From positions 1-64,000 of the forward strand of contig NZ_WRPR01000013.1 of NCBI RefSeq assembly GCF_010367455.1: a DNA stretch of 64,000 nt. Direction: 5' to 3'. Positions 1 to 64,000 of this stretch are shown here, one piece after another (position 1 is the first letter of the stretch; each line of letters begins with the position of its first letter). Under the pieces are notes generated by a model. That model saw only the letters and a program-made list of their open reading frames with translations, ran no database searches and was not told the DNA's origin. Origin of the DNA: Candidatus Laterigemmans baculatus. GTDB taxonomy: Bacteria; Planctomycetota; Planctomycetia; Pirellulales; Pirellulaceae. The position numbers were made by a program, and so were the translations under genes.

Positions 1-307
1 GTCCCGGACAGACCATCAGCCACGCCTCGACGACCTGACGGTCCGAGAGCCGCTGAACCTGGTCGGGCCGATTGCGGAGGACCAGATGGTAGTGATTCGA
101 GAGCACGGCGTAGCCGAGAATGTCGATTGCAAAGAAGCCGGCAAAGTACTTCAGACGCTCATAGAACCAGCCCCGGCGATGGGAGTAGTCGTTGCCGGTG
201 TACCAGTCGTAGCCGCAGAGAAAGCTTCGGCGGACGATGCGGTTAAAGCAGTGGTAGACGCCGATGACATCGGGGTCGAAGACGTCCGAGCGTTTGGATC
301 GGGCCAT
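1..307 (-). CDS. Y1 (IS200/RAYT-like) transposase, N-terminal part, cut by window edge
   Basis: The minus strand reads from ATG at 307 without a stop to the window edge, giving about 102 residues that begin MARSKRSDVFDPDVIGVYHC. The motif NHYHLVL near residue 75 is the HUH (His-hydrophobic-His) metal-binding signature of Y1 single-strand transposases. The start MARSKRSDVF and a YHC-x-N-R segment resemble the transposase IS200-like domain proteins common in planctomycetes. The catalytic Tyr would lie beyond the edge, so activity cannot be judged. Hairpin-forming repeats follow immediately upstream of its start, the arrangement expected of a REP-associated transposase (RAYT) and its repeats. 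The family call is firm; the RAYT label is an inference from context. Confidence 0.8.
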   Translation of the reverse strand, partial: MARSKRSDVFDPDVIGVYHCFNRIVRRSFLCGYDWYTGNDYSHRRGWFYERLKYFAGFFAIDILGYAVLSNHYHLVLRNRPDQVQRLSDRQVVEAWLMVCPG

Positions 308-589
308 GGCCGCACTCCTCTGAACGAAGGAACACTAGCCACTGTAGTGGCACCCCCTCCGATGGCAACCGAAGTTTTCGCTTAAATTTTGGGTAGTGGG
401 GCGACGGTGGAGCGGCGCTCCACCGGCGGAGTTCGCTGCGATCGCGGAAACAGCAATCGCCTCTGCCCCTCGCGCAGAAGCGGCCCGCCCCCCCCACCGA
501 AGCTGTGACCCTATCGGGCGTCATGAGCTGGGAGCAGTTCCTATGCTTGGCCTTTGCTCACCTGAAGTATCGAGAACGTCTCCTGTCGA

Positions 590-1077
590 GGGGGGCTCTG
601 ACCCCGTCTGGAGTGACCGGATCGCGGTGGTGCCCTGGCAAGTGAGTCTGGGCTCCGGCCCCGACACGTCGTTGTGGTTAGGGCTATACCCCCTGCGCGC
701 TTCTGTGGTCAGGGCTCTGACCCCTGCGCGGGTGGTCAGGGCTGGGTGGTCAGGGCTGTGACCCTTACGCAGTCATGGTCGGGGCTATGCGCGGTCGGGG
801 CTGCGACCCCTGCTCGCGATGGGCGCTGTGGGGCTGTGACCCCCTACGCGGTCGTGACCCCTGCGCAAGTGGTTAGGGCTGTGACCCCTGCGCGCGGTCA
901 CGCGCTTCTGCGGTCAGGGCTCTGCCCCTACGCGGGTGGTCAGGGCTGTGACCCCTGGGCGGTCTAGCCCCGACCGTCGTTGTGGTCAGGGCTGTGACCC
1001 TTCCGCGGTCATGGTCGGGGCTGTGGGCGGTCGCGCTGTGGGGCTGCGCTGTGGGGCTGTGACCCCTGCGCGGGGAG
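590..1077 (+). repeat. Array of GGTCAGGGCTGTGACC-type hairpin repeats
   Basis: Roughly a dozen degenerate copies of a ~26 bp unit centred on GGTCAGGGCTGTGACC and usually followed by CCTGCGCG. GGTCA and TGACC are inverted, so each unit can fold into a short hairpin. Copies all lie in the same orientation with irregular spacing. Together with the flanking stretches this fills the gene-free interval 308-1530; the ORFs that cross it have no recognisable protein character. Confidence 0.75.
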
Positions 1078-1118
1078 GTCGTGCAGTTTTTAAGTCATTT
1101 CGCAGCCCGGCTTTGGGC

Positions 1119-1195
1119 AAAAAAAAAGGCCTTCGTGAACTTTGGGGTTTCGCGCAAAATACGCGAGCTTCTAACTCCAAAAGCACACGGAGGCC
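1119..1195 (-). terminator. Long nested hairpin followed by T9 on the minus strand
   Basis: Arms 1128-1149 and 1173-1195 are imperfect inverted repeats of about 22 bp (GGCCTTCGTG against a GGCCTCCGTG-type arm). Inside them TCGCG (1150-1154) and CGCGA (1162-1166) form a second stem. On the minus strand the hairpin is followed directly by nine T (complement of A at 1119-1127), the form of an intrinsic terminator. No minus-strand gene is visible just upstream, so it could end a small RNA or be the end of a small mobile element. Confidence 0.5.
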
Positions 1196-1363
1196 GTCAT
1201 GAGTTTACACCAAGGTCGGCAAGTTAAAAACCTCGCTTTCGCCCCTTTCCGATGCCGCCGGAGGACGCCGCGTGGTTGGCGATCGACGCGAAGCTAGAGC
1301 CCGATCATCTAACGCGAGTCTTCCGCAGGCAGGTGGAGCAACTCGATCCGCAGCCCCTTCGAA

Positions 1364-1419
1364 GTGGTCAGGGCTGTGACCCCTGCGCGGTCGGTCAGGG
1401 CTGTGACCCCTGCGCGGGG
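1364..1419 (+). repeat. Two tandem GGTCAGGGCTGTGACC hairpin units
   Basis: Exact copies of GGTCAGGGCTGTGACC start at 1366 and 1393, a 27 bp period, each followed by CCTGCGCGG. They are the cleanest copies of the unit in the 590-1077 array and end about 110 bp before the DUF1553 gene start. Confidence 0.85.
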
Positions 1420-1530
1420 GAGGGGGATTTGGAGTTGCTGCGGAGCTTCGGTGCGGGCTTGGGGGGTGGGATCGGTTAGAATCGGGGGAAGGTGGTGGAT
1501 TCCAGTTGGTGGGGCTGCGGGAGTCGAGCG

Positions 1531-4500
1531 ATGACGTGGAGTCTTGGGAACACGATCCGATATGTCGTCAGCGGGAGTCGCCCCAGTGTCAGCTGGTATT
1601 CGCCCATCGCTGCATCGCTCCTCGCGTCGCTCAGCTTCGCAGCCACTGCGATACACGCTGGCGAACCAACGGAGCTTCCGCAGCTAGGTTCCCCGAATGT
1701 CGAGTTTGCGACCGATATCCAACCGCTGCTCGAAGACCACTGCCTCGATTGCCATGGCCCCGATGACCCTCAAAGTAACTTCCGCGTCGACCGCCGGCAG
1801 AGCTTGATCGACGGCGGGGAAAGCGGCGAACCGGCCGTCGTCGTCGGCAACAGCGAGGATAGCCACCTCATCAAGATCCTCATGGGCCGCGTTCCATCGC
1901 TGACAATGCCGCCCGATGGAAAGGGACTGGAGGCCGCGGAAATCAATTTGCTCCGGGCTTGGATCGATCAAGGCCTGGAGATGCCGACGACTGAACCTTC
2001 TCCCGGCAACCCCACGCCCTCCGATCATTGGTCGCTGCAACCGCTCCGTCGACCGCCCGTGCCAGAGCCGGTGCCCCACGATGCCCCCGGAGCCGATCCC
2101 GCCGCCAACCCCATCGACCGGTTCATCCTCGCCCAGCTCCAGGAGACGGGCCTCCCGCCATCTCCACCAGCGGATCCGGCCACGCTGATCCGCCGCGTTT
2201 ACCTCGACATGCTCGGCCTGCTTCCCTCCCCCAGGGAAGTCGAAGCCTTTGCGAGCGACGACCGCCCCGACGCCTACGTCCGCCTGGTCGACCGAGTCCT
2301 CGCCAGCCCTCATTACGGCGAGCGGTGGGCAAGGCACTGGCTGGACGTCGTCCGCTTCGCCGAGAGCAACGGCTACGAAACCAATCACGAACGACCAACC
2401 GCCTACCACTATCGAGACTACGTCGTCCGCGCCCTCAATCAGGACTTGCCGTTCGACCGCTTCGTCTTCGAACAGCTCGCTGGCGACACAGTCGGAGCCG
2501 ACGCAGCCACAGGATTCCTCGTCGGCGGTGCGAATGACATCGTCTCGAGCCCCGATCCGGTCCTGACGGCGATGCAGCGACAGGACGAATTGGCCGACAT
2601 GATCAACACGACAGGGACCGCACTGCTCGGCCTGAGCATCGGTTGCGCGCGGTGCCATAATCATAAATTCGACCCGGTTACCCAGCAGGACTTCTACCAA
2701 CTGCAGGCAGTCTTTGCCGGTGTACGGCACGGCGAACGACCACTCATGACTCCCCAGGTCAAAGCCAACCGCCGACAGGCGAAAGCCCTGCAAGCAGAAC
2801 TCGCCAAAGCCGACCGCCAACTGACCTGCCTGCTCGCCCCAGCCAGCCCTGCCCCAGCGTCTCGAGCCGCTCCCCCCCTGCCCCCTCGCGTGCTGTGGAT
2901 CGACGACGCACAGACACCGCCCGCCCCCCACAACCAGACCCCCAACAACCAGGCCCCGAACCTCCCCACTGTCGGCGACCAGCCGAGGCCTCGGATGCTC
3001 GCCCTGGCAGCCGCTCGCGGAGAGGGGGTGAATCCCGAAGGAACCGAGCGCGGGTGGAAGCAGGATCCCGGCGGCCCCGGCAGGCTGCCAAACGTGAGCG
3101 GTGGACGCTACACCTGGTGGGCCCACGTCCCGGGCCAAAACGTCGCCGCCTACGCTCCCAAAGTCGAAGGCGAATGGCGCGTCTGGCTGTCGTGGGGCTG
3201 TGGCTGGGACACCCACACGCCCAATGCGGTCTACCTGCTCGATCGCGACGGCGACCCCGCGACGACCGACGATCAGAAAACCATCGCCCAAGTCGATCAG
3301 CGGCGGTTCGCCGACGGCTCGGGTGAGCCCGTGGGACTGCCACTCTGGAGCGGATTCTTCGACGCCGGCACCCACTGGTTTGGAAAGCAAAGCCGCATCC
3401 TCCTCCGCGGCGGCAGCTCGGGGACCGCGATCACGGCCGATGCGATCGCACTGCAGTGGAAACCTCCCACTGCCACTCCCACAGCCACAGCCGCCGCCGC
3501 CGCCGCGCTACCCCGCCTGCGCGCGGCAGCGTCGGCAAAGCAGAACGCGGAAGCCTTCACGCCCCGCACCGCGCGATTGCTACGGATGACGATCTCCGCG
3601 ACCAATACTGAAAGCGAGCCGTGCCTCGATGAACTGGAGGTTTGGACGACGGACCAGCCGGGTCAGCCGCCCCGCAACGTCGCTCTTGCATCGGCGGGTA
3701 CCCGGGTCCGTTCCTCCGGTGACTATTCGGGGAGCCCCAAGCACCGACTCGCGCATCTCCACGACGGCCGCTATGGCAATGATCACAGCTGGATCTCCAG
3801 CACCCGAGGAGCGGGATGGGTGGAGCTCGAATTCGCCTCGCCAGTGCGGATCGACCGCGTGACCTGGGGACGTGATCGCACCGAGCACTATCGGGATCGA
3901 CTTCCGGTCGCTTACCGAATCGAAATCGCAGAGGAGCCAGGTCAGTGGCAGCTGGTGGCCAGCTCCGAGGACCGCCTGCCCGTCGGTCTGGAGGCCGATC
4001 CGTGGGGACTCCAGTTGGCACACCTCAGCCCCTCCGAAGCTCAACGCGGACACGCACTGGCCGCCCGGCGAAGCGAGCTAGAGCGCCGCATCAAGACGCT
4101 CACAACACCTTCGCAGGCCTATCTCGGACGCTTTGAAACCCCCGGGACAACCCACCGGCTGTATCGCGGCGATCCAATGGCCCCCCGCGAACCGGTGCCC
4201 CCAGACACCCTCGACATCCTCGGCTCGCTTTCCCTCTCCCTCGACGCACCCGAGCAACAGCGACGCATCGCGCTGGCGAACTCGATCATCGATCCGGCCA
4301 ATCCGTTGACTGCTCGCGTCATGGCGAATCGACTTTGGCACTATCACTTTGGCCAAGGACTCGTCGCGACTCCTTCGGATTTCGGCTCCATGGGGGCACG
4401 CCCCACGCACCCCGAGCTGCTCGACTGGCTCGCTGCCGAGCTCCGCGATGGCTTGCCGCAGCCCCAGCGCCCGGCCGAGAGGGACCCAGCCGGTGAGCAA

Positions 4501-5157
4501 GCTGCACAGGCCTCCCGCTGGTCGCTCAAGCGACTCCAGCGGCTGATCCTGTTGTCAGCCACCTACCGTCAAGCCAGCCGCCCCCTGGAGGAAGCCATGG
4601 CCCGCGACGCCGACAGCCGACTGCTGTGGCGGTTTCCGCCGCGACGACTCGAGGCCGAAGCGATTCGCGACAATATCTTGCTTGTCAGCGGAACGCTCGA
4701 CCGACGGATGGAAGGCCCGGGCTATTGGATGTTCCACCCAAATAGCAACTATGCTCGAAATTGGGTCGCCAAGGATGAATTCGGCCCGGACGCATTTCGC
4801 CGCATGCTGTATGCAATCAAGCTGCGGATGGAGCAGGATGCAGTGTTCGGCGCCTTCGACTGTCCCGATGGCGGCCAGGTGGCACCGCGGCGGACCGCAT
4901 CGACGACGCCGATCCAAGCCTTAAACCTATTCAATAGCGACTTTGTGATTGACCAAGCGGAGCGGTTTGCCGAGCGGGTTCGCCGCGCCGTTGGAGACGA
5001 TCCCCAGCGGCAGGTCACACTGGTCTTTGCCCATGCACTCGGACGGCCCCCCGAGCCCGCAGAACTCTCCGAGGCGGTCACGCTCGTGGGCGAGCATGGC
5101 TTACCCGCACTCTGCCGAGCGATCTATAATGCCAACGCCTTCTTGTTCCTGCGGTAA
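1531..5157 (+). CDS. PSCyt1/DUF1549/DUF1553 planctomycete cytochrome-like protein
   Basis: Large exported protein of about 1,208 residues. After a hydrophobic N-terminus comes a PSCyt1 (planctomycete cytochrome c) domain with a CLDCHG haem motif, then DUF1549 with [15 protein letters not shown] and a second haem-like motif [11 protein letters not shown], then a middle discoidin/F5-8-type segment, and a C-terminal DUF1553 region ([26 protein letters not shown]). Such proteins are paired with DUF1501 proteins throughout planctomycetes; the exact reaction is unknown, with roles in extracellular or periplasmic polysaccharide breakdown proposed. The DUF1501 gene follows after 11 bp, so the two form an operon. 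ATG at 1531 was preferred because GGGAG lies 8 bases upstream; GTG at 1492 is possible. Confidence 0.9.
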
Positions 5158-5168
5158 AGCACGCGGAG

Positions 5169-6683
5169 ATGATGATGCCCCCGCCTATTTCCCCTGCCGC
5201 ACATGACCTGCTCGACCGTCGACGGTTCTTGTCTCATACCGGCACGAGCCTGGGGGCTATTGCTCTCGCCTCGCTACTCCAGGGCGAACAGCGGACGAAA
5301 GCGGGCGAAGGAAGCGCAGAGGCTAACGCAGCAGACAAGCCCTGGAACCCGACGATCGATCCCGCCCATCCGTACCGCGCTCGGCCACCGCATCACCGAG
5401 CTCGTGCCGACCAAGTCATTCTCATCTTCTGCTCCGGAGCGCTGAGTCAAGTCGATACGTTCGACTTTAAGCCCGCGCTATTCGAACACGACGGTCGACC
5501 GCTGCCCGGAGCCGATGCTCTGGTCACCTTTCAAGGAGAAAATGGAAATCTCACCCGTCCCATCCGCGAGTTTCATCCCCGCGGCGAATGCGGCAAGATG
5601 ACGAGCGAGCTGCTTCCACATCTCGGATCGCTGGCCGACGACCTGTGCTTCATTCACTCTCTGACCACGAAAACGAATACACACGGGCCAGGCGAAAACG
5701 TAATGTCGACTGGCTTCAACGTCGACGGCTTTCCTTCCATGGGCGCCTGGAGCTCGTACGCCCTGGGTAGCGAGAATAGCGACCTGCCCACCTTCATCGC
5801 CATCCCCGACCCGCGAGGCCTGCCCCAGTCCGCCGGGAATAATTGGGGCCCCGGTTTTCTCCCTGCATTATTCCAGGGGACCGCGTTCAACGCCTCGCAG
5901 CCGATCCGTTACCTCGATCCTCCCCAGTCGATTTCACCAGCCCGCGACCGCGCGACCGCCCAGTTCCTAAAAAGCCTCAACGCGCGGGATTCGCAAAACT
6001 TTGGCCGCGACAACGATCTAGCGGCTCGAATCGCCAGCTATGAATTGGCCGCACGCATGCAGCTAGCAGTTCCGCAGGTGACAAATCTGTCGCAAGAGCC
6101 CTCGCACATCCTACGCAGTTATGGAGCCGACCAGGAGAATAATAAGACTAAAGCCGCCTACGCGCGGAACTGTATTCTCGCCCGTCGGCTCATCGAGCAG
6201 GGAGTGCGTTTCGTCCAACTCTTCAATGGTGCTTATGCCATGGGGGAAGGAGTCGGCAATTGGGATGGTCATAAACAAATTGCGGATCAATATCCTGGCC
6301 ACGCAGAAATCTTAGACCAGCCCACAGCGGCCTTGATCCGGGATCTTAAACAGCGAGGCCTGCTCGAGCGGACGTTGGTCATCTTCTGTACCGAATTTGG
6401 TCGAATGCCAACGTTCCAGAAAGGAGCATCGGGACGCGATCACAATCCCGAAGGCTTTACGGCATTCCTTGCCGGCGCCGGAGTGAAAGCTCCGCTGAGC
6501 TTCGGAGCGACCGACGAATTTGGATATCGAGCTGTCGAGGATGTCGTCTCGGTGCATGATTTCCACGCCACGATCTTACATCTGCTCGGGCTCGATCACG
6601 AGCGACTGACCTACTACCACAACGGCACGCTGCGGCGGCTGACCGATGTGCATGGGCATGTGATCGAGGCGGTACTGAGCTGA
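5169..6683 (+). CDS. DUF1501 family protein with Tat-like signal
   Basis: About 504 residues, full length for DUF1501. The N-terminus carries [19 protein letters not shown], a twin-arginine-type leader. The body has the sulfatase/alkaline-phosphatase-like features of the family: [54 protein letters not shown] and GRDHNPEGF. It starts 11 bp after the DUF1553 gene and is almost certainly co-transcribed with it. DUF1501 proteins are the regular partners of PSCyt1/DUF1553 proteins; substrate unknown. Three ATGs in a row (5169, 5172, 5175) leave the exact start open. Confidence 0.9.
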
Positions 6684-6707
6684 GCTCACGCCACGATCCA
6701 GACACTG

Positions 6708-7853
6708 CTACTCCAGGCTTGCTGGATCGAGCACAACGTGTTTGATCGAGCGGCGATTGTAGGTGTAGGTGAGGTGCACGCGGCCGTCGCGAGCTTGAAT
6801 GACGGCCGGATAGGAGAACTCCCCTTCCTGGCGTTCGAGCGTTAGCACCGGCCGCCAGCGGTGGCCGTCGTCGGAAAGGGCGACGTTCAGCATTTGACGG
6901 CCGCTGGGAAACTCGCCTTGCCGCGTCGTGTGGTTGTAGACCAGCAGTTGGCGTCCGTCCCGCAGCGTGACGGCATCGGTCCCGGAATTGGGGTTCGGCA
7001 GCTCGGTGGCTGCCATGTCCCCCCAAGTCCGCCCGCCGTCGCGCGACCAACTCTCGGCAAGCACTCCTTCGCGGGTGCGGCAGAGCACCTGCATCGCTCC
7101 CTCGGGATAGGTCAAGATGCTCGGCTGGATCGCATTGAAATGCTCCGCCGAGTGCGTCGGCCCAATGACTTCGACCACGTTCCACTGGCCGCCCGAAGGC
7201 GAGTCCGAGTCGCTGCGGCCGAGCCTCTCGAAGTGGACTCGCCAGCCAGCATGCTCGGTGCTCGAAGGAGCCAGGATTGAACCGTCGGCCAGCTCGATCG
7301 GCTTGTTCTTGACCGGTCCCAGCAGGTGCCCAATCCGATCGTTCTCGCCCAATCGCCGCGGCTCCGACCAACTTTTGCCGCCGTCGTCGGAGGTCATCAG
7401 CATGCCCCACCATTCGCTGGGGCTGGGGCCGACTTTATAGAACAGCAACAGCGGGCCGCGCGAAGGCTGGAACAGCACCGGGTTCCAGCACGGGTACTCG
7501 GAGCCGTTCTCAGCACCCTTTGCAGTGCCGCTTTTGGTGCCGCTTTCAGTGCCATCAGCCACTTCGACCGCTGCGGTCCAGCCGTCCGCTTCCCGCCGCG
7601 AAACCCAGATTCCGACATCCGGGTGTTTTTCGTGCGTGCCACCAAACCAAGCCGCCACGAGCCCCGACTCGGTGTCGGCGATCGTCGAGGCGTGGCACTG
7701 CGGAGTCGGAGCATCGTGGAGCTCATAGATCAGTTCGCCGTGCACGTAGCCCCGCTCCCCCTCGCTCGCCACGCTCGAGGGCGGATCGACAGCCAGAGCC
7801 GAACCGAGACTCCCAGCAGCTAAAAATCCGGCGGCTAGGAGCATCCGCAACAT
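6708..7853 (-). CDS. Secreted sialidase-like (BNR/Asp-box) glycosidase
   Basis: Exo-alpha-sialidase fold protein. Asp-box motifs are visible as SDDGGKSW, SRDGGRTW and SDDGHRW, with PQCHASTIAD and WFGGTHEKHPD near the front, as in the bacterial neuraminidase-like (sialidase/BNR) family widespread in planctomycetes. Starting at ATG 7853 gives a clean signal peptide MLRMLLAAGFLAAGSLGSAL; ATG 7928 would add 25 residues of poor character. It is the last gene of the minus-strand run of exported proteins and lies 136 bp (61 bp from the longer start) after the PIG-L deacetylase, which suits joint handling of N-acetylated or sialylated glycans. Actual substrate is unknown. Confidence 0.82.
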   Translation of the reverse strand: MLRMLLAAGFLAAGSLGSALAVDPPSSVASEGERGYVHGELIYELHDAPTPQCHASTIADTESGLVAAWFGGTHEKHPDVGIWVSRREADGWTAAVEVADGTESGTKSGTAKGAENGSEYPCWNPVLFQPSRGPLLLFYKVGPSPSEWWGMLMTSDDGGKSWSEPRRLGENDRIGHLLGPVKNKPIELADGSILAPSSTEHAGWRVHFERLGRSDSDSPSGGQWNVVEVIGPTHSAEHFNAIQPSILTYPEGAMQVLCRTREGVLAESWSRDGGRTWGDMAATELPNPNSGTDAVTLRDGRQLLVYNHTTRQGEFPSGRQMLNVALSDDGHRWRPVLTLERQEGEFSYPAVIQARDGRVHLTYTYNRRSIKHVVLDPASLE

Positions 7854-7989
7854 CGAGTGGGAGGTGACACTCGCGGATCCCGTGGCGAGCTGGGAAGGGA
7901 AACCGATTGAGATGAGCGACCAACGCATCGGAGAGTCCGCCGGACGAGGAAGTAAGGGGGGAAACAGGGAGCTGCGAATCGCGGAATGG

Positions 7990-8952
7990 TTATTTCGTCG
8001 CGCCTTCGTCCACTTCGGGAAAGAAGGGGAACAGCACGCGGATCTCTTCGGCGGTGGGTTGGCGGCCGTACTCGCAGATCTCGAAAGCTTCGGCGTACTT
8101 AACCTGGCTCGCCCGCTCCTCGCCGTACCACCGCACCAAGGCGTTGCGGTGCTGATCGGCTTCGCTGCTCTGTCGCTTGTGCCAACGCTCGCGGAGCCAC
8201 TGGCGGCGGAGTTCGGGTTTGGATTCCGGCGGAGCGGCGGCCATCGTTTCGGCGCTGCCGAGCGCCCCCCCTTCGAACGTTTGCGAGACGAGCGCCATCA
8301 GCGCGTCGACTTTCTGTTCAAAGACACCGTCGATGGCGACCGCAATGTCGGCCTGGAAGCGGTAAGGCTTCTGGAACCGGTCGCTCGAATACAGGAACAC
8401 CGGGTTTTTCTTCAGCGGCGGAGTGTCGGGGCAGAAGAAAGGTACCGAGACCATGAACGCTGCGTCCTGCACGAGAACCCCGGTGTAGCGGTGGTCCGGG
8501 TGGTAATCCCAAGGCCGGTGGGCGATCACGATGTCCGCCTCCCAGTCGCGGATCAACCGCGTGATCGTGCGGCGATTCTCCAGCGTCGGCATCAGCTCGC
8601 CGTCATGGATGTCGAGCACCTGCGAGGTCACGCCCAGATGCTTTGCTACGGCAGCCGACTCGGCGGTCCGCCGCTGGGCCAGCGCTCCGCCGGACATCTG
8701 CCAGTGGCCGATGTCGCCGTTGGTGACCGAAACCAGTTTGACATGGTGCCCAGCGGCGGCCCACATCGCCGCGGTCCCGCCGCTTTTGTATTCCGCATCA
8801 TCGGGGTGGGCTCCAAAGCAGATGATCCGCAGCTTGCCGTCGTCCGCAGCCTCCTCTTGGGCCGCTGCGAGCCCCGGGCACGCGACCGCCAGCAATAAAA
8901 GAACTCCGAACGAACGCAGGGGCCGGTACAAAAATGCGACTGAACGCGACAT
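7990..8952 (-). CDS. PIG-L family N-acetylglucosaminyl deacetylase, exported
   Basis: About 320 residues from ATG 8952 with a signal peptide (FGVLLLLAVACPGLAAAQ). The zinc-site signature GAHPDDAEYKSGG and the downstream YHPDHR motif identify the PIG-L/LmbE deacetylase family, which removes acetyl groups from GlcNAc-type sugars. Starts further upstream would overlap the PQQ gene and lose the signal peptide. It sits between a PQQ propeller protein and a sialidase, both exported, with gaps of about 50-140 bp, so an operon is likely. The specific substrate is not deducible. Confidence 0.87.
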   Translation of the reverse strand: MSRSVAFLYRPLRSFGVLLLLAVACPGLAAAQEEAADDGKLRIICFGAHPDDAEYKSGGTAAMWAAAGHHVKLVSVTNGDIGHWQMSGGALAQRRTAESAAVAKHLGVTSQVLDIHDGELMPTLENRRTITRLIRDWEADIVIAHRPWDYHPDHRYTGVLVQDAAFMVSVPFFCPDTPPLKKNPVFLYSSDRFQKPYRFQADIAVAIDGVFEQKVDALMALVSQTFEGGALGSAETMAAAPPESKPELRRQWLRERWHKRQSSEADQHRNALVRWYGEERASQVKYAEAFEICEYGRQPTAEEIRVLFPFFPEVDEGATK

Positions 8953-9001
8953 CGAGAAAAAACCTCTCGGATAGGGAGCGAGGAAAGAGTGAGAATCAAT
9001 G

Positions 9002-10396
9002 TTACTTCGAAGACGCCGCGGCGGACGAAGTCGTTTCGGAGGAAAGATCCACGCAGACGAGCTCCTTGTCGTTGCGGGCGAACACATGGCGGTAGGCATA
9101 CGCCGGATGTGCCCAGGTGACCCCCTCGCGCCGCCGCAGTTGATCGGTTGTGGGGTCGATGAGATACGCCCGACTGCGCTCGTCAAAGCCCTGCGGGGAA
9201 AGTTTGGTGATGAGCAACTCGCCGTGCTCGTTGAACATCCACACGCGGTCCCCGTTCTGCACCATGTGGATCGTCGCCCACTTCTGCGTGTCGACTGCCG
9301 TATCGTCCTGCCAGAGCTGTTCGCCGTTCTTCAGATCGAGACATCGCAAGATGCCGTTGCTGTCGACGCCGTAGATGTACCGGTCGATGATCAGGGGAGT
9401 GGAAATCAGGGCATGCAGCGCCGGACCATCCTCGTCGCGCCGATGCCAAACTTTCTCCACCCCCAGCGGTTGCTCCGTAGTCCGAAGCAGCAACGAACCT
9501 TGCTCGGCTTCGGAGCAGAACACAAGATCCGCATGCACCACCGGCGTCGCGATCGCGATCGGCCACCGCTCGGGTTTGAACGGGTATTGCCAGAGCAGTT
9601 CGCCGGAGGCCGGGGCGAGCCCCACGACCCGTTCGCCGGTCCAGCAGACCAGCACGCGTCGTTCGCCTTGATCGATCACCACCGGAGCCGAGTAGGAGGC
9701 GTCATCGTCGAGCGCCTGCCAGCGAGGTTCGCCGGAGTGTTTGTCGAGGGCCAGAATGCAGGCCTGTTTGCCGCCGATCTGCACGATCAGTAAATCATCC
9801 TCGATCAGCGGCGCCGCGGCGATTCCCCAGTTGGGCATCCGGATCTCGTATTCGCTGCGGAGGTCCCGTTTCCAGAGCACCTCTCCGCTGTCGGCCGCGA
9901 CGCAGTAGAGATTGCCGGCGGCTCCCAAACTGTACGCGCGGTTCTGCTCGACGAGCATCGCAGCTCGAGGTCCCGCTGTGTAGCTGATTCCGGCATAGGA
10001 GCAGGGATAGGTGATCGACCACAACTGCCCCCCGGTTCGCCAGTCGAAGCAGTGGATGCGCTCGCTTTCCTCCGGTTCGAGAATCCGGTCGGTTACGAAG
10101 ACTCGCCCATCAGCGACCGTCGGTCCGGAGTAACCGCTGGAGATGTTCACCCGCCAGCGGGGCGTCAGGCTTTCGGCGGGGAACCGATCGATCAGGCCCT
10201 GTTCGAACCAGACTCCATCGCGGTCGGGACCTCGCCACTGAGGCCACTCGTGCTCCTCGGCTCCCGCGGGACCGCAGAACGCGATGGTGAGCGCAACGGC
10301 CAACGCTACGGCCAACGCGACGGTGAACCTGGTGGCAAAAATCTTCTGCAGTCGGGTTCTAGCAGCGAAGTGCCGCATCGCTCCTGCCACGCCCAT
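9002..10396 (-). CDS. Secreted PQQ-like beta-propeller protein
   Basis: Beta-propeller of the PQQ/quinoprotein-like repeat family. Repeats such as WPQWRGPDRDGVW, GQLWSITYP, GEVLWKRDL, GELLWQYPF and GEQLWQDD are the usual G-x-x-x-W blades. The leader FTVALAVALAVALTIAFCGPAGA is a signal peptide. No dehydrogenase catalytic domain or haem site is visible, so this is probably a structural or binding propeller as in the many planctomycete homologues. GTG at 10579 overlaps the upstream protease stop by four bases (GTGA), which would imply coupling but put about 85 residues before the signal peptide; ATG 10396 was preferred. Confidence 0.85.
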   Translation of the reverse strand: MGVAGAMRHFAARTRLQKIFATRFTVALAVALAVALTIAFCGPAGAEEHEWPQWRGPDRDGVWFEQGLIDRFPAESLTPRWRVNISSGYSGPTVADGRVFVTDRILEPEESERIHCFDWRTGGQLWSITYPCSYAGISYTAGPRAAMLVEQNRAYSLGAAGNLYCVAADSGEVLWKRDLRSEYEIRMPNWGIAAAPLIEDDLLIVQIGGKQACILALDKHSGEPRWQALDDDASYSAPVVIDQGERRVLVCWTGERVVGLAPASGELLWQYPFKPERWPIAIATPVVHADLVFCSEAEQGSLLLRTTEQPLGVEKVWHRRDEDGPALHALISTPLIIDRYIYGVDSNGILRCLDLKNGEQLWQDDTAVDTQKWATIHMVQNGDRVWMFNEHGELLITKLSPQGFDERSRAYLIDPTTDQLRRREGVTWAHPAYAYRHVFARNDKELVCVDLSSETTSSAAASSK

Positions 10397-10575
10397 CTGG
10401 GTTTCTTCCCGTTGTTGAGGTTCCCCGAGACGCTGCCAGAGCGCCGCAGGCTTTCGCCAAAACCGCTTCCCGATCACGGGGCTCATTGTAGCCCAACGGG
10501 CCAGTGAGAAGGGGAGCCGGACGGACGACCAAGGCAGGCGGTGGTGAGGCCAGCGAAGGATGAACACCGGGGCAT

Positions 10576-12099
10576 TCACTCGGCGGCTTCGGCGGAGGGG
10601 ACTTCGTGAGCAAATGCGGCGTCAGGGATCGGCTCTTGAGGAAAGCCGTCGCGATGGCCGGTGACGGAGAAGTCTGCAGCACCTCGACCTTGGAAGTACT
10701 CGATCCGGACGGGGTAGCTGCCCGCATGCAAACGGACTACCGCCGCCTCGGTCAACGAAGGATGACTGCCGTCGTTGTCGATCAGTAGGCGATCGTCCAA
10801 ATACATTCGACTGCCGTCGTCCGAGGTGATCGAGAGCGTGTAGAGTCCCGCGGTAGGGATCTTGAGGAGCCCTTCATAGCGGATGGCAAAATTTTCGGGA
10901 CGAGGACGGATGGCATCCACATCGACGCCATTGATGACTCCGCTCGAGGCGAGTTTGCCGGCACCAAAAGCCTCGTCCAGGGAGGCGACGCCGGCTTCGG
11001 CGGGGAATTCGTAGGTGCTGTATCGGAGTCCGGTGCGGAGAGAGCCGTGTTCGGAGACCGGCTGCGGGGATCGGTGGGAGCCGAGGGTGAGTTCGACGGT
11101 GTGCGTTGCGTCTGCTCGCTCGACTGTCAGCTCAAATGTTTCGTCTGCTGCGGCGTCGACCCATTCGAGGAGCAGCGAGTAGCTGAACGGAAGCGGTCGG
11201 CCGTCGAGGGCGGTGATCGTGTCGCCGATCTGAAGATCCAGTTTGGAGGCGGGGCCGTCGTCGGCGATCGCCGAAATGGTGGGCGGATCGATGAGGAGAT
11301 CGACGGCAAAACCCGCTTCGATGCCTGCTCGCGGTCCGGGAGCGAGCACGCGTGGAAGGACTTGCCGGACTCGATCGGCGGCGACAGCCAGGCCGAACGA
11401 TTCGCCCCGCTCGTCGCCGCGAACCGCGATCCCGATTTGGCGGCCTTCGGCATTGATCAGCGGGCCGCCAGAATTGCCGGGGTTCAGCGGTGCGGACGTC
11501 TGCAGCATGTCGCGGATCGACACATCACCGGATCGCGCCGAACGCTCCAGGCCGCTGATGATCCCCTCGGTTACCGTTAAACCGTAAGAGCGAGGATTTC
11601 CGATCGCGACGACCGGTTCGCCCAGCATCAAGTCATGGCTGCGGCCGAGCGGCAGCACGGGATACTCGTCGGTCTGGACGATCCGCACGACCGCCAAGTC
11701 GTAGGCCGCGACTTCGGCCACTTTTCGGTACTGAAGCGGCTGCCCAGTGTGTCGCAGGATGAAGCCCTGCGGATTAAGGTTCAGCACGTGGGCTGCGGTC
11801 AACACAAAGCCGTCGCGATGGATGATGCTGCCGGCCCCGGTTTTGAAGTGCACGGTTCCGTCAGCCGCTTTGCGGTCGGGAGTGTGCAACAGTACCGTCG
11901 CTGGAACGGTTTGCTCGAGCATTTTGACCAGCGGCGTATGCCTCAAATGCGACTGCGCTGGTTCATCTCCAGGGGCGGATTTAGCCAGGCCTAGAGCCAG
12001 GCCCAGCCCAAGAACGAGACGCCCAGCTCCCTGCCGCACATCTCGCGGCGTGGCCTTGCGAACGATGGGCCGCCAGTCAAATGCAGCTGAAGCAGGCAT
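10576..12099 (-). CDS. Trypsin-like (DegP/HtrA-type) protease with PDZ and PA14 domains
   Basis: 507 residues, exported. A serine protease domain spans about residues 55-240 with the triad visible as His104 (TAAHV), Asp134 (YDLAVV) and Ser210 (GNSGGP). A PDZ domain follows (about 245-335, DLQIGDTITALDGRPL) and the C-terminal third is a PA14-type carbohydrate-binding domain (FAIRYEGLLKIPTAGLYTLS, SDDGSRMYLDD, YPVRIEYFQGRG). HtrA proteases normally carry only PDZ domains; the PA14 addition suggests attachment to glycan. It heads the minus-strand run with the PQQ, PIG-L and sialidase genes. Confidence 0.88.
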   Translation of the reverse strand: MPASAAFDWRPIVRKATPRDVRQGAGRLVLGLGLALGLAKSAPGDEPAQSHLRHTPLVKMLEQTVPATVLLHTPDRKAADGTVHFKTGAGSIIHRDGFVLTAAHVLNLNPQGFILRHTGQPLQYRKVAEVAAYDLAVVRIVQTDEYPVLPLGRSHDLMLGEPVVAIGNPRSYGLTVTEGIISGLERSARSGDVSIRDMLQTSAPLNPGNSGGPLINAEGRQIGIAVRGDERGESFGLAVAADRVRQVLPRVLAPGPRAGIEAGFAVDLLIDPPTISAIADDGPASKLDLQIGDTITALDGRPLPFSYSLLLEWVDAAADETFELTVERADATHTVELTLGSHRSPQPVSEHGSLRTGLRYSTYEFPAEAGVASLDEAFGAGKLASSGVINGVDVDAIRPRPENFAIRYEGLLKIPTAGLYTLSITSDDGSRMYLDDRLLIDNDGSHPSLTEAAVVRLHAGSYPVRIEYFQGRGAADFSVTGHRDGFPQEPIPDAAFAHEVPSAEAAE

Positions 12100-12599
12100 G
12101 GCTTATCCGTCGTCATCGAGTTCGCAACGCGGCGGACGGTCCGCCAATCCGTGAGGCCGCCCCAGCCCCGGGGACCCGATTATACGGAGCCTCGGCCCCA
12201 ACGCATCCGCCTCCCCAGAATTAGCCCTCCGCGGTCCCTGTCCCAAGTCCGCGTCTTCCATGCCCCAAACCAAGTGCCAAGCCGCCTGCACCAAATGAGT
12301 AAGCCGCGGACCCGGGAGCATAAGCCCGAGGGGGCCTTTCCCCCGCAGACCCTGGCCTGTCCTCGCCCCAAGATGAATGCCAGTCCTGGGTAAACGCGAT
12401 GGATAGGTGGGTCGGGAGGCTACTTATGGTCTAGGTGGTTAGGGTGAGAGGGGGTGTCTGGTGGGGTTCGGTGGCTTGTAGTGTTTGGGTTGTTGGGGTC
12501 GGCGACGTTGGAGTCTGCGTCCGCGCCGTTTGAAGCTGCTCTGGGCGCTTGGGTGGTGTGGGTGGATTGAAGGTTTCTGGGTGCTTAGGGGGATGGTGC
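12100..12599. other. Gene-free interval before the repeat array
   Basis: No ORF here has protein-like composition and no RNA gene is visible. It holds the divergent upstream region of the protease gene and then G/T-rich sequence leading into the repeat array. Confidence 0.55.
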
Positions 12600-15240
12600 C
12601 CCAGTCTAGGCTCTGACCCCTTCCAGGACAGCCTCTGACCCCTTTGGACCTTTGACCCTTTTGGGCTCTGACCCCATTTTGCTTTTGGGCTCTGACCCCA
12701 TTTTGCTCTTTTGCTATCGGCTGCGGATAAGCTCTGACCCCCTTTGACTAAGCTCTGACCCCCTTTGCTCCTGAGCCGCGGACCCCTCTCGCGCTGGACG
12801 TGCCTGGGGGCTCGACTCGCCTGCGGGCTCTGACCTCTTTCTGGCTGCGGGCTATGACCCCTGTGGGGACCTTGTGATCTGGGGGACTGCGCGTTTTGGG
12901 AGTCCTGGTGAGGACGGGAAGATTTCCGGGCTCTGACCCCTTCCAGGATTGACCTCTTCCAGGATTCCTGGGCTCAGACCCCATATTGGAACGGAACCCC
13001 GGAGATTAAGGGGTCTGAGGTCTTTGTACCGCCTGGGCTGGATGGGATGCATAGCTTTGGGCTCTCATAGCTTTGGGCTCTGACCCCTTTCTGGACCCCC
13101 GCTCCCGTTTAGGGTGTGACCCCCTTTGGCTGCACCTGGAATGGAGAACCGGAGGCTGGGGGAAATAGGGGTTTTGTATCGCATGGTCAGGGTGGGATGT
13201 ATAGCTTCGGGCTCCATGGCTTCACGCTCTGACCCCTTTCTGCTGACCCCTTTCTGGTCGTGCCCCAGTCTAGGCTCTGACCCCTTCCACGACAGCCTCT
13301 GACCCCTTCTTGGAACTGTGACCCTTTTGGGCTCTGACCCCATTTTACTCTTTTGCTACTGGCTGCGGATTAGGCTCTGACCCCCTTTTGATCCTTGACC
13401 TCGGTTAAGCTCTGACCCCCTTTGACTAAGCTCTGACCCCCTTTGCCCTGAACCGCGGACCCCTCTCGCGCTGGACTTGCCTGGGGGCTCGACTCGCCTG
13501 CAGGCTCTGACCTCTTTCCGCCTGCGGGCTATGGCCCCTGTCGGGACCTTGTGGTCTGGGGTGACTGCGAGTTTTGTGATCCCTGATAAGGATGGGAAGA
13601 TTTCTGGGCTCTGACCCCTTCCAGGATTGACCCCTTCCAGGATTTCTGGGCTCTGACCCCTTCTTGGAACTCTGACCCATTGGTGGGCCCCGACTCCCGG
13701 TTAGGCTGTGACCCCTTTAGTGTACGGGCGCTAACCCTCTGTTGGACTCCGGCTCCCGATAAAGCTGTGACCCCTTCGGATGGTGCTTCTTGTGGGTTCC
13801 GGTGGCCTGCAGGCTTTGCGTCGCCTGGCAAAGATGGGGGGCTTCTCCCCTGGCTCTGACCCATTGGTGGGACGCGACTCCCGGTTAGGCTGTGACCCCC
13901 TTTGGTGTACCGGCTCCCGATAAGGCTGTGACCCCTTCGGATGGTACTGACCTCTTTCTGCCTGCGGGCTATGACCCCTGTGGGGACCTTGTGGTCTGGG
14001 GTGACTGCGAGTTTTGTGATCCCTGGTGAGGATAGGAAGATTTCCGGGCTCTGACCCCTTCCAGGATTTCTGAGCTCTGACCCCTTCTTGGAACTGAATA
14101 CCGGAGGTTGGGGGGTCTGAGGTCTTTGTGACGCCTGGGTGGGATGGGATGCATGGATTTGGGCACTGACCCCTTTCTGGACCCGGGTCCCCTTTAGGGT
14201 GTGGCCCCCTTTGGCAGCAGGCTCTGACCCCTTGAGGGGCTTAAGGGGCTCTGACCCCTTCCTGGACTGACCCCCTTTGCCCTTTTTGGAGGAAGGCTGT
14301 GGCCCCCTTTGGATGCTTTTATTAGACCGAGCCCTTCTTGGAGGTTCTAGCGGTCTGCGTGCTTTGGGTCGCCTGTGAAAGATAGGGTCTTCCCTCAGGC
14401 TCTGACCCATTGCTGGACCTCGGCTCCCGTTTAGGCTGTGACCCCCTTTGGTGCTGACCCCTTCCAGGATTTCTGGGCTCTGACCCCTTCTTGGAACTGA
14501 ACACCGGGGGTTGGGGGGGCTGGGGTCTTTGCACCGCCTGGTCGGGATGGGATGCATAGCTTTGGGCTCTGACCCCTTTCTGGACACCCGCTCCCGTTTA
14601 GGGTGTGACCCCCTTTGGCTGCACCTGGAATAGAACACCGGAGGCTGGGGGAAATAGGAGTTTTGTATCGCATGGTCAGGGTGGGATGTATAGCTTCGGG
14701 CTCCATGGCTTCACGCTCTGACCCCTTTCTGCTGACCCCTTTCTGGTCGGGCACTGACCCTCTGTAAGACTCCGGCTCCCGATAAGGCTGTGACCCCTTC
14801 GGACGGTGACCCCTTCGGATGGTGCTTCTTGGGGGTACCGGTGGTCTGCAGGCTTTGCGTCGCCTGGCAAAGATGAGGGGCTTCCCTCTGGCTCTGACCC
14901 ATTGGTGGGCCCCGACTCCCGGTTAGGCTGTGCAGCCACCGTTTGGGTGGGGCGCCGCCTCCCGTTTAGGCTGTAACACCCTTTGGTGGTGGCCCCCATG
15001 GAGTGGTGAACGATCAGGCTGTGACCCCCTTAGGAGTTGCCTTTACGTCGCTTGGCAAAGGTGGGGGGCTTCCCTCTGGCTCTGACCCATTGGTGGGCCC
15101 AAACTCCCGGCTAGGGTGAGCACCCGCCACATTTGGGGTGGCGGCTCCCGTTTAGGCTGTGACCCCCTTTGGTGGCGGTCCCCATGGAGTGGCGAATGAT
15201 CAGGCTGTGACCCCCTTGGGAGATGGGAGGGGATTGTGTG
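12600..15240 (+). repeat. Dense array of (T/G)CTSTGACCCC repeats with segmental duplications
   Basis: About 2.6 kb with more than 40 copies of TGACCCC, nearly all as GCTCTGACCCC or GCTGTGACCCC followed by CTTT, CTTCC or CATT, and all in the same orientation. Larger blocks are duplicated: sequence from about 12,598 recurs from about 13,258; 13,126-13,258 recurs at about 14,615-14,750; a GTCGCCTGGCAAAG block occurs near 13,820, 14,360 (diverged), 14,858 and 15,045. Spacing between units is irregular. Long minus-strand ORFs cross it only because the unit reads KGSEP without stops. Confidence 0.9.
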
Positions 15241-15316
15241 CACCTTTAGGTTGAGCCCCTCTATTGGTTGGCCTGGTCCTTTTGGGAGGACCGGCTTGGA
15301 GAGCCGGTAGTGCGGG

Positions 15317-16282
15317 TCAGCGGCGGGGGCGGGCTAGGTAGACCTGCGGATCGTCGACAATCCAGGAGGAACTCCAGCGTTGGCCGTCGTCGGCACTGCA
15401 GACGTTGTAGAAGAATGTTCGAAAACGTTCGGCGCGGTAGCCGTACGGATACTGACTGGTGATGTAGTCCGCTTCGGTCAACTCGTCGACGCCTGGCGAC
15501 GCGTAGTAGTGCACCATCCCGTCGGGCGTGACCGACATCCCCATCGTCCACCAACCCGTGGTCGTGATCTGCGGGCCCGCAAAGTCGCCCCCCCGCGTGT
15601 TCCCGCGGATCCGCAGCGTGGCGTAATCGTGCTCGGCACCCGTCACGTCTTTGCTCTTAAACTCGATGAACATCCCCGGCCAATAGACCTCGTCGCCCAT
15701 CTCCTTTCGCTTGATGCCAAACAGCCCCGTCTCCTTCTCCACCATCGCCGTGGTCCCGAGAGCCAGGCGAAACCCGAAGTGCGGGCCGTTGCGATTCTCC
15801 CACTCAGCGACCGGTGGCAAAAACACCCGCGTCACCACGCTCGGGACCTCGGCAACGTTAATTTGACGCTTCAACCGATACTGCACATTGGCCACAAAGT
15901 CGTCCTGATGCATCGTGCCGCTCGGCCGACCCGGAATCCCTGTGAACTTGGACCGCATCAGCAGCGCCCCTTCGCTTCCAGGCAGCCCACCGGCAGGCGT
16001 CGGAACACGTTTCACGACGTCCGGATGCCCCCGCTTGATCCCCTCATACCAGCGGCCATTGGTCGTCCGCCCTGTCGGCTTCCGTTGATTCTCATCGATA
16101 TCCTCGGTGCTCTTGGGATCATTCGGAACGTACGTCCAGTTCGGATCCTCAAAGTCATCCCCCACTCCTGGCAAGACGACTCCGGTGCCCGGAACCACCG
16201 GCCGCTGAGCCTCGGCGACTCCCGCTCCGCAGCAGAGGCCCGAAACCACCGCCACGCAAAGCCAAACGATCGAGCGAGCCAT
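15317..16282 (-). CDS. Secreted protein of unknown function
   Basis: About 321 residues from ATG 16282, which has GGGGAGG about 8 bases upstream and opens a signal peptide (MARSIVWLCVAVVSGLCCGA). I do not recognise a catalytic domain. Visible features are a fairly hydrophilic, aromatic-rich body (DDFEDPNWTYVPNDP, GPHFGFRLALG, GWWTMGMSVTPDGMVHYYAS) and a basic C-terminus. The pattern of paired beta-type segments resembles a concanavalin-like or jelly-roll fold, but that is a guess. It lies alone between the repeat array and a repeat-rich spacer; the LarA gene is the next gene upstream on the same strand. Confidence 0.75.
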   Translation of the reverse strand: MARSIVWLCVAVVSGLCCGAGVAEAQRPVVPGTGVVLPGVGDDFEDPNWTYVPNDPKSTEDIDENQRKPTGRTTNGRWYEGIKRGHPDVVKRVPTPAGGLPGSEGALLMRSKFTGIPGRPSGTMHQDDFVANVQYRLKRQINVAEVPSVVTRVFLPPVAEWENRNGPHFGFRLALGTTAMVEKETGLFGIKRKEMGDEVYWPGMFIEFKSKDVTGAEHDYATLRIRGNTRGGDFAGPQITTTGWWTMGMSVTPDGMVHYYASPGVDELTEADYITSQYPYGYRAERFRTFFYNVCSADDGQRWSSSWIVDDPQVYLARPRR

Positions 16283-16380
16283 AACCGATACCTCCCCAAA
16301 GCGACGCAGAGCTTGGCGGACCTTGTGCAGCACAAATCCGTTCCAGTCGTCACAATCGGCAGAATCGGCGCAAGACTTGA

Positions 16381-16575
16381 GGCGGGAGGCGGGAGGCGGG
16401 AGGCGGGAGGCGAGGTTGGAGCCACGGAAGAACACGGAAGAGCACGGAAAAGCATGGAAGAGCATGGAAGAGCATGGAAGAGCTTGGAAGCGTGGCCGGA
16501 GGATTCTGAGTGCTCCATCCGCGGCCCTCTCCTTCCTTTCCGTGCTATTCCGTGTTTTTCCGTGGCCCCTGGTTC
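16381..16575. repeat. Tandem GGCGGGA and GCATGGAAGA repeats with inverted partner
   Basis: The spacer between LarA and the secreted protein holds about five GGCGGGA units (16381-16414), then ACGGAAGA/GCATGGAAGA units (about 16427-16490). TTCCGTG-rich sequence at about 16535-16565 is complementary to the ACGGAA units, so the whole stretch could form a long imperfect hairpin. Confidence 0.75.
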
Positions 16576-16597
16576 CGGAATCTCCGGCTGCGAATTC

Positions 16598-17860
16598 TCA
16601 GCTGCTCCAGAGGCCGAGCGAGGGATTGCGAATGAAGTAGTACTCGCTGCCGTCGGAGTCGCGCTGCCAACCATCCTGCAGTTCGTCGATCCGGTACCGC
16701 TGCTGCAACTCGCGCACATCCGCCCACTGGTAGTGCACCGATTCAATCTCTTCCCGCGAGAGCGAGCCGGCTCCGTAGTAGACGGTGAAGCGGTTCTCGG
16801 GCGAGCCGTGGATGAGGTGCGCGGCGGCCGAGGGATTGGCGGCCAAATCGGGATGCTGCTTGCACAGTTCCATCACCTCGGCACTCGGCCGGTAGCCGTA
16901 CCGCCGGATCAGCCGATCGATCTCCGCATCCTCCCCGAACTCCTCCACCGCCGGAGCGATGATCGTCAACCGTCCGCCGTCGGCGATCGCCATCCGCGTC
17001 CGGTAGATCGCTTTGTTGCCGAGCCACGTGCTGTGAAATTCGCTCGGATCGAGATACGCTACCACGTGCTCGGGAGCTCGCTCGAGCTGGATGATGTTGA
17101 CTTCCGCCGAGAGCTCAGCCGCCCGGTTGAAGGTCTCGTGGTCGTCCCCGATAAACAGCCCGCGGGTGACCAAGCGGCCGTCGGCGAGCGATTCGATCAC
17201 CGTCAGCACATACAGCAGCGGCATCTCGCTGCAAAAATTGTCTTGGGCGTAGTTGAGGATTTTGCGAAGCGGCGTGTCGGCTCGGCCCATCGTCCGCTCC
17301 ATCCCATACGCGGCGCTCAGAAAGTGGCTCTCGTTGATCCCCGCCGCCCCGCCCGTCCCGACGAACACGTTTTTGTTGTAGTTAGCCATCCCAATCACTT
17401 CGTGTGGGACGACTTGTCCGATCGAGACGATCAGGTCATGGCCCCCCTCGAGCAACAGCCGATTGACCTGGGCCGGCCAAGCCGATTCGTAGATCCCCTC
17501 GGTGACTTCCGAGACGAACGAAGCGGGAACTTCTCCCACGGTGACCACGTCGCTGCGCCACCGGTGTTCGCGAAACAGCTCGCGGGGAACGCCCGGGAAC
17601 ATGTCGGCGATCTGAGCGTCGGTCATCGGCCGGTGCGTACCGAGGGCGGGCATGATGTCGGTCAAACGCTCCCCGAGCTCCTCGTACAGCAGGGCCGTTA
17701 ACTCTCCCGCTCGGCTCGGCAACCGCGAGTAGTCCGGAGGTAACGCAAGCACCTTGGCGGACGATCCCCCCCGAGCGGCCAAAGCCGCCTTCAAGCCCCG
17801 CTGGAGGTCCGCGGTCGAGAGCGTGGCGTTGCGATCACCTTCAGCAAAATAAGTCGTCAT
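16598..17860 (-). CDS. LarA/DUF2088 family nickel-pincer racemase homologue
   Basis: 420 residues, the usual LarA length. The family signature is visible: GTHRPM with His76, and VPHEVIGMANYNK with His153 and Lys163. The ten-residue spacing of His153 and Lys163 matches His174 and Lys184 of lactate racemase, where the lysine carries the nickel pincer cofactor. LarA-type enzymes racemise or epimerise 2-hydroxy acids. None of the cofactor-making genes larB, larC or larE lies in this window. The substrate may not be lactate, as the DUF2088 family is broad. Confidence 0.82.
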   Translation of the reverse strand: MTTYFAEGDRNATLSTADLQRGLKAALAARGGSSAKVLALPPDYSRLPSRAGELTALLYEELGERLTDIMPALGTHRPMTDAQIADMFPGVPRELFREHRWRSDVVTVGEVPASFVSEVTEGIYESAWPAQVNRLLLEGGHDLIVSIGQVVPHEVIGMANYNKNVFVGTGGAAGINESHFLSAAYGMERTMGRADTPLRKILNYAQDNFCSEMPLLYVLTVIESLADGRLVTRGLFIGDDHETFNRAAELSAEVNIIQLERAPEHVVAYLDPSEFHSTWLGNKAIYRTRMAIADGGRLTIIAPAVEEFGEDAEIDRLIRRYGYRPSAEVMELCKQHPDLAANPSAAAHLIHGSPENRFTVYYGAGSLSREEIESVHYQWADVRELQQRYRIDELQDGWQRDSDGSEYYFIRNPSLGLWSS

Positions 17861-18047
17861 AGCACGAAGCGAGAGAGGATAGAGCGAAGCAAAAACCGAC
17901 TGGCCCCCTTCAGAATAGACGCGATGCCCCCGAATTCGCAGTGGGGGGAAGCCACATCACGCTGCACGCCTTGACCGCCGCCGGGCCGGACCGTTTGATT
18001 GAGAGCCCCATCCAAACCTGGACGCTGCGAAACAGAAAGGCACGCGA

Positions 18048-18506
18048 ATGACCGTCGAGCGGATCGAGGCCGCCATCCCGCACCGACCCCCGATGCGGTT
18101 GATCGACGAAGTCCTCGGGGAAGAAGACGCGCGGATCGTCTGTCGCAAAATCTTTCGCCCCGAAGAGTTCTTCGTCCAGGGGCACTTTCCGGGCTTTCCC
18201 CTCGTGCCGGGGATCATCCTTTGCGAATGCTGCCTGCAGGCCGGTGCGATCCTGCTCAGCCGCCACGCCCTCGGCCCGAACCTGGTTCCAGTGGCGACGC
18301 GGATGGATAACGTCAAATTCAAACGCATGGTCCGCCCAGGCGAAACCGTCGAGGTCGAAGCGACGCTCAATGAGTCGCTAGGCAAGGCGTTCTATCTGAC
18401 GGGCAAAGTCACCGTCGACGGCAAGCTAGCCGCCCGGCTCGACTTCGCCTGTTCGGTGGCCGAGTCGCCCTCCGTGGCCGAGTCGCCCAGGGAGGAGCAG
18501 TCGTGA
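18048..18506 (+). CDS. fabZ: FabZ-type 3-hydroxyacyl-ACP dehydratase
   Basis: 152 residues, hot-dog fold dehydratase of fatty acid synthesis. The motif [11 protein letters not shown] carries catalytic His46, and Glu60 follows 14 residues later, the same spacing as in E. coli FabZ. AGAAAGG precedes the ATG. The C-terminus ends in a short duplicated VAESP segment. Its stop overlaps the fabI start by four bases, so the dehydratase and reductase of the elongation cycle are translationally coupled. A FabZ-like/HAD protein of another acyl pathway is possible but less likely given fabI. Confidence 0.88.
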
Positions 18507-19321
18507 GTCAACCCCCAAACGATTCGTTCCTGCGGCTCGCCGGGCGACGCATCTTGGTGATGGGAGTCGCAAACCGCAAAAGCGTGGCCTGGCGGATCGC
18601 CGAGTTGCTCGAGTCGGCGGGCGCGGAAGTGCTCTTCACCGTGCGCAGCGAATCGCGGCGGGAGCAGACCGCCAAGCTGCTCGCCGGCCGCCAGGTGCTG
18701 GTCTGCGACGTCGAGCACCAGGAGCAGATCGATGCCCTGGCCGCGAGCCTCCGCGAGCGCGATGTGAAGCTCGACGGGATCGTGCATTCGATCGCCTTCG
18801 CCGATTACCCCGAAGGAATCCGCCCCTTCCACGAGACGACGCGGGCCCAGTTCCTGCAGGCGGTCGACATCTCCTGCTTCTCGCTGGTCGCCGTCTGCAA
18901 TGCGCTGAAAGATCGGCTCCAGCAAGACGCCTCGGTCGTCACGATCGGGATCAGCACGACGCGGATGGCCAGCGAGAGCTATGGGTTCATGGCGCCGATC
19001 AAGGCAGCCCTTGAATCGTCGCTGGCGTTCCTGAGCAAATCGTTCAGCCGTTTTTCCGAAGTCCGCTTCAACGCGGTGGCTGCTGGATTGCTCAAGACGA
19101 GCGCCTCGGCGGGCATTCCCGGCTACGTCGATTCCTATCTCTATGCCGAGCGGGTGATCCCGCGAGGCCGTGCGGTCGAGACCGACGAAGTGGCGGCCAC
19201 CGCCGCGTTTCTGCTGAGCCCGCGATCCTCCGGCATCACCGCCCAGCGGATCGTGGTCGATGCGGGAATGGAGATCAATTACTTCGACCGCGAAGTCGTC
19301 GAACGCGTCACGCGGGAGTAG
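18503..19321 (+). CDS. fabI: Enoyl-ACP reductase FabI
   Basis: 272 residues, short-chain dehydrogenase of the FabI type (NAD(P)H-dependent last step of fatty acid elongation). [14 protein letters not shown] is the FabI cofactor-binding start, and catalytic Tyr160 and Lys167 sit in YGFMAPIK with the FabI spacing. The C-terminus has [20 protein letters not shown] start at 18503 overlaps the fabZ stop (GTGA). The cell thus places two consecutive elongation enzymes in one coupled unit. Confidence 0.92.
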
Positions 19322-19336
19322 CCGCTCGCGCGGGAT

Positions 19337-19464
19337 CAGGCTTTGTCAGAAAACCCTGAGCCGACGGCGCTAGCCGCGGGTTCTGCAGCCTAAACTCCAG
19401 GGCTCGCAAGGCCCGAGGCTAGCGCCTACGGCTCAAACCGCCGAGGGGTTACTGTCAGAGCCTA
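19337..19464. repeat. Degenerate MITE-like element and palindromic repeat
   Basis: GTCAGAAAACCC at 19345 continues for 21 bases that are identical to the reverse complement of 26145-26165, the right end of the MITE there. The other side ends in a diverged GGTTACTGTCAG. A GAGGCTAGCGCCTACGGCTC palindromic segment lies inside. The right edge touches the stop codon of the kinase gene. Confidence 0.7.
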
Positions 19465-22053
19465 CGGATCGACGAGCTCGCCGCGGAGGAAGTCGTCGGC
19501 GGGCTCCACGCGAAGGCGGACCGGCGGGCCGAGCGGTTGGCCGCCGGACGTGAACTGCCCGTGGACTTCGCGCGGTTCACCGAGGGTGCGGAGGATGCCC
19601 GCCGAGTCCTCGTCGACTTCGAATCGGCAATCGCCCCCGTTGCACAGATGATCGCGTCCGAGCCGAGTGCGAACGCACCCGGCGGCGGCGAGCAGGGTTC
19701 CGTCCCGGTCGAGGGCCACCAGCGGTCGATCGACCCAGTCGAGCATCGCTTGCAGCCGTCGACCGTGCTGGCGGAGCCGCTCTTCCTTCGACTTGCGGTC
19801 GCTGATGTCGAGCACCGTTCCGTAGAGCTCGACGACGCGTCCGCTGGCGTCGCTGAGCGGCTGACCGCGGGTGATCGTCGTCGCGTAGCTGCCGTCGGGG
19901 CGCCGCTGGCGGATCTGCAACTGGAACGCCGCGGCGCTGCCGAGGGCTTCGCGAATCGCGCCGGCCGTCCGCTCGCGGTCGTCCGGGTGAATCTGGTCGA
20001 GGTACTGCTCGAGCGTCCGCGGCGCTCCGTCGGGTTTCATCCCGGCGATGCGGTACGTCTCTTCGCTCCAGCGGATCGTGCGGGCGGCGATGTCGAACTC
20101 CCACGTTCCCAGGTTCGCGAGCTTTTGGATTTCGCGAAGCCGCTGGCGGCTGCGGCGAAGCGCGTCTTCGGCCTGTTTGCGAGCGGTGATGTCGCGGGTG
20201 TGGGCGACGAGCAGGGCTTCACCATCGAGCTCGGTGCGGCGAGCCGAGATCAGCACCGGGATCGGGCGTTCTTGGCTGTCGCGGAGCACGGTTTCGAAGT
20301 TGTCGACGCGGCCGGTCTCGCGTACTTGGCGGACGAAATCCTCCCGCCGCTCCGGGGAAACCCAGAGGTGGTAGTCGGCCACCCGGGAGCCGACGATCGC
20401 CGACCGCTCGTGGCCGAACATCCGCAGAAACGCGTCGTTCGCCTCGAGCGTCGTTCCGTCGCTCATCCGCGTGACCAGCACGCCATCGGGACTCTGGGTG
20501 AACAGGGTGCTGTAGCGCGCTTCGCGGCGGAGATGGTCGGAGCGCTGCTCGCGTCGGCAGCGGACTGCAGCGGCCATCTCCGATTCCTCCTCGCCCGCCG
20601 CTTCGAGCAAACTCAGGGCGAGATCGAGGTCGTCTTGCTCGGCAGCCAACGCCGCGTAGTCGATCCGGAGCTGGCGGAGAGTCGACTTGGCGCGGCGGTT
20701 CTCGGGCCAAAGTTCGAGCGACTCGCGAAGCAGGGACATCGCCAGGTTGAACCGCTCGTAGTTCTGCGACTTGAGCGCTTCGGCGGCGTGACCCGCAGCG
20801 CGGCGGACGAGCCCGATGCTTTCTTGATGCTGCTGGTAATCGCGGATCGCCGCCTGGAACGACTCCACGTCGCGGTAGCGGTCCTCGGGATTGGCCGCCA
20901 TCGCCGTCATCGCGATGTCCATCAGCTCGCTTTGGACCGTGGTGACGCGAAAGCGGTTGTCGGCCGCATTGCGAATGCACTCGACCAGCGTCGCCCCTTC
21001 GTGCGGCGGAAAGCCGGCGAGCAGCTGAAACAGCGTCGCACCGAGCAGGTAGACGTCGGTTCTCGGGCCGACGTCGCCGAGGCTGCCGATCGCCTGCTCC
21101 GGAGCCATGTAGGCCGGAGTCCCCCCGATGCTGTTGCTCGAGTTCGGATCGTCGCTCTCGGCGACCGGGTGCGGCAGTGCCAAACCCCAGTCGGCGACGA
21201 GGACTTCGCCGTAGCGACCGAGCATCACGTTGGCCGGTTTGATGTCGCGGTGGATGATGCCCCGGGAGTGGGCATAGCGAATGGCGTCGGCGACTCGCAG
21301 CAGGACCGTCAGGTTGTCGACCAGCGAGCGGTCCTCGAGCACTTCGCTCCAGGCGGTCCCGTCGATCCGCTTCATCGAATAGAAGAGTCGGCCGTCGGGA
21401 TCCGAGGCGAGTTCGTGCAGCGCGATCACGTTGGGGTGGTCCAAGCCACCGATCGTTCGCGCTTCGGCCAGGAAACGTTGCCGCGACTGCAAGTCACCGC
21501 GGAGGTGATCCCGCAGCACCTTGATCGCCACTTCGCGGTGGATCGCCCGCTGATGGGCCTGGTAGACGATCCCCGTCCCGCCGCTTCCAAGCGGGCCGAT
21601 CAGCCGATAATCGGCACGGCCGTGAAACGAACCTCCCGGGCTAATCAAATGCCGCTCGGGAAGCTCCTCCAGATCCGCCTGGGCTCGCGATTCCACCTGC
21701 GGAAGCGTGCCGGTCGGCCGCTGCCCATCGACCGGTACCCCCGAATCCGCCTGCGCCCCCGAACCGGTGAACGCCCGAAGATTTGTCAGCGCCCGCGAAC
21801 CTGCCAGAGAACTCGAATCTGCCAGAGAACTCGAATCTGCCAGAGAACTCGAATCGGTCAGGGCCCGTGAATCGGTCAGGGCCCGCGGCTCCACCAGCGC
21901 CGGCGCCACGTCGACCGTCTGGTCCAGGACGAGCGATTCGTGGGTCCCTCCCGTAAAAACACCCTGCGGCGCGGCCAGTACGGTCTCGAGCAAATTCGGG
22001 GGTTGCGAGGGGGGGGCCGAGTTCGGAAGGATCGTAGCGCGGCGGGGGGGCAT
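19462..22053 (-). CDS. Ser/Thr protein kinase fused to two PAS domains
   Basis: About 863 residues. A low-complexity Ser/Ala region with tandem DSSSLA units is followed by a Hanks-type kinase (about residues 149-405): GSGGTGIVYQ loop, EVAIKVL lysine, HRDIKPANVM catalytic loop, VADWGLA in place of DFG, and GGTPAYMAPE. Then come a helical stretch and two PAS domains ending in TRDITARKQAEDAL and VLDISDRKSKEERL. No histidine kinase or cyclase output follows. The kinase with trailing PAS sensors suggests signal-controlled phosphorylation. The DWG variant is common in planctomycete kinases. ATG 22053 was preferred; an upstream ATG (22266) adds 71 residues of poor composition. No RBS is clear. Confidence 0.85.
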   Translation of the reverse strand: MPPRRATILPNSAPPSQPPNLLETVLAAPQGVFTGGTHESLVLDQTVDVAPALVEPRALTDSRALTDSSSLADSSSLADSSSLAGSRALTNLRAFTGSGAQADSGVPVDGQRPTGTLPQVESRAQADLEELPERHLISPGGSFHGRADYRLIGPLGSGGTGIVYQAHQRAIHREVAIKVLRDHLRGDLQSRQRFLAEARTIGGLDHPNVIALHELASDPDGRLFYSMKRIDGTAWSEVLEDRSLVDNLTVLLRVADAIRYAHSRGIIHRDIKPANVMLGRYGEVLVADWGLALPHPVAESDDPNSSNSIGGTPAYMAPEQAIGSLGDVGPRTDVYLLGATLFQLLAGFPPHEGATLVECIRNAADNRFRVTTVQSELMDIAMTAMAANPEDRYRDVESFQAAIRDYQQHQESIGLVRRAAGHAAEALKSQNYERFNLAMSLLRESLELWPENRRAKSTLRQLRIDYAALAAEQDDLDLALSLLEAAGEEESEMAAAVRCRREQRSDHLRREARYSTLFTQSPDGVLVTRMSDGTTLEANDAFLRMFGHERSAIVGSRVADYHLWVSPERREDFVRQVRETGRVDNFETVLRDSQERPIPVLISARRTELDGEALLVAHTRDITARKQAEDALRRSRQRLREIQKLANLGTWEFDIAARTIRWSEETYRIAGMKPDGAPRTLEQYLDQIHPDDRERTAGAIREALGSAAAFQLQIRQRRPDGSYATTITRGQPLSDASGRVVELYGTVLDISDRKSKEERLRQHGRRLQAMLDWVDRPLVALDRDGTLLAAAGCVRTRLGRDHLCNGGDCRFEVDEDSAGILRTLGEPREVHGQFTSGGQPLGPPVRLRVEPADDFLRGELVDP

Positions 22054-22298
22054 GGAGCGGGAAGGTGCAATGGGTGAGCGAAAGTCGACTGACCCAGTGT
22101 TTGCCCAAGCTCGCGGGCGGTCAATCCGCTCGGCCGCCGGGGCCACGGCAAGGCGGAGCAGCGGGGTCGCTAGAAGGGCCCGGAGAACCGCCTCCGCGGC
22201 TTCCGAACGGCAGTTTCGGGCCCCTCGCCGACCACGGTCGAGGTCCCAGAAATACCGCCGCGGCACTTCGACACATCCTGGCCGAAAGAGGGGGAGAG

Positions 22299-23882
22299 TC
22301 AGCGGGTGCGGAGGCGAACCGCCTGCTCGGCGATCAGATGGGGCGTCTCGAGGCTCGTGTCGTAGGCGACGCGGCCGTAGAGCCCGACTTCCTGGTTCAA
22401 GTAGCGGCGGAGATTGATCCCTGCCGAGGGTGTGATGTAGGAGAGGGTTCGCCCGGCCGAATCGGTGATCGCATACGGTGGTGCGTCGGGCCGGGCCGAG
22501 TAGACGCGGACCAACCAGCCCTGGCCGTCAAACGGTGTCCCCTGCTGCGGCAGCGCCGCGGCTCCCCCGCTGGCAATCGCTTCGCTGCTGGGAGAAGTCC
22601 CGAGAGACGATGGAGCGGCGCCCCTTTGCGAAAGAGTGGTTTGCGAAGGAATCGACGGGGCTGCGGTTCCAAGGCTCGACGTCGTGCCCGGCCCGCGTCC
22701 ATCCCGCTGCTGGGCGACTCGCTGGTATTCCTCGACGCGTCGCAGCAAAAGGCTCGCTCGGCCGCGGAGGACGGCGTCGCTCGAGTCGGTCGAGAGACGC
22801 TCGACGTGCGCTCGCAGCGGCTCGACTTCCGCCGCCAGCGCTCCGGCGGCCATCGCGTGCGAGAGCTCGAGCCGCAAGCTGTCGAGGTCCGCCGCATCAA
22901 GCCCGGCCGAAAGCCGATAACCCGAAGGGGCCACGACGGGCGAATTCGCTTGCACGGGCGAAGCGGGCAAAGGCTGGAGCCGCGGCGGGGCGGTCGGTTG
23001 CAGCGGCGAGCCGCTCGACTCGACTGCTGCGGCGGGGACGACTCGTGAGCCGGCGACCCACTCGGCAGGCTGAACGGCTGAGGATGGGCCGGGACTTTGC
23101 GGCTGCTCGGCTGAAGCGATGCTGCGGATCTGGACATCGTCGTCCATCCGTGCGAGCCCCGAGCCGACCGGCGCGTCAGCGAGCAGCGAAGCGAGCCCTT
23201 CGGCGAGCTCGGCCAGCGGCGTCGCAGCAGGCGTGCGGGGCGGTGCCTCGGCGGATTGGGCCGTCGCTTCCGAGGGGCGGGCCTTTGCGTCGGAGCTTCG
23301 CGGGGTCGGGCGAGAGGGCTTCGTGGCAACTTCGCTTGCCGGGTCGTTCGGCGGCGCGTAGACGACTTGGTCGAGTGTGTCGCAGACCTGGGACCGCTGC
23401 ACCCAACGGAACTCGCCGGGGGGCGGTACGATCCGATACCAGACCTCGTCGCCATCGGGACCTTCGCGGCGGGCGGTGCCGATGATCGTCACCTGCTCTC
23501 CCTCGTCGAGCCGAACCTGCCAGCGATACTGGCGAGCCTTGCCCAGGTGTGTGCCGATCCAGGCCACCGTCGCTGGCTCGATGACTGTTCCGAGCGTCTC
23601 GTCCTCGGCCACTTCGACCTGATCCGACTGCAGCCAGCAGAAGCTGTCGGCCGGCGGGCGGATACCGAGCCAGCCATCCTCGGTCTCGAGATAGACCTCG
23701 ACCTCAGCTCCGACGCGGAGCGGATCGGTCTTGTAATATTCCTCGGACGGGCCGCAGCGGGCGTATTCGCCTTCGCGGGCAACGTAAGCCACGTAGGGCT
23801 CGACCGGGCCGTCTTCGGCGGCCAACCTGCCGGCTAGAGCGAGCACGAACAGCAGGCAAGTGAATGTTTTGAGTGGGGACAT
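22299..23882 (-). CDS. Secreted SH3-like domain protein
   Basis: 527 residues with signal peptide MSPLKTFTCLLFVLALAGRLAA. The N-terminal half holds two bacterial SH3-like units (YVAREGEYARCGPSEEYYKTDPL, LDEGEQVTIIGTARREGPDG with WYRIVPPPGEFRWV). A long Pro/Ala/Ser-rich linker follows, and a C-terminal SH3-like/OB-type segment (GWLVRVYSARPDAPPYAITD, LNQEVGLYGRVAYD). SH3-like domains of exported proteins often bind peptidoglycan or other polymers, but the ligand here is unknown. The gene is on the same strand as the BBP7 gene upstream and the kinase downstream. Confidence 0.8.
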   Translation of the reverse strand: MSPLKTFTCLLFVLALAGRLAAEDGPVEPYVAYVAREGEYARCGPSEEYYKTDPLRVGAEVEVYLETEDGWLGIRPPADSFCWLQSDQVEVAEDETLGTVIEPATVAWIGTHLGKARQYRWQVRLDEGEQVTIIGTARREGPDGDEVWYRIVPPPGEFRWVQRSQVCDTLDQVVYAPPNDPASEVATKPSRPTPRSSDAKARPSEATAQSAEAPPRTPAATPLAELAEGLASLLADAPVGSGLARMDDDVQIRSIASAEQPQSPGPSSAVQPAEWVAGSRVVPAAAVESSGSPLQPTAPPRLQPLPASPVQANSPVVAPSGYRLSAGLDAADLDSLRLELSHAMAAGALAAEVEPLRAHVERLSTDSSDAVLRGRASLLLRRVEEYQRVAQQRDGRGPGTTSSLGTAAPSIPSQTTLSQRGAAPSSLGTSPSSEAIASGGAAALPQQGTPFDGQGWLVRVYSARPDAPPYAITDSAGRTLSYITPSAGINLRRYLNQEVGLYGRVAYDTSLETPHLIAEQAVRLRTR

Positions 23883-23981
23883 GGCGCACCTCCCAGAGTT
23901 CCAGCCGAGGCCAGGGTTCCAGTGGGCGGTGGTAGTCGACCGCCGCGGTCGGCGCCAATGCCGGTTTTGAAGAGCGTCTAA

Positions 23982-24008
23982 AGACTAGAGACTAGAGACT
24001 AGAGACTA
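23982..24008 (+). repeat. Four tandem AGACTAG units
   Basis: A 7 bp tandem repeat (AGACTAG three times plus AGACTA) in the 232 bp spacer between the SH3-like and BBP7 genes. A likely slippage-prone site; no function visible. Confidence 0.85.
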
Positions 24009-24114
24009 ACTTGCGGACGACGGGGTGGAGCCGCAGGCTTTTCCACCGGCTCCCGTTTGCGATCCTCCACCCGGTCGTCCGCGTCGTGATGCGACTGCGC
24101 GAGTCGCTCGTGGC

Positions 24115-25734
24115 CTACCAGCAGAAGCTGCCGCCGAAGCTGATGCCCTGGATCCAGTAGTCGGTCTCGTTGAACTGGAACGCCGGGCGGAGCGAGTCGA
24201 CGTTCTGCCGCGTGTCCTCCGCCAACAGCGTGCCGTTGATCGCGGTATCGATCTGGTCGCCCGGGCGGACCACGTTCGACCAGTAGATGAAGGTGTAACC
24301 GACGGTCGCTCGCAGTCGCGGAGTGACTTGGTAGCCGAGGGTCGCACCGAGTTCCGGAAGGACCGAGATCCGGTCGCGTTCGTAGCTGCCAATGTTGCTC
24401 GGCTGGGCCAGCAGACCGCCGACGCCCAGGGTGGGATCGGTCGTCGAACCGTCGATCAGGACCGATTGCTGGTTGGTGCCGAGCCCAAACCGGCCTCGCA
24501 GGTTCAACGTCCAGCAGCCCCGCTGCCGTTCGTAGTAGACGCCCATGTCGATCCCGTTGAACTGGCTCCGCGTTCCGAACAGGTCTTGCGAAGCAAAATC
24601 GCCCGTGCCGGCTCCGGTCCCCGAGCGGGTGAAACTATCGCTGATCATCAGGCCCTCTTCGAGCTCCATGTAGCGGTAGCCGATGCCCGCATCGAGGCGG
24701 CTGCGGTAGTTGGTCGGGACGTTGCAGAGGAGCGTGTCGCCGCAGCCTTCCTTGCTGTACAGCAGGCGGCGGAACTGGAAGCCGGCCGAGTGCAGTTCGC
24801 TCTCCATCGCCGCTTCGACCGTGCCGTTGGCCACTCCGTTGCGAGCGATCACGCGGACCGCGTTCGGAGCTCCTTCGAGCGACACGTCGCTGTAGGGGCG
24901 GCCGATGCTCGGGCTGCCGGTGACGCCGTCGGCCGAGAAGAATTCGCGGTTGTCGTTGAAGAAGAAGTAATCGCCCTGCAGCGCCCAGCGGTGCTGGCGA
25001 TCGAGCCAGATGCCCATGTTCAGCCGCAGGCCGTCGAGCGAGTCGTCGAGGTAATCCGAGTTGCCGCCGAAGAGCGTCTCGGCTCCCGGCAGCACCGGGT
25101 TGGTGCCGACCGGGCTGCGGGTGACCAGCGGAGGCAGACTCATCCCCTTCTGGTACCAGAGCAGATACTCGGCCGAGAACCAGCCATCCTGCGGAAAGCA
25201 GATGGTGAAGCAGCCATCGTTGAGTCCGCAGCGACCGCCGCAGTTCCCCCCGCATCCGGCCGAATCGCAGAACAGGGCCGCGTCGCAGCCGACTCCGCCA
25301 CAACCGTCGCAGCCGCCACCGCTGCAGGCCATCGCGTCACAGCCCGGAGCGTCGAGGATCACCTCGCCGTAGCCCCCCGGACCGTAACTTGGCGAACCGT
25401 AACTTGGCGAACCGTAACCGTGGGGACCCGGCATCGGGGCCGACTCGAGGATCACTTCCCCTTCCATCGGCAGCGGCTCGCCCCGATAGATTTCGGTGGC
25501 TTGGGTGCGACGGATGCCGCTGGTTTGGCGAACGCCGCTGGTCGGCTGGGCCGTCGACCGCTTGTTCGTGGCCGCCGTCGAGCGTCCATCGGCTTGGCGA
25601 ACCGGTTGCCAGCGGGCTCGGGCCATCCGCTCCGACTGGGGCGTGGCCCCGCGACGAGCTTCGGCGGCCTGACCGGTTGCCGTCATGGTGACGAGAAGGG
25701 TGGTTAGTAACGTCAAGCAACGGGGTGTCGGCAC
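24115..25734 (-). CDS. BBP7-type outer membrane beta-barrel protein
   Basis: About 539 residues. A signal peptide (PRCLTLLTTLLVTMTATGQAAEA) is followed by a basic low-complexity stretch, YGSPSYGSPSYGPGGYG repeats and a Cys/Gly-rich block, then a barrel region starting GWFSAEYLLWYQKGMSLPPL, typical of the planctomycete BBP7 family, with alternating aromatic strands up to the last residues ISFGGSFCW. The terminal Trp and strand pattern suit outer membrane insertion by the Bam machinery. GTG 25734 was chosen because it puts the signal peptide at the N-terminus; no good ribosome-binding site was found, so the start is tentative. Confidence 0.83.
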   Translation of the reverse strand: MPTPRCLTLLTTLLVTMTATGQAAEARRGATPQSERMARARWQPVRQADGRSTAATNKRSTAQPTSGVRQTSGIRRTQATEIYRGEPLPMEGEVILESAPMPGPHGYGSPSYGSPSYGPGGYGEVILDAPGCDAMACSGGGCDGCGGVGCDAALFCDSAGCGGNCGGRCGLNDGCFTICFPQDGWFSAEYLLWYQKGMSLPPLVTRSPVGTNPVLPGAETLFGGNSDYLDDSLDGLRLNMGIWLDRQHRWALQGDYFFFNDNREFFSADGVTGSPSIGRPYSDVSLEGAPNAVRVIARNGVANGTVEAAMESELHSAGFQFRRLLYSKEGCGDTLLCNVPTNYRSRLDAGIGYRYMELEEGLMISDSFTRSGTGAGTGDFASQDLFGTRSQFNGIDMGVYYERQRGCWTLNLRGRFGLGTNQQSVLIDGSTTDPTLGVGGLLAQPSNIGSYERDRISVLPELGATLGYQVTPRLRATVGYTFIYWSNVVRPGDQIDTAINGTLLAEDTRQNVDSLRPAFQFNETDYWIQGISFGGSFCW

Positions 25735-25994
25735 TTCAGCACCAATGGTTAGTCGGTTCGATCCGAGTTCAACGCGGTGACGCCCCCCAGCTCCCGCGAT
25801 CACGTCGCGAAGCGGCCAACCTTCGGCCAACCTTCTTCGACTAACCAGGCATATCGACGCCCACTCCTCCAGTCCTTGCTCAAAAGCCGGAAAAATCCGA
25901 AAAATCCTCAAAACCGCTACAACCGGCAAAGTCGGCTGTGGCTTGCCCCCGAGGTTTAGCTGTCTCGGCCACTGAGCCGTAGGCGCTAGCCTCT

Positions 25995-26165
25995 GTCAGA
26001 AAACCGCTCTTCCCCATTACCCTCCCCCCGGGAGGGTCGGGCTCTCAGGCCCGGGGAGGGCCAGCTGAATCCGTTCGCGTTGAGGCCTCTACGTCGCGGA
26101 TCGCCCTCCCCGCTCGTTCCTCGCGACCCTCCCGGGGGGAGGGTGTCGGCTCAGGGTTTTCTGAC
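25995..26165. mobile_element. MITE-like element, copy 1 (171 bp)
   Basis: Bounded by GTCAGAAAACC (25995-26005) and its inverse GGTTTTCTGAC (26155-26165); the inverted ends extend outward with a few mismatches as CTAGCCTC. Inside, each half carries a CCCTCCCCCCGGGAGGG-type palindrome. The whole sequence matches 59908-60076 in reverse orientation at nearly every position. It encodes no protein. Confidence 0.8.
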
Positions 26166-26171
26166 GGAGCC

Positions 26172-26403
26172 TAGCCCCCATTCTCGAAAATGCCGGGAAA
26201 ACCGGACGCTAGCCCGGATTATTCATGCGTCTGGGTAGATGTGTCGCAAGTTCTTGTGGCGTTGGAAGTTGCGACAGACCATGACAGAACAGTGTGTTAA
26301 ATCAGCCGCCACGCGCTAGCGTCCGGTTTTTGCGGAGTTTTCGAGAACCGGGGGCTAGCGCCCGGCGGCTGATGAATAATCCGGGCTAGCGCGTGGCGGC
26401 CGG
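26172..26403. repeat. Composite of inverted 71 bp palindromic elements
   Basis: 26302-26372 is a 71 bp imperfect palindrome (TCAGCCGCC...GGCGGCTGA) also found at 63637-63707. Around it lie a 19 bp perfect inverted repeat (26208-26226 and 26372-26390, core CCGGATTATTCAT) and an inverted partial copy (26181-26213). The right edge runs into the 3' end of nadB and provides its stop codon. Together with the MITE this fills the 651 bp gene-free interval 25735-26385. Confidence 0.8.
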
Positions 26404-28071
26404 GGGGGCGGCCGGTGGGGCGAGCGGTTCGCTCGCTGGCAGCGGTTCGCCCAGCCGGGGGCGGCCGCCGTCCTGATTGATCCGCACGGTGATGTGCCGC
26501 CGCCAGAGCTCGTCGTTGGGAGCTGGAAAGTCGCTCCGGAAGTGGACGCCGCGCGATTCCTCGCGGGCCAGGGCCGAGGTGGCGATCAGCCGCGCGGTGG
26601 TCAGCAGATTCTGCAGCTCCCAGCCCTCGGGCGAGTCGAACCGCCGCCGCAGCGCGTAACCGCTGACCGAATTGATCGAGTCGATCGCCTCCCGCAGCCC
26701 TTCAGCGGTCCGCTCGACGCCGACGAGCCGGACCATCGAGCTTTTCAGCGCGGCCCGGATGTCGGCCACGTCGAGCGATTCGTGCGTCGACTCATCCCCC
26801 TCCGGGCTCTCGATCGGCAGGGCCCGCATCGTGTCGGGCATCTCGGCGGCGGCCCGCGAAGCGCCTTCTCCGGCGTGGGCTCCGTAAACCAACCCTTCGA
26901 GCAGACTGTTGCTCGCCAGCCGGTTCGCCCCGTGCAGTCCGGTGCTGGTCACTTCGCCCGCGGCCCACAGCCCGGGCATGCTCGTGCGGCCTTCGAAATC
27001 GACGCTCAGGCCGCCGATCATGTAGTGCGCTCCGGGCCGCACGGGGATCCGGTCGGTGGTAATGTCCAAGCCGAATTTGCGACAGACTTTGGCGATCCCT
27101 GGAAACCGCTGGAGGACGACTTTCGAGTCGAGGTGGGAGAGGTCCAAGAAGACGTTGGAGCTCTGCGTGGCGGCCATCTGCCGCACGATCGCTTGGCTGA
27201 CGACATCCCGCGGAGCGAGTTCGGCCCGGGGGTCATAGTCGGGCATGAAGCGATGCCCGTTGCTGTCGACCAGATAAGCCCCTTCGCCACGAATCGCTTC
27301 GGTCATTAAGAACCGCGAGCTGCCGGCGATGTACAGCACCGTGGGATGGAACTGGACGAATTCCATGTCCCGCAGCTCGACGCCGGCTCGAAAGGCGGCG
27401 GCGTATCCGTCGGCCGTCGCGACCGGCGGATTGGTCGATTCGCGGAACACCTGCCCCGCCCCTCCGGTGCAGAGGATCGTCTGCTTGGCCCACACCAGCT
27501 GCGGCGGACCCTCGCCGCTGGAGATAACCGCGCCATGGCACTGGCCATCGTGGGTGAGCAGGTCGAGCGTAAAGGTGTGTTCGCGGATCGCGATGTGCGA
27601 GCGACGCCGGGTTTGTTCGATGACCGCCCGCATGATCTCTTTGCCGGTCGCATCGCCGAGGGCGTGGACGATGCGGTGGCGGCTGTGCCCTCCCTCGCGG
27701 CCGAGCGTCAGCGAGCCGGCCAGCTCGTCGAACCGCGTCCCCCAGGCGACCAGTTCCTCGATCCGCCGCGGCCCTTCGCGGACGACCATGTCGACGACCG
27801 AACGATCGCACAGATTCCCCCCCGCCTGCAGAGTGTCGGCGACGTGATCCTCGAAGCGATCTTCTGGATCGATGACGCCGGCGATTCCACCCTGAGCGTA
27901 GTTGCTGTTCGATTCCTGCAGCGCATCTTTGGTGATCACCAGGACCGACTGGTTCGACGTCGCCGCGTTGGCGGCCCGCAGACCCGCCAGCCCCCCTCCG
28001 ATGACCAGCAGGTCCGTAAAGTAATGCGGAACGCTTTTGGGGCGGAACGGGACGAGGTAGCGTGGCGTCAT
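26386..28071 (-). CDS. nadB: L-aspartate oxidase NadB
   Basis: 561 residues from ATG 28071, the normal length. FAD-dependent enzyme that oxidises aspartate to iminoaspartate, the first step of de novo NAD synthesis in the cytoplasm. Visible: dinucleotide-binding TDLLVIGGGLAGLRAANAA, SNYAQGGIAGV, REGGHSRHRIVHALGDATG, FVQFHPT, IRGEGAYLVD, GLWAAGEVTSTGLHGANRLASNSLLEGLVYG and a C-terminal helical domain. The last five residues, AATR preceded by A, and the stop come from a repeat element shared with selA. nadE lies elsewhere in this window. An upstream 107-codon extension is open but non-conserved in character. Confidence 0.95.
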   Translation of the reverse strand: MTPRYLVPFRPKSVPHYFTDLLVIGGGLAGLRAANAATSNQSVLVITKDALQESNSNYAQGGIAGVIDPEDRFEDHVADTLQAGGNLCDRSVVDMVVREGPRRIEELVAWGTRFDELAGSLTLGREGGHSRHRIVHALGDATGKEIMRAVIEQTRRRSHIAIREHTFTLDLLTHDGQCHGAVISSGEGPPQLVWAKQTILCTGGAGQVFRESTNPPVATADGYAAAFRAGVELRDMEFVQFHPTVLYIAGSSRFLMTEAIRGEGAYLVDSNGHRFMPDYDPRAELAPRDVVSQAIVRQMAATQSSNVFLDLSHLDSKVVLQRFPGIAKVCRKFGLDITTDRIPVRPGAHYMIGGLSVDFEGRTSMPGLWAAGEVTSTGLHGANRLASNSLLEGLVYGAHAGEGASRAAAEMPDTMRALPIESPEGDESTHESLDVADIRAALKSSMVRLVGVERTAEGLREAIDSINSVSGYALRRRFDSPEGWELQNLLTTARLIATSALAREESRGVHFRSDFPAPNDELWRRHITVRINQDGGRPRLGEPLPASEPLAPPAAPPAATR

Positions 28072-28382
28072 GACGGCATAATCGAAGACGAGTGGAACGG
28101 CCGGGGGAGGCGCAGGATGTGCGTTTGCGGGTGCGCGGGTCGCGCGGATTGTGAGCGCTCGGTGCGGGCGCTCCCGGGGGACCGGGACGTTTTCCCGGAG
28201 GCAGCACGCAGGGTCGCAGCCGAAACTCCGGAGTATACCTGCCGACCATCCGCCCTGGGCTTGGTAAGATTGCCTCACCGGGAGCCCGTGGCCAGCCGTG
28301 GGACCGCTCCGGCCCTGGGGGAATTTGCAAACCGCCAGAAAACCCCGCCCCTCCGGAAAAATTCTAGGACCGACTCGCCGCG
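28072..28382. other. Divergent spacer between nadB and psd
   Basis: About 311 bp that must hold the promoters of both genes. No clear -35/-10 pair, riboswitch fold or repeat was recognised. Confidence 0.5.
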
Positions 28383-29522
28383 ATGGCTTCAAGATCTGTG
28401 ACTGACGATTCCTCTGCTTCGCATCCCCCGCACACCCCAGATCCCACGACTGGTCCCGATCCCGCGACTGGTCCCGATCCCGCTGGCCCGAGCACCACCG
28501 GTAAAGGGGCGACTGCCAGCGGCCGGGCCGCCCTGGAGCCGATGGACCCGCAGGTGACGACGATCCAGCCGGGGGGCGGCGTGGTGATGCAGCTGGAGTT
28601 GGCCTGGGGCCGCGTCCGTCGCTGGCTGCTCCGCAAATTTCGCCCCGGTTACGTCGCGGCGATGCGGAGCAAACGTCGGGGCGGGCCAGGGGGCTGTCCG
28701 TTCGACCCGGTCGATCCGCGGGACGTCAAATACTACGCCAACCAAGCGACTTACTCCTGGGCGCCGGCGGACGATCCGTTCCGCTGGCGGGACCGACTGC
28801 CGTTTGTTCGCGTGGGGCTGGCCGAGTTGCTGATCCTGGGAGGAAGCTGTTTGCTGGCGACTGTGCTGGCGTTTTCGCTCTGGTGGCCGCTAGGGATTCC
28901 CTTTGCTCTGGTCACCGCCTGCGTCGTCTGGTTTTTCCGCGACCCGCCCCGCCGCATCCCGGCCGCGGCTGGGCAAGTCGTCTCGCCAGCCGACGGATTG
29001 GTGGTGCGGATCGCGGAAGTCGAGGATCCGGTGATTGGCCCCGCGATCGAGATCGGAATCTTTTTGTCGATCTTCAACGTCCACGCCAACCGCTCGCCGA
29101 TCGCCGGACGGGTGCTGGGGATCGAGTACCGGCCCGGAAAATTCCTCAACGCCCTGCGGCCGGAATCGGAAAAGGAAAACGAGCGGCTGGAAGTCCGCAT
29201 CGAAGAGGATCAGCCGCCGTACCGGATGATGCGCGTCCGTCAGATCACCGGGCAATTTGCCCGCCGCATCGTCTGCTGGGTGCGTCCAGGCGATCCGCTC
29301 GGGCGAGGCGAGATGTTTGGGATGATCAAGCTCGGCTCGCGGACCGAGCTGGTGTTGCCGCGCGAAGCGGGGCTCGAGCTGCAGGTCGCTGTCGGTACAA
29401 AAGTCAAAGCGGGGAGCAGCTTGATGGCGACCTACCGCACAGCGCCCGCCACTGAAGAAGCGACTAACTCCACCGAAGCGCCTGGCGCTGAAGGCCCCTC
29501 CGCTGCCGAGGACCATCGATGA
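28383..29522 (+). CDS. psd: Phosphatidylserine decarboxylase
   Basis: 379 residues. A Pro/Thr-rich N-terminal stretch with DPATGP-type repeats precedes two hydrophobic membrane segments (LLILGGSCLLATVLAFSLWW, then FALVTACVVWFF), followed by the enzyme body: RDPPRRIP, SPADGLVV, IFLSIFNVHANRSPIAG and the self-cleavage site LGSRTE, where Gly318-Ser319 would be cut to give the pyruvoyl group. It makes phosphatidylethanolamine at the inner membrane. The stop overlaps the pssA start by four bases (ATGA). The N-terminal extension is longer than usual. Confidence 0.9.
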   Translation: MASRSVTDDSSASHPPHTPDPTTGPDPATGPDPAGPSTTGKGATASGRAALEPMDPQVTTIQPGGGVVMQLELAWGRVRRWLLRKFRPGYVAAMRSKRRGGPGGCPFDPVDPRDVKYYANQATYSWAPADDPFRWRDRLPFVRVGLAELLILGGSCLLATVLAFSLWWPLGIPFALVTACVVWFFRDPPRRIPAAAGQVVSPADGLVVRIAEVEDPVIGPAIEIGIFLSIFNVHANRSPIAGRVLGIEYRPGKFLNALRPESEKENERLEVRIEEDQPPYRMMRVRQITGQFARRIVCWVRPGDPLGRGEMFGMIKLGSRTELVLPREAGLELQVAVGTKVKAGSSLMATYRTAPATEEATNSTEAPGAEGPSAAEDHR

Positions 29523-30478
29523 GCGAACTTCGCAGACGCGTCCTGCTCCGTCGGCAGCGGATCAAAGGCCCCCGCAGCCCCCGGGTGAAAAGTCCTCGGG
29601 TCAAAGGGCATCGTCGGCGGGTGACGTTGGCGGTGCTTCCCACGCTGCTAACGCTCGGCAATGGAACGTGCGGCTTGGCGGCGATCGCCGTGGCGGTGAG
29701 CGACACGTTGCCGTGGAGCGAAGAGCACAAGCTGTTTGTCGCCGGGTTGTTGATCTTTGGCGGCATGCTGTTCGACGCCTTCGACGGCCACGCGGCGCGA
29801 ATGACCAACCAGTCGACCGAGTTTGGAGCCCAACTCGACAGTCTCTGCGACGCGATCACATTTGGCACCGCACCGGCCGTGATCGTCTGGCGGTACAGCG
29901 AGGTGCTGCCGCAGCGGTTGTCGTGGGCGATCGGAGCCCTATTCACGCTCTGCGTGTTGATGCGGCTCGCGCGGTTCAACGTCGTCACCAAGGAGGACGA
30001 TCCGCACGACAGCTTCGACGGGCTGCCAAGTCCAGCCGCGGCCGGAACGATCGCCTCGGTGGCGATCGCCGTCCCTCACCTGGCGTCGCTGCAATCGGAT
30101 GAATTTTCCGAGCGGGTGCAGAACTGGGCGGCAAGCGGTTTGCAGGTATCGCATTACCTGATGCCGCTGCTCGCGGTGATCCTGGCGTACCTGATGGTTT
30201 CACGGTTCCGTTATCCCCACGTCTTCAACCAGCTGATGGGGGGGAGGAAGTCGTTGCACCAGCTCGGCCCGGTGCTGTTCGCGCTTTTTGGCATGTTCCT
30301 GCTGCACGAATTGGTGCTCCCGCTGAGCTTTTGCTACTTCGCCTTCGCCTCGCCGGTGCGGCAACTGCTCGGTCGGACGCAGGGAGCGAGACAAAATCAG
30401 TTGGGGGGTGGCCCCACACAACCCCCGCAAGCTCAACCAAAACACCCGCACCCCACTGGCGAGAAGCCACCCGCCTGA
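29519..30478 (+). CDS. pssA: CDP-diacylglycerol-serine O-phosphatidyltransferase
   Basis: 319 residues, multi-pass membrane enzyme that makes phosphatidylserine. The CDP-alcohol phosphotransferase signature is complete: FDGHAARMTNQSTEFGAQLD followed by SLCDA, matching DG-x2-AR-x8-G-x3-D-x3-D. The N-terminus is basic with a duplicated PRVK segment. Translationally coupled to psd, so substrate maker and decarboxylase are co-produced. The C-terminal tail is Pro/Gln-rich and probably disordered. Confidence 0.92.
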   Translation: MSELRRRVLLRRQRIKGPRSPRVKSPRVKGHRRRVTLAVLPTLLTLGNGTCGLAAIAVAVSDTLPWSEEHKLFVAGLLIFGGMLFDAFDGHAARMTNQSTEFGAQLDSLCDAITFGTAPAVIVWRYSEVLPQRLSWAIGALFTLCVLMRLARFNVVTKEDDPHDSFDGLPSPAAAGTIASVAIAVPHLASLQSDEFSERVQNWAASGLQVSHYLMPLLAVILAYLMVSRFRYPHVFNQLMGGRKSLHQLGPVLFALFGMFLLHELVLPLSFCYFAFASPVRQLLGRTQGARQNQLGGGPTQPPQAQPKHPHPTGEKPPA

Positions 30479-30611
30479 CGGAGCGTCTGGAATGGCTATG
30501 TCACGGCAGCGCAACATTCCCCCGTTTCACGTCCCCAAGGTGTTGGTTTGGCTGCCGAGAGAGTAAATAATTCCGAACGCTATCAATTGCGGGAGCTCCA
30601 GCGGAGGAAAC

Positions 30612-31355
30612 ATGCGCGTCGTCACACCCCCTGAAGATTCGACCGGGTCGTCCGAGCCATGGCACGTACGCTTCAAGCGGCCACGTAGTCGGCGAGCCGA
30701 ATGCAGTCGGCGATCCGAATCCACGGCGGTTCGCAGTGAAAATAGCCGGCTCTATCGCCAGCTGACGCCAGCCTACGAGATCGTCTTTCCGTTGCTCATT
30801 CGCAAGCGGATTTGGGATTCGATCCAGAGCCTGAACCTACGCCCCGGCGCTCGGGTGCTGGAAGTCGGGGTGGGAACCGGAATCTCGCTCGGTGCCTATC
30901 CACGCGACATTCACATCACCGGGATCGACCTCTCCGAAGAGATGTTGGCGGTGGCCCAGCGGAAGATCGAGGCCGAAGGCTGGGATCAAATCAAGCTGCT
31001 GCCGATGAACGCCGAACAGCTGGACTTTCCCGATGGCTCCTTCGATTGCGTCACCGCTTTCCATGTGGTCAGCGTCGTCTCGCAGCCTCAGAAAATGATG
31101 CGAGAGATCACGCGGGTCTTGCGGCCTGGCGGCAAGATGTTGCTGATCAACCATTTCCGCAGCGGACGCCGGTGGATCGCCAACGTCATCGATCGCGCGG
31201 ATCCGGTCACGCGGCACCTCGGCTGGCGGACCGACCTGGAACTCGACGCGGTTGTCGATTCGCTGCCGCTCAAGATTGAAAAACGCTACAAGACTTCGCC
31301 GCTGTCGCTATTCACCGTGCTCCAAGCCACCCGCACCGCGGGGGAGCAGGAATAG
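30612..31355 (+). CDS. SAM-dependent methyltransferase, PmtA-like
   Basis: 247 residues with class I methyltransferase motifs: VLEVGVGTGISLG (SAM binding), ITGIDLSEEML, DGSFDCVTAFHVVSVV and RVLRPGGKMLLINHF. The arrangement resembles phosphatidylethanolamine N-methyltransferases of the Rhodobacter/PmtA type, and it directly follows psd and pssA, so methylation of PE towards phosphatidylcholine is the best guess. GGAGGAA lies just upstream of the ATG. The 3' end overlaps the convergent HTTM gene by 48 bp. Substrate is inferred from context only. Confidence 0.8.
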   Translation: MRVVTPPEDSTGSSEPWHVRFKRPRSRRAECSRRSESTAVRSENSRLYRQLTPAYEIVFPLLIRKRIWDSIQSLNLRPGARVLEVGVGTGISLGAYPRDIHITGIDLSEEMLAVAQRKIEAEGWDQIKLLPMNAEQLDFPDGSFDCVTAFHVVSVVSQPQKMMREITRVLRPGGKMLLINHFRSGRRWIANVIDRADPVTRHLGWRTDLELDAVVDSLPLKIEKRYKTSPLSLFTVLQATRTAGEQE

Positions 31356-32228
31356 GCTGAGCAGCACCGCGTTGGCGGCCTCGTAGAGCAGGTGTCCGGA
31401 GAGCACGCCCAGGACGAGGGCATGAGCGATCAGCGCTCCGGCGGCGATTCGCCGCAGCCGGGGAGGATTGGCGGTGCCGCGGCCAGGAAGCCACAGCAAG
31501 GGGACCGCTACGATCGGCAGCCAGACGATCAGATGCGTCAGGGCAGCGGTCAGAAGCTGCGAGTTGCCGAGCGACGCCAGCTCGAGCGTCGGTCCGTCCT
31601 GCGGCAGGACGAGCTGCAACGCCCCCTCGCCATTCCACCAGGTTTCTGCTGCCAATTGCGTCAGCGCCGTAAAGCCGACGATCGCCGCGATATGAATCTC
31701 CAGCAGTCGCCGCGCAAAGCCCCCCCCCGACCACCGCCGACCCTCCCACCTCTGCCGCACCCCGACACCCGACGCGGCGATGGCGAGTCCAAAAAGTCCC
31801 ACCACGAGCGGGACTTCCGCGAGCCCCGCAATCACCCAGGCTCGAGCCACCACGGCGAGCAAGATCAACCACGTCAGCGCAGCGACTCCCCAGCCGCCAA
31901 TCCCGGCGGCCAAGAGGAGCGAGGCGGCGATGCCGAACCCCAACACCACTCGCAGCCCGAGCGTCGACTCGATCCAGTACAGCGGCGTGAGATGCCAGCG
32001 GCCCGCTCCGGCAACCTCGCTCGATTGGCTGAGGCGACTTAGCTGTTCGGTCGACAGCAACCCCTCGCTGCCGAACCAGTAGCCCACATCGGCCCAGTGG
32101 GTGGCGAAGTAGCAAGCGGCGAGCACCCCCAAGCCGATCCGCACGAACCGGAGCGAGGCGAGCGATTCGGGCGTAAACCAAAATCGCTCCCAGCCGTCCT
32201 GCAAAACGCCCTCCTGCGTGCCGCTCAT
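31308..32228 (-). CDS. HTTM-domain membrane protein
   Basis: About 306 residues, strongly hydrophobic with six or more membrane spans. LASLRFVRIGLGVLAACYFA, GYWFGSEGLLS and TWWNGEGALQLVL match the HTTM (horizontally transferred transmembrane) family, distantly related to vitamin K gamma-carboxylase. The ATG at 32228 overlaps the upstream partner stop (ATGA). The 3' end overlaps the convergent methyltransferase by 48 bp. Function of HTTM proteins in bacteria is unknown. Confidence 0.82.
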   Translation of the reverse strand: MSGTQEGVLQDGWERFWFTPESLASLRFVRIGLGVLAACYFATHWADVGYWFGSEGLLSTEQLSRLSQSSEVAGAGRWHLTPLYWIESTLGLRVVLGFGIAASLLLAAGIGGWGVAALTWLILLAVVARAWVIAGLAEVPLVVGLFGLAIAASGVGVRQRWEGRRWSGGGFARRLLEIHIAAIVGFTALTQLAAETWWNGEGALQLVLPQDGPTLELASLGNSQLLTAALTHLIVWLPIVAVPLLWLPGRGTANPPRLRRIAAGALIAHALVLGVLSGHLLYEAANAVLLSLFLLPRGAGGLEHGE

Positions 32229-33037
32229 GGTGCCTCCGGGGCGTTGCCCGTCTCCGACTCGCCTTCGCTGGTCCGTGGACTGCCGCTCGAGTCGCTCGAG
32301 TCGCTCGTTAACGGCTCGGCGTTGAGTCGCCGTTCCTTGATCGTCACCAGGGACCACTGCGGCGTGCCGTCGGGAGCGGGAGGTTCGGGCACGATCGCCG
32401 CTTCCCAGCTGGGGATCGCAACTGGGGCGGAGGGATAGGTGCGGATTGCCGCGTCGGGAGCCAAGCGGACGATTCGCATCCGCACCGGCGGAGGCAATTC
32501 CTGGTCGACCGCGTCCTGCATCGCGCGGCGGACCAGCGGTAGGGCGAGCAGCGACGCGGCTGCGGTCTCTTCCCGTTCGGCCGCGGCAGCGATGACTTTG
32601 GCGAACCGCGAATAGCGACGCTGCCGCTCGCTGCCCTGGTAGCCTGCGGCCGCTTCTCGCTCCCAAGTGTCCGAGTCCTCCCGCAGCCACTCGACGCGGT
32701 GCGTTTGATCGGCCGGGGAGCCGTGGGTGAGATAGAGCGGCCGCCCGTCGATACGCAGCTGGAGAGGGGTCAAATAGGGGGCGGCAAGGCCCAGCACGCG
32801 AGCCTGCAGCGGCGAGGCAGCCACGACCGCCATGAGCGAAATGGCGACCAAAGCGAGGTGCAGGACGAGCCAAATGCTGAGGGCCGACCGTCCGCCCGGT
32901 GAGGGAACGCTGGCGGTGCGGTTTTCAGGGATGGCCGACGGGGAAGTGCGAGAGCCCAAAGCGGATGCGCGCCTGTCGAGAGAGGTGGGACACAGGTGGG
33001 AGCTTGCCGAGTCTAATCGCCTCTCGAGTAAAGCCAA
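32225..33037 (-). CDS. Membrane-anchored partner of the HTTM protein, unknown
   Basis: 270 residues with one hydrophobic segment at about residues 53-75 (LSIWLVLHLALVAISLMAVV) and a soluble C-terminal part (YLTPLQLRIDGRPLYLTHG, PVRMRIVRLAPDAA) ending in an acidic Ser-rich tail. This is not a family I recognise. Its stop overlaps the HTTM start by four bases, so the two are made together and may act together at the membrane. The true start may be internal, closer to the membrane segment. Confidence 0.72.
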   Translation of the reverse strand: MALLERRLDSASSHLCPTSLDRRASALGSRTSPSAIPENRTASVPSPGGRSALSIWLVLHLALVAISLMAVVAASPLQARVLGLAAPYLTPLQLRIDGRPLYLTHGSPADQTHRVEWLREDSDTWEREAAAGYQGSERQRRYSRFAKVIAAAAEREETAAASLLALPLVRRAMQDAVDQELPPPVRMRIVRLAPDAAIRTYPSAPVAIPSWEAAIVPEPPAPDGTPQWSLVTIKERRLNAEPLTSDSSDSSGSPRTSEGESETGNAPEAP

Positions 33038-33054
33038 GGGCGGGAGCCGCGCAT

Positions 33055-33090
33055 AAAAAAACCTCGCGAGATCGGAGATCCCGCGAGGCT
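33055..33090 (-). terminator. Intrinsic terminator of the Cys-rich protein gene
   Basis: On the minus strand GCCTCGCGGGAT pairs with ATCTCGCGAGG and is followed by seven T. It lies about 32 bp after the Cys-rich gene stop. Confidence 0.85.
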
Positions 33091-33121
33091 AAGCGTGTTG
33101 CAACGAGGCGTGAGCGAGAGC

Positions 33122-33730
33122 TCAGGCTTCCGGAGCAGCGGGGGCTTCGGCAGCCGGAGCTTCCGGAGCAGCCGGAGCGGCTTCAGCTTCGGGCTGCGGC
33201 TGGGGGGGGACGTCGCTGGCCGAGCCGCCTTGGACGCCACCGTCGATGACCTGACCTTCCGAGATGACCTGGCCATCGGAGTAGATCACGTCGCCACCGA
33301 CGGTCGAACCACCGCAGCAGCCGCTATCGACGACCGGGGCCGAGCCACCGCAGCAGGGCTGGGGAGCGACAGCGCCGCAGCAGGGCTGGGGGGCCGGTTC
33401 GCAGCAGGGCTGGGGGGCCGGTTCGCAGCAGGGCTGCGGAGTGGGCTGGCAGCACGGCTCGACGTAGACCGGAGCGCAGCAGCTCGAGCGACGGTTGCGG
33501 TGATGGCCGAACAGTCCGCCGCTACGACGGCTACGCTGATGCAGTCCGCCGCCGCAGCCACGGTTGTGGTGTCCGCTGAACAGACCGCCGCCGCAACCGC
33601 GGTTGTGATGGCCGCCGAACAGGCCGCCGCCGCAGCCGTGACCCGCGGTCGCAGTGCTCTCGGTGGTCGCCACGGCGACCGCCACCAACATTGCCAGGCT
33701 GGCAACGCCACAGATTACCGAACGATTCAT
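33122..33730 (-). CDS. Exported Cys/Gly-rich repeat protein
   Basis: About 202 residues from ATG 33730 (GAGAGG upstream), with a signal peptide (SVICGVASLAMLVAVAVATTESTATAG). Three HHNRGCGGGLF-type units are followed by PQPCCEPA units, about five CC pairs, and an acidic Pro/Ala-rich tail. No enzyme motif is visible. The abundance of Cys pairs suggests a disulfide-crosslinked or metal-binding surface protein, in keeping with the Cys-rich, peptidoglycan-linked envelopes of planctomycetes; that is inference. A terminator follows. Confidence 0.8.
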   Translation of the reverse strand: MNRSVICGVASLAMLVAVAVATTESTATAGHGCGGGLFGGHHNRGCGGGLFSGHHNRGCGGGLHQRSRRSGGLFGHHRNRRSSCCAPVYVEPCCQPTPQPCCEPAPQPCCEPAPQPCCGAVAPQPCCGGSAPVVDSGCCGGSTVGGDVIYSDGQVISEGQVIDGGVQGGSASDVPPQPQPEAEAAPAAPEAPAAEAPAAPEA

Positions 33731-34332
33731 CAAATACCTCTCGAAGTAACGGGATTTCACTTGCGACCACTCTGACGGCCGGCCAGTTTCGCCGACACCG
33801 CCCAATCGCCTGGGAGGAACGCCCTCGATTGCAAACCCTGCGGACCAGGCAATGTGGGAGAAACGGGACATCCTTGACGGTCGCACAGGCTGGGAGACAG
33901 GTTATCCACCTCCCGGGGCGTGTCAATCGGCAGGAGCGGTTCGGGTTACGGAAAACAGGCAAAAAATTCCGCTCCCGACGTGACGCCCGACCCCAAGCAA
34001 ATCGTGGTCCGAAAGCTCCTGCAGGGGCAGGAACCGGCTCCCAGGAAGAGCGGGGAGGGGGGCAGAGGGGTCCGCTCGCTGGCCAGAGGGGCCAAAAACC
34101 TCGCATTCCGGCGGCTTTTGCATGCCGTGGGCGGTGCGAGGGCGACCGAGGAGAATTCAGCGGCCGCGGGGCGGCGTGGTCGGCCCCGCGGGGCGGCGTG
34201 GTCGGCGAGCAAGCAATCAGCAGCCTCAGCGGCTGCTGAACGATCGACCCACTTTTCTTCTAAAAAACTTTCGCGGTTCGCGAAGGAAGCGTCACCCTCC
34301 ACTCGGGGCGGTGGCTCTTCGCTTGCCCAAGC
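33731..34332. other. Gene-free interval with a short direct duplication
   Basis: No supported gene. Near 34,155-34,205 a GGGGCGGCGTGGTCGGC unit is duplicated in tandem. ORFs crossing here have no protein-like features. Confidence 0.55.
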
Positions 34333-34968
34333 CTACCGCAACTGGGGCATTTCGAACGCGGGCGACTCGGCGGTCTGCGGCGGGCTGGCTTCGCTGCTCT
34401 CGCTCGCCTCCTGCAGTTGCTTGATGGCCAGCACGTCTTCGCGGCTTTCGAAGTTGAAGACGCGAGGTTCCGGATCGTCCTCGAGGATCAAGCCCGAAAC
34501 GCGCCAGCCGGCGTCTTCTTTCTTCAGCGCCCAGCCGACTTGGTAGGTGACGGTTTGGCCGGCCGGGTCCTGCTCGGTCCAGATGCTGTTGACCAGCATG
34601 CCGCCTTCGCCATAGGGGACGCTGCGGGTGACTTCGAAGGTCGCATCGGGAGATCCGGGGGGCTGCATCACCAGCCCGACCGCGGCATAGGTCTCCCGCG
34701 CCGCGGTGGTCATCAGGCGGCCGACGTCGGCGGCCGCGCCGCCGCGGCGGGCACCGTCGAGAAACTGGCTGACAATCTCTTCGGGAGATTCTTCGCTCGT
34801 CTCGTCCGCGGTGCTCGCGACCGTCTCGGATTGGGGGGCCGCGGGTTTGGCTTCGGTCGTTGCCGCCGGGCCACCGCAACCGACTAGAGAAACGGTCAGG
34901 CCGAGCGCGGTCGCTACGAGCCCTGCCTGCCAATGCCCACCTTCGAGTCGCCAGTGTGCCAGACGCAT
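34333..34968 (-). CDS. Putative lipoprotein of unknown function
   Basis: About 211 residues from ATG 34968 with AAGGAAG upstream. The leader ends in a lipobox-like LVGC, so the mature protein would be lipid-anchored. The body EEIVSQFLDGARRGGAAADVGRLMTTAARETYA resembles the NTF2-like or DUF-type lipoproteins of planctomycetes (a helical start then TYQVGWALKKEDAGWRVSGL). No active site is seen. It is divergent from tadA. Confidence 0.8.
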   Translation of the reverse strand: MRLAHWRLEGGHWQAGLVATALGLTVSLVGCGGPAATTEAKPAAPQSETVASTADETSEESPEEIVSQFLDGARRGGAAADVGRLMTTAARETYAAVGLVMQPPGSPDATFEVTRSVPYGEGGMLVNSIWTEQDPAGQTVTYQVGWALKKEDAGWRVSGLILEDDPEPRVFNFESREDVLAIKQLQEASESSEASPPQTAESPAFEMPQLR

Positions 34969-35210
34969 CGTTCGTTGCTTCCTTGCGGGTTGAATCGTCG
35001 GAATCGCGAGCCGCAAACCGGGGGGCTGGCGATCGGGAGAGTGCGAGGGGACTGTTACCTGCGGCCCGCGTCGCGCGTCAACGCCAACTTGGGAATCTCC
35101 CACCGGGAGGGTCTGGCGCGGGAGGGTTTGCCGCTGGGGGAATTTGCCGCGGTGCGTCAACGGTGAGCTATGGTTGCGAGGATCGGGAACCTCGATACGG
35201 AAAACCTGCG

Positions 35211-36533
35211 ATGCGCACCACCACACAATCGACTCGCGGCGAAACGCTCAGCCGCCAAGATCAGTTCGAAGCCATCAAGCGGCGGATTCACGGCAAATTG
35301 GTCGACAAGCTCGACCTGTCTCGCGTCGGCGACCTGAAGGGGGACGTGCTCAAACGCGAGATCCGGATGGTCGTCGAGCATCTCTGCGATGCCGAAGACA
35401 CGCTGCTGAACCGGCAGGAGCGGGATCGGATCGTCGACGAGGTGCTCGACGAAACCTTTGGGCTCGGGCCGCTCGAACTGCTGCTCAAAGACCCCAAGAT
35501 CAGCGACATCCTGATCAACGGGCCGAAGAACATTTACGTCGAAAAGAACGGCACGCTGCAGAAGACGGATGTCGAGTTCCGCGACAACAAGCATCTGCTG
35601 CAGATCATCGACCGCATCGTCTCGCGGGTCGGCCGCCGGGTCGACGAGACCTGTCCGATGGTCGACGCCCGGCTGGAGGATGGTTCACGCGTCAACGCGA
35701 TCATCCCGCCGCTGGCGCTCGACGGGGCGGCGATGTCGATTCGTCGCTTTGGGTCGAACCCGCTGAAGCTCGAGGATCTGCTGAACTACCGCGCGTTCAC
35801 TCCCGAGATGGTGATGCTTCTCGAGGGCTGCATCAAAGCTCGGCTGAACATGGTCATCGCCGGCGGAACGGGCTCGGGGAAGACGACGTTGTTGAACACG
35901 CTGAGCAGCTTCATCTCGCACGAGGACCGGATCGTCACGATCGAGGACGCGGCCGAACTGCAGCTGCAGCAGGATCACGTCGTGCGGCTCGAAACCCGGC
36001 CGGCAAACATCGAAGGGGCGGGCGCGGTGACCGCGACCGATCTGGTCCGCAACGCCCTCCGCATGCGGCCCGAGCGGATCATCATCGGCGAGTGTCGTGG
36101 CGGGGAAACGCTCGACATGTTGCAGGCGATGAACACCGGTCACGATGGCTCGCTGACGACGATTCACGCCAACACGCCCCGCGATGCGATTGGGCGTCTT
36201 GAGGTGCTGGTGATGATGGCCGGTTTTGAGATGCCGATCAAAGCCATCCGCTCGCAGATCGCCGGAGCCGTTGACGTTTTGATCCAGGCCAACCGCTTGC
36301 AAGGGGGCCCCCGCCGCGTCACTGCGATCACCGAAATCGTGGGGATGGAGCAAGACACGGTGGTGATGCAAGACATTTACAAATTCAATCAAGAAGGTGT
36401 TGACGAAAAAGGTAAGGCGTTTGGCCATTTTGAATGCACCGGCGTTCGTCCGACATTCATGAAAAAGTTGGAGGCCGCAGGCGTGCGGTTGCCGAGCAGC
36501 GCGTTCCGTCAACGCGTGATGATGCAAGCCTAA
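35211..36533 (+). CDS. tadA: TadA/CpaF-type secretion ATPase
   Basis: 440 residues, hexameric ATPase of Flp/Tad pilus assembly. Walker A is GGTGSGKTT at about 218-226; further motifs are [13 protein letters not shown] (Asp box), [41 protein letters not shown] split over the Walker B and His box. Followed by tadB and tadC, which would form its inner-membrane platform. No pilin, secretin or TadZ is in the window. The open frame extends upstream but ATG 35211 fits the conserved N-terminus. Confidence 0.93.
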
Positions 36534-36565
36534 TCGCTGTCACCATATTATTAGGTACCAATGCC

Positions 36566-37525
36566 ATGTTGTTAGTCATCATCTCGGGCGCCGTCGCAGT
36601 CGCCGCGCTGTTCGGATATCTGGCGGTCGTGCTGCTGCCCGGAGGCGATTCGACCGCGGCCGAGGAACGCCTCGACGCCCTCGCCGGAGTCCGCCGTGGC
36701 GGGCCGGTCGAGGAACAACAGTCGCTGCTGGTCGGCCGGGGCTTGGATGAAACGAAAAACTGGATGGAGGAGGCGCTCGGCTCGGTCCCTGGGCTGAGCG
36801 CTTATCTCGAACAAGCCAATGTCAAACTGACCGCGAGCCAGTTCATCGGGATTTGCGGTGGCTTTTTTGCCGCCGGGATGCTGGTCATCGTCGTCACTCC
36901 GGTCCCCAACTTGCTGGCCCCGTTCGGTGGCTTGATGCTCACCGGGGTGCCGATTTCCTGGTTGGCGATGAAACGCCGCAAGCGTTTGGCCCGGTTCGGA
37001 AAACAGATTCCCGAGGCTCTCGAACTGCTGGCCCGCTCGCTCCGCAGCGGCCATTCGCTGGCTGCCGGGTTCGGGCTGATCGCCTCGGAAATGGACGAGC
37101 CGATCTCGCGCGAATTCGGTCGCGTGTTCGAGGAGCAGAATTTGGGGATTCCGCTCGAAGAGGCTCTCGAGGATTTGGCCGATCGGATTCCGAACATGGA
37201 CCTGCGGTTCTTCGCCACGGCGCTGATCTTACAACGGCAAACGGGCGGCGACCTGGCGGAGATTCTCGACAAGATCAGCCGCTTGGTCCGCGAGCGGTTG
37301 CAGATCATGGGGCAGGTTCAAGCGCTGACCGGTGAAGGTCGTTTGAGCGGCGTGGTGTTGCTGGCACTTCCCCCGGTGTTATTCCTCACCATGTTTTTCT
37401 TGAACCGCGACTACATCATGATGCTGTTCACCGAGCCGCTCGGACGGCAGATGTTAGTTTTCGCTTTGGTGACGCAAGTCGTCGGGGCCTTGGCGATCAA
37501 AAAAATCATCACGATCAAAGTATAA
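36566..37525 (+). CDS. tadB: TadB-type inner-membrane platform protein
   Basis: 319 residues, type II secretion F-domain protein. Several membrane segments flank a central domain with ARFGKQIPEALELLARSLRSGHSLAAG and LQIMGQVQALTGEGRLSG, typical of TadB. It lies 32 bp after tadA and 12 bp before tadC, one operon. It would anchor the TadA ATPase in the inner membrane. Confidence 0.9.
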   Translation: MLLVIISGAVAVAALFGYLAVVLLPGGDSTAAEERLDALAGVRRGGPVEEQQSLLVGRGLDETKNWMEEALGSVPGLSAYLEQANVKLTASQFIGICGGFFAAGMLVIVVTPVPNLLAPFGGLMLTGVPISWLAMKRRKRLARFGKQIPEALELLARSLRSGHSLAAGFGLIASEMDEPISREFGRVFEEQNLGIPLEEALEDLADRIPNMDLRFFATALILQRQTGGDLAEILDKISRLVRERLQIMGQVQALTGEGRLSGVVLLALPPVLFLTMFFLNRDYIMMLFTEPLGRQMLVFALVTQVVGALAIKKIITIKV

Positions 37526-37537
37526 GGGCGCGCATTC

Positions 37538-38524
37538 ATGTTGTTTGCAATGGAACTAGCCTTGAATGTCACCACGCTGGCGCCGATCGCCGCGGCGGTC
37601 TGCGTCACGATCGTCGCCTTCCTCATCGCGACGCGGGTCAGCGGCGACGATCGTCCCCGGGCCGAAGCGCGGTTGGAGGAGCTCCGCAATCCGCGCCGCC
37701 GCAGCCAAGCGGCGAGCCTGGACGAAGGGGCCGAGCGGGCGAAGAAGAAGTCCGAGGCTCTTGCCGCCGCCCTCGAACGGGCCACCAATCCACTTGCGGC
37801 GACCGTCCGTCCGAAGAATGAAAAAGAGCTCGGCAAACTCCGCGAACGGCTGATGCACGCCGGCTTTCGCCGCGAATCGGCTCCCACGATCTTCAAGGGC
37901 GTGCAGCTGATCCTGGCCTGCGTCGGATTGTTCATCGGCGGGGTCGTCGGGTTGCTCACCGTCGGGTTTGAAACCGGACTGCTGCTCCGCGTGCTGATCG
38001 GCGGTGGGGTGATGTACTTCATTCCCGAGCTAGCGCTGATGATGATCACCAAGCGTCGCAAGGAAGGGATCTTTCTCGGTTTGCCCGACTCGCTGGACCT
38101 GATGGTCGTGTGCGTCGAGGCCGGACTCGGGCTCGACCAGGCGCTCCGCAAGGTGGCCGACGAGATGAAGAAGTCGTATCGCTACATCGCCGAAGAATTC
38201 GCCGTCGCCAACACGCAGATGCAGCTCGGACGCTCCCGCGCCGAAGTCCTCCAGGCGCTCGGCTACCGAAGCGGCGTCGACGACTTGAAACAATTGGCCT
38301 CGATCCTGATCCAGGCCGACAAGTTCGGAAGCTCGGTCGCTCAGGCGCTCCGCGTGCAGAGCGATTCGATGCGGGTCCGCCGCCGCCAGCTGGCCGAGGA
38401 AAAGGCCGCCAAGACCGCCGTCAAGCTGATCTTTCCGCTGGTGTTGTTCATCTTCCCGGGAATCTTCGTCGTGCTCGTCGGCCCCGCCGCCATCACGATG
38501 ATCAACAACCTCCTGACGATGTAG
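37538..38524 (+). CDS. tadC: TadC-type inner-membrane platform protein
   Basis: 328 residues, type II secretion F-domain protein, with LPDSLDLMVVCVEAGLGLDQ and VRRRQLAEEKAAKTAVKLIFPL followed by a last membrane span, characteristic of TadC. Twelve bp after tadB. After it the cluster stops, so the rest of the Tad machinery must be elsewhere. Confidence 0.9.
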   Translation: MLFAMELALNVTTLAPIAAAVCVTIVAFLIATRVSGDDRPRAEARLEELRNPRRRSQAASLDEGAERAKKKSEALAAALERATNPLAATVRPKNEKELGKLRERLMHAGFRRESAPTIFKGVQLILACVGLFIGGVVGLLTVGFETGLLLRVLIGGGVMYFIPELALMMITKRRKEGIFLGLPDSLDLMVVCVEAGLGLDQALRKVADEMKKSYRYIAEEFAVANTQMQLGRSRAEVLQALGYRSGVDDLKQLASILIQADKFGSSVAQALRVQSDSMRVRRRQLAEEKAAKTAVKLIFPLVLFIFPGIFVVLVGPAAITMINNLLTM

Positions 38525-38644
38525 GGAGTACGTCAGGGATACCCACATTCAGAAAGCCCCACTTCACCAGCCCCCCCCTGGGGAGGGTGTCGTTGAGGTC
38601 CACTGACCGATGCCGAGCAGGTGGCGGCTGATTTCTCCAAACAG

Positions 38645-39628
38645 CTACATTCCCAGGTAGCCGCGATCGCGGAACCAGGTGGCCGCGTCGCGGATCGATT
38701 CGAGGGCTGGGCGGGAACGATAGCCGAGCTCGGCTTCGGCGCGGTCGCTGCGGTACCAGTGCATCTGCTGGCTGGTCCGCATCGCGGCGCTGTTCAAATC
38801 GCCCTCGCGGCCGCTGAACCGCGTCGCCAGATCGCTGAGCCCTCCAGGAATCCATGAGAACCTGGGGCCGATCCAGCAGACCGGGCCGCGGCGTCCGCCG
38901 ATTTTCGCGAATTCTCGCCACAATCGGAAATAGGTCCAGTTCTCGCCGGCCATCACGTAGTGCCTGCCGGTTTGGCCACGCTCGAGCGCCGCGAGCAGTC
39001 CTTGCGCCACGTCGCGGGCGTCGCACACGCTGCAGCCTCCCCGCGGAGCCAGCGGTGCGGGCCGGCGAGCGACCTCGACCAGCATCCGTCCACTGCTCGG
39101 TTTCCAGTCCCAAGGGCCGAGCATGAATCCGGGATGGACGATCGTGGCCTCGAGCCCGGCAGCAATCTCCTCTTCGACCGCCGCTTCGGCCGCTCGTTTG
39201 CTCAGCACATACGTCGAGGCGATCTGGCCGTCGCCTGGGGTCGTCTCGTCGGCCGGGGCGTGGGGCTGGCCGATCGCCAGCGTGTTGGTCGTCGAAACGT
39301 GAACCATCCGCAGCCCGTTTTGGCGAGCGACTTGGGCGACGTTTCGCGAGCCGACTTCGTTGACCTCCATCGCTTCCTGCATCCGCCGCCAGCCGATGTG
39401 GATCAGCCCCGCGCTGTGGATGAGGGCGTCGCAGCGGACGGCCGCGCGGCGGACGGCCTCAGAATCGCAGATGTCGCCGGTGGCCAGTTCGACGTCGAGC
39501 CCCTCAAAACAGCGGGCGGCCGACTCGCGGCTGCGGACCAGCGCCACGACCTGATGCCCCGCTTCGATCGCTTGCCGAACCGCGTTATTGCCCAACAGGC
39601 CGGTTCCGCCGGTGACTAGGATACGCAC
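38645..39628 (-). CDS. NAD-dependent epimerase/dehydratase family protein
   Basis: About 327 residues, extended short-chain dehydrogenase. The Rossmann start VRILVTGGTGLLGNNAV is at the N-terminus (GTG 39628). A degenerate catalytic region follows (STTNTLAIG, then a conserved Y-x-x-x-K as YVLSKRAAE). Resembles dihydroflavonol-4-reductase-like or hopanoid-associated sugar epimerases, but the substrate is unknown. Divergent from the ast operon with only 35 bp between starts, so the two promoters overlap. Confidence 0.85.
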   Translation of the reverse strand: MRILVTGGTGLLGNNAVRQAIEAGHQVVALVRSRESAARCFEGLDVELATGDICDSEAVRRAAVRCDALIHSAGLIHIGWRRMQEAMEVNEVGSRNVAQVARQNGLRMVHVSTTNTLAIGQPHAPADETTPGDGQIASTYVLSKRAAEAAVEEEIAAGLEATIVHPGFMLGPWDWKPSSGRMLVEVARRPAPLAPRGGCSVCDARDVAQGLLAALERGQTGRHYVMAGENWTYFRLWREFAKIGGRRGPVCWIGPRFSWIPGGLSDLATRFSGREGDLNSAAMRTSQQMHWYRSDRAEAELGYRSRPALESIRDAATWFRDRGYLGM

Positions 39629-39663
39629 GAACGAGTCTCTTCGAGTTTCGATAGGGAGCGGAG

Positions 39664-40974
39664 ATGGAGAACCACGGCCCCCGATCCGAGTCGGCCAGGT
39701 CGCCCGAGTCGGCCTTTCCGAGAGCACCCGATCGGGCGACCGCCGAGGCGCTTCGCTGGCTCGCCGGCCGTCGCGAGGCGATGATCGAACGGCTCCGCAG
39801 TTGGTGCCAACAAAATAGCGGATCCGAGAATCTTGCGGGACTGCGGCGGATGGCCGATCGCTTGGTCGACGACTTCGCCCCGCTCGGGGTGGCATGCCAG
39901 CGGCGGGTGACGCCTCCTTACACGGTGATCGACGAACAGGGCAACAGCGAGTCGCGTGACAGCGGCGATCTGCTGCTCTGGCGGCATGCGCCCGAAGCGG
40001 CCCAGCGACTGCTGCTGATGATCCACTACGACACGGTCTATCCGCCACCACCCGAGGACGCAGATTCACCCGGGGAGGTGGGGGCAGCGGCACCCGCGGC
40101 GTGCCGGCTCGAGAGCGAGGGTCGCTTGGTCGGTCCTGGAACGGCCGACGCCAAAGGGGGCCTGCTGGTGATGCGGGAGGCTCTGCTGGCCGTGCGGCGG
40201 TTCGAGCTCGACCGCGGGATTGGCTGGACGGCAGTGGCCAATCCCGACGAGGAACTCGGCTCGCCGGCATCGGGTGCGATGCTCCCTGAGCTCGCTCCGC
40301 AGCATTCGCTGGGGCTGCTCTTCGAGCCTTCGCTGCCCGACGGGGCGCTCGTTGCGGGGCGGATGGGGTCGGGCAACTTCACCGTGGTCGTCCGCGGCCG
40401 CTCGGCTCACGCTGGCCGCAATCCGCAGGAGGGACGCAACGCTGTCATCCTGCTCTGCCGCTTGCTGGCCGAGATTGACCAAAGCGGCGAGGGGCTTGCT
40501 GGGGTGACGGTCAACGTGGCTCAACTGCATGGCGGAGGGGCTTTGAATCGCGTTCCGGATCGTGCGGTCGGCCGCTTCAATGTCCGCGTCGCCGAACCGA
40601 GCGTGCAGGCCGAGTGGCTCGGCCGGCTCGCTGCACTGGTCGAGCGATACCGAGCGTCGGAAGGGTTTGAGGTCGAGCTCCACGGCGGCTTTCACGCACC
40701 GCCCAAAGTCGTCGACGCTGCGTTTGGGGAGCTGCAGCGGCGGGTCGAGAGAGCGGCGGAGGGAATCGGACGGGAGATCGCGTGGAGGAACACCGGCGGC
40801 GCTTCCGACGGCAACCGGCTGGCGGCAGCGGGATTGCCCAATGTCGACACGCTCGGCCCGCGCGGCGACCGGCTGCACAGCCCGGACGAATGGGTCGACG
40901 TCGACTCGCTCGTCCCCGCTGCCCAAACGCTGCTGCTGGTGATCGCCCACTACGCCCGCGAAGCTCGCCAGTGA
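39664..40974 (+). CDS. M20 family metallohydrolase, first gene of the ast operon
   Basis: 436 residues. Metal-binding and catalytic motifs of the M20/CPG2 group are visible: MIHYDTVY (His, Asp), GTADAKGG (Asp), NPDEELGS (catalytic Glu pair), FEPSLPDG and a late LHSPDEW His. A dimerisation insert lies in the middle. It precedes an aminotransferase and astA-astD-astB, and no astE is seen. M20 enzymes include desuccinylases (DapE) and N-acyl-glutamate hydrolases, so hydrolysis of succinylglutamate is a reasonable guess. Direct evidence for that substrate is absent; carboxypeptidase activity is an alternative. Confidence 0.88.
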   Translation: MENHGPRSESARSPESAFPRAPDRATAEALRWLAGRREAMIERLRSWCQQNSGSENLAGLRRMADRLVDDFAPLGVACQRRVTPPYTVIDEQGNSESRDSGDLLLWRHAPEAAQRLLLMIHYDTVYPPPPEDADSPGEVGAAAPAACRLESEGRLVGPGTADAKGGLLVMREALLAVRRFELDRGIGWTAVANPDEELGSPASGAMLPELAPQHSLGLLFEPSLPDGALVAGRMGSGNFTVVVRGRSAHAGRNPQEGRNAVILLCRLLAEIDQSGEGLAGVTVNVAQLHGGGALNRVPDRAVGRFNVRVAEPSVQAEWLGRLAALVERYRASEGFEVELHGGFHAPPKVVDAAFGELQRRVERAAEGIGREIAWRNTGGASDGNRLAAAGLPNVDTLGPRGDRLHSPDEWVDVDSLVPAAQTLLLVIAHYAREARQ

Positions 40975-41001
40975 ACCCGCGAAGCTCGCCAGTGAACCCG
41001 C
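40960..41001 (+). repeat. 21 bp tandem duplication across the M20 gene end
   Basis: Two identical 21 bp units (40960-40980 and 40981-41001, starting GAAGCTCGCC). The first contains the M20 stop codon; the second repeats it out of gene. Confidence 0.95.
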
Positions 41002-41031
41002 TGCGGCCAAACCCCTCTATGATGCAGCATT

Positions 41032-42597
41032 GTGGAACGAGCCGCGGTGGCGGATGTTCCGATCGAGCCTCAAGCGATGGCGGGACCGAGATTGATGGAA
41101 GGAAGTGCAGCCGATTCACCCGCCGCCAAGCCGCATGCGGCGGGCGGGAGTTCAGTCGAAGGCAGCGGCCCGGAGCTTCTTGTGGCGGAGCGGTTCCGCG
41201 GCGATTCGCGCGTTGCCGAAGCTCGCCGCCTACTCGCCGACGCGCTGGCCGAGTATTCCGCCGAGCTGAGTGAGGTCCGTCGGCCGCTGCCAGGGCGCGA
41301 AGCGGCTTATGCAGACCTGTTGGCCGAACTCGGGGTGGCTCGCGGGGGCACGCCGATCCTGCCCTACTTGGCCGCCGGGCTGGGGAACGGCCCCTGGGTC
41401 GAGCTGGCCGACGGCAGCGTCAAGCTGGACTTTATCAGCGGGATTGGCGTGCATGGGCTCGGTCACAGTCATCCGCGGATGCTCCAAGCCTCGATCGATG
41501 GGGCGCTTGAGGATGTCGTGATGCAGGGCAATCTGCAGCAGCACCCGCCGAGCCTGTGGATGTGCCAGCGGTTGCTCGAACTCTCGCGGGAGGGGGGAGC
41601 GGAGCTGGAGCATTGTCTGCTGACGACCAGCGGCGCGATGGCCAACGAGAATGCGATCAAGTTGGCGCTGCATGCGCGGAGTCTGGGGCCTGGCGGGCCG
41701 GCCAACCGAATCCTCGCTTTCGAAAACGTGTTTGCCGGGAGAAGTCTGGCGCTGGCGGCGCTGACCGACCGCGCCGCGTACCGCCAAGGGCTGCCGCTGG
41801 CCCTGGAGGTCGACTACCTCCCGTTCCGCGATCCGGCCGACCCGCAGCGAAGCCGCGAGCGTGCGGTCGCCGAAATGCATCGCCTGCTCTCTCGCTTTCC
41901 GGGCCGCTACGCTGCGTTTTGGGCGGAGCCGATGGCGGGCGAGGGGGGGTACTACGAAGGCGACCACGAATTCTTCGCCGCTCTCTGCCAGCCGCTGCGG
42001 GACGCAGGGATCCCGATCATCTTTGACGAGATCCAGACGTTCGCCCGGCTTTCGAAACCGTTCGCGTTCCAGCACTACGGGCTCGACCGCTGGGTCGACA
42101 TCGTCACGGTCGGAAAAATCACCCAAGTCTGTGCGACGCTCTACCGCGGTTCGCTGAAGCCCGCCGCGCCGATCCTCAGCCAGACCTTTACCGGATCGTC
42201 GGGATCGATCGCCGCCGGACTCGCGGTGCTGGAGCATTTGCAGCGCAGTGGATGTTTCGGAGAGGACGGACAGAACGTCCGTCGCCACGCCCACGTCGCC
42301 TCCGCACTGGCCGCCTTGGCCGAGGAATTCCCCCGCCGCGTGGCCGGTCCCTTCGGAGCCGGAATGATGATTGCTCTGACCCCTGGCAACGGTTCGGCGG
42401 CGGCGGCAAAGTGGCTGCTCGACACGATGTACGCGGCCGGCCTGATTGGCTTCGTCTGCGGCGGCGAGCCGTCGCGGATCCGCTTCCTGCCGCCTCCGGG
42501 AGCGACCGACGAGCAGCACCTGGACTTGGCCCTGCAGATCGTCCGCGAAGCCGTCGCCGCGATGCCCGAGGAGCACTGGGCGGCCCCGCAGGCTTAG
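41032..42597 (+). CDS. Class III PLP aminotransferase, probable AstC role
   Basis: 521 residues from GTG 41032, with a 60-residue variable N-terminus that may start later (ATG 41077). Fold type I PLP features: TTSGAMANENAIKLAL, FDEIQTF (Asp contacting the ring nitrogen) and VGKITQ with the Lys that binds PLP. It lies between the M20 hydrolase and astA, where AstC (succinylornithine transaminase) is expected. The sequence looks closer to lysine/ornithine-type omega aminotransferases than to E. coli AstC, so the substrate is by context. Confidence 0.87.
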   Translation: MERAAVADVPIEPQAMAGPRLMEGSAADSPAAKPHAAGGSSVEGSGPELLVAERFRGDSRVAEARRLLADALAEYSAELSEVRRPLPGREAAYADLLAELGVARGGTPILPYLAAGLGNGPWVELADGSVKLDFISGIGVHGLGHSHPRMLQASIDGALEDVVMQGNLQQHPPSLWMCQRLLELSREGGAELEHCLLTTSGAMANENAIKLALHARSLGPGGPANRILAFENVFAGRSLALAALTDRAAYRQGLPLALEVDYLPFRDPADPQRSRERAVAEMHRLLSRFPGRYAAFWAEPMAGEGGYYEGDHEFFAALCQPLRDAGIPIIFDEIQTFARLSKPFAFQHYGLDRWVDIVTVGKITQVCATLYRGSLKPAAPILSQTFTGSSGSIAAGLAVLEHLQRSGCFGEDGQNVRRHAHVASALAALAEEFPRRVAGPFGAGMMIALTPGNGSAAAAKWLLDTMYAAGLIGFVCGGEPSRIRFLPPPGATDEQHLDLALQIVREAVAAMPEEHWAAPQA

Positions 42598-42631
42598 GTA
42601 CCCGCCGGCTTAGGTAAAGGAGTCACCGCCC

Positions 42632-43672
42632 TTGCAAGTTGTGCGTTCGGTTCGCCTGGAAGACATCGACGCGCTGTACCGGTTGACGCGTCAGGCCACC
42701 CATGGTCTGACGTCGTTGCAGCTCGACTACACCCAGCTGCTCGAACGGGTCGAGTCGAGCGTCTTTGCGTTCAGCCGCCGCAGCGAGCGGCCGGCCGGAG
42801 AACCGTTCGTGTTGGTGATGGAGGATTTGCCGTCGGGCCAGTTGGTGGGGACCGCGGCGGTGATGGCGAAGACCGGGGGATACGAACCGTTCTACGCCTA
42901 CCGTCGGGTCTGTACGATTCGCAACTGTCCGCAGCTCGGCGTGCAGCAGCGGAATGAGTCGTTGCACCTGCAGCGGATCCACGACGGGCCCTCGGAGATC
43001 GGCAGCCTGTTTCTGTTGCCCGAGTTTCGCGGTGGTGGCCGCGGCCGTCTGCTCTCGCTCTCCCGCTTCGCCCTGTTCGCCCAGCGCCCCCGGCGGTTTT
43101 CGGATCGCGTGATCGCTGAGATGCGAGGCGTCTGCGACGCGTCGGGAGTCAGTCCGCTGTGGGAAGCCCTGGGCCGCAAGTTTTACGGAGTCGACTTTCC
43201 CGTGGCCGATGCCCTGTCGACCCTGTCCAAGGCTTTCATTGAGCAGCTGAACCCTGAGTTCCCGATCTATTTGACGCTCCTGCCCGAAGCCGCCCGTGCG
43301 ACGATCGGGCGAGTGCACCCCGAGACCGAACCGGCGCTCGCCCTCCTCCGCAGCGAAGGGTTCACCGAAACCGAGATGGTCGACATCTTTGACGGCGGTC
43401 CGCTCGTCGAATGCGCGACCCACCGGATCGCCGCGGTCGCCCGCTGCCGCCGCGGCCAGGTGCTGTCGATCGAACGGGAGCTCGATGCGTCGCCGACCAT
43501 TCTCTCGTCGATGAGCACCGGTTTCGCCGCCGTGCTCGCACCGGCCGTGCGAGTCGCACCGGGGGAAGAGGGCGTGCGGATCGAGCAGTCCGCTGCCGAG
43601 GCGCTCGCGGTCGGACCCGGGGATGCGGTCTGGACACTCGATCCGCATCCCAGCCCGGAGGTCCTGAAATGA
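42632..43672 (+). CDS. astA: Arginine N-succinyltransferase AstA
   Basis: 346 residues; succinylates arginine from succinyl-CoA, first step of the AST pathway. VRSVRLEDIDALYRL, GLTSLQLD, SSEIGSLFLLPEFR-type segment (GPSEIGSLFLLPEFRGGGRG), DRVIAEMRGVCDASGVSPLW, FYGVDFPVAD, GRVHPETEPALALL and DIFDGGPLVEC align with E. coli AstA throughout. The start is TTG at 42632, supported by AAAGGAG eight bases upstream and by the family N-terminus. Confidence 0.93.
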   Translation: MQVVRSVRLEDIDALYRLTRQATHGLTSLQLDYTQLLERVESSVFAFSRRSERPAGEPFVLVMEDLPSGQLVGTAAVMAKTGGYEPFYAYRRVCTIRNCPQLGVQQRNESLHLQRIHDGPSEIGSLFLLPEFRGGGRGRLLSLSRFALFAQRPRRFSDRVIAEMRGVCDASGVSPLWEALGRKFYGVDFPVADALSTLSKAFIEQLNPEFPIYLTLLPEAARATIGRVHPETEPALALLRSEGFTETEMVDIFDGGPLVECATHRIAAVARCRRGQVLSIERELDASPTILSSMSTGFAAVLAPAVRVAPGEEGVRIEQSAAEALAVGPGDAVWTLDPHPSPEVLK

Positions 43673-43703
43673 CCCGTTTCCCATCCAACCCCAAAGTCGG
43701 ACG

Positions 43704-45173
43704 ATGAGTGAGAGCGGAGATCTGATCATCGATGGCGAGTCGATCCGCGGAGCGGGTGGGCGGCTCGAGAGTCACAATCCGGCCGACGGTTCGCTCGTCT
43801 GGTCGGGGCATGCCGCCGATGCAGCTCAAACCACCCGGGCCGTTGCCGCCGCTGCGGCAGCCTGGGAGTCGTGGGCCGAGCGACCGGTCGAGCAGCGGGT
43901 GGAGGTGGTTCGCAGCTTCGGTGAGCAGCTCGAGTCGGCTGCCGACGCCCTTGCGGAGCTGATCAGCCGCGAAGTCGGCAAACCGCGGTGGGAAGCACGT
44001 GCGGAGGTGGCTACGAGCCGGGCGAAAGTCGAGCTGACGATCCGCGCGCTGCGGGAGCGGCGAGCGGAGCAAGCCAAAGAACTTGCGGGGGGAAGAGCGG
44101 AGCTGCGCTTTCGGCCGCTGGGCGTGGTACTGGTGCTCGGACCGTTCAATTTTCCGGCTCACCTGCCGGGCGGACAGATCATTCCGGCGATCCTCAGTGG
44201 CAACGCGGTGGTCTTCAAGCCGAGCGAGCTTACGCCTGCGGTCGGGCTGCGGATTGTCGAGCTTTGGCAGCGAGCCGGATTGCCGCCGGGCATCTTGAAC
44301 CTGCTCCAAGGCGGGCCCGACGTCGCCCAGACCGTGATCGGTGATCCGCGGATCGGCGGCGTGATGTTCACCGGTAGCCGCCGGGCCGGCGTGGCGATTC
44401 ATCAACAACTGGCGTCGCGTCCGGAAGTCTTGCTGGCGCTGGAGATGGGCGGCAACAGCCCTTTGGTCGTCGCTTCCCCGAACGATCCCCGAGCCGCGTC
44501 GGGAATGATCGTGGCCAGCGCGTTCGTCACTGCCGGCCAGCGATGCACCTGTGCGCGGCGGCTGATCGTCGTCGACGATGCGGAAGGGCAGGCGGTGGTC
44601 GAGCGGCTCGTCGAGCGAATTGCACGCTTGCGAGTCGGGTTGCCGCAGGACGATCCGGAGCCCTACATCGGTCCGCTCATCTCCGCTCGCGCGGCCGAAA
44701 AAATGCTCGACGCCCAGCAGCAGTTGATCGCCGCCGGAGGCGTGCCGCTGGTCGAGATGCAGCGGTCGTCGCGGTGCCCGGCCCTCCTTTCTCCCGGTCT
44801 GGTCGATGTCACTTCGATTTCCGGGGAGCGGGAGGAAGAGGAGCTTTTTGGCCCGCTGCTGCAGCTGGAGTGGGCTGCGGATTTCCCAGCGGCCGTGGCT
44901 CTTGCCTCGGCCACTCGCTTTGGACTCGCAGCCGCCTTGATCGGGGGCTCGGCCGAGCAATTCGAACGGTTTCGCCGCCGCGTACCGGCTGGAGTCGTCA
45001 ACTGGAATCGGCAGACGACCGGGGCCAGTGGAGCATTGCCGTTCGGCGGTATCGGACACAGCGGCAACCATCGTCCGGCCGGATTTTGGGCGATCGATGC
45101 GTGCAGCGATGCGGTCGCCAGCGTGGTGTCGGAAACAGTGAACGATGATGAGTTTGATCGAAGTCAACTTTGA
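43704..45173 (+). CDS. astD: Succinylglutamate semialdehyde dehydrogenase AstD
   Basis: 489 residues, NAD-dependent aldehyde dehydrogenase. Motifs: GPFNFPAHLPGG, KPSELTP, FTGSRRAG, catalytic Glu in LEMGGNSPLVV and catalytic Cys in GQRCTCARRLIV. It oxidises succinylglutamate semialdehyde. The end overlaps astB by 29 bp, so the two are translationally linked. Confidence 0.93.
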   Translation: MSESGDLIIDGESIRGAGGRLESHNPADGSLVWSGHAADAAQTTRAVAAAAAAWESWAERPVEQRVEVVRSFGEQLESAADALAELISREVGKPRWEARAEVATSRAKVELTIRALRERRAEQAKELAGGRAELRFRPLGVVLVLGPFNFPAHLPGGQIIPAILSGNAVVFKPSELTPAVGLRIVELWQRAGLPPGILNLLQGGPDVAQTVIGDPRIGGVMFTGSRRAGVAIHQQLASRPEVLLALEMGGNSPLVVASPNDPRAASGMIVASAFVTAGQRCTCARRLIVVDDAEGQAVVERLVERIARLRVGLPQDDPEPYIGPLISARAAEKMLDAQQQLIAAGGVPLVEMQRSSRCPALLSPGLVDVTSISGEREEEELFGPLLQLEWAADFPAAVALASATRFGLAAALIGGSAEQFERFRRRVPAGVVNWNRQTTGASGALPFGGIGHSGNHRPAGFWAIDACSDAVASVVSETVNDDEFDRSQL

Positions 45174-46500
45174 TGGCCTCGTCGGCCCGACCCATCACTA
45201 CGGAGGCTTGGGGCTCGGCAATCTCGCCTCGCGAGAGCATGCCGGGCAGACCAGCCATCCGCGCGCCGCCGCGCTGCAGGGCCTCGACAAGATCGAACGG
45301 CTCGCGGCCGAAGGAGCCCCGCAAGCGGTCTTGCCGCCCCACTTCCGCCCCGATTTCGCTTGGCTGCGAGAGCTGGGCTTTGAGGGAGACGATGCGGAGC
45401 GGCTGCGGCAAGCGGCTGACGTTTCGCCCCGCTTGCTGTCGGCTGCTTGGAGTGCTTCAGCGATGTGGGTGGCCAACGCAGCGACTGTTTCCCCCGCAGC
45501 CGATTGCAGCGATGGACGAACGCACCTGACCGTAGCAAACTTGCTCAGCAGTCCCCATCGCAGCATCGAGCCGGCAGCAACCGAGCAGACGCTGCGGGAA
45601 ATCTTTCGCGATCCGCGGCGGTTCGCGATCCATTCGCCGCTCCCCGGCGGTGTGGCGCTCCGCGATGAAGGGGCGGCCAATCACCTGCGATTCTTTGCCC
45701 CGGCCGCTGCGGTGGGGGGAGAATTCAGCGGTCCGGAGGGCATCGAAGTCTTCGTCCATGGCGGCTCCGACACGGTCCCCACCCGCCGCTTTCTGCCGCG
45801 TCAGACAGAGGAAGCCTCGCTGGCCGTGGCCCGGCTGCATGGGCTGCGACCGGAGCGGACATTTTTTCTCGCTCAGCATCCCGCGGCCATCGATGCCGGT
45901 GCTTTCCATAATGACGTGGTTGCAACGAGCTGCGGCGATGTGTTGCTCTACCATCAGCTGGCCTTCGCCGAAGCGGAGGAGACGCTCGCCGAGATCGCAG
46001 CCGCCTATCGAGAGCTTGTGGGAGTCGATCTGCTGCGGATCGAGATTTCCGAGACGGCGTTACCGCTCGAAGATGCCGTCGCCAGCTACCTGTTCAACAG
46101 CCAATTGATCGAACGTCTTGACGGGCAGATGACGATCGTTGTCCCAAGCCAAGTGCGGGAAGTCGCTTCGGCCAACGCATGCCTCGAAGACTTGCTCGCC
46201 GCGGATAACCCGATCGATCGAGCGGTCGTGGTCGAGCTGCGGGAGAGCATGTGGAACGGCGGCGGTCCGGCCTGCCTGCGGCTCCGCGTTCCACTCTCGC
46301 AGGAGGACTTGGCCAGGGTGCATCCGGGAGTTTTGTGGTCCGCGCGACTGGGCGAGCGACTTCGTGAATGCGTCACGGCCCACTACCGCGAACAGCTCAC
46401 CGCCGCCGACCTCCGCGACCCCGCGTTCGCCCGCGAAGCCCACGCGGCCACCGCAGCGGTAAGGAAGATTTTGGGATTGTGGACGGAAGCCCCGCCATGA
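45145..46500 (+). CDS. astB: Succinylarginine dihydrolase AstB
   Basis: 451 residues, amidinotransferase-fold enzyme that converts succinylarginine to succinylornithine, ammonia and CO2. The start EVNFDGLVGPTHHYGGLGLGN is the AstB signature; catalytic His lies in DAGAFHNDVVA and catalytic Cys in GGGPACLRLRVPL. Last gene of the operon; no astE follows. Starts inside astD. Confidence 0.95.
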   Translation: MMSLIEVNFDGLVGPTHHYGGLGLGNLASREHAGQTSHPRAAALQGLDKIERLAAEGAPQAVLPPHFRPDFAWLRELGFEGDDAERLRQAADVSPRLLSAAWSASAMWVANAATVSPAADCSDGRTHLTVANLLSSPHRSIEPAATEQTLREIFRDPRRFAIHSPLPGGVALRDEGAANHLRFFAPAAAVGGEFSGPEGIEVFVHGGSDTVPTRRFLPRQTEEASLAVARLHGLRPERTFFLAQHPAAIDAGAFHNDVVATSCGDVLLYHQLAFAEAEETLAEIAAAYRELVGVDLLRIEISETALPLEDAVASYLFNSQLIERLDGQMTIVVPSQVREVASANACLEDLLAADNPIDRAVVVELRESMWNGGGPACLRLRVPLSQEDLARVHPGVLWSARLGERLRECVTAHYREQLTAADLRDPAFAREAHAATAAVRKILGLWTEAPP

Positions 46501-46520
46501 GGTTCTAAAAAAAATCGCAC

Positions 46521-46655
46521 GACACCCTCCCCCCGGGAGGGTCGAGCGTCAGCGAGGGGAGGGAGAGCAATCCCTGACGATAGCCCCAAGTGAAACTTAC
46601 CGTTGCGGAAACCCTCCCCGCTCGTTCCTCGCGACCCTCCCGGGGGGAGGGTGTT
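46521..46655. repeat. Core-only relative of the MITE
   Basis: Contains the paired CCCTCCCCCCGGGAGGG-type palindromes and the CCCTCCCCGCTCGTTCCTCG segment of the MITEs at 25995 and 59908, but lacks the GTCAGAAAACC ends. It lies between the convergent astB and nadE genes and could also work as a bidirectional terminator. Confidence 0.7.
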
Positions 46656-46742
46656 GGCTGTGCCTTTTCTCTCCCTTGGACTTGTGTTGAGCCCGATGCC
46701 CGGGCGAGGGTAATTGGAGAAGAACAAATTTCTTTTCTTCAC

Positions 46743-48782
46743 TCAAAACGCGCCGCGGCTGGCGTCGCTCGGCATTCGCCAATCGCCCCGCGGTGAGAGG
46801 CTGACCGAGCCAACCTTGGGGCCGTCGGGGACGCAGCTCCGTTTGAACTGGTTGGCAAAGAAGCGACGGTAGAACGTCTCGAGCGTGCGGTCGATCGTTG
46901 CCTCGTCGTAGGGCTCGGAGAACTTGGCGTGGCGGGCGAGGTAAGCAATTTTCTCGCGGCTGAACCCGTTGCGGACGACGTTGAACAAGAAGAAATCGTG
47001 CAACTCGTACGGCCCGAGGGTCGCTTCGGTGTCCTGACGGATCTCGCCGGAGCTCGAGAGTGGCAGTAGTTCCGGTGAGATCGGCGTGTCGGCGATGCGG
47101 TGCAGCGTTTCGCGAACGGGGCTTTCAAAGTAGCGGTCGGCGGCATAGCGGACGAGGAACCGGACCAGCGTCTTGGGGACCGACGTGTTGACGTTGTACA
47201 TCGACATGTGATCGCCGTTGTACGTGCTCCACCCGAGCGCCTGCTCCGAAAGATCGCCGGTGCCGAGGACGAAACCACGGCTCATCAGCAGGAAGGTACG
47301 GACCCGGGCCTGCACGTTTTCGAAAACCAAATCGGTGACGTCGGCGGGGACTTCGACCAACGCTTGCTGGAACGTTTCAACGTCCATATCGCCCAGCTGG
47401 ATCCCCAGCGGGCGATGGTCGAGCGAGCGGAAGGCTTCGAGGCAGAGCGGGCGGATGTCGATCGCTTCGGAGCGAATCCCCAGCCCTTCCATCAGGTCGT
47501 CGGCGCTGGTTCGCGTGTGGGCGGAAGTCCCGAAACCTGGCATGGTGACTCCCAGGATTCGCGTCCGCGGCCAACCATAACTATCGCAGCCTTTGACCGC
47601 AGCGAGCAGCGCCAGCGTGCTGTCGAGTCCTCCCGAGACGCCGATCACCAGCGGCGAGTCCTCCGAGAGACGGCTGACCCGCTTGGCCAGGCCGGCGGTC
47701 TGGATCGCAAACACTTCGCCGCAGCGGGCGTCGAGTTCTGGGCCGGGAGCCGGGACGAACGGATGAGCTGGGATCCGTCGGCGGGGCGGGCGCGGAAGGG
47801 GGGGCGCGGCGTCGGCCTCGAGCGCAGGCTCGGCCTCCGTCTTGGGGGCTGAACTGCTTGCGGGGAGCGAAAATTCGATCACTCGGTAGGGGCGCGGCAA
47901 CAGCGGGAGAGCGTCATCGAACGAGGTTTGGGTGCGGCGGTCGTGGTCGAGCCGCTCGAGATCGACATCGGCGGTGATCAGACTCGCTCCCCGCCACGGC
48001 AATTGGCCATCGCCGACTCGCCGCGATTGTTCGAGCACCACGCCGTTCTCGGCGATCAAGCAGTGCCCACCGAATACGACGTCGGTCGTCGACTCGTCGG
48101 GGCCCGCACCGGCATAAGCGTAGGCGGCCAAGCAGCGTCCCGACTGGGAGACGACCAGGTCGGTCCGCCAGCGGGCTTTGCCGACCACTTCGTTGCTGGC
48201 CGAGAGGTTCAGCAGAACGTTCGCACCGGCGATCGCCTGCAGGCTGCTCGGCGGGATCGGCATCCACAGATCCTCGCAGATCTCGATTCCGATCGTCGCT
48301 CCGCCGCAGCGGAACAGAAGGTCGATGCCGAACGGCACCTCGCTGCCCGCGAGTTCGAGGGTCGCCGGTTCGTGCCCGTCACCGCTGCGAAACCAGCGGC
48401 CTTCGTAAAACTCGCGGTAGGTGGGCAAGTACTGTTTGGGGACGATGCCGAGCACTTCGCCGCGGTGGATCGCCGCCGCCGCGTTGTACAGCGAGCCGTC
48501 GACCGCCAGAGGCAGGCCGACGACGATCAACGCGCGGTGCTCGGCCGTCGCTTCGGCAATTCGGGAGATTGCCTCGCGGGAGGCGTCGAGCAACGGGGTC
48601 TGACCGAACAGATCGGCGGCCGTGTAGCTCGAGATGCACAGCTCGGGGAACAGCAGCACGTCGCTGTCGCTCGCTTGGCGAGTGACGGCGATGATCGCCT
48701 CCGCGTTTCTCGCAGGGTCGGCGACAAAAACTTCGGGGGCAGCGGCCGTAATCCGGAACAAACCAAAGGGGAACAAGCTCAT
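46743..48782 (-). CDS. nadE: Glutamine-dependent NAD+ synthetase
   Basis: 679 residues, the fused type. The N-terminal amidase half has the Glu-Lys-Cys triad as Glu47 (FPELCIS), Lys116 (PKQYLP) and Cys169 (IEICEDLW). The C-terminal synthetase has the ATP pyrophosphatase loop SGGLDS at 383-388 and GTGDLSEQALGWSTYNGDHM. It amidates nicotinate adenine dinucleotide with ammonia from glutamine. Downstream of the FHA/ECF pair on the same strand, 49 bp after the FHA gene. Confidence 0.96.
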   Translation of the reverse strand: MSLFPFGLFRITAAAPEVFVADPARNAEAIIAVTRQASDSDVLLFPELCISSYTAADLFGQTPLLDASREAISRIAEATAEHRALIVVGLPLAVDGSLYNAAAAIHRGEVLGIVPKQYLPTYREFYEGRWFRSGDGHEPATLELAGSEVPFGIDLLFRCGGATIGIEICEDLWMPIPPSSLQAIAGANVLLNLSASNEVVGKARWRTDLVVSQSGRCLAAYAYAGAGPDESTTDVVFGGHCLIAENGVVLEQSRRVGDGQLPWRGASLITADVDLERLDHDRRTQTSFDDALPLLPRPYRVIEFSLPASSSAPKTEAEPALEADAAPPLPRPPRRRIPAHPFVPAPGPELDARCGEVFAIQTAGLAKRVSRLSEDSPLVIGVSGGLDSTLALLAAVKGCDSYGWPRTRILGVTMPGFGTSAHTRTSADDLMEGLGIRSEAIDIRPLCLEAFRSLDHRPLGIQLGDMDVETFQQALVEVPADVTDLVFENVQARVRTFLLMSRGFVLGTGDLSEQALGWSTYNGDHMSMYNVNTSVPKTLVRFLVRYAADRYFESPVRETLHRIADTPISPELLPLSSSGEIRQDTEATLGPYELHDFFLFNVVRNGFSREKIAYLARHAKFSEPYDEATIDRTLETFYRRFFANQFKRSCVPDGPKVGSVSLSPRGDWRMPSDASRGAF

Positions 48783-48831
48783 CGAGGCAACTCTAGCCGG
48801 ACACGGGGCTCAGCTCTAGCCGGATGGCGGC

Positions 48832-49620
48832 TCAGCCGGGGAACAAACGGAGGGCGACGTTCTGGAACCGCAATTCGCGGGGCCGAGCGGTGATTTCAAC
48901 CACCACCGGCTGCTCGAGCGGCAGCCGCTGTTGATCGAGGTAGCAGCCGACGTTGGGGCTGATCGACTCGATCGAGACTTGATGCACCGCGACGCGGCGA
49001 ATCACCGCTTGGCTGCGGGAGACGCGGTTCTGCTGGCGATCGACGACCACCATCCGCCACTGATCGGTTTCGGCGTCGAGGTAGGGGGTGCCCGGGGCCG
49101 GATCGTGGATCCGCTGGCGGCCGACGACGCAGGGTGTGGGAATTTCGGCGCGAAAGCGACTCCCACCGTCGACTTTGACGATGCAGGAGACGGGGAAGTG
49201 GAGTTCGAGCTGGGTTAGCAAACGCTGCCGATGTTGTTGCCTCGCATCCCCGCCGATTCCCGGGAACTGCTCGTCGAGCAGCGCGTCGATGGCCGGCCGG
49301 TCTCCCCAGCGGCTGCGGACGACCAGTTCGTGTGCAGAGAGCTCCTCGAAATCAACTGCCGAAAACCCGTGACGAGCGAGCCGCTCGGCATACCATCGGC
49401 TGCCGCGGCGCATCGCCGGGTCGTGATGCCGCCAACGAAGCTCGAGGTCGCTCATCGCGACTTCCCAGGCGAGCCGCTGAGCTTCGGCACCGGGGTGTCG
49501 CTGCAGCGCCTCGACCGTACGCACGACATCCGGAGGTGTGGGACCTCGCAACCATTGGCCTTCGAATTCGTCGAGGCCCGCTTCGATCGCTCCGGATGTT
49601 TCGGAGCTCAAATTCATCAA
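48832..49620 (-). CDS. FHA-domain protein next to an ECF sigma factor
   Basis: 262 residues. The C-terminal part is a forkhead-associated domain: CVVGRQRIHDPAPG, RVSRSQAVIRRVA and SPNVGCYLD fit the G-R, S-R-x-x and S-x-N positions of phosphothreonine-binding FHA folds (Val-Gly replaces Asn-Gly). The N-terminal half is helical and unrecognised. The sigma gene lies 9 bp upstream, so the pair is co-transcribed. FHA binding would link the sigma factor to Ser/Thr phosphorylation; no kinase gene is adjacent. Confidence 0.8.
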   Translation of the reverse strand: MMNLSSETSGAIEAGLDEFEGQWLRGPTPPDVVRTVEALQRHPGAEAQRLAWEVAMSDLELRWRHHDPAMRRGSRWYAERLARHGFSAVDFEELSAHELVVRSRWGDRPAIDALLDEQFPGIGGDARQQHRQRLLTQLELHFPVSCIVKVDGGSRFRAEIPTPCVVGRQRIHDPAPGTPYLDAETDQWRMVVVDRQQNRVSRSQAVIRRVAVHQVSIESISPNVGCYLDQQRLPLEQPVVVEITARPRELRFQNVALRLFPG

Positions 49621-49629
49621 TGCCTGTCC

Positions 49630-50253
49630 TCAGTTGTCATCACGGAGCAGCGATTCGGCAATGCCTTTGATCATATCCATGCGTCGACTGACCCATCTAC
49701 GGCTGTGCCCCAGCCGGTCGGCGATCTCGATATCGTTGAATCCATCAAGCCGCAAAAGGACGACGCTTCGGGCGGCCGGATCGGCCAACGCATCGAGCAA
49801 TCGCTGCAGCGCTTCGTCGGCGATCAAATTCGAGATGGGAGTCGGGTCCTTCGTCGCTACCGGAATTGCAAAATCCGAGCCGTCTCCCTCGATTTGCTCC
49901 ACGGCGAGCATCGGCTGCGGTGGGCTTCGCGTCGGACCGTACATCTGGCGGCGGTATTTGGTGACTTTGCGGTCGACGATGCGGGCCAGCAACCGCCAGA
50001 CCTGCAAGTGATCCTGAACGTCGGCATAGGCTCCGCCGCGCATCCGCACGACCAGGCTATCGAGGGCGCTGATCGCGGCGACTTCCTCGTCGATGACTCT
50101 GCCTTCGCCATCGTGTAACCGCGAATGGGCCAAAGCGACCGAGCGGCGAAAGTAGCAGTGATAGAGCTCGGCGATCGCATCGACGCTCCCGGCGCGGACC
50201 TGCGCGAGCAGCTCGGCGAAGTGATCGAGGGAGTCGGGTTCTCGGCTGGACAT
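49630..50253 (-). CDS. ECF-type RNA polymerase sigma factor
   Basis: 207 residues. A region-2-like segment (IAELYHCYFRRSVALAHSRL, VWRLLARIVDRKVTKYRR) and a region-4 helix-turn-helix (LLRLDGFNDIEIADRLGHSRRWVSRRMDMIKG). The plan matches planctomycete ECF sigma factors of the type regulated by kinases rather than by classic anti-sigma proteins. No anti-sigma membrane protein is seen nearby; the FHA protein follows directly. Confidence 0.88.
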   Translation of the reverse strand: MSSREPDSLDHFAELLAQVRAGSVDAIAELYHCYFRRSVALAHSRLHDGEGRVIDEEVAAISALDSLVVRMRGGAYADVQDHLQVWRLLARIVDRKVTKYRRQMYGPTRSPPQPMLAVEQIEGDGSDFAIPVATKDPTPISNLIADEALQRLLDALADPAARSVVLLRLDGFNDIEIADRLGHSRRWVSRRMDMIKGIAESLLRDDN

Positions 50254-50680
50254 CGTCAGGCCTTGGAGGGTGGCGCCTGGGAAGATTGGCTCACGGGGGG
50301 GGCGGCTGGGCTTCGCGGCTGGGCTGGCCCGGCTGGGCTTCGCGCGGGGCTTGCCAAGCTAGCTCCGCGGCGGGGCGCCGCAACGACGCTCCCCCTCGGA
50401 CGATCCGAATCGGGTGGGGCAGCGGGGATGCAGCTCGCGGACCAGGAGGCGCGGGGGAGGACGGAGGGAGGCTTGCGCGGCGATCGAAATGGAAACGAGG
50501 AAAGCTGCGAAACGGAGGCGACGTCGGTCCGGCCCCGGACTGTGCGGAGTTCGCCCACCCAACAGGGGTGTGTGCGGACTCGACCCACTCGTGGGCCGGC
50601 AGCCGTCGTGCCGGGGCGCGGACAACCGCGTCGCCGCTGATCATAGCCGCCGCGGGAGCGGGAAGCAAAAGAAGCGTTCT
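50254..50680. other. GC-rich spacer, no gene seen
   Basis: 427 bp that begin with GGCTGGGCTTCGCG direct repeats (about 50,304-50,345). No RNA gene or promoter was recognised. It must carry the sigma factor promoter. Confidence 0.5.
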
Positions 50681-52420
50681 TTACGCGTGCTGCGCTTCGT
50701 TGGCCTGCACAACCGTCTCGACGACTTCGATCAACTGGTCCAGTCGGAACGGTTTGTAGAGCACCGCTTTGGGATGCAGCCCGGCTTGGCGGGCTTTGAC
50801 GATCGAGTGGCCGGGATCGTAGCCAAATCCGGTCATCAGGATCATGGGGACAGGGTTCATGAATTCTTCCAGCCGGCACATGAGCTGGTAGCCGCTGAAG
50901 TCGGGGAGCCGGATGTCGCTGATCACCGCGTCATAACGGCACTCATCGCTTCCCCGGACCATCATCACTGCTTCGCTGCCGACGTGGGCCGTTTCCACGA
51001 TACAGCCACACCGCTCGAGCAGGTGATGGGCGTCGTTGCGGACTTGCTCGTCGGCGTCGACGACGAGAATCCGGCGACCTTCGAGAATTGAGCGTTGCTG
51101 CGACTTGATGCCAGCCGGGACGGCGTCGAGCGGGGTCATCGTCTGCCCGACTTCCTGGATCATCTGCTTGATGTCTCGGGCGTTCTGCAAGATTCGCCGC
51201 AAGCGATCGACCATCTCCCCTTTATGGCCGATGTAGCCTTCCATCACGTTCACCGCGTCGTTGAGGATCTCGTCGACCGGCATTGCGACGGCGCTGTGGA
51301 TCGCTTCGCAGCTTTGCTGAGCCGTATTGGCTTTCTGGGCGACCAGCAGCTCAAGCGTATTGAGGGCGTGAGCGACGTCGCGGGCGAAGATTTCCAGGAA
51401 CTGAATGTCGCTCGGGGCAAAGGCCCGCGGCTCGGGGCTTTCGACGTTGATCGTCCCCAGCACTTGGTCGTGCAGCATCAGCGGGACCGTCAGCGAGCTG
51501 GCCGCTCCGGCCGCTCCGGGAATGTACAGCGGATCGTTGCTGACATCCTCGCAGAGATAGCTGTTGCCGGTCGCCGCGACGTAGCCGGTCACTCCGTTGC
51601 CGTTGGGCTGGGCGAACAACTGCCGGTCGGCCGCTTCTTGGTCGATGCCCACGCTCAGCAGCGGCATCAGGTATCCGGTGGCCTGTTCGAGCAGCCGGAT
51701 CTCGATCACATCGAAGTTCAGCAGGTCGCTTAGATAGTGGCGGATGTTTTCCTTGAGCAGGTCGATTCGCTGATCGACGTCCATCAGGAAAATTTCGTCG
51801 GGCCGCAAGTCGGCCAGCTGCCGTCCGGCGAGGTGAATTGCCGCCAGCTTCTGTTGCTGCAGGATCTCCTCGGTGACTTCGCTGACGGTGACCACCAGTT
51901 GATCGACGCTTTGCCCCTGCCCGAGCGGAGCTGCGTGGACTTGGAAGTAGCGGTTCTCGGCGGTGCGGAGCGTCATCCCGCTCGGCTGCCCGGTAGCCAT
52001 CGCGGTATGGAAGGGACAGAAGTCGGGGCCCATGATCTCGGGATTCGAGAGCCCTTCGTAGAATTCCAGCCCGACCAGGCTGTCGCGGCCGGCCCATTCC
52101 TCCAGCCGACGATTCGCCCACAGGATGATCCGCTGATCGCTGATCAGGGCGACCCCGTCGGGCATATCCCGCAGAACCTCGTCGGCCCGCAGGACTTCAC
52201 GGGCTTTGAGGGCATCCGCCGATTGCTGAGCGATCAGCAGGCTGCGGCTCTCGGCGAGCGCATCGCCCCCGATCCGCAGTTCGTCGAACTGCTGGTCTGC
52301 GAGCAGGGCGAGAGCCTCCCCGGCCGTCGCCACGGCCAGAATCTCAGCGCCGTCTGAGAGACCTGAACTCTCAGCCGATGCGAGCCCGCCAATCTGTAAT
52401 ATGCGAGGCGTCTTATTCAC
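50681..52420 (-). CDS. PAS-GAF-receiver regulatory protein
   Basis: 579 residues. A degenerate receiver-like N-terminus (RILQIGGLASAE..., without the acidic pocket) is followed by PAS (LRDMPDGVALISDQRIILWANRRLEEW), GAF (IEIRLLEQATGYLMPLLSVG, AASSLTVPLMLHDQVLGTINVES), a helical segment, and a C-terminal receiver with the acidic pocket VVDADEQ, phospho-Asp in ISDIRLPD, MTG Thr and YKPF Lys. No ATPase domain is present, so it must receive its phosphate from another protein. GTG 52420 has GGAGGAA upstream. Confidence 0.87.
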   Translation of the reverse strand: MNKTPRILQIGGLASAESSGLSDGAEILAVATAGEALALLADQQFDELRIGGDALAESRSLLIAQQSADALKAREVLRADEVLRDMPDGVALISDQRIILWANRRLEEWAGRDSLVGLEFYEGLSNPEIMGPDFCPFHTAMATGQPSGMTLRTAENRYFQVHAAPLGQGQSVDQLVVTVSEVTEEILQQQKLAAIHLAGRQLADLRPDEIFLMDVDQRIDLLKENIRHYLSDLLNFDVIEIRLLEQATGYLMPLLSVGIDQEAADRQLFAQPNGNGVTGYVAATGNSYLCEDVSNDPLYIPGAAGAASSLTVPLMLHDQVLGTINVESPEPRAFAPSDIQFLEIFARDVAHALNTLELLVAQKANTAQQSCEAIHSAVAMPVDEILNDAVNVMEGYIGHKGEMVDRLRRILQNARDIKQMIQEVGQTMTPLDAVPAGIKSQQRSILEGRRILVVDADEQVRNDAHHLLERCGCIVETAHVGSEAVMMVRGSDECRYDAVISDIRLPDFSGYQLMCRLEEFMNPVPMILMTGFGYDPGHSIVKARQAGLHPKAVLYKPFRLDQLIEVVETVVQANEAQHA

Positions 52421-53328
52421 CCGCGTTCCTCCGCCGACGAATAGAATCGGCAGTCAGCCGCTCTTGAGTATAGGTAACCTGAAAAGGAAACGAAGCCAAG
52501 CGTCCGGCTCCAGAGGCTAGGCTGACTTCCACCCGAAAGGGCGATGACGGTCCGTAGTGGCGGCTATGCTGCCATTGCTAGCCATCGCTGGCGGGAGGTC
52601 GGCCGCTCGCGGCGGCAGCCATCCCAGGAAAATGTCGAAAATTTAGTCGTTGGCACTGAAAATTTTTCCTCCGCGAGGCACTAACCGCAGCCCCTCGTCG
52701 AGTATCACTCGAAATTCACCGTCCGCGGCCCCGCACCCCCAACGCTATCGAAGCTAATTCGGGGGGTTCGAGTCTCCACGTCCTCTAACGGGGGTCAGAG
52801 CCCTTCTCGTGCAACGGCTCAATCGAGGGTGCGTGCCGAAACCCATGGCCCTCCCCGGGCCTCAGCGACCGACCCTCTCGCAAGCGGGAGGAAGATGTTT
52901 TGAGGTGCCGTTTCTACTTCGGGCGATCGTTTCCTCCGGGCTTTTCACCATCCCTGTGCACGGCTCTCCGAGCTTTGTCTTTTGGGGGGGGCGAGCGAAA
53001 AAAGCAACTTTCGCGGCGGCAATTTCTTAGGGAGATCGCCTGCAATCTCCCCGCAATCGGAAATTTTTACCGCCAGTCACTTTTCTCTCATTGGCCTCTG
53101 CCTATAAAGCCTCGGGCACCCGTGATCGTCTCGCGGGTGGGCTGCTCTTGCTCCGTGCCGAGTGTCGGGCCGCAAGCTCATTCCCTGGTTGGGGAGGGGT
53201 CGTGCGGCACCCACGCAAGGGGCCGATCGAGAGCCGGCTTGGGCGGAGTATCCGCCGCAGCGATTCGCTAGAACCGCGATTGTCCGCCTTGTCTGTGTGA
53301 TTGCTGCAGCTTGTTTGATCGCTACAGC
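52421..53328. other. Gene-free interval before the YTV gene
   Basis: No supported gene. The only clear features are a lone TGACCCC-type repeat at 52790-52805 and the promoter just after 53,328. Short ORFs at 52,809-53,300 have no protein-like character. Confidence 0.55.
52790..52805 (-). repeat. Solo copy of the TGACCCC repeat unit
   Basis: GGGGGTCAGAGCCCTT here is the reverse complement of the AAGGGCTCTGACCCC form that fills 12.6-15.2 kb, showing that the unit also occurs singly and elsewhere in the genome. Confidence 0.75.
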
Positions 53329-53356
53329 TTGACAGGGGAGGGGGCGGGCTTACATT
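53329..53356 (+). promoter_or_regulatory. Sigma70-type promoter for the YTV gene
   Basis: TTGACA at 53329-53334 matches the -35 consensus fully and TACATT at 53351-53356 matches four of six -10 positions, 16 bp apart. It would leave an untranslated leader of about 95 bp before the ATG at 53458. Confidence 0.6.
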
Positions 53357-53457
53357 GCGGGCGGGGCTGTCCAGGCCAAATCACGCAGCCACTGTCACTC
53401 CTTGGTTTTTCTTCTGTTGCCTCACAGGCTGTGAGACGTTCGTGGAGGGTTTACTGC

Positions 53458-55524
53458 ATGAGACATCAACTATTGAAGTACGCTTTGGGACTGGGGGCGG
53501 TGGCGGTCACCGCCCTGCCGGCCCTGGCTGGCCACGGCCATCATCGCGGCGGCGGTTGTGCCGGCTGCGGTAATGGCGGAACGCTGCTCAGCAGCGGAGC
53601 GATGGTCGCGGGAACTGCTTGCGGCGACTGTGGCACCGCGGTCAGCGGTGTCGCCGAACAGACGCGGACGGTGTACGTGCCCCAGTACGTGACCGAAAAG
53701 CGGCTGGTCACGAGCACCGAGTATCGCAACGAACAGCGGACTCGCACCCGCACCATTCAGAAACGGGTCCCGCGGACCGAGAGCCGCACCCAGACCTACA
53801 CGGTCAACGTTCCTCAGACGCAGACCCGGACCGAAAACTACCAGGTCCGCGTCGCCGTCCCCTACACCGAAGAAGTTCCCTACACGGTGCAGGTTCCGGT
53901 CACCCGCCAGGTCGAGCAGACCTATGCGGTCCGCGTGCCGGTGACTCGCCAGGTCGAGCAGGCCTACACGGTCAACGTGCCGTACACCGAGCAGGTCGAG
54001 CAGACCTACACGGTTAACGTGCCGTACACCGAGCAGGTCGAGCAGACCTACACCGTGCAGGTGCCGGTGACCGAGCAGGTCGAGCAGTCCTATCAGGTGT
54101 GCGTGCCGTACACCGAGCAGGTCGAGCAGACCTACCAGGTGTGCGTTCCCTATACGGAAACGCAGACCCAGAGCTATGCGGTCCGCGTCCCCTACACCGA
54201 GACGCTGACGCAGAACTACACCGTGATGGTGCCGTACACCGAGCAGGTCGAGCAGCCCTACTCGGTCCAGGTTCCTTACACCGAGCAGGTCGAGCAGACC
54301 TACACGGTGCAGGTTCCCTACACCGAGCAGGTGACGGAGACCTACACGGTGATGGTTCCCCAGACCGAAACCCGGTCGGCGATGCGGACCGTCTGCAAAG
54401 TGGTTCCGGTGACCACGATGAAGAGCGTCACCTGCGATCAAGGGCACTATGAAACTCAGCTGATCAATGTCGGCGGCGGTTGCAGTGACTGCGGCGGCGC
54501 GGCGGTCAGCAGCGGCTGTGGAAGCTGCGGAGGCGGTTCGGTCGGCTGCGGTGATTGCGGCGGAGTGGCCGTCGGCAGCGGCTGCGGCAGCTGCGGCGGG
54601 GCCTCGCTCGGCGACGCCTGCGGACGCACGATCGCCCGTCGAGTCTATGTCAGCAATCCGGTCACGACCGAAGTTCCGGTCACGACCTACCAGCGGCAAA
54701 TGGTTCAGGAGCCCTACGAGTACACCGTGACGACCTGCCGTCCCGAGACTCGGGAGCGAACCGTCAACGTGACCAAGTACCGAAGCGAAACGCGGACCCG
54801 GACGGTGAACGTCACCAAGTACCGGACCGAACAGCGGACGCGAACCTACGCGGTTACCAAGTGCCGTCCTGAGCAGCGGACCCGGGAATATCAAGTGACC
54901 CGTTGCCGCGTCGAGACGCAGACCCGCGAAGTTCCGGTCACGCGGATGCGGTACGAAACCCGCACCCGCACCGTGCCGGTCACGCGGACCCGCTACGAAA
55001 CCCGCACTCGCACCGTTCCGGTCACTCGCCTGACCACCGAACAGCGGACGCGGACCGTGGCCGTCCAGCGGTGCCGTCAGGAACAGCGGACTCGCACCGT
55101 GCCGGTCACCCGTTACCGGACCGAACAGCGGACCCGCATGGTTTCGGTGTGCGAGATGACGACCCAGAACCGTACGCGTACGGTGAACGTCACCAGCTAC
55201 GTCACTGAGACTCGGACTCGCACCGTGCAGCGGTGCCGCTACGAAACGCAGCAGCGCTCGCGGGACGTGACCTACACCGTGATGGTTCCGCAAACCCGCA
55301 CGCGGACCTACGACGTGACGGTTTACGACACCGTTCCGGAAGAAGTCACCGAGACCTACACCGTGTGCGTGCCTCACCAGGTGCAACGCGAAGTGGACGT
55401 CACCGTGTGCCGCCGCGTTCCCCAAACCGTGACCGTTCCGGTCTGCGGCGGGAATGTGATGAGCAATGGCGTCGTGCTCGGCTCGGGCATCCAGGTCGGC
55501 AGCGGTTGCGTTAACTGCCAGTAA
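53458..55524 (+). CDS. YTV-repeat surface protein with acidic and basic 14-residue repeats
   Basis: 688 residues from ATG 53458 (GGAGGG nine bases upstream) with a signal peptide (MRHQLLKYALGLGAVAVTAL). The first block holds about a dozen tandem 14-residue units near VPYTEQVEQTYTVQ; a Cys/Gly-rich insert (GCGSCGGGSVGCGDCGG) follows; a second block has about a dozen 14-residue units near TVPVTRYRTEQRTR. Known in planctomycetes as the YTV repeat, function unclear. The blocks are oppositely charged. A terminator follows at 55584. Confidence 0.92.
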   Translation: MRHQLLKYALGLGAVAVTALPALAGHGHHRGGGCAGCGNGGTLLSSGAMVAGTACGDCGTAVSGVAEQTRTVYVPQYVTEKRLVTSTEYRNEQRTRTRTIQKRVPRTESRTQTYTVNVPQTQTRTENYQVRVAVPYTEEVPYTVQVPVTRQVEQTYAVRVPVTRQVEQAYTVNVPYTEQVEQTYTVNVPYTEQVEQTYTVQVPVTEQVEQSYQVCVPYTEQVEQTYQVCVPYTETQTQSYAVRVPYTETLTQNYTVMVPYTEQVEQPYSVQVPYTEQVEQTYTVQVPYTEQVTETYTVMVPQTETRSAMRTVCKVVPVTTMKSVTCDQGHYETQLINVGGGCSDCGGAAVSSGCGSCGGGSVGCGDCGGVAVGSGCGSCGGASLGDACGRTIARRVYVSNPVTTEVPVTTYQRQMVQEPYEYTVTTCRPETRERTVNVTKYRSETRTRTVNVTKYRTEQRTRTYAVTKCRPEQRTREYQVTRCRVETQTREVPVTRMRYETRTRTVPVTRTRYETRTRTVPVTRLTTEQRTRTVAVQRCRQEQRTRTVPVTRYRTEQRTRMVSVCEMTTQNRTRTVNVTSYVTETRTRTVQRCRYETQQRSRDVTYTVMVPQTRTRTYDVTVYDTVPEEVTETYTVCVPHQVQREVDVTVCRRVPQTVTVPVCGGNVMSNGVVLGSGIQVGSGCVNCQ

Positions 55525-55583
55525 TTGCAACCCGCCGTTCCAAAACCCTCCACACCCGTCTGTGATGACGGCTGTGAACCGAA

Positions 55584-55617
55584 CCCCGGAGTACCTCGCG
55601 TACTCCGGGGTTTTTTT
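55584..55617 (+). terminator. Intrinsic terminator of the YTV gene
   Basis: CCCCGGAGTAC and GTACTCCGGGG form an 11 bp perfect stem with a five-base loop, followed by seven T. Confidence 0.92.
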
Positions 55618-55667
55618 CTGCGCTGGAGAATTCCGCTTTCGCTGATGACCGACCGACCGAAAAGCCG

Positions 55668-56087
55668 ATGGCACTCTCTATGCCTCCTCTTTCAGCCATC
55701 GCGGTCAGTCGAATCGCCGGCCAGGCCATGGTCACGGCGGGACGCGTGGCCACGGCGTCAGTCGCCCACTTTGCCGATGTCTTGGCCGAGACCACCGCAG
55801 AGACGGGAGAAATCGCTGGCGAAGCGATCGGCAGTGGCGTTGAGCAAGCGGGCGACGTCGGCTCGGCAATCGTCGCACGCGTGCGGGAACTGCTCGAGCA
55901 AGTCTCTCTACGTAGCGATCAGCCAATGGGGCTGGATATCTCACCGCTCGGCGATCTCTACGTCTCCACCGAGATGGCCGACCGCGGGCATGTGGAAGCG
56001 GCCTTGGGGAGCGACGCGCAGCTCCACCAACTGCTCAACCGCTGGACCTCGCTGACGGGCCAGTCGACCTTCCGCTACAATCCGTAG
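55668..56087 (+). CDS. Small hypothetical protein
   Basis: 139 residues, no recognised domain. The N-terminal two thirds is Ala/Gly-rich and helical (SRIAGQAMVTAGRVATASVAH), followed by a soluble end (PLGDLYVSTEMADRGHVEAAL). The composition is protein-like and the frame is free of stops, and a spacing of about 50 bp after the YTV terminator is normal for a separate gene. It may be a small stress or membrane-associated protein, but that is a guess. Confidence 0.55.
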   Translation: MALSMPPLSAIAVSRIAGQAMVTAGRVATASVAHFADVLAETTAETGEIAGEAIGSGVEQAGDVGSAIVARVRELLEQVSLRSDQPMGLDISPLGDLYVSTEMADRGHVEAALGSDAQLHQLLNRWTSLTGQSTFRYNP

Positions 56088-56099
56088 GCGACCACTCAC

Positions 56100-56130
56100 C
56101 AGCCGCCACGCGTTAGCGCCCGCTCGCTGC
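56100..56130 (+). repeat. Remnant of the 71 bp palindromic element
   Basis: CAGCCGCCACGCGTTAGCG repeats the left arm of the elements at 26302 and 63637 with one change; the right arm is not recognisable. Confidence 0.6.
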
Positions 56131-56279
56131 GGCAGCATTGGGAGCGGGGGGCACGACCCCGGTGGCTGGAGCCAAATCCTGGTGGGCTTTTCTCGGGAAC
56201 CGCTGCCGGCGGATTGGCGTCAGGAAGGGCAGGATGGTCGTTTCTTTTCCTTTCCCCTCCAGTCCCATTGAGAAGCGTG

Positions 56280-56996
56280 ATGAAGAGCTTATGGATGTTG
56301 CCGGTCTTGGTGAGTCTCCTGGCGGTTTCGTTGGGGGCGCCCCAGAGTCAAGCGGAGGAGATCGACATTAAGGCGCGCCCGACGATCACGGTCACCGGCC
56401 ACGGCGAAACGAGCCGAGCGCCCGACGCAGCCTCGATTACGCTCGGCGTGGAGAAACAAGCGCCCAACGCGGCCGACGCACTGACCGAGAATAACCGGGC
56501 GATGGAGCAGCTGATCAACGAGCTCGAGCGCCAAGGGGTGCCGAGCAAGAACGTGCAGACCAGCTCCTTTGACATTTCTCCCCTCTATCGCCACGAGGAA
56601 GGGCGGGATCCGCAAGTCGTGGGGTATCGGGTGAGCAATCAAGTACGCGTGAAAGTGGTCGAGCTCGACAAGCTCGGAACGCTGCTCGACACGGTGGTGC
56701 GGGTCGGGGCGAACCGCATCCACGGAATCCAGTTCGAAGTCGCCGAAGCGGAGAAGGCGGCCGACGCGGCACGCGAGAAAGCAGTGGAGGATGCGCGGCG
56801 GCGGGCCGAGTTGCTCGCCCAAGCCGCGGGTGCCAAGGTTGGCCGCCCGCTGCAGATCCAGGAAACCCTCGGCGGCGGGGAACCGCCGAGGCCGATGGCG
56901 ATGATGATGGCCCGCGAGTCGGTGCCGATCGCTCAGGGCGAGCAGCAACTGACGGCCGACGTGACGGTCACCTACGAGCTGCTCCCGGCCGAGTAG
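56280..56996 (+). CDS. SIMPL (DUF541) domain periplasmic protein
   Basis: 238 residues with a signal peptide (MLPVLVSLLAVSLGAPQSQA). ITVTGHGETSRAPDAASITLGV, LERQGVPSKNVQTSSFDISP, VGYRVSNQVRVKV and ARRRAELLAQAAGAKVGRPL are the SIMPL/DUF541 pattern (26 kDa periplasmic immunogenic protein family). Role unknown, suggested in oxidative stress. The gene end holds a short tandem duplication of the stop codon region (GCCGAGTAGCGG, about 56,988-57,034). Confidence 0.9.
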   Translation: MKSLWMLPVLVSLLAVSLGAPQSQAEEIDIKARPTITVTGHGETSRAPDAASITLGVEKQAPNAADALTENNRAMEQLINELERQGVPSKNVQTSSFDISPLYRHEEGRDPQVVGYRVSNQVRVKVVELDKLGTLLDTVVRVGANRIHGIQFEVAEAEKAADAAREKAVEDARRRAELLAQAAGAKVGRPLQIQETLGGGEPPRPMAMMMARESVPIAQGEQQLTADVTVTYELLPAE

Positions 56997-57062
56997 CGGG
57001 GGGCAGCCGAGTAGCGGGGGGCGAGTAGCGGGGGTGGGGCGAATTTTTGGGGGTGGCCCAAC

Positions 57063-57091
57063 TTGACGTTTGGCCGCTTCCCAGCTATCAC
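57063..57091 (+). promoter_or_regulatory. Promoter of tRNA-Ser
   Basis: TTGACG (57063-57068), a 17 bp spacer and TATCAC (57086-57091) lie about 12 bp before the tRNA 5' end, the expected place for its promoter. Confidence 0.6.
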
Positions 57092-57103
57092 ATTGCCAGA
57101 CCC

Positions 57104-57186
57104 GGAGGGTATCCGAATTGGTGAGGAGGCTGATTCGAAATCAGTTGCCCCGCAAGGGGTTGTGGGTTCGAGTCCCATGCCCTCCG
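57104..57186 (+). tRNA. tRNA-Ser (anticodon CGA)
   Basis: Acceptor GGAGGGT pairs with GCCCTCC, D-arm TCC/GGA, anticodon stem with loop TTCGAAA (anticodon CGA), long variable arm CCCCGCAAGGGG typical of class II tRNAs, and T-arm GTGGGTTCGAGTCCCAT. CCA is not encoded. It reads UCG. Confidence 0.93.
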
Positions 57187-57198
57187 CTCGTCAGATTA

Positions 57199-57229
57199 AG
57201 CCACCAGCGTCCGCGCTGGTGGCTTTTTT
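57199..57229 (+). terminator. Intrinsic terminator of tRNA-Ser
   Basis: AGCCACCAGCG and CGCTGGTGGCT form an 11 bp stem followed by a T run. Confidence 0.92.
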
Positions 57230-57318
57230 AATGCGCCTCGCGCTCCGCCCGCGCCCCTGCGCGTTCACGCGTGGGTGCCGACGACCACACCGGGTGGGGT
57301 GACGGCGTAGGGTGAAAG

Positions 57319-57416
57319 CGGAAGTGCATGGGAATCGAACCCACCTGCGGGGTCATTGAAACCCTCGCACGACGGCTTTGAAGACCGCGGCCGCCACCAG
57401 GCAAGCAAGCACTTCC
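57319..57416 (-). tRNA. selC: Selenocysteine tRNA (selC), anticodon TCA
   Basis: About 98 bases on the minus strand. An eight-pair acceptor (GGAAGTGC with GCACTTCC), anticodon loop CTTCAAA with TCA, a very long variable arm (GCGAGGGT ... ACCCCGC) and T-arm GTGGGTTCGATTCCCAT are the hallmarks of bacterial tRNA-Sec. It follows selD by 27 bp on the same strand. CCA is not encoded. It would be charged with Ser and converted by SelA. Confidence 0.93.
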
Positions 57417-57443
57417 AAAGAGGCAACTGTAGCATGGATCGGC

Positions 57444-59837
57444 TCAGCCCGTGTCGATCCCCGCAGCGTTGCGACGAGTCCCCGCAGCGTCGCGTTTGGC
57501 CGATGCCGCCCAGCGAATCCGCCTACTTGGCGCACCGCTTGGCTCACCGCTCGCTTCAACGCGGCCGATGACCGCCGGCGAGAGACCTGCTTGCCGCAAG
57601 CCGCCGAGGACGGAAGAGAGCTGGGCCTCGGCGACTCCCATCAGCAAGCCTCCCGAGGTTTGCGGGTCGAACATCGCCCGGTAGCGTCCCGCCCATTCCG
57701 CTGGCACTTCGTCGGGCAACATTCCGGCAGCCGCAGCGCGATTCGCCTCGGCCAGCGTGCTCTCGATTCCGGCTCGCAAGGCCGCTTCGGCGCCCGGGAG
57801 TAGCGGGAGGGCTGTCAAGTCGAGCTCGGCGGTCAGAGGCGAAGGGGCCGAGTCGCGGGAACTGTCGAGCATTTCCAGCAAATGCCCGAGCAAGCCGAAG
57901 CCGGTGACATCGGTGACCGCCGCGAGTCCCGCCTCGATCGCCACCGCGGCAGCGGCCTGATTGCTCGCGAGCATCGACGCGAGCAAGCTCTGCAGATCGG
58001 GCCCGCGGCACTTCGCCTGGCGATGAGCCGCGAGCAGGACTCCGCTCCCCAACGGTTTGCTGAGCACCAAGTGGTCGCCCGCAGCGAGTCCGGCTTTGAG
58101 CGGCATCGGGCTCCCGGTACTTTTCGCGCCGCGTTCTGTCGGCCGCTCGCCGCGCCTCCCAAGTCGCTCGCCGAGCAACGTAAAGCCAAACACGCCCTGC
58201 TCTCCTTCGATCGAGTGCCCGCCGACGATCGGCACGCCGAGGGGACGGAATTCGGCGAGGCTACCGGCAAGCCACTCGAAGAGGAGTTGTTCCTGCTGGG
58301 CGGCGGGACCGGGGGGCACGATCGCATGTGCCAGTGCGGCCGTGGGGACCGTACCCTTGGCGAACAGGTCGCTGAGCGCGTTGAGTGCGGCGACTCGACC
58401 GACCACGAAGGGGTCATCGAGAAAAGCGGCAAAAAAATCGGTCGTCGCGACGACCGAAGCCCCGCCCGTCCAATCGATCTCCGCCACATCCTCAGCCTGC
58501 TCGAGCCCCAGCTTGATCCGCGGCGAGCTCGGGTTGTCGAGCCGGGCAAGGACGCGGCGGAGCGTCGTCGACGCCAGTTTGCCCCCACACCCGGCACACC
58601 GCATCGGAGCTTCCCGCTCGGCACGCTGCTCGGCACCGCGAACCGCTGCCATCGCGTCGAGCGAGTAGTCTTGATGCTTTGCCATGAACCGCCGGTCGAT
58701 ACGATCTTTCAACCACCAGCACCAGCGACCCTCGGCGGACCAGCCCCGGTAATCGAGCACGGCTCGTCCGTCTCCGGTGTTCAGCAGCGACAAAAAATTC
58801 CGCTGTGGCTTCCACTTGCGGAGCGGCTCTCCATGGAGCGAACGCTGGAGGTTCTCCCACAGCACCGGCCCTTGGCGGACCGCGTACACGCCTGCCTTGG
58901 GAGTCGGGCGTGACGGGCAGGTTCCCGAATCGCCGACGACGAAGATCGAGCTGCTCCCGAGGCTCCGCAAGGACTCGTCGACGAGCAGGAAGCCGGCGTC
59001 ATCCTTGGGCAGTTCGAAGCTCGCAAAGAGTTCCGGCCCGACCGCACCGACGGCCCAGATCACTACATCCGCAGCCAGATGTTGCGAGCCCTCCTGCGGA
59101 TGCTCGACGACGACGCTCTCGGAGGTGAGCTGTCGGACTTCGCAATGCATCAGCCGGCGGTGGCCGCGCTCCTCCAGCACCCGCTCGGCGCGGCGAACCG
59201 CTGACGGTGAAGCCCCCGAGAGCAGCTGCGCGCCCCGATCGACCAGCGTGAGCTCGAGCGTTGCAGCGGGAAAGTGCTGGGCGATAAACGCCGGCAAGCA
59301 GAAAGCGATTTCCACGCCCCCAGCCCCCCCGCCAGCGACGACGGCGCGCAGCGGCCGACCCGCTTCAGGCGACCGGCCGGCATCTACGGGCCGACGCTTC
59401 TCGAGGGCTGCCTGCACGCGCGCTCGCAGCCGCGGCAAAAACGTCTGCATCGGTTTGATCGACAAGGCATGTTCGAGCCCTGAAACCGCCGCCGGACGCG
59501 ACCCAATCCCGATCGACAGCCGGTCGTAGGGGAGCGGTGGCCGATCGGCAAAATGCAGCTGCTGGTTCCGTAGATCGAGCCCCACGCACTCGGCCAGCAG
59601 CAAGCGGGCTCCGACCGCCTGGCATCGGCGGACCAGATCGACTTGCATCTGCTCCACTGGGTACTGGCCAGCCAGCGTTCCCGGAACCATTCCCGAGTAG
59701 GCCGCTTGCCAACGGTTTGAAATGCAGGTCAAACGGACTCCCGGCAGCGGTCGCATCTTCCACATCCGCAGGAGGTGCAGGTGGGTATGCCCGCCGCCGA
59801 GGAGCACGAGTTCACGATTCGGCAGGGTCTGGATCAT
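57444..59837 (-). CDS. selD: FAD-dependent oxidoreductase-selenophosphate synthetase fusion
   Basis: 797 residues. The N-terminal half (about 1-400) is an NDH-2-like pyridine nucleotide-disulfide oxidoreductase (LVLLGGGHTHLHLLRMW, VVAGGGAGGVEIA, IWAVGAVGPELF, SIFVVGDSGTC). The C-terminal half is SelD: CAGCGGKLAS with Cys417 and Lys420 (the E. coli Cys17 and Lys20 positions; Cys19 is Gly), AALNALSDLFAKGTVP, GGHSIEG and VTDVTGFGLLGH. It makes selenophosphate from selenide and ATP. This fusion is known in other bacteria. Followed by selC. Confidence 0.93.
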   Translation of the reverse strand: MIQTLPNRELVLLGGGHTHLHLLRMWKMRPLPGVRLTCISNRWQAAYSGMVPGTLAGQYPVEQMQVDLVRRCQAVGARLLLAECVGLDLRNQQLHFADRPPLPYDRLSIGIGSRPAAVSGLEHALSIKPMQTFLPRLRARVQAALEKRRPVDAGRSPEAGRPLRAVVAGGGAGGVEIAFCLPAFIAQHFPAATLELTLVDRGAQLLSGASPSAVRRAERVLEERGHRRLMHCEVRQLTSESVVVEHPQEGSQHLAADVVIWAVGAVGPELFASFELPKDDAGFLLVDESLRSLGSSSIFVVGDSGTCPSRPTPKAGVYAVRQGPVLWENLQRSLHGEPLRKWKPQRNFLSLLNTGDGRAVLDYRGWSAEGRWCWWLKDRIDRRFMAKHQDYSLDAMAAVRGAEQRAEREAPMRCAGCGGKLASTTLRRVLARLDNPSSPRIKLGLEQAEDVAEIDWTGGASVVATTDFFAAFLDDPFVVGRVAALNALSDLFAKGTVPTAALAHAIVPPGPAAQQEQLLFEWLAGSLAEFRPLGVPIVGGHSIEGEQGVFGFTLLGERLGRRGERPTERGAKSTGSPMPLKAGLAAGDHLVLSKPLGSGVLLAAHRQAKCRGPDLQSLLASMLASNQAAAAVAIEAGLAAVTDVTGFGLLGHLLEMLDSSRDSAPSPLTAELDLTALPLLPGAEAALRAGIESTLAEANRAAAAGMLPDEVPAEWAGRYRAMFDPQTSGGLLMGVAEAQLSSVLGGLRQAGLSPAVIGRVEASGEPSGAPSRRIRWAASAKRDAAGTRRNAAGIDTG

Positions 59838-59907
59838 GGTGCTGGCCTCGGCTCTACGATAGCGTGGGCTCCAAGGATGACGCGACTGGTCCGCAGGCTA
59901 AGGCTCT

Positions 59908-60076
59908 GTCAGAAAACCCAGCTGACACCCTCCCCCCGGGAGGGTCGCGAGGAACGAGCGGGGAGGGCGATCCGCGGCGTAGAGGCCGAAGCGCGAACGG
60001 ATTCAGCTGGCCCTCCCCGGGCCTGAGAGCCCGACCCTCCCGGGGGGAGGGTGATGGGGAACAGCGGTTTTCTGAC
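59908..60076. mobile_element. MITE-like element, copy 2 (169 bp, inverted)
   Basis: Ends GTCAGAAAACC (59908-59918) and GGTTTTCTGAC (60066-60076) with the same GGGAGGG palindromes inside. Reverse complement matches 25995-26165 almost base for base. It sits in the divergent spacer between selD and selB. Confidence 0.82.
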
Positions 60077-60145
60077 CGAGGCTAGCGCCTACGGCTCATG
60101 AACGCGGCTGCGAGGCCCGAGGCTAGCACCTACGGCTCATGAACG
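60077..60145 (+). repeat. Two copies of GAGGCTAGCGCCTACGGCTC
   Basis: GAGGCTAGCGCCTACGGCTC at about 60,078 and again at about 60,120 (GCACC variant), each followed by ATGAACGCGGC. The same palindromic segment occurs at 19,404 and, inverted, at about 25,975. Confidence 0.75.
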
Positions 60146-60169
60146 CGGCAGAGGGAAAGGTGAATGGGG

Positions 60170-62194
60170 ATGACGAGGCATTTGATCCTGGGAACGGCTG
60201 GCCATATCGATCATGGCAAAACCGAACTGGTCAAAGCGCTGACCGGAACCGATGCCGATCGCTTGCCCGACGAAAAGCGACGGGGAATGACCATCGATCT
60301 GGGATTCGCCGAGTTGCGGCTCGGCGATCTGCAGCTGGGAATCGTCGACGTTCCGGGGCACGAGCGACTCGTCCGCAACATGCTCTGCGGAGCGATGGCG
60401 ATCGACTTGGCTCTGCTCGTCGTTGCCGCCAATGAATCGGTGAAGCCACAGACCCGTGAACATCTCGAGATTCTCAAGCACCTGGGGATCGAGCACGGCG
60501 TGATCGTGCTGAGCAAGTGCGATCTCGTCGAACCGCATTGGCTGGATTGCGTCGCGGAGGAAGTTCGCTCCCTGGTCGCGGACAGCCCACTGGCTCAGGC
60601 CCGAGCGGTCGGCGTCAGCAGTCTCACGGGCCAAGGGCTGCCGGAACTGCGGGCGGCTTTGGCCGAGGCCGCCGAGCACGCCGCCCGCTCGCCGCGACGC
60701 CAACAGCTGCAAGCGCCTTTCCGGATGGCGATCGACCGGGCGTTCACCGTCGAGGGGCACGGCACGATCGTCACCGGCAGCGTCGCCAGCGGGCTGCTGC
60801 GAGTGGGCGAGGAAGTCGCCCTCGAGCCGCAGGGAACCGCCGTCCGCGTGCGGGGACTCCAGTCCCACGGGGTGGCCGTGGACCGTGTCGCTCGGGGCCA
60901 GCGGGCGGCGATCAATCTAGTCGGAGTTTCGCTCGAGGAGGCCCATCGAGGCGACGTGTTGGCCCCGCCCGGTTACCTCACCCCGAGCTGCCGATTGCAC
61001 GTCGCCCTCTCCCTCAACCGCCCCCCGATGCGGCACGCTTCCGCCAGCGACCCGCCGCCTCGCAACCCGCGCCGCAAAATTTCCGTGCGGGTCCACCTGG
61101 GGACCAAGGAAATTCAGGCCACGCTCCGCTGGCTCGAGCCGCGGGGGGATGATTTTGACCAGGACGGAAGTGTGCTGCTGGCGGAGCTGGAGTTGAGCGA
61201 GCCGGCAGTCTGCGTGTGGGGGCAGCCGGTGGTCGTGCGGAGTCAGGCGCCGGTCGCGACGCTCGGCGGCGGACGCGTCGTCGATCCGCATCCCCGCCCG
61301 CTGCGGCGGAGAGCGACGGAGGAGGTTTCCGCGATTCGAGAGCTGGCATCCGAGTCGCCACGGGCTCGGCTCGCCTCGCTCTATTTCCTCAGGGGCTTCG
61401 GCGAATTGGGCGCCGCCGAGGTGGTCCGTCGCGGAGGAATCCTCGGGGAGTGGGAATCGCTCCGCGATTCGCTGGTCGCAGAGCGGGTGCTCGAGAGGCT
61501 GCCGCTGGCACCGGGACGCCTCCTGCACGTGCATGCCCAGGTCTTGGAGAGAGCAATGACACGGGTCGAGCAACTGCTGGCCAAATACCACCAGCGGAAT
61601 CGCACCCAAGCGGTCTTCCCGCTGTCGGTGCTACACAAGATTTTCAGCGGGAGCGAGTCCCCGCGGCACACGGCCCAGTGGCTCGCCGCGGTGGTCGAGC
61701 GGATGCGGAGCCAAGGGCGGTTGACGGTGACGCCCGCCGGGGTGGCGCTGCCGGGGGCCGGACCGCAACTCTCCAAGCCGCAGCAGCAGTTGTACGAGGA
61801 GATCATCGAGACGCATCGCCGCTGCGGATGTGCTCCGCCAGCGATCGACCAGCTCGCCCCGACCGCGGCCACCCGTCGCTCGGTCGTCCCGAAGCTGGTC
61901 GAGCTGGCGATTGCCCAGGGGCATCTCGTCCGCGTTTGCTCGGCGTGGTGCCTGCACGCGGAAGTCGAAGGCGAGGTCCGGCGGACGCTTGTCGAACGAC
62001 TCGGCGAAAGTTCGTTTGCGGTCCGCGATCTGCGCGAACTGCTGCACGTTTCACGCAAGTATCTGGTCCCGCTCTGCGAGTATCTCGATCGGATCGGCTT
62101 TACCCGGCGGGAGGGCGATCGGCGGACGATCGTCGGCTCCGGAGGTGGAATCGAGAGCCAGCCCGATCGCCTGCCCGAGGAGGTGAGCTCGTGA
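60170..62194 (+). CDS. selB: Selenocysteine-specific elongation factor SelB
   Basis: 674 residues. The GTPase domain starts HLILGTAGHIDHGKTELVK (P-loop) with DVPGHERLVRNML and LSKCDLV; domains II and III follow, and the long C-terminus carries the winged-helix repeats that bind the SECIS hairpin in mRNA. ATG 60170 has AGGGAAAGG nine bases upstream; ATG 60164 is too close to it. The end overlaps selA by four bases. Confidence 0.94.
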   Translation: MTRHLILGTAGHIDHGKTELVKALTGTDADRLPDEKRRGMTIDLGFAELRLGDLQLGIVDVPGHERLVRNMLCGAMAIDLALLVVAANESVKPQTREHLEILKHLGIEHGVIVLSKCDLVEPHWLDCVAEEVRSLVADSPLAQARAVGVSSLTGQGLPELRAALAEAAEHAARSPRRQQLQAPFRMAIDRAFTVEGHGTIVTGSVASGLLRVGEEVALEPQGTAVRVRGLQSHGVAVDRVARGQRAAINLVGVSLEEAHRGDVLAPPGYLTPSCRLHVALSLNRPPMRHASASDPPPRNPRRKISVRVHLGTKEIQATLRWLEPRGDDFDQDGSVLLAELELSEPAVCVWGQPVVVRSQAPVATLGGGRVVDPHPRPLRRRATEEVSAIRELASESPRARLASLYFLRGFGELGAAEVVRRGGILGEWESLRDSLVAERVLERLPLAPGRLLHVHAQVLERAMTRVEQLLAKYHQRNRTQAVFPLSVLHKIFSGSESPRHTAQWLAAVVERMRSQGRLTVTPAGVALPGAGPQLSKPQQQLYEEIIETHRRCGCAPPAIDQLAPTAATRRSVVPKLVELAIAQGHLVRVCSAWCLHAEVEGEVRRTLVERLGESSFAVRDLRELLHVSRKYLVPLCEYLDRIGFTRREGDRRTIVGSGGGIESQPDRLPEEVSS

Positions 62195-63654
62195 ACGAGC
62201 CGCATGCGGTGGTGCGTCGCTTACCGAGTGTCAGCCGAGCCATCGATAGCGAAGCCTTTGCACCGCTGGTCGATCGCTACGGCCGGCCGGCGGTGATCGA
62301 CGAGTTGCGGAAGGTGTTGGCCGAGCACCGCGAGCGGTTGCTCACAGCCAGCCACTCGCTCGATTCACGCCCCGGTCCGGCGGCGAATGGGAACGCTCCC
62401 GCCGCAAGCGTTCGCGAGTTGGGGCTAGGTGCGTTGAGCGAGCAAGTGCAGCAGCGGTTGGATCGGCGGCGGCGCTCTCGCAGCCTCCGCCCGGTGATCA
62501 ACGGCACGGGGATTCTGCTGCACACTGGGCTCGGCCGCGCTCCGCTGGCTCGGGAAGCGATCGACGCGATTGCGGCCGTGGCCGCTGGATATGCAAGCGT
62601 GGAGCTCGATCTGGAGAGCGGCCAGCGGGGGCGGCGAGCGCGAGCGGTCGATGAGCTCCTGTGCGAGCTGACCGGCGCCGAAGCAGCGGTGGTCGTCAAC
62701 AATAACGCGGCGGCGACGGTGCTGAGCTTGGCGGCGCTGGCCGCGGGACGCGAAGTCATCGTCTCCCGCGGCGAGTTGATTGAGATCGGAGGCCAGTTTC
62801 GGCTGCCCGAAATCATGGCCGCCAGCGGAGCGGTGCTGCGCGAAGTCGGGAGTACGAACAAAACGCGGATCGACGACTATGCCCAGGCGATCGGTGAAGC
62901 GACCGGAGCGTTGCTGCTGGTCCACCCGAGCAACTACGTGGTGGTCGGATTCACCGAACACGTCTCGCTCGACGAACTGGTCCGGTTGGGGCGCAGCCGC
63001 GGCGTGCCGGTGATCCACGACATTGGTTCGGGGGCGTTGGTCGACTTCGCCCAGTTCGGATTCCGAGATGAGCCGCTGGCCGAGCGAAGTATCGCCGCGG
63101 GAGCCGACGTGGTGCTGTTCAGCGGCGATAAGCTGCTCGGCGGACCGCAGGCGGGAATCATCCTTGGTGGGCGGGCGGCGATCGAACGGATCGAACGCCA
63201 TCCGTTGGCCCGGGCGATGCGAGTCGACAAGCTGACGCTGGCCGCGCTGGCCGCGACGCTCGAGTTGTACCGCGATCCGCAGCGGACGAGCGGCACCGTT
63301 CCGCTGCTCCGGCTGCTCGCGACTCCTGCCGCGGAACTGCGGACGCGGGCCGAGCGGCTCGTCGCGGCGCTGACGGCGCTGCCCGCGTTCGCCGAAAGTT
63401 TTGCGGAGCCGGAAGTGCTCCCCGGACATGGCTATTTAGGGGGCGGCGCGGTTCCCACCCAACAGCAAGCGTCGTGGTGCGTGGCGCTCTCCCCGCGATC
63501 CATTGGCCTCGACGAGTTCGCCCGCCGCTTGCGCGCCGCGCGGCCAGCGATCGTCGGCCGGGTGCACGACCAGCGCTGGTGGCTCGACCTGCGGACGGTG
63601 TTTCCTGAGCAGGATGCGGAGGTCGTGGGGGTCCTATCAGCCGCCACGCGCTAG
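62191..63654 (+). CDS. selA: L-seryl-tRNA(Sec) selenium transferase SelA
   Basis: 487 residues, PLP enzyme that turns Ser-tRNA(Sec) into Sec-tRNA(Sec) with selenophosphate. INGTGILLHTGLGRAPL, GYASVELDLESGQRG, AVVVNNNAAAT, PVIHDIGSGALVD and FSGDKLLGGPQ (PLP Lys314) are the SelA signature. GTG start overlaps the selB stop (GTGA). The last codons (SAATR) and stop lie inside a 71 bp repeat element. Confidence 0.95.
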   Translation: MNEPHAVVRRLPSVSRAIDSEAFAPLVDRYGRPAVIDELRKVLAEHRERLLTASHSLDSRPGPAANGNAPAASVRELGLGALSEQVQQRLDRRRRSRSLRPVINGTGILLHTGLGRAPLAREAIDAIAAVAAGYASVELDLESGQRGRRARAVDELLCELTGAEAAVVVNNNAAATVLSLAALAAGREVIVSRGELIEIGGQFRLPEIMAASGAVLREVGSTNKTRIDDYAQAIGEATGALLLVHPSNYVVVGFTEHVSLDELVRLGRSRGVPVIHDIGSGALVDFAQFGFRDEPLAERSIAAGADVVLFSGDKLLGGPQAGIILGGRAAIERIERHPLARAMRVDKLTLAALAATLELYRDPQRTSGTVPLLRLLATPAAELRTRAERLVAALTALPAFAESFAEPEVLPGHGYLGGGAVPTQQQASWCVALSPRSIGLDEFARRLRAARPAIVGRVHDQRWWLDLRTVFPEQDAEVVGVLSAATR

Positions 63655-63707
63655 CGTCCGGTTTTCATGGCGTTAGCGGGAACCGGGGGCTCGCGCTCGG
63701 CGGCTGA
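63637..63707. repeat. 71 bp palindromic element overlapping the selA end
   Basis: Same length as 26302-26372 and identical over the first 29 bases (TCAGCCGCCACGCGCTAGCG...). The arms TCAGCCGCC and GGCGGCTGA are inverted. It contains the selA stop codon. Confidence 0.85.
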
Positions 63708-63815
63708 TGCAATACCCGAGAAGGGCGCGGGGCGTCCGAGCGTCCTCTCCCGCAGACCGGCCCGGGGTTTGCACGCGCCCTCGGCGGACCCGTCCCGACT
63801 CAGGAGCTCCGACCG

Positions 63816-64000
63816 ATGTCCGCTTCCAAACCTTCGGCCAAAACTTCCACACGCCAACCGCAGCCGTTTAGCCCCCAATCGCTCGCCAAGGGCTCCCGGC
63901 TCCAAGGAGCCTCGCTGACCCACAGCGTCTGTCCCTATTGTGCCGTCGGATGTGGGCTGAATATCTACAGCAAGCGGGGCGAAGTGATCGACGTCGAGGG
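63816..64000 (+). CDS. Formate dehydrogenase-type molybdopterin subunit, N-terminus only
   Basis: 62 residues from ATG 63816 (AGGAG upstream) to the window edge. CPYCAVGCGLNIYSK is the 4Fe-4S ligand motif C-x2-C-x3-C of the formate dehydrogenase/nitrate reductase family; the fourth Cys is beyond the edge, as is the Sec or Cys active site. Position next to selB-selA makes it the likely selenoprotein. Confidence 0.82.
   Translation, partial: MSASKPSAKTSTRQPQPFSPQSLAKGSRLQGASLTHSVCPYCAVGCGLNIYSKRGEVIDVE

Follow-up and report, generated by a model that had tools for sequence, protein, structure and literature searches.

The window analysed here (G000:C43:1-64000) covers 64,000 bases of a contig of 125,885 bases and ends in a cluster of selenocysteine (Sec) genes followed by the start of a formate dehydrogenase (FDH) gene. 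This raises the question of whether the cluster is a complete Sec-decoding locus together with the gene that it serves, and whether the two share an origin. According to a published survey (PMC1794560), all Sec users known at the time possessed FdhA or a Sec-containing SelD, and lateral gain of Sec is accompanied by co-transfer of the sel genes along with a gene for a selenoprotein, in most cases fdhA. Planctomycetes are already known to carry sel genes and selenoproteins, among them an fdhA that was moved laterally and lies apart from the sel genes (PMC4807772); a search of the open-licence literature turned up no report of an operon combining sel genes with fdhA in a planctomycete. Our reading, which we hold at a probability of roughly 0.9 from sequence comparison, is that of a complete Sec-decoding locus joined to a substrate gene, in which the sel core is of planctomycete descent and the fdh genes are probably separate arrivals. 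The Sec-FDH locus is real and complete, and it is probably working.

Organization of the locus

The features of the locus are listed in Table 1. ARAGORN, Rfam, and the Pfam and TIGR profiles placed tRNA-Sec, a selD fusion, selB, selA and the start of an FDH gene where the first-pass annotation had read a compact Sec locus, and the serine tRNA that it had described as converging on selC was likewise recovered. The tRNA-Sec matched RF01852 from 57320 to 57416 with 66.4 bits (cut-off 47), and its fold had a z score of –3.23 relative to shuffles. SelB scored 340.9 bits with TIGR00475 (cut-off 242.25), and SelA scored 463.6 bits with Pfam SelA and 538.6 bits with TIGR00474; all four members of the bacterial Sec-decoding set (SelA, SelB, SelD and tRNA-Sec) were thus present and over their cut-offs.

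Table 1. Features of the Sec-FDH locus, in contig coordinates
Feature	Position	Strand	Basis and remarks
tRNA-Ser(CGA)	57104-57187	+	ARAGORN; Rfam tRNA 38.6 bits; converges on selC; outside the Sec system
Terminator-like hairpin (12 pairs, then a T run) behind tRNA-Ser	57198-57225	+	Terminator scan
selC, tRNA-Sec (UCA anticodon)	57318-57416	–	ARAGORN; Rfam RF01852
selD fusion (oxidoreductase + selenophosphate synthetase, Cys type)	57444-59837	–	Pfam, TIGR profiles
MITE-like palindrome present in many copies, between the divergent selD and selB	about 59901-60083	not assigned	Genome copies
selB, Sec-specific elongation factor, C-terminal winged helix	60164-62194	+	Pfam, TIGR00475
selA, L-seryl-tRNA(Sec) selenium transferase	62191-63654	+	Pfam SelA, TIGR00474
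fdhA, Sec formate dehydrogenase alpha subunit	63816-67238 (C43; window holds 63816-64000)	+	NF041513, TIGR01553
SECIS hairpin of fdhA	64350-64394	+	Alignment and covariation
fdhB	67235-68080 (past window edge)		Follows fdhA
nrfD	68085-69203 (past window edge)		Follows fdhB
fdhD	69200-70084 (past window edge)		Follows nrfD

Because selC starts 27 bases past the selD stop codon, these two genes are probably co-transcribed. On the other arm, selB and selA meet at a GTGA junction, in which the GTG start codon of selA overlaps the selB stop codon. A scan restricted to sigma-70-type promoters found none between 57000 and 60400. Four terminator-like sites were detected in the same region, compared with 2.5 ± 1.9 in shuffled sequences; the placement of the hairpin behind the tRNA-Ser fits a terminator, for which the number of sites argues weakly. 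Upstream of the locus, a long repetitive ORF (53311-55524, + strand) contains many YTVxVPYTEQVEQ and RTRTVPVTR units.

The spacer between the divergent selD and selB genes holds a repeat whose ends are inverted (59901-59947 and 60032-60083). A second copy lies in the window at 25973-26176, and the genome contains at least 41 long copies (172 bits or more; 40 of 524 first-look candidates scored). With terminal inverted repeats and many copies, this multi-copy palindromic element agrees with the miniature inverted-repeat transposable element (MITE) that had been proposed for the spacer, and by present evidence it is a bystander.

The SelD fusion

The protein encoded by the selD gene contains Pyr_redox_2, AIRS and AIRS_C domains (Pfam) and exceeded the cut-offs of both TIGR03169 (350.8 versus 310 bits) and TIGR00476 for selD (233.3 versus 125 bits). 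Its active site, CGGK, fits the CxxK pattern, so that it is of the Cys type and counts as SelD proper; the label fusion_not_SelD (TIGR04369) was rejected, with a score of 399.7 against a cut-off of 700. As described in PMC4561486, NADH dehydrogenase-like/SelD fusions are the commonest SelD fusions, with the partner domain at the N-terminus and Cys in SelD. The window protein has the domain order of these TIGR03169 + TIGR00476 fusions and is likewise of the Cys type, and we found no feature that distinguishes it from them.

We found matches to this SelD in 28 of 38 named genomes, comprising 13 full-length fusions (the present one included), 2 cases of the oxidoreductase half alone and 13 stand-alone SelD proteins. 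Cys occupied the CxxK position in all 13 fusions, and 10 of the 13 stand-alone proteins had an in-frame TGA at a UAGK or UACK site; the UxxK motif of SelD is given in a table of PMC13188914. No match to TIGR03167 (selenouridine synthase) was found in the present genome at E ≤ 0.001, and Sec is therefore the only use that we found for its selenophosphate. The two genomes G594 and G647 (L235, L236) carry a stand-alone homologue of the oxidoreductase half and have no SelA match; this homologue is perhaps a remnant left after loss of Sec. In another genome, G742, there are four SelD-like matches (contigs C80, C97, C21 and C1), each carrying an in-frame TGA.

The Sec codon of fdhA and its SECIS hairpin

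The FDH gene was followed past the window edge, where its frame contains a single in-frame TGA (codon 179, U179; 64350-64352) when that codon is read as a residue. It lies in the active-site motif QARI-U-HS, in which U is followed by H as expected for the family, and the frame stays open for 961 codons beyond it. Of the 22 other FDH rows, 18 have U at the aligned position and 4 have C. FdhA scored 1444.9 with NF041513 (cut-off 1400) and 1026.9 with TIGR01553 (cut-off 814.2).

To the 45 bases starting at the TGA we aligned those of other genes, giving a gap-free alignment of 22 FDH genes that included E. coli fdnG and fdhF. T17 was invariant, and G23 and T24 were almost so. A stem of five pairs was paired in 93.0% of 100 cells (20 distinct rows), compared with 67.5 ± 3.4% in shuffles, and its covariation score was 0.582, compared with 0.119 ± 0.040; neither value was reached in any of 500 shuffles. 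Cells changed on both sides numbered 22 (7.3 ± 1.8 in shuffles), and sliding the stem to other registers left 35–51% of the cells paired. Three of the five pairs changed on both sides, a count equalled in 329 of 500 shuffles, and the 8 further pair types were equalled in 28 of 500. The window sequence by itself, in which one of the four apical pairs is G-U, folded no better than shuffles (z from –0.26 to 0.98), and the support for the hairpin is that of the alignment, whose columns also encode protein. As in bacterial SECIS elements, the hairpin lies just 3' of the UGA and shows compensatory change across homologues.

A SECIS model found the fdhA site with E = 1.8e-11, and the next match in the genome had E = 0.265 (150 of 4359 first-look candidates scored); this model was built from FDH rows including the fdhA site itself and would miss other SECIS types. 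The window row shares T17 and GGTCT at columns 22–26 with E. coli fdhF, in whose SECIS element the bases contacted by SelB are U17, G23 and U24. In the alignment, the fdhF row lacks the four apical pairs, and the window stem is accordingly of the fdnG type; the fdhF hairpin pairs one register off.

These results bear out the suggestion of the first-pass annotation that the dehydrogenase is a Sec enzyme, for which it had called for an in-frame TGA with a SECIS hairpin and no Cys codon at the active site. One could instead suppose that the TGA is a plain stop codon or an error and FdhA a broken gene, and there is indeed another gene of this genome (C139:12541-12840, see below) in which a TGA stands at the position of a Trp. 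However, the fdhA codon occupies the active-site position, the hairpin behind it is conserved with covariation, the frame remains open and the sel operon is adjacent, and we regard a broken gene as highly improbable. The active-site TGA, the covarying SECIS and the open frame ruled out a Cys or pseudogene reading of fdhA.

The fdh operon and the proposed decoding pathway

With ATGA overlaps at the fdhA/fdhB and nrfD/fdhD junctions, fdhA-fdhB-nrfD-fdhD is a tight operon. FdhA has a low-complexity loop at about residues 330–415 (L004:1806-2070), and residues 312–440 span 129 amino acids, compared with 38–78 in the 22 other proteins; we judged this loop to be a variable linker. A simple scan found no twin-arginine motif before the Fe-S cysteines of the window FdhA, compared with 15 of the 22 other rows (in rows L199 and L218, the position examined was not the right one). 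Given this absence, a cytoplasmic active site is likely.

A pathway can be proposed from these genes. As in the established pathway, the tRNA-Sec is charged with serine, which SelA would convert into Sec using selenophosphate from the SelD portion of the fusion protein. SelB would then deliver the Sec-tRNA to the fdhA UGA at the SECIS hairpin. FdhA, FdhB and NrfD would form a membrane-anchored formate dehydrogenase, with a topology that we infer to be probably cytoplasm-facing, and FdhD would help to mature FdhA, in which Sec would ligate molybdenum or tungsten. The electrons of formate would presumably pass towards the quinone pool.

Origin of the sel genes

It had been proposed that Sec use is uncommon in planctomycetes and that the block may have been transferred. 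Of 392 genomes sampled from the phylum, 275 had a tRNA-Sec match that reached the Rfam cut-off, as did 5 of 14 control genomes; a looser tally of 390 genomes was uninformative because 13 of the 14 controls matched at that level. In the own class, 7 of 40 genomes (the present one included) had a best tRNA-Sec match with E < 1e-10, and in the own family 2 of 9 had one, and therefore the trait is patchy nearby. The proposed rarity thus fails for the phylum, although the patchiness nearby speaks in its favour. SelA-like matches (E ≤ 1e-20) were found in 236 of 397 genomes of a separate class sample, a count that includes paralogues, and the weaker matches are probably such paralogues.

Among the 20 selA regions of relatives (the 21 best SelA matches minus G533), selB adjoins selA in 13, and the exact layout selC-selD <-> selB-selA occurs in 3 (G686, G537 and G534, all of family f102). 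These three islands are identical in order to the window's sel genes, including the fused selD, whereas their genomes lack an FDH match (E ≤ 1e-40). In a SelB tree of 49 rows, the window protein fell within a starred planctomycete clade of 19 rows, 4 of which are second copies of one gene; in a SelA tree of 82 rows, it fell within starred planctomycete clades of 27 and 37 rows. Sel islands of plasmids branched elsewhere. The trees were made by a quick method with SH-aLRT support only, and the SelA tree took 81 of 133 collected loci rows, omitting duplicates and, for thinning, most odd-numbered named loci. The genome-contig loci are a sample of a set of at least 80.

The positions of SelA and SelB, together with the layout shared by three order-mates, argue that the sel core did not come from outside the phylum. 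Judged by these comparisons it looks native, descending from planctomycete ancestors, and the two trees ruled out a sel block from another phylum. A joint acquisition of sel and FDH genes from another phylum, in the manner of plasmid-borne Sec-FDH islands, would have precedents: of the six plasmid-collection records in the clade of the window FDH, three carry the FDH together with a complete sel set, and co-transfer is the pattern reported for Proteobacteria (PMC1794560). However, SelB and SelA lie in planctomycete clades away from those islands, albeit in quick trees, the SelD fusion is closer to those of four order-mates (48–49% identity) than to that of Indioceanicola (41.6%), and the three order-mates with the shared layout lack the FDH. 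We consider such a joint acquisition quite improbable. The transfer proposed in the first-pass annotation is thus unsupported for the whole block as an import from outside the phylum, a foreign origin being plausible for the fdh genes alone.

The sel block could also have moved, without FDH, within the order from an f102-like lineage. The shared layout is consistent with this, a concatenated SelA+SelB+SelD tree joined the window to f102 (88/99, not starred), SelB alone gave 95/94 for the same grouping, and a grouping of the window with three rows of its own family, specified once the SelB tree was in view, was rejected (p-AU 0.001). However, the concatenated tree has just 9 rows and a long window branch (0.88), SelD alone gave 63/27, SelA alone lacked the grouping, and retention of an old layout accounts for the synteny equally well. 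A transfer within the order is therefore hinted at by these trees, and we regard it as possible but doubtful.

Origin of the fdh genes

At E ≤ 1e-40, the FDH was found in 1 of 50 named genomes, the present one, and in none of 49 relatives chosen within its family, order and class, of which 40 have a SelA-like match (not every first-look candidate was scored per genome). At E ≤ 1e-60, with two candidates scored per genome, it was found in 15 of 392 genomes of the phylum, the present one included and two being distant. Within the stretches of 8.6–19.9 kb analysed around each of 12 further FDH loci, there was no sel gene or tRNA-Sec.

In an FDH tree of 23 rows, from which a more distant FDH (L096) was omitted, the window protein belonged to a 100/100 clade with those of Thermomicrobium, Chelatococcus (Cys), Indioceanicola, Nonomuraea (Cys), Arthrobacter, Tsukamurella and two planctomycetes. 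The three plasmid-collection records of this clade with a complete sel set beside the FDH were those of Arthrobacter (conjugative), Tsukamurella and Indioceanicola. These islands have FDHs of the same clade as the window and the same fdhA-fdhB-nrfD order, and the selABC + fdhA islands of Proteobacteria, as described in PMC1794560, resemble the present locus in that the full Sec machinery directly adjoins a Sec FDH. In contrast to these proteobacterial and plasmid islands, the window sel genes are planctomycete-type and ordered selC-selD <-> selB-selA, with a repeat between the arms; selD is fused in the window and in Indioceanicola but not in the Arthrobacter and Tsukamurella islands. The planctomycete P1, according to PMC4807772, likewise has a Sec fdhA with signs of lateral transfer, although that gene lies away from the sel genes in an operon with nuoEF, whereas the window fdhA follows selA in an operon with fdhB-nrfD-fdhD.

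Base composition was compared with 53 non-overlapping contig ORFs of 200 amino acids or more, which are not annotated genes. Only 2 of the 53 had a GC content lower than fdhA (0.605), and none was lower than fdhB (0.563). The corresponding numbers were 52 for selA, 45 for selB, 44 for selD, 40 for nrfD (GC3 0.753) and 38 for fdhD. Thus, the composition check suggested in the first-pass annotation ranked fdhA and fdhB at the low-GC end of the contig, next to the GC-rich selA, selB and selD. The fit of codon usage to the contig was at the 38th percentile for fdhA, which is not odd, and at the 13th for fdhB.

This ordinary codon usage of fdhA, and the frequency of Sec gene losses (PMC1794560), speak for an FDH that was ancestral in the order and was lost from all sampled relatives. 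However, the 49 relatives lack a match, a single clade of all planctomycete FDH rows was rejected (p-AU 1.8e-46), as was a grouping of the window with G178 and G149, the two planctomycetes of the 100/100 clade (p-AU 3.9e-4), and the low GC contents of fdhA and fdhB also argue against ancestry, which we consider unlikely. Considering the absence in relatives, the phylum-mixing FDH tree and the low GC content of fdhA and fdhB with ordinary codon usage, the best reading is that the fdh genes were gained separately and not very recently; they probably arrived apart from the sel core, and fdhA seems to have entered a cell in which Sec was already decoded.

A more specific form of this separate gain, to which we give even odds, is a modular graft in which a Sec-FDH operon of the plasmid-linked clade joined an old planctomycete sel island, its SECIS hairpin being read by a SelB of another lineage. 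If so, fdhA came by itself to a host already able to decode Sec, a departure from the published pattern in which sel genes and fdhA travel together; taken with the order-mates that retain sel genes and a Cys SelD and had no TGA-containing FDH or FmdB match in our searches, this would mean that other selenoproteins keep the Sec trait in the order while fdhA comes and goes. With this locus, planctomycetes gain a further, compact Sec-FDH operon, and the notion of Sec as a rarity in the phylum is corrected. It also provides a clear-cut setting in which to ask whether a Sec enzyme can enter a new host unaccompanied by its own decoding machinery.

Other selenoprotein candidates

Our selenoprotein searches of the present genome covered a few families, and we do not claim fdhA as its sole selenoprotein. 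With PF00384, we found fdhA and one molybdenum enzyme without TGA (C123; FdhF/YdeP family, TIGR01701 695.8 bits), and PF10262 (Rdx) had no match in this genome. With PF00578, 18 matches were found, of which one weak match contained a TGA (L278, C139:12541-12840, – strand; thioredoxin-like, HF-TGA-GVWCAPC). This TGA falls where the thioredoxin-like family has Trp; it is therefore unlikely to be a Sec site, and reflects either a nonsense mutation or a mistake in the assembly. A read-through scan of C43 (1-122900) and the regions of 20 relatives, with a filter that discards a short ORF where a longer one overlaps it, gave fdhA as the only candidate in the contig.

The three genomes with the shared sel layout, and also G567, have sel genes and a Cys SelD fusion, yet they had no TGA-containing PF00384 match (FDH or FmdB) and no FDH of the present type. 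Weak PF00384 matches with the motif LUHGPTEIAAQLGG at an in-frame TGA occurred in three other genomes (L281, G353:C34; L282, G498:C80; L283, G506:C322). They probably encode a Sec-containing subunit B of formylmethanofuran dehydrogenase, a protein already reported from one planctomycete, and at the G353 site, the one of the three that was searched, the SECIS model gave E = 0.022. A short CxxU protein is encoded about 2–3 kb before selB in the relatives G742 (L149:4014) and G353 (L150:4853), with matches in L080, L155 and L160; by its motif, we take it to belong to the SelW/Rdx family.
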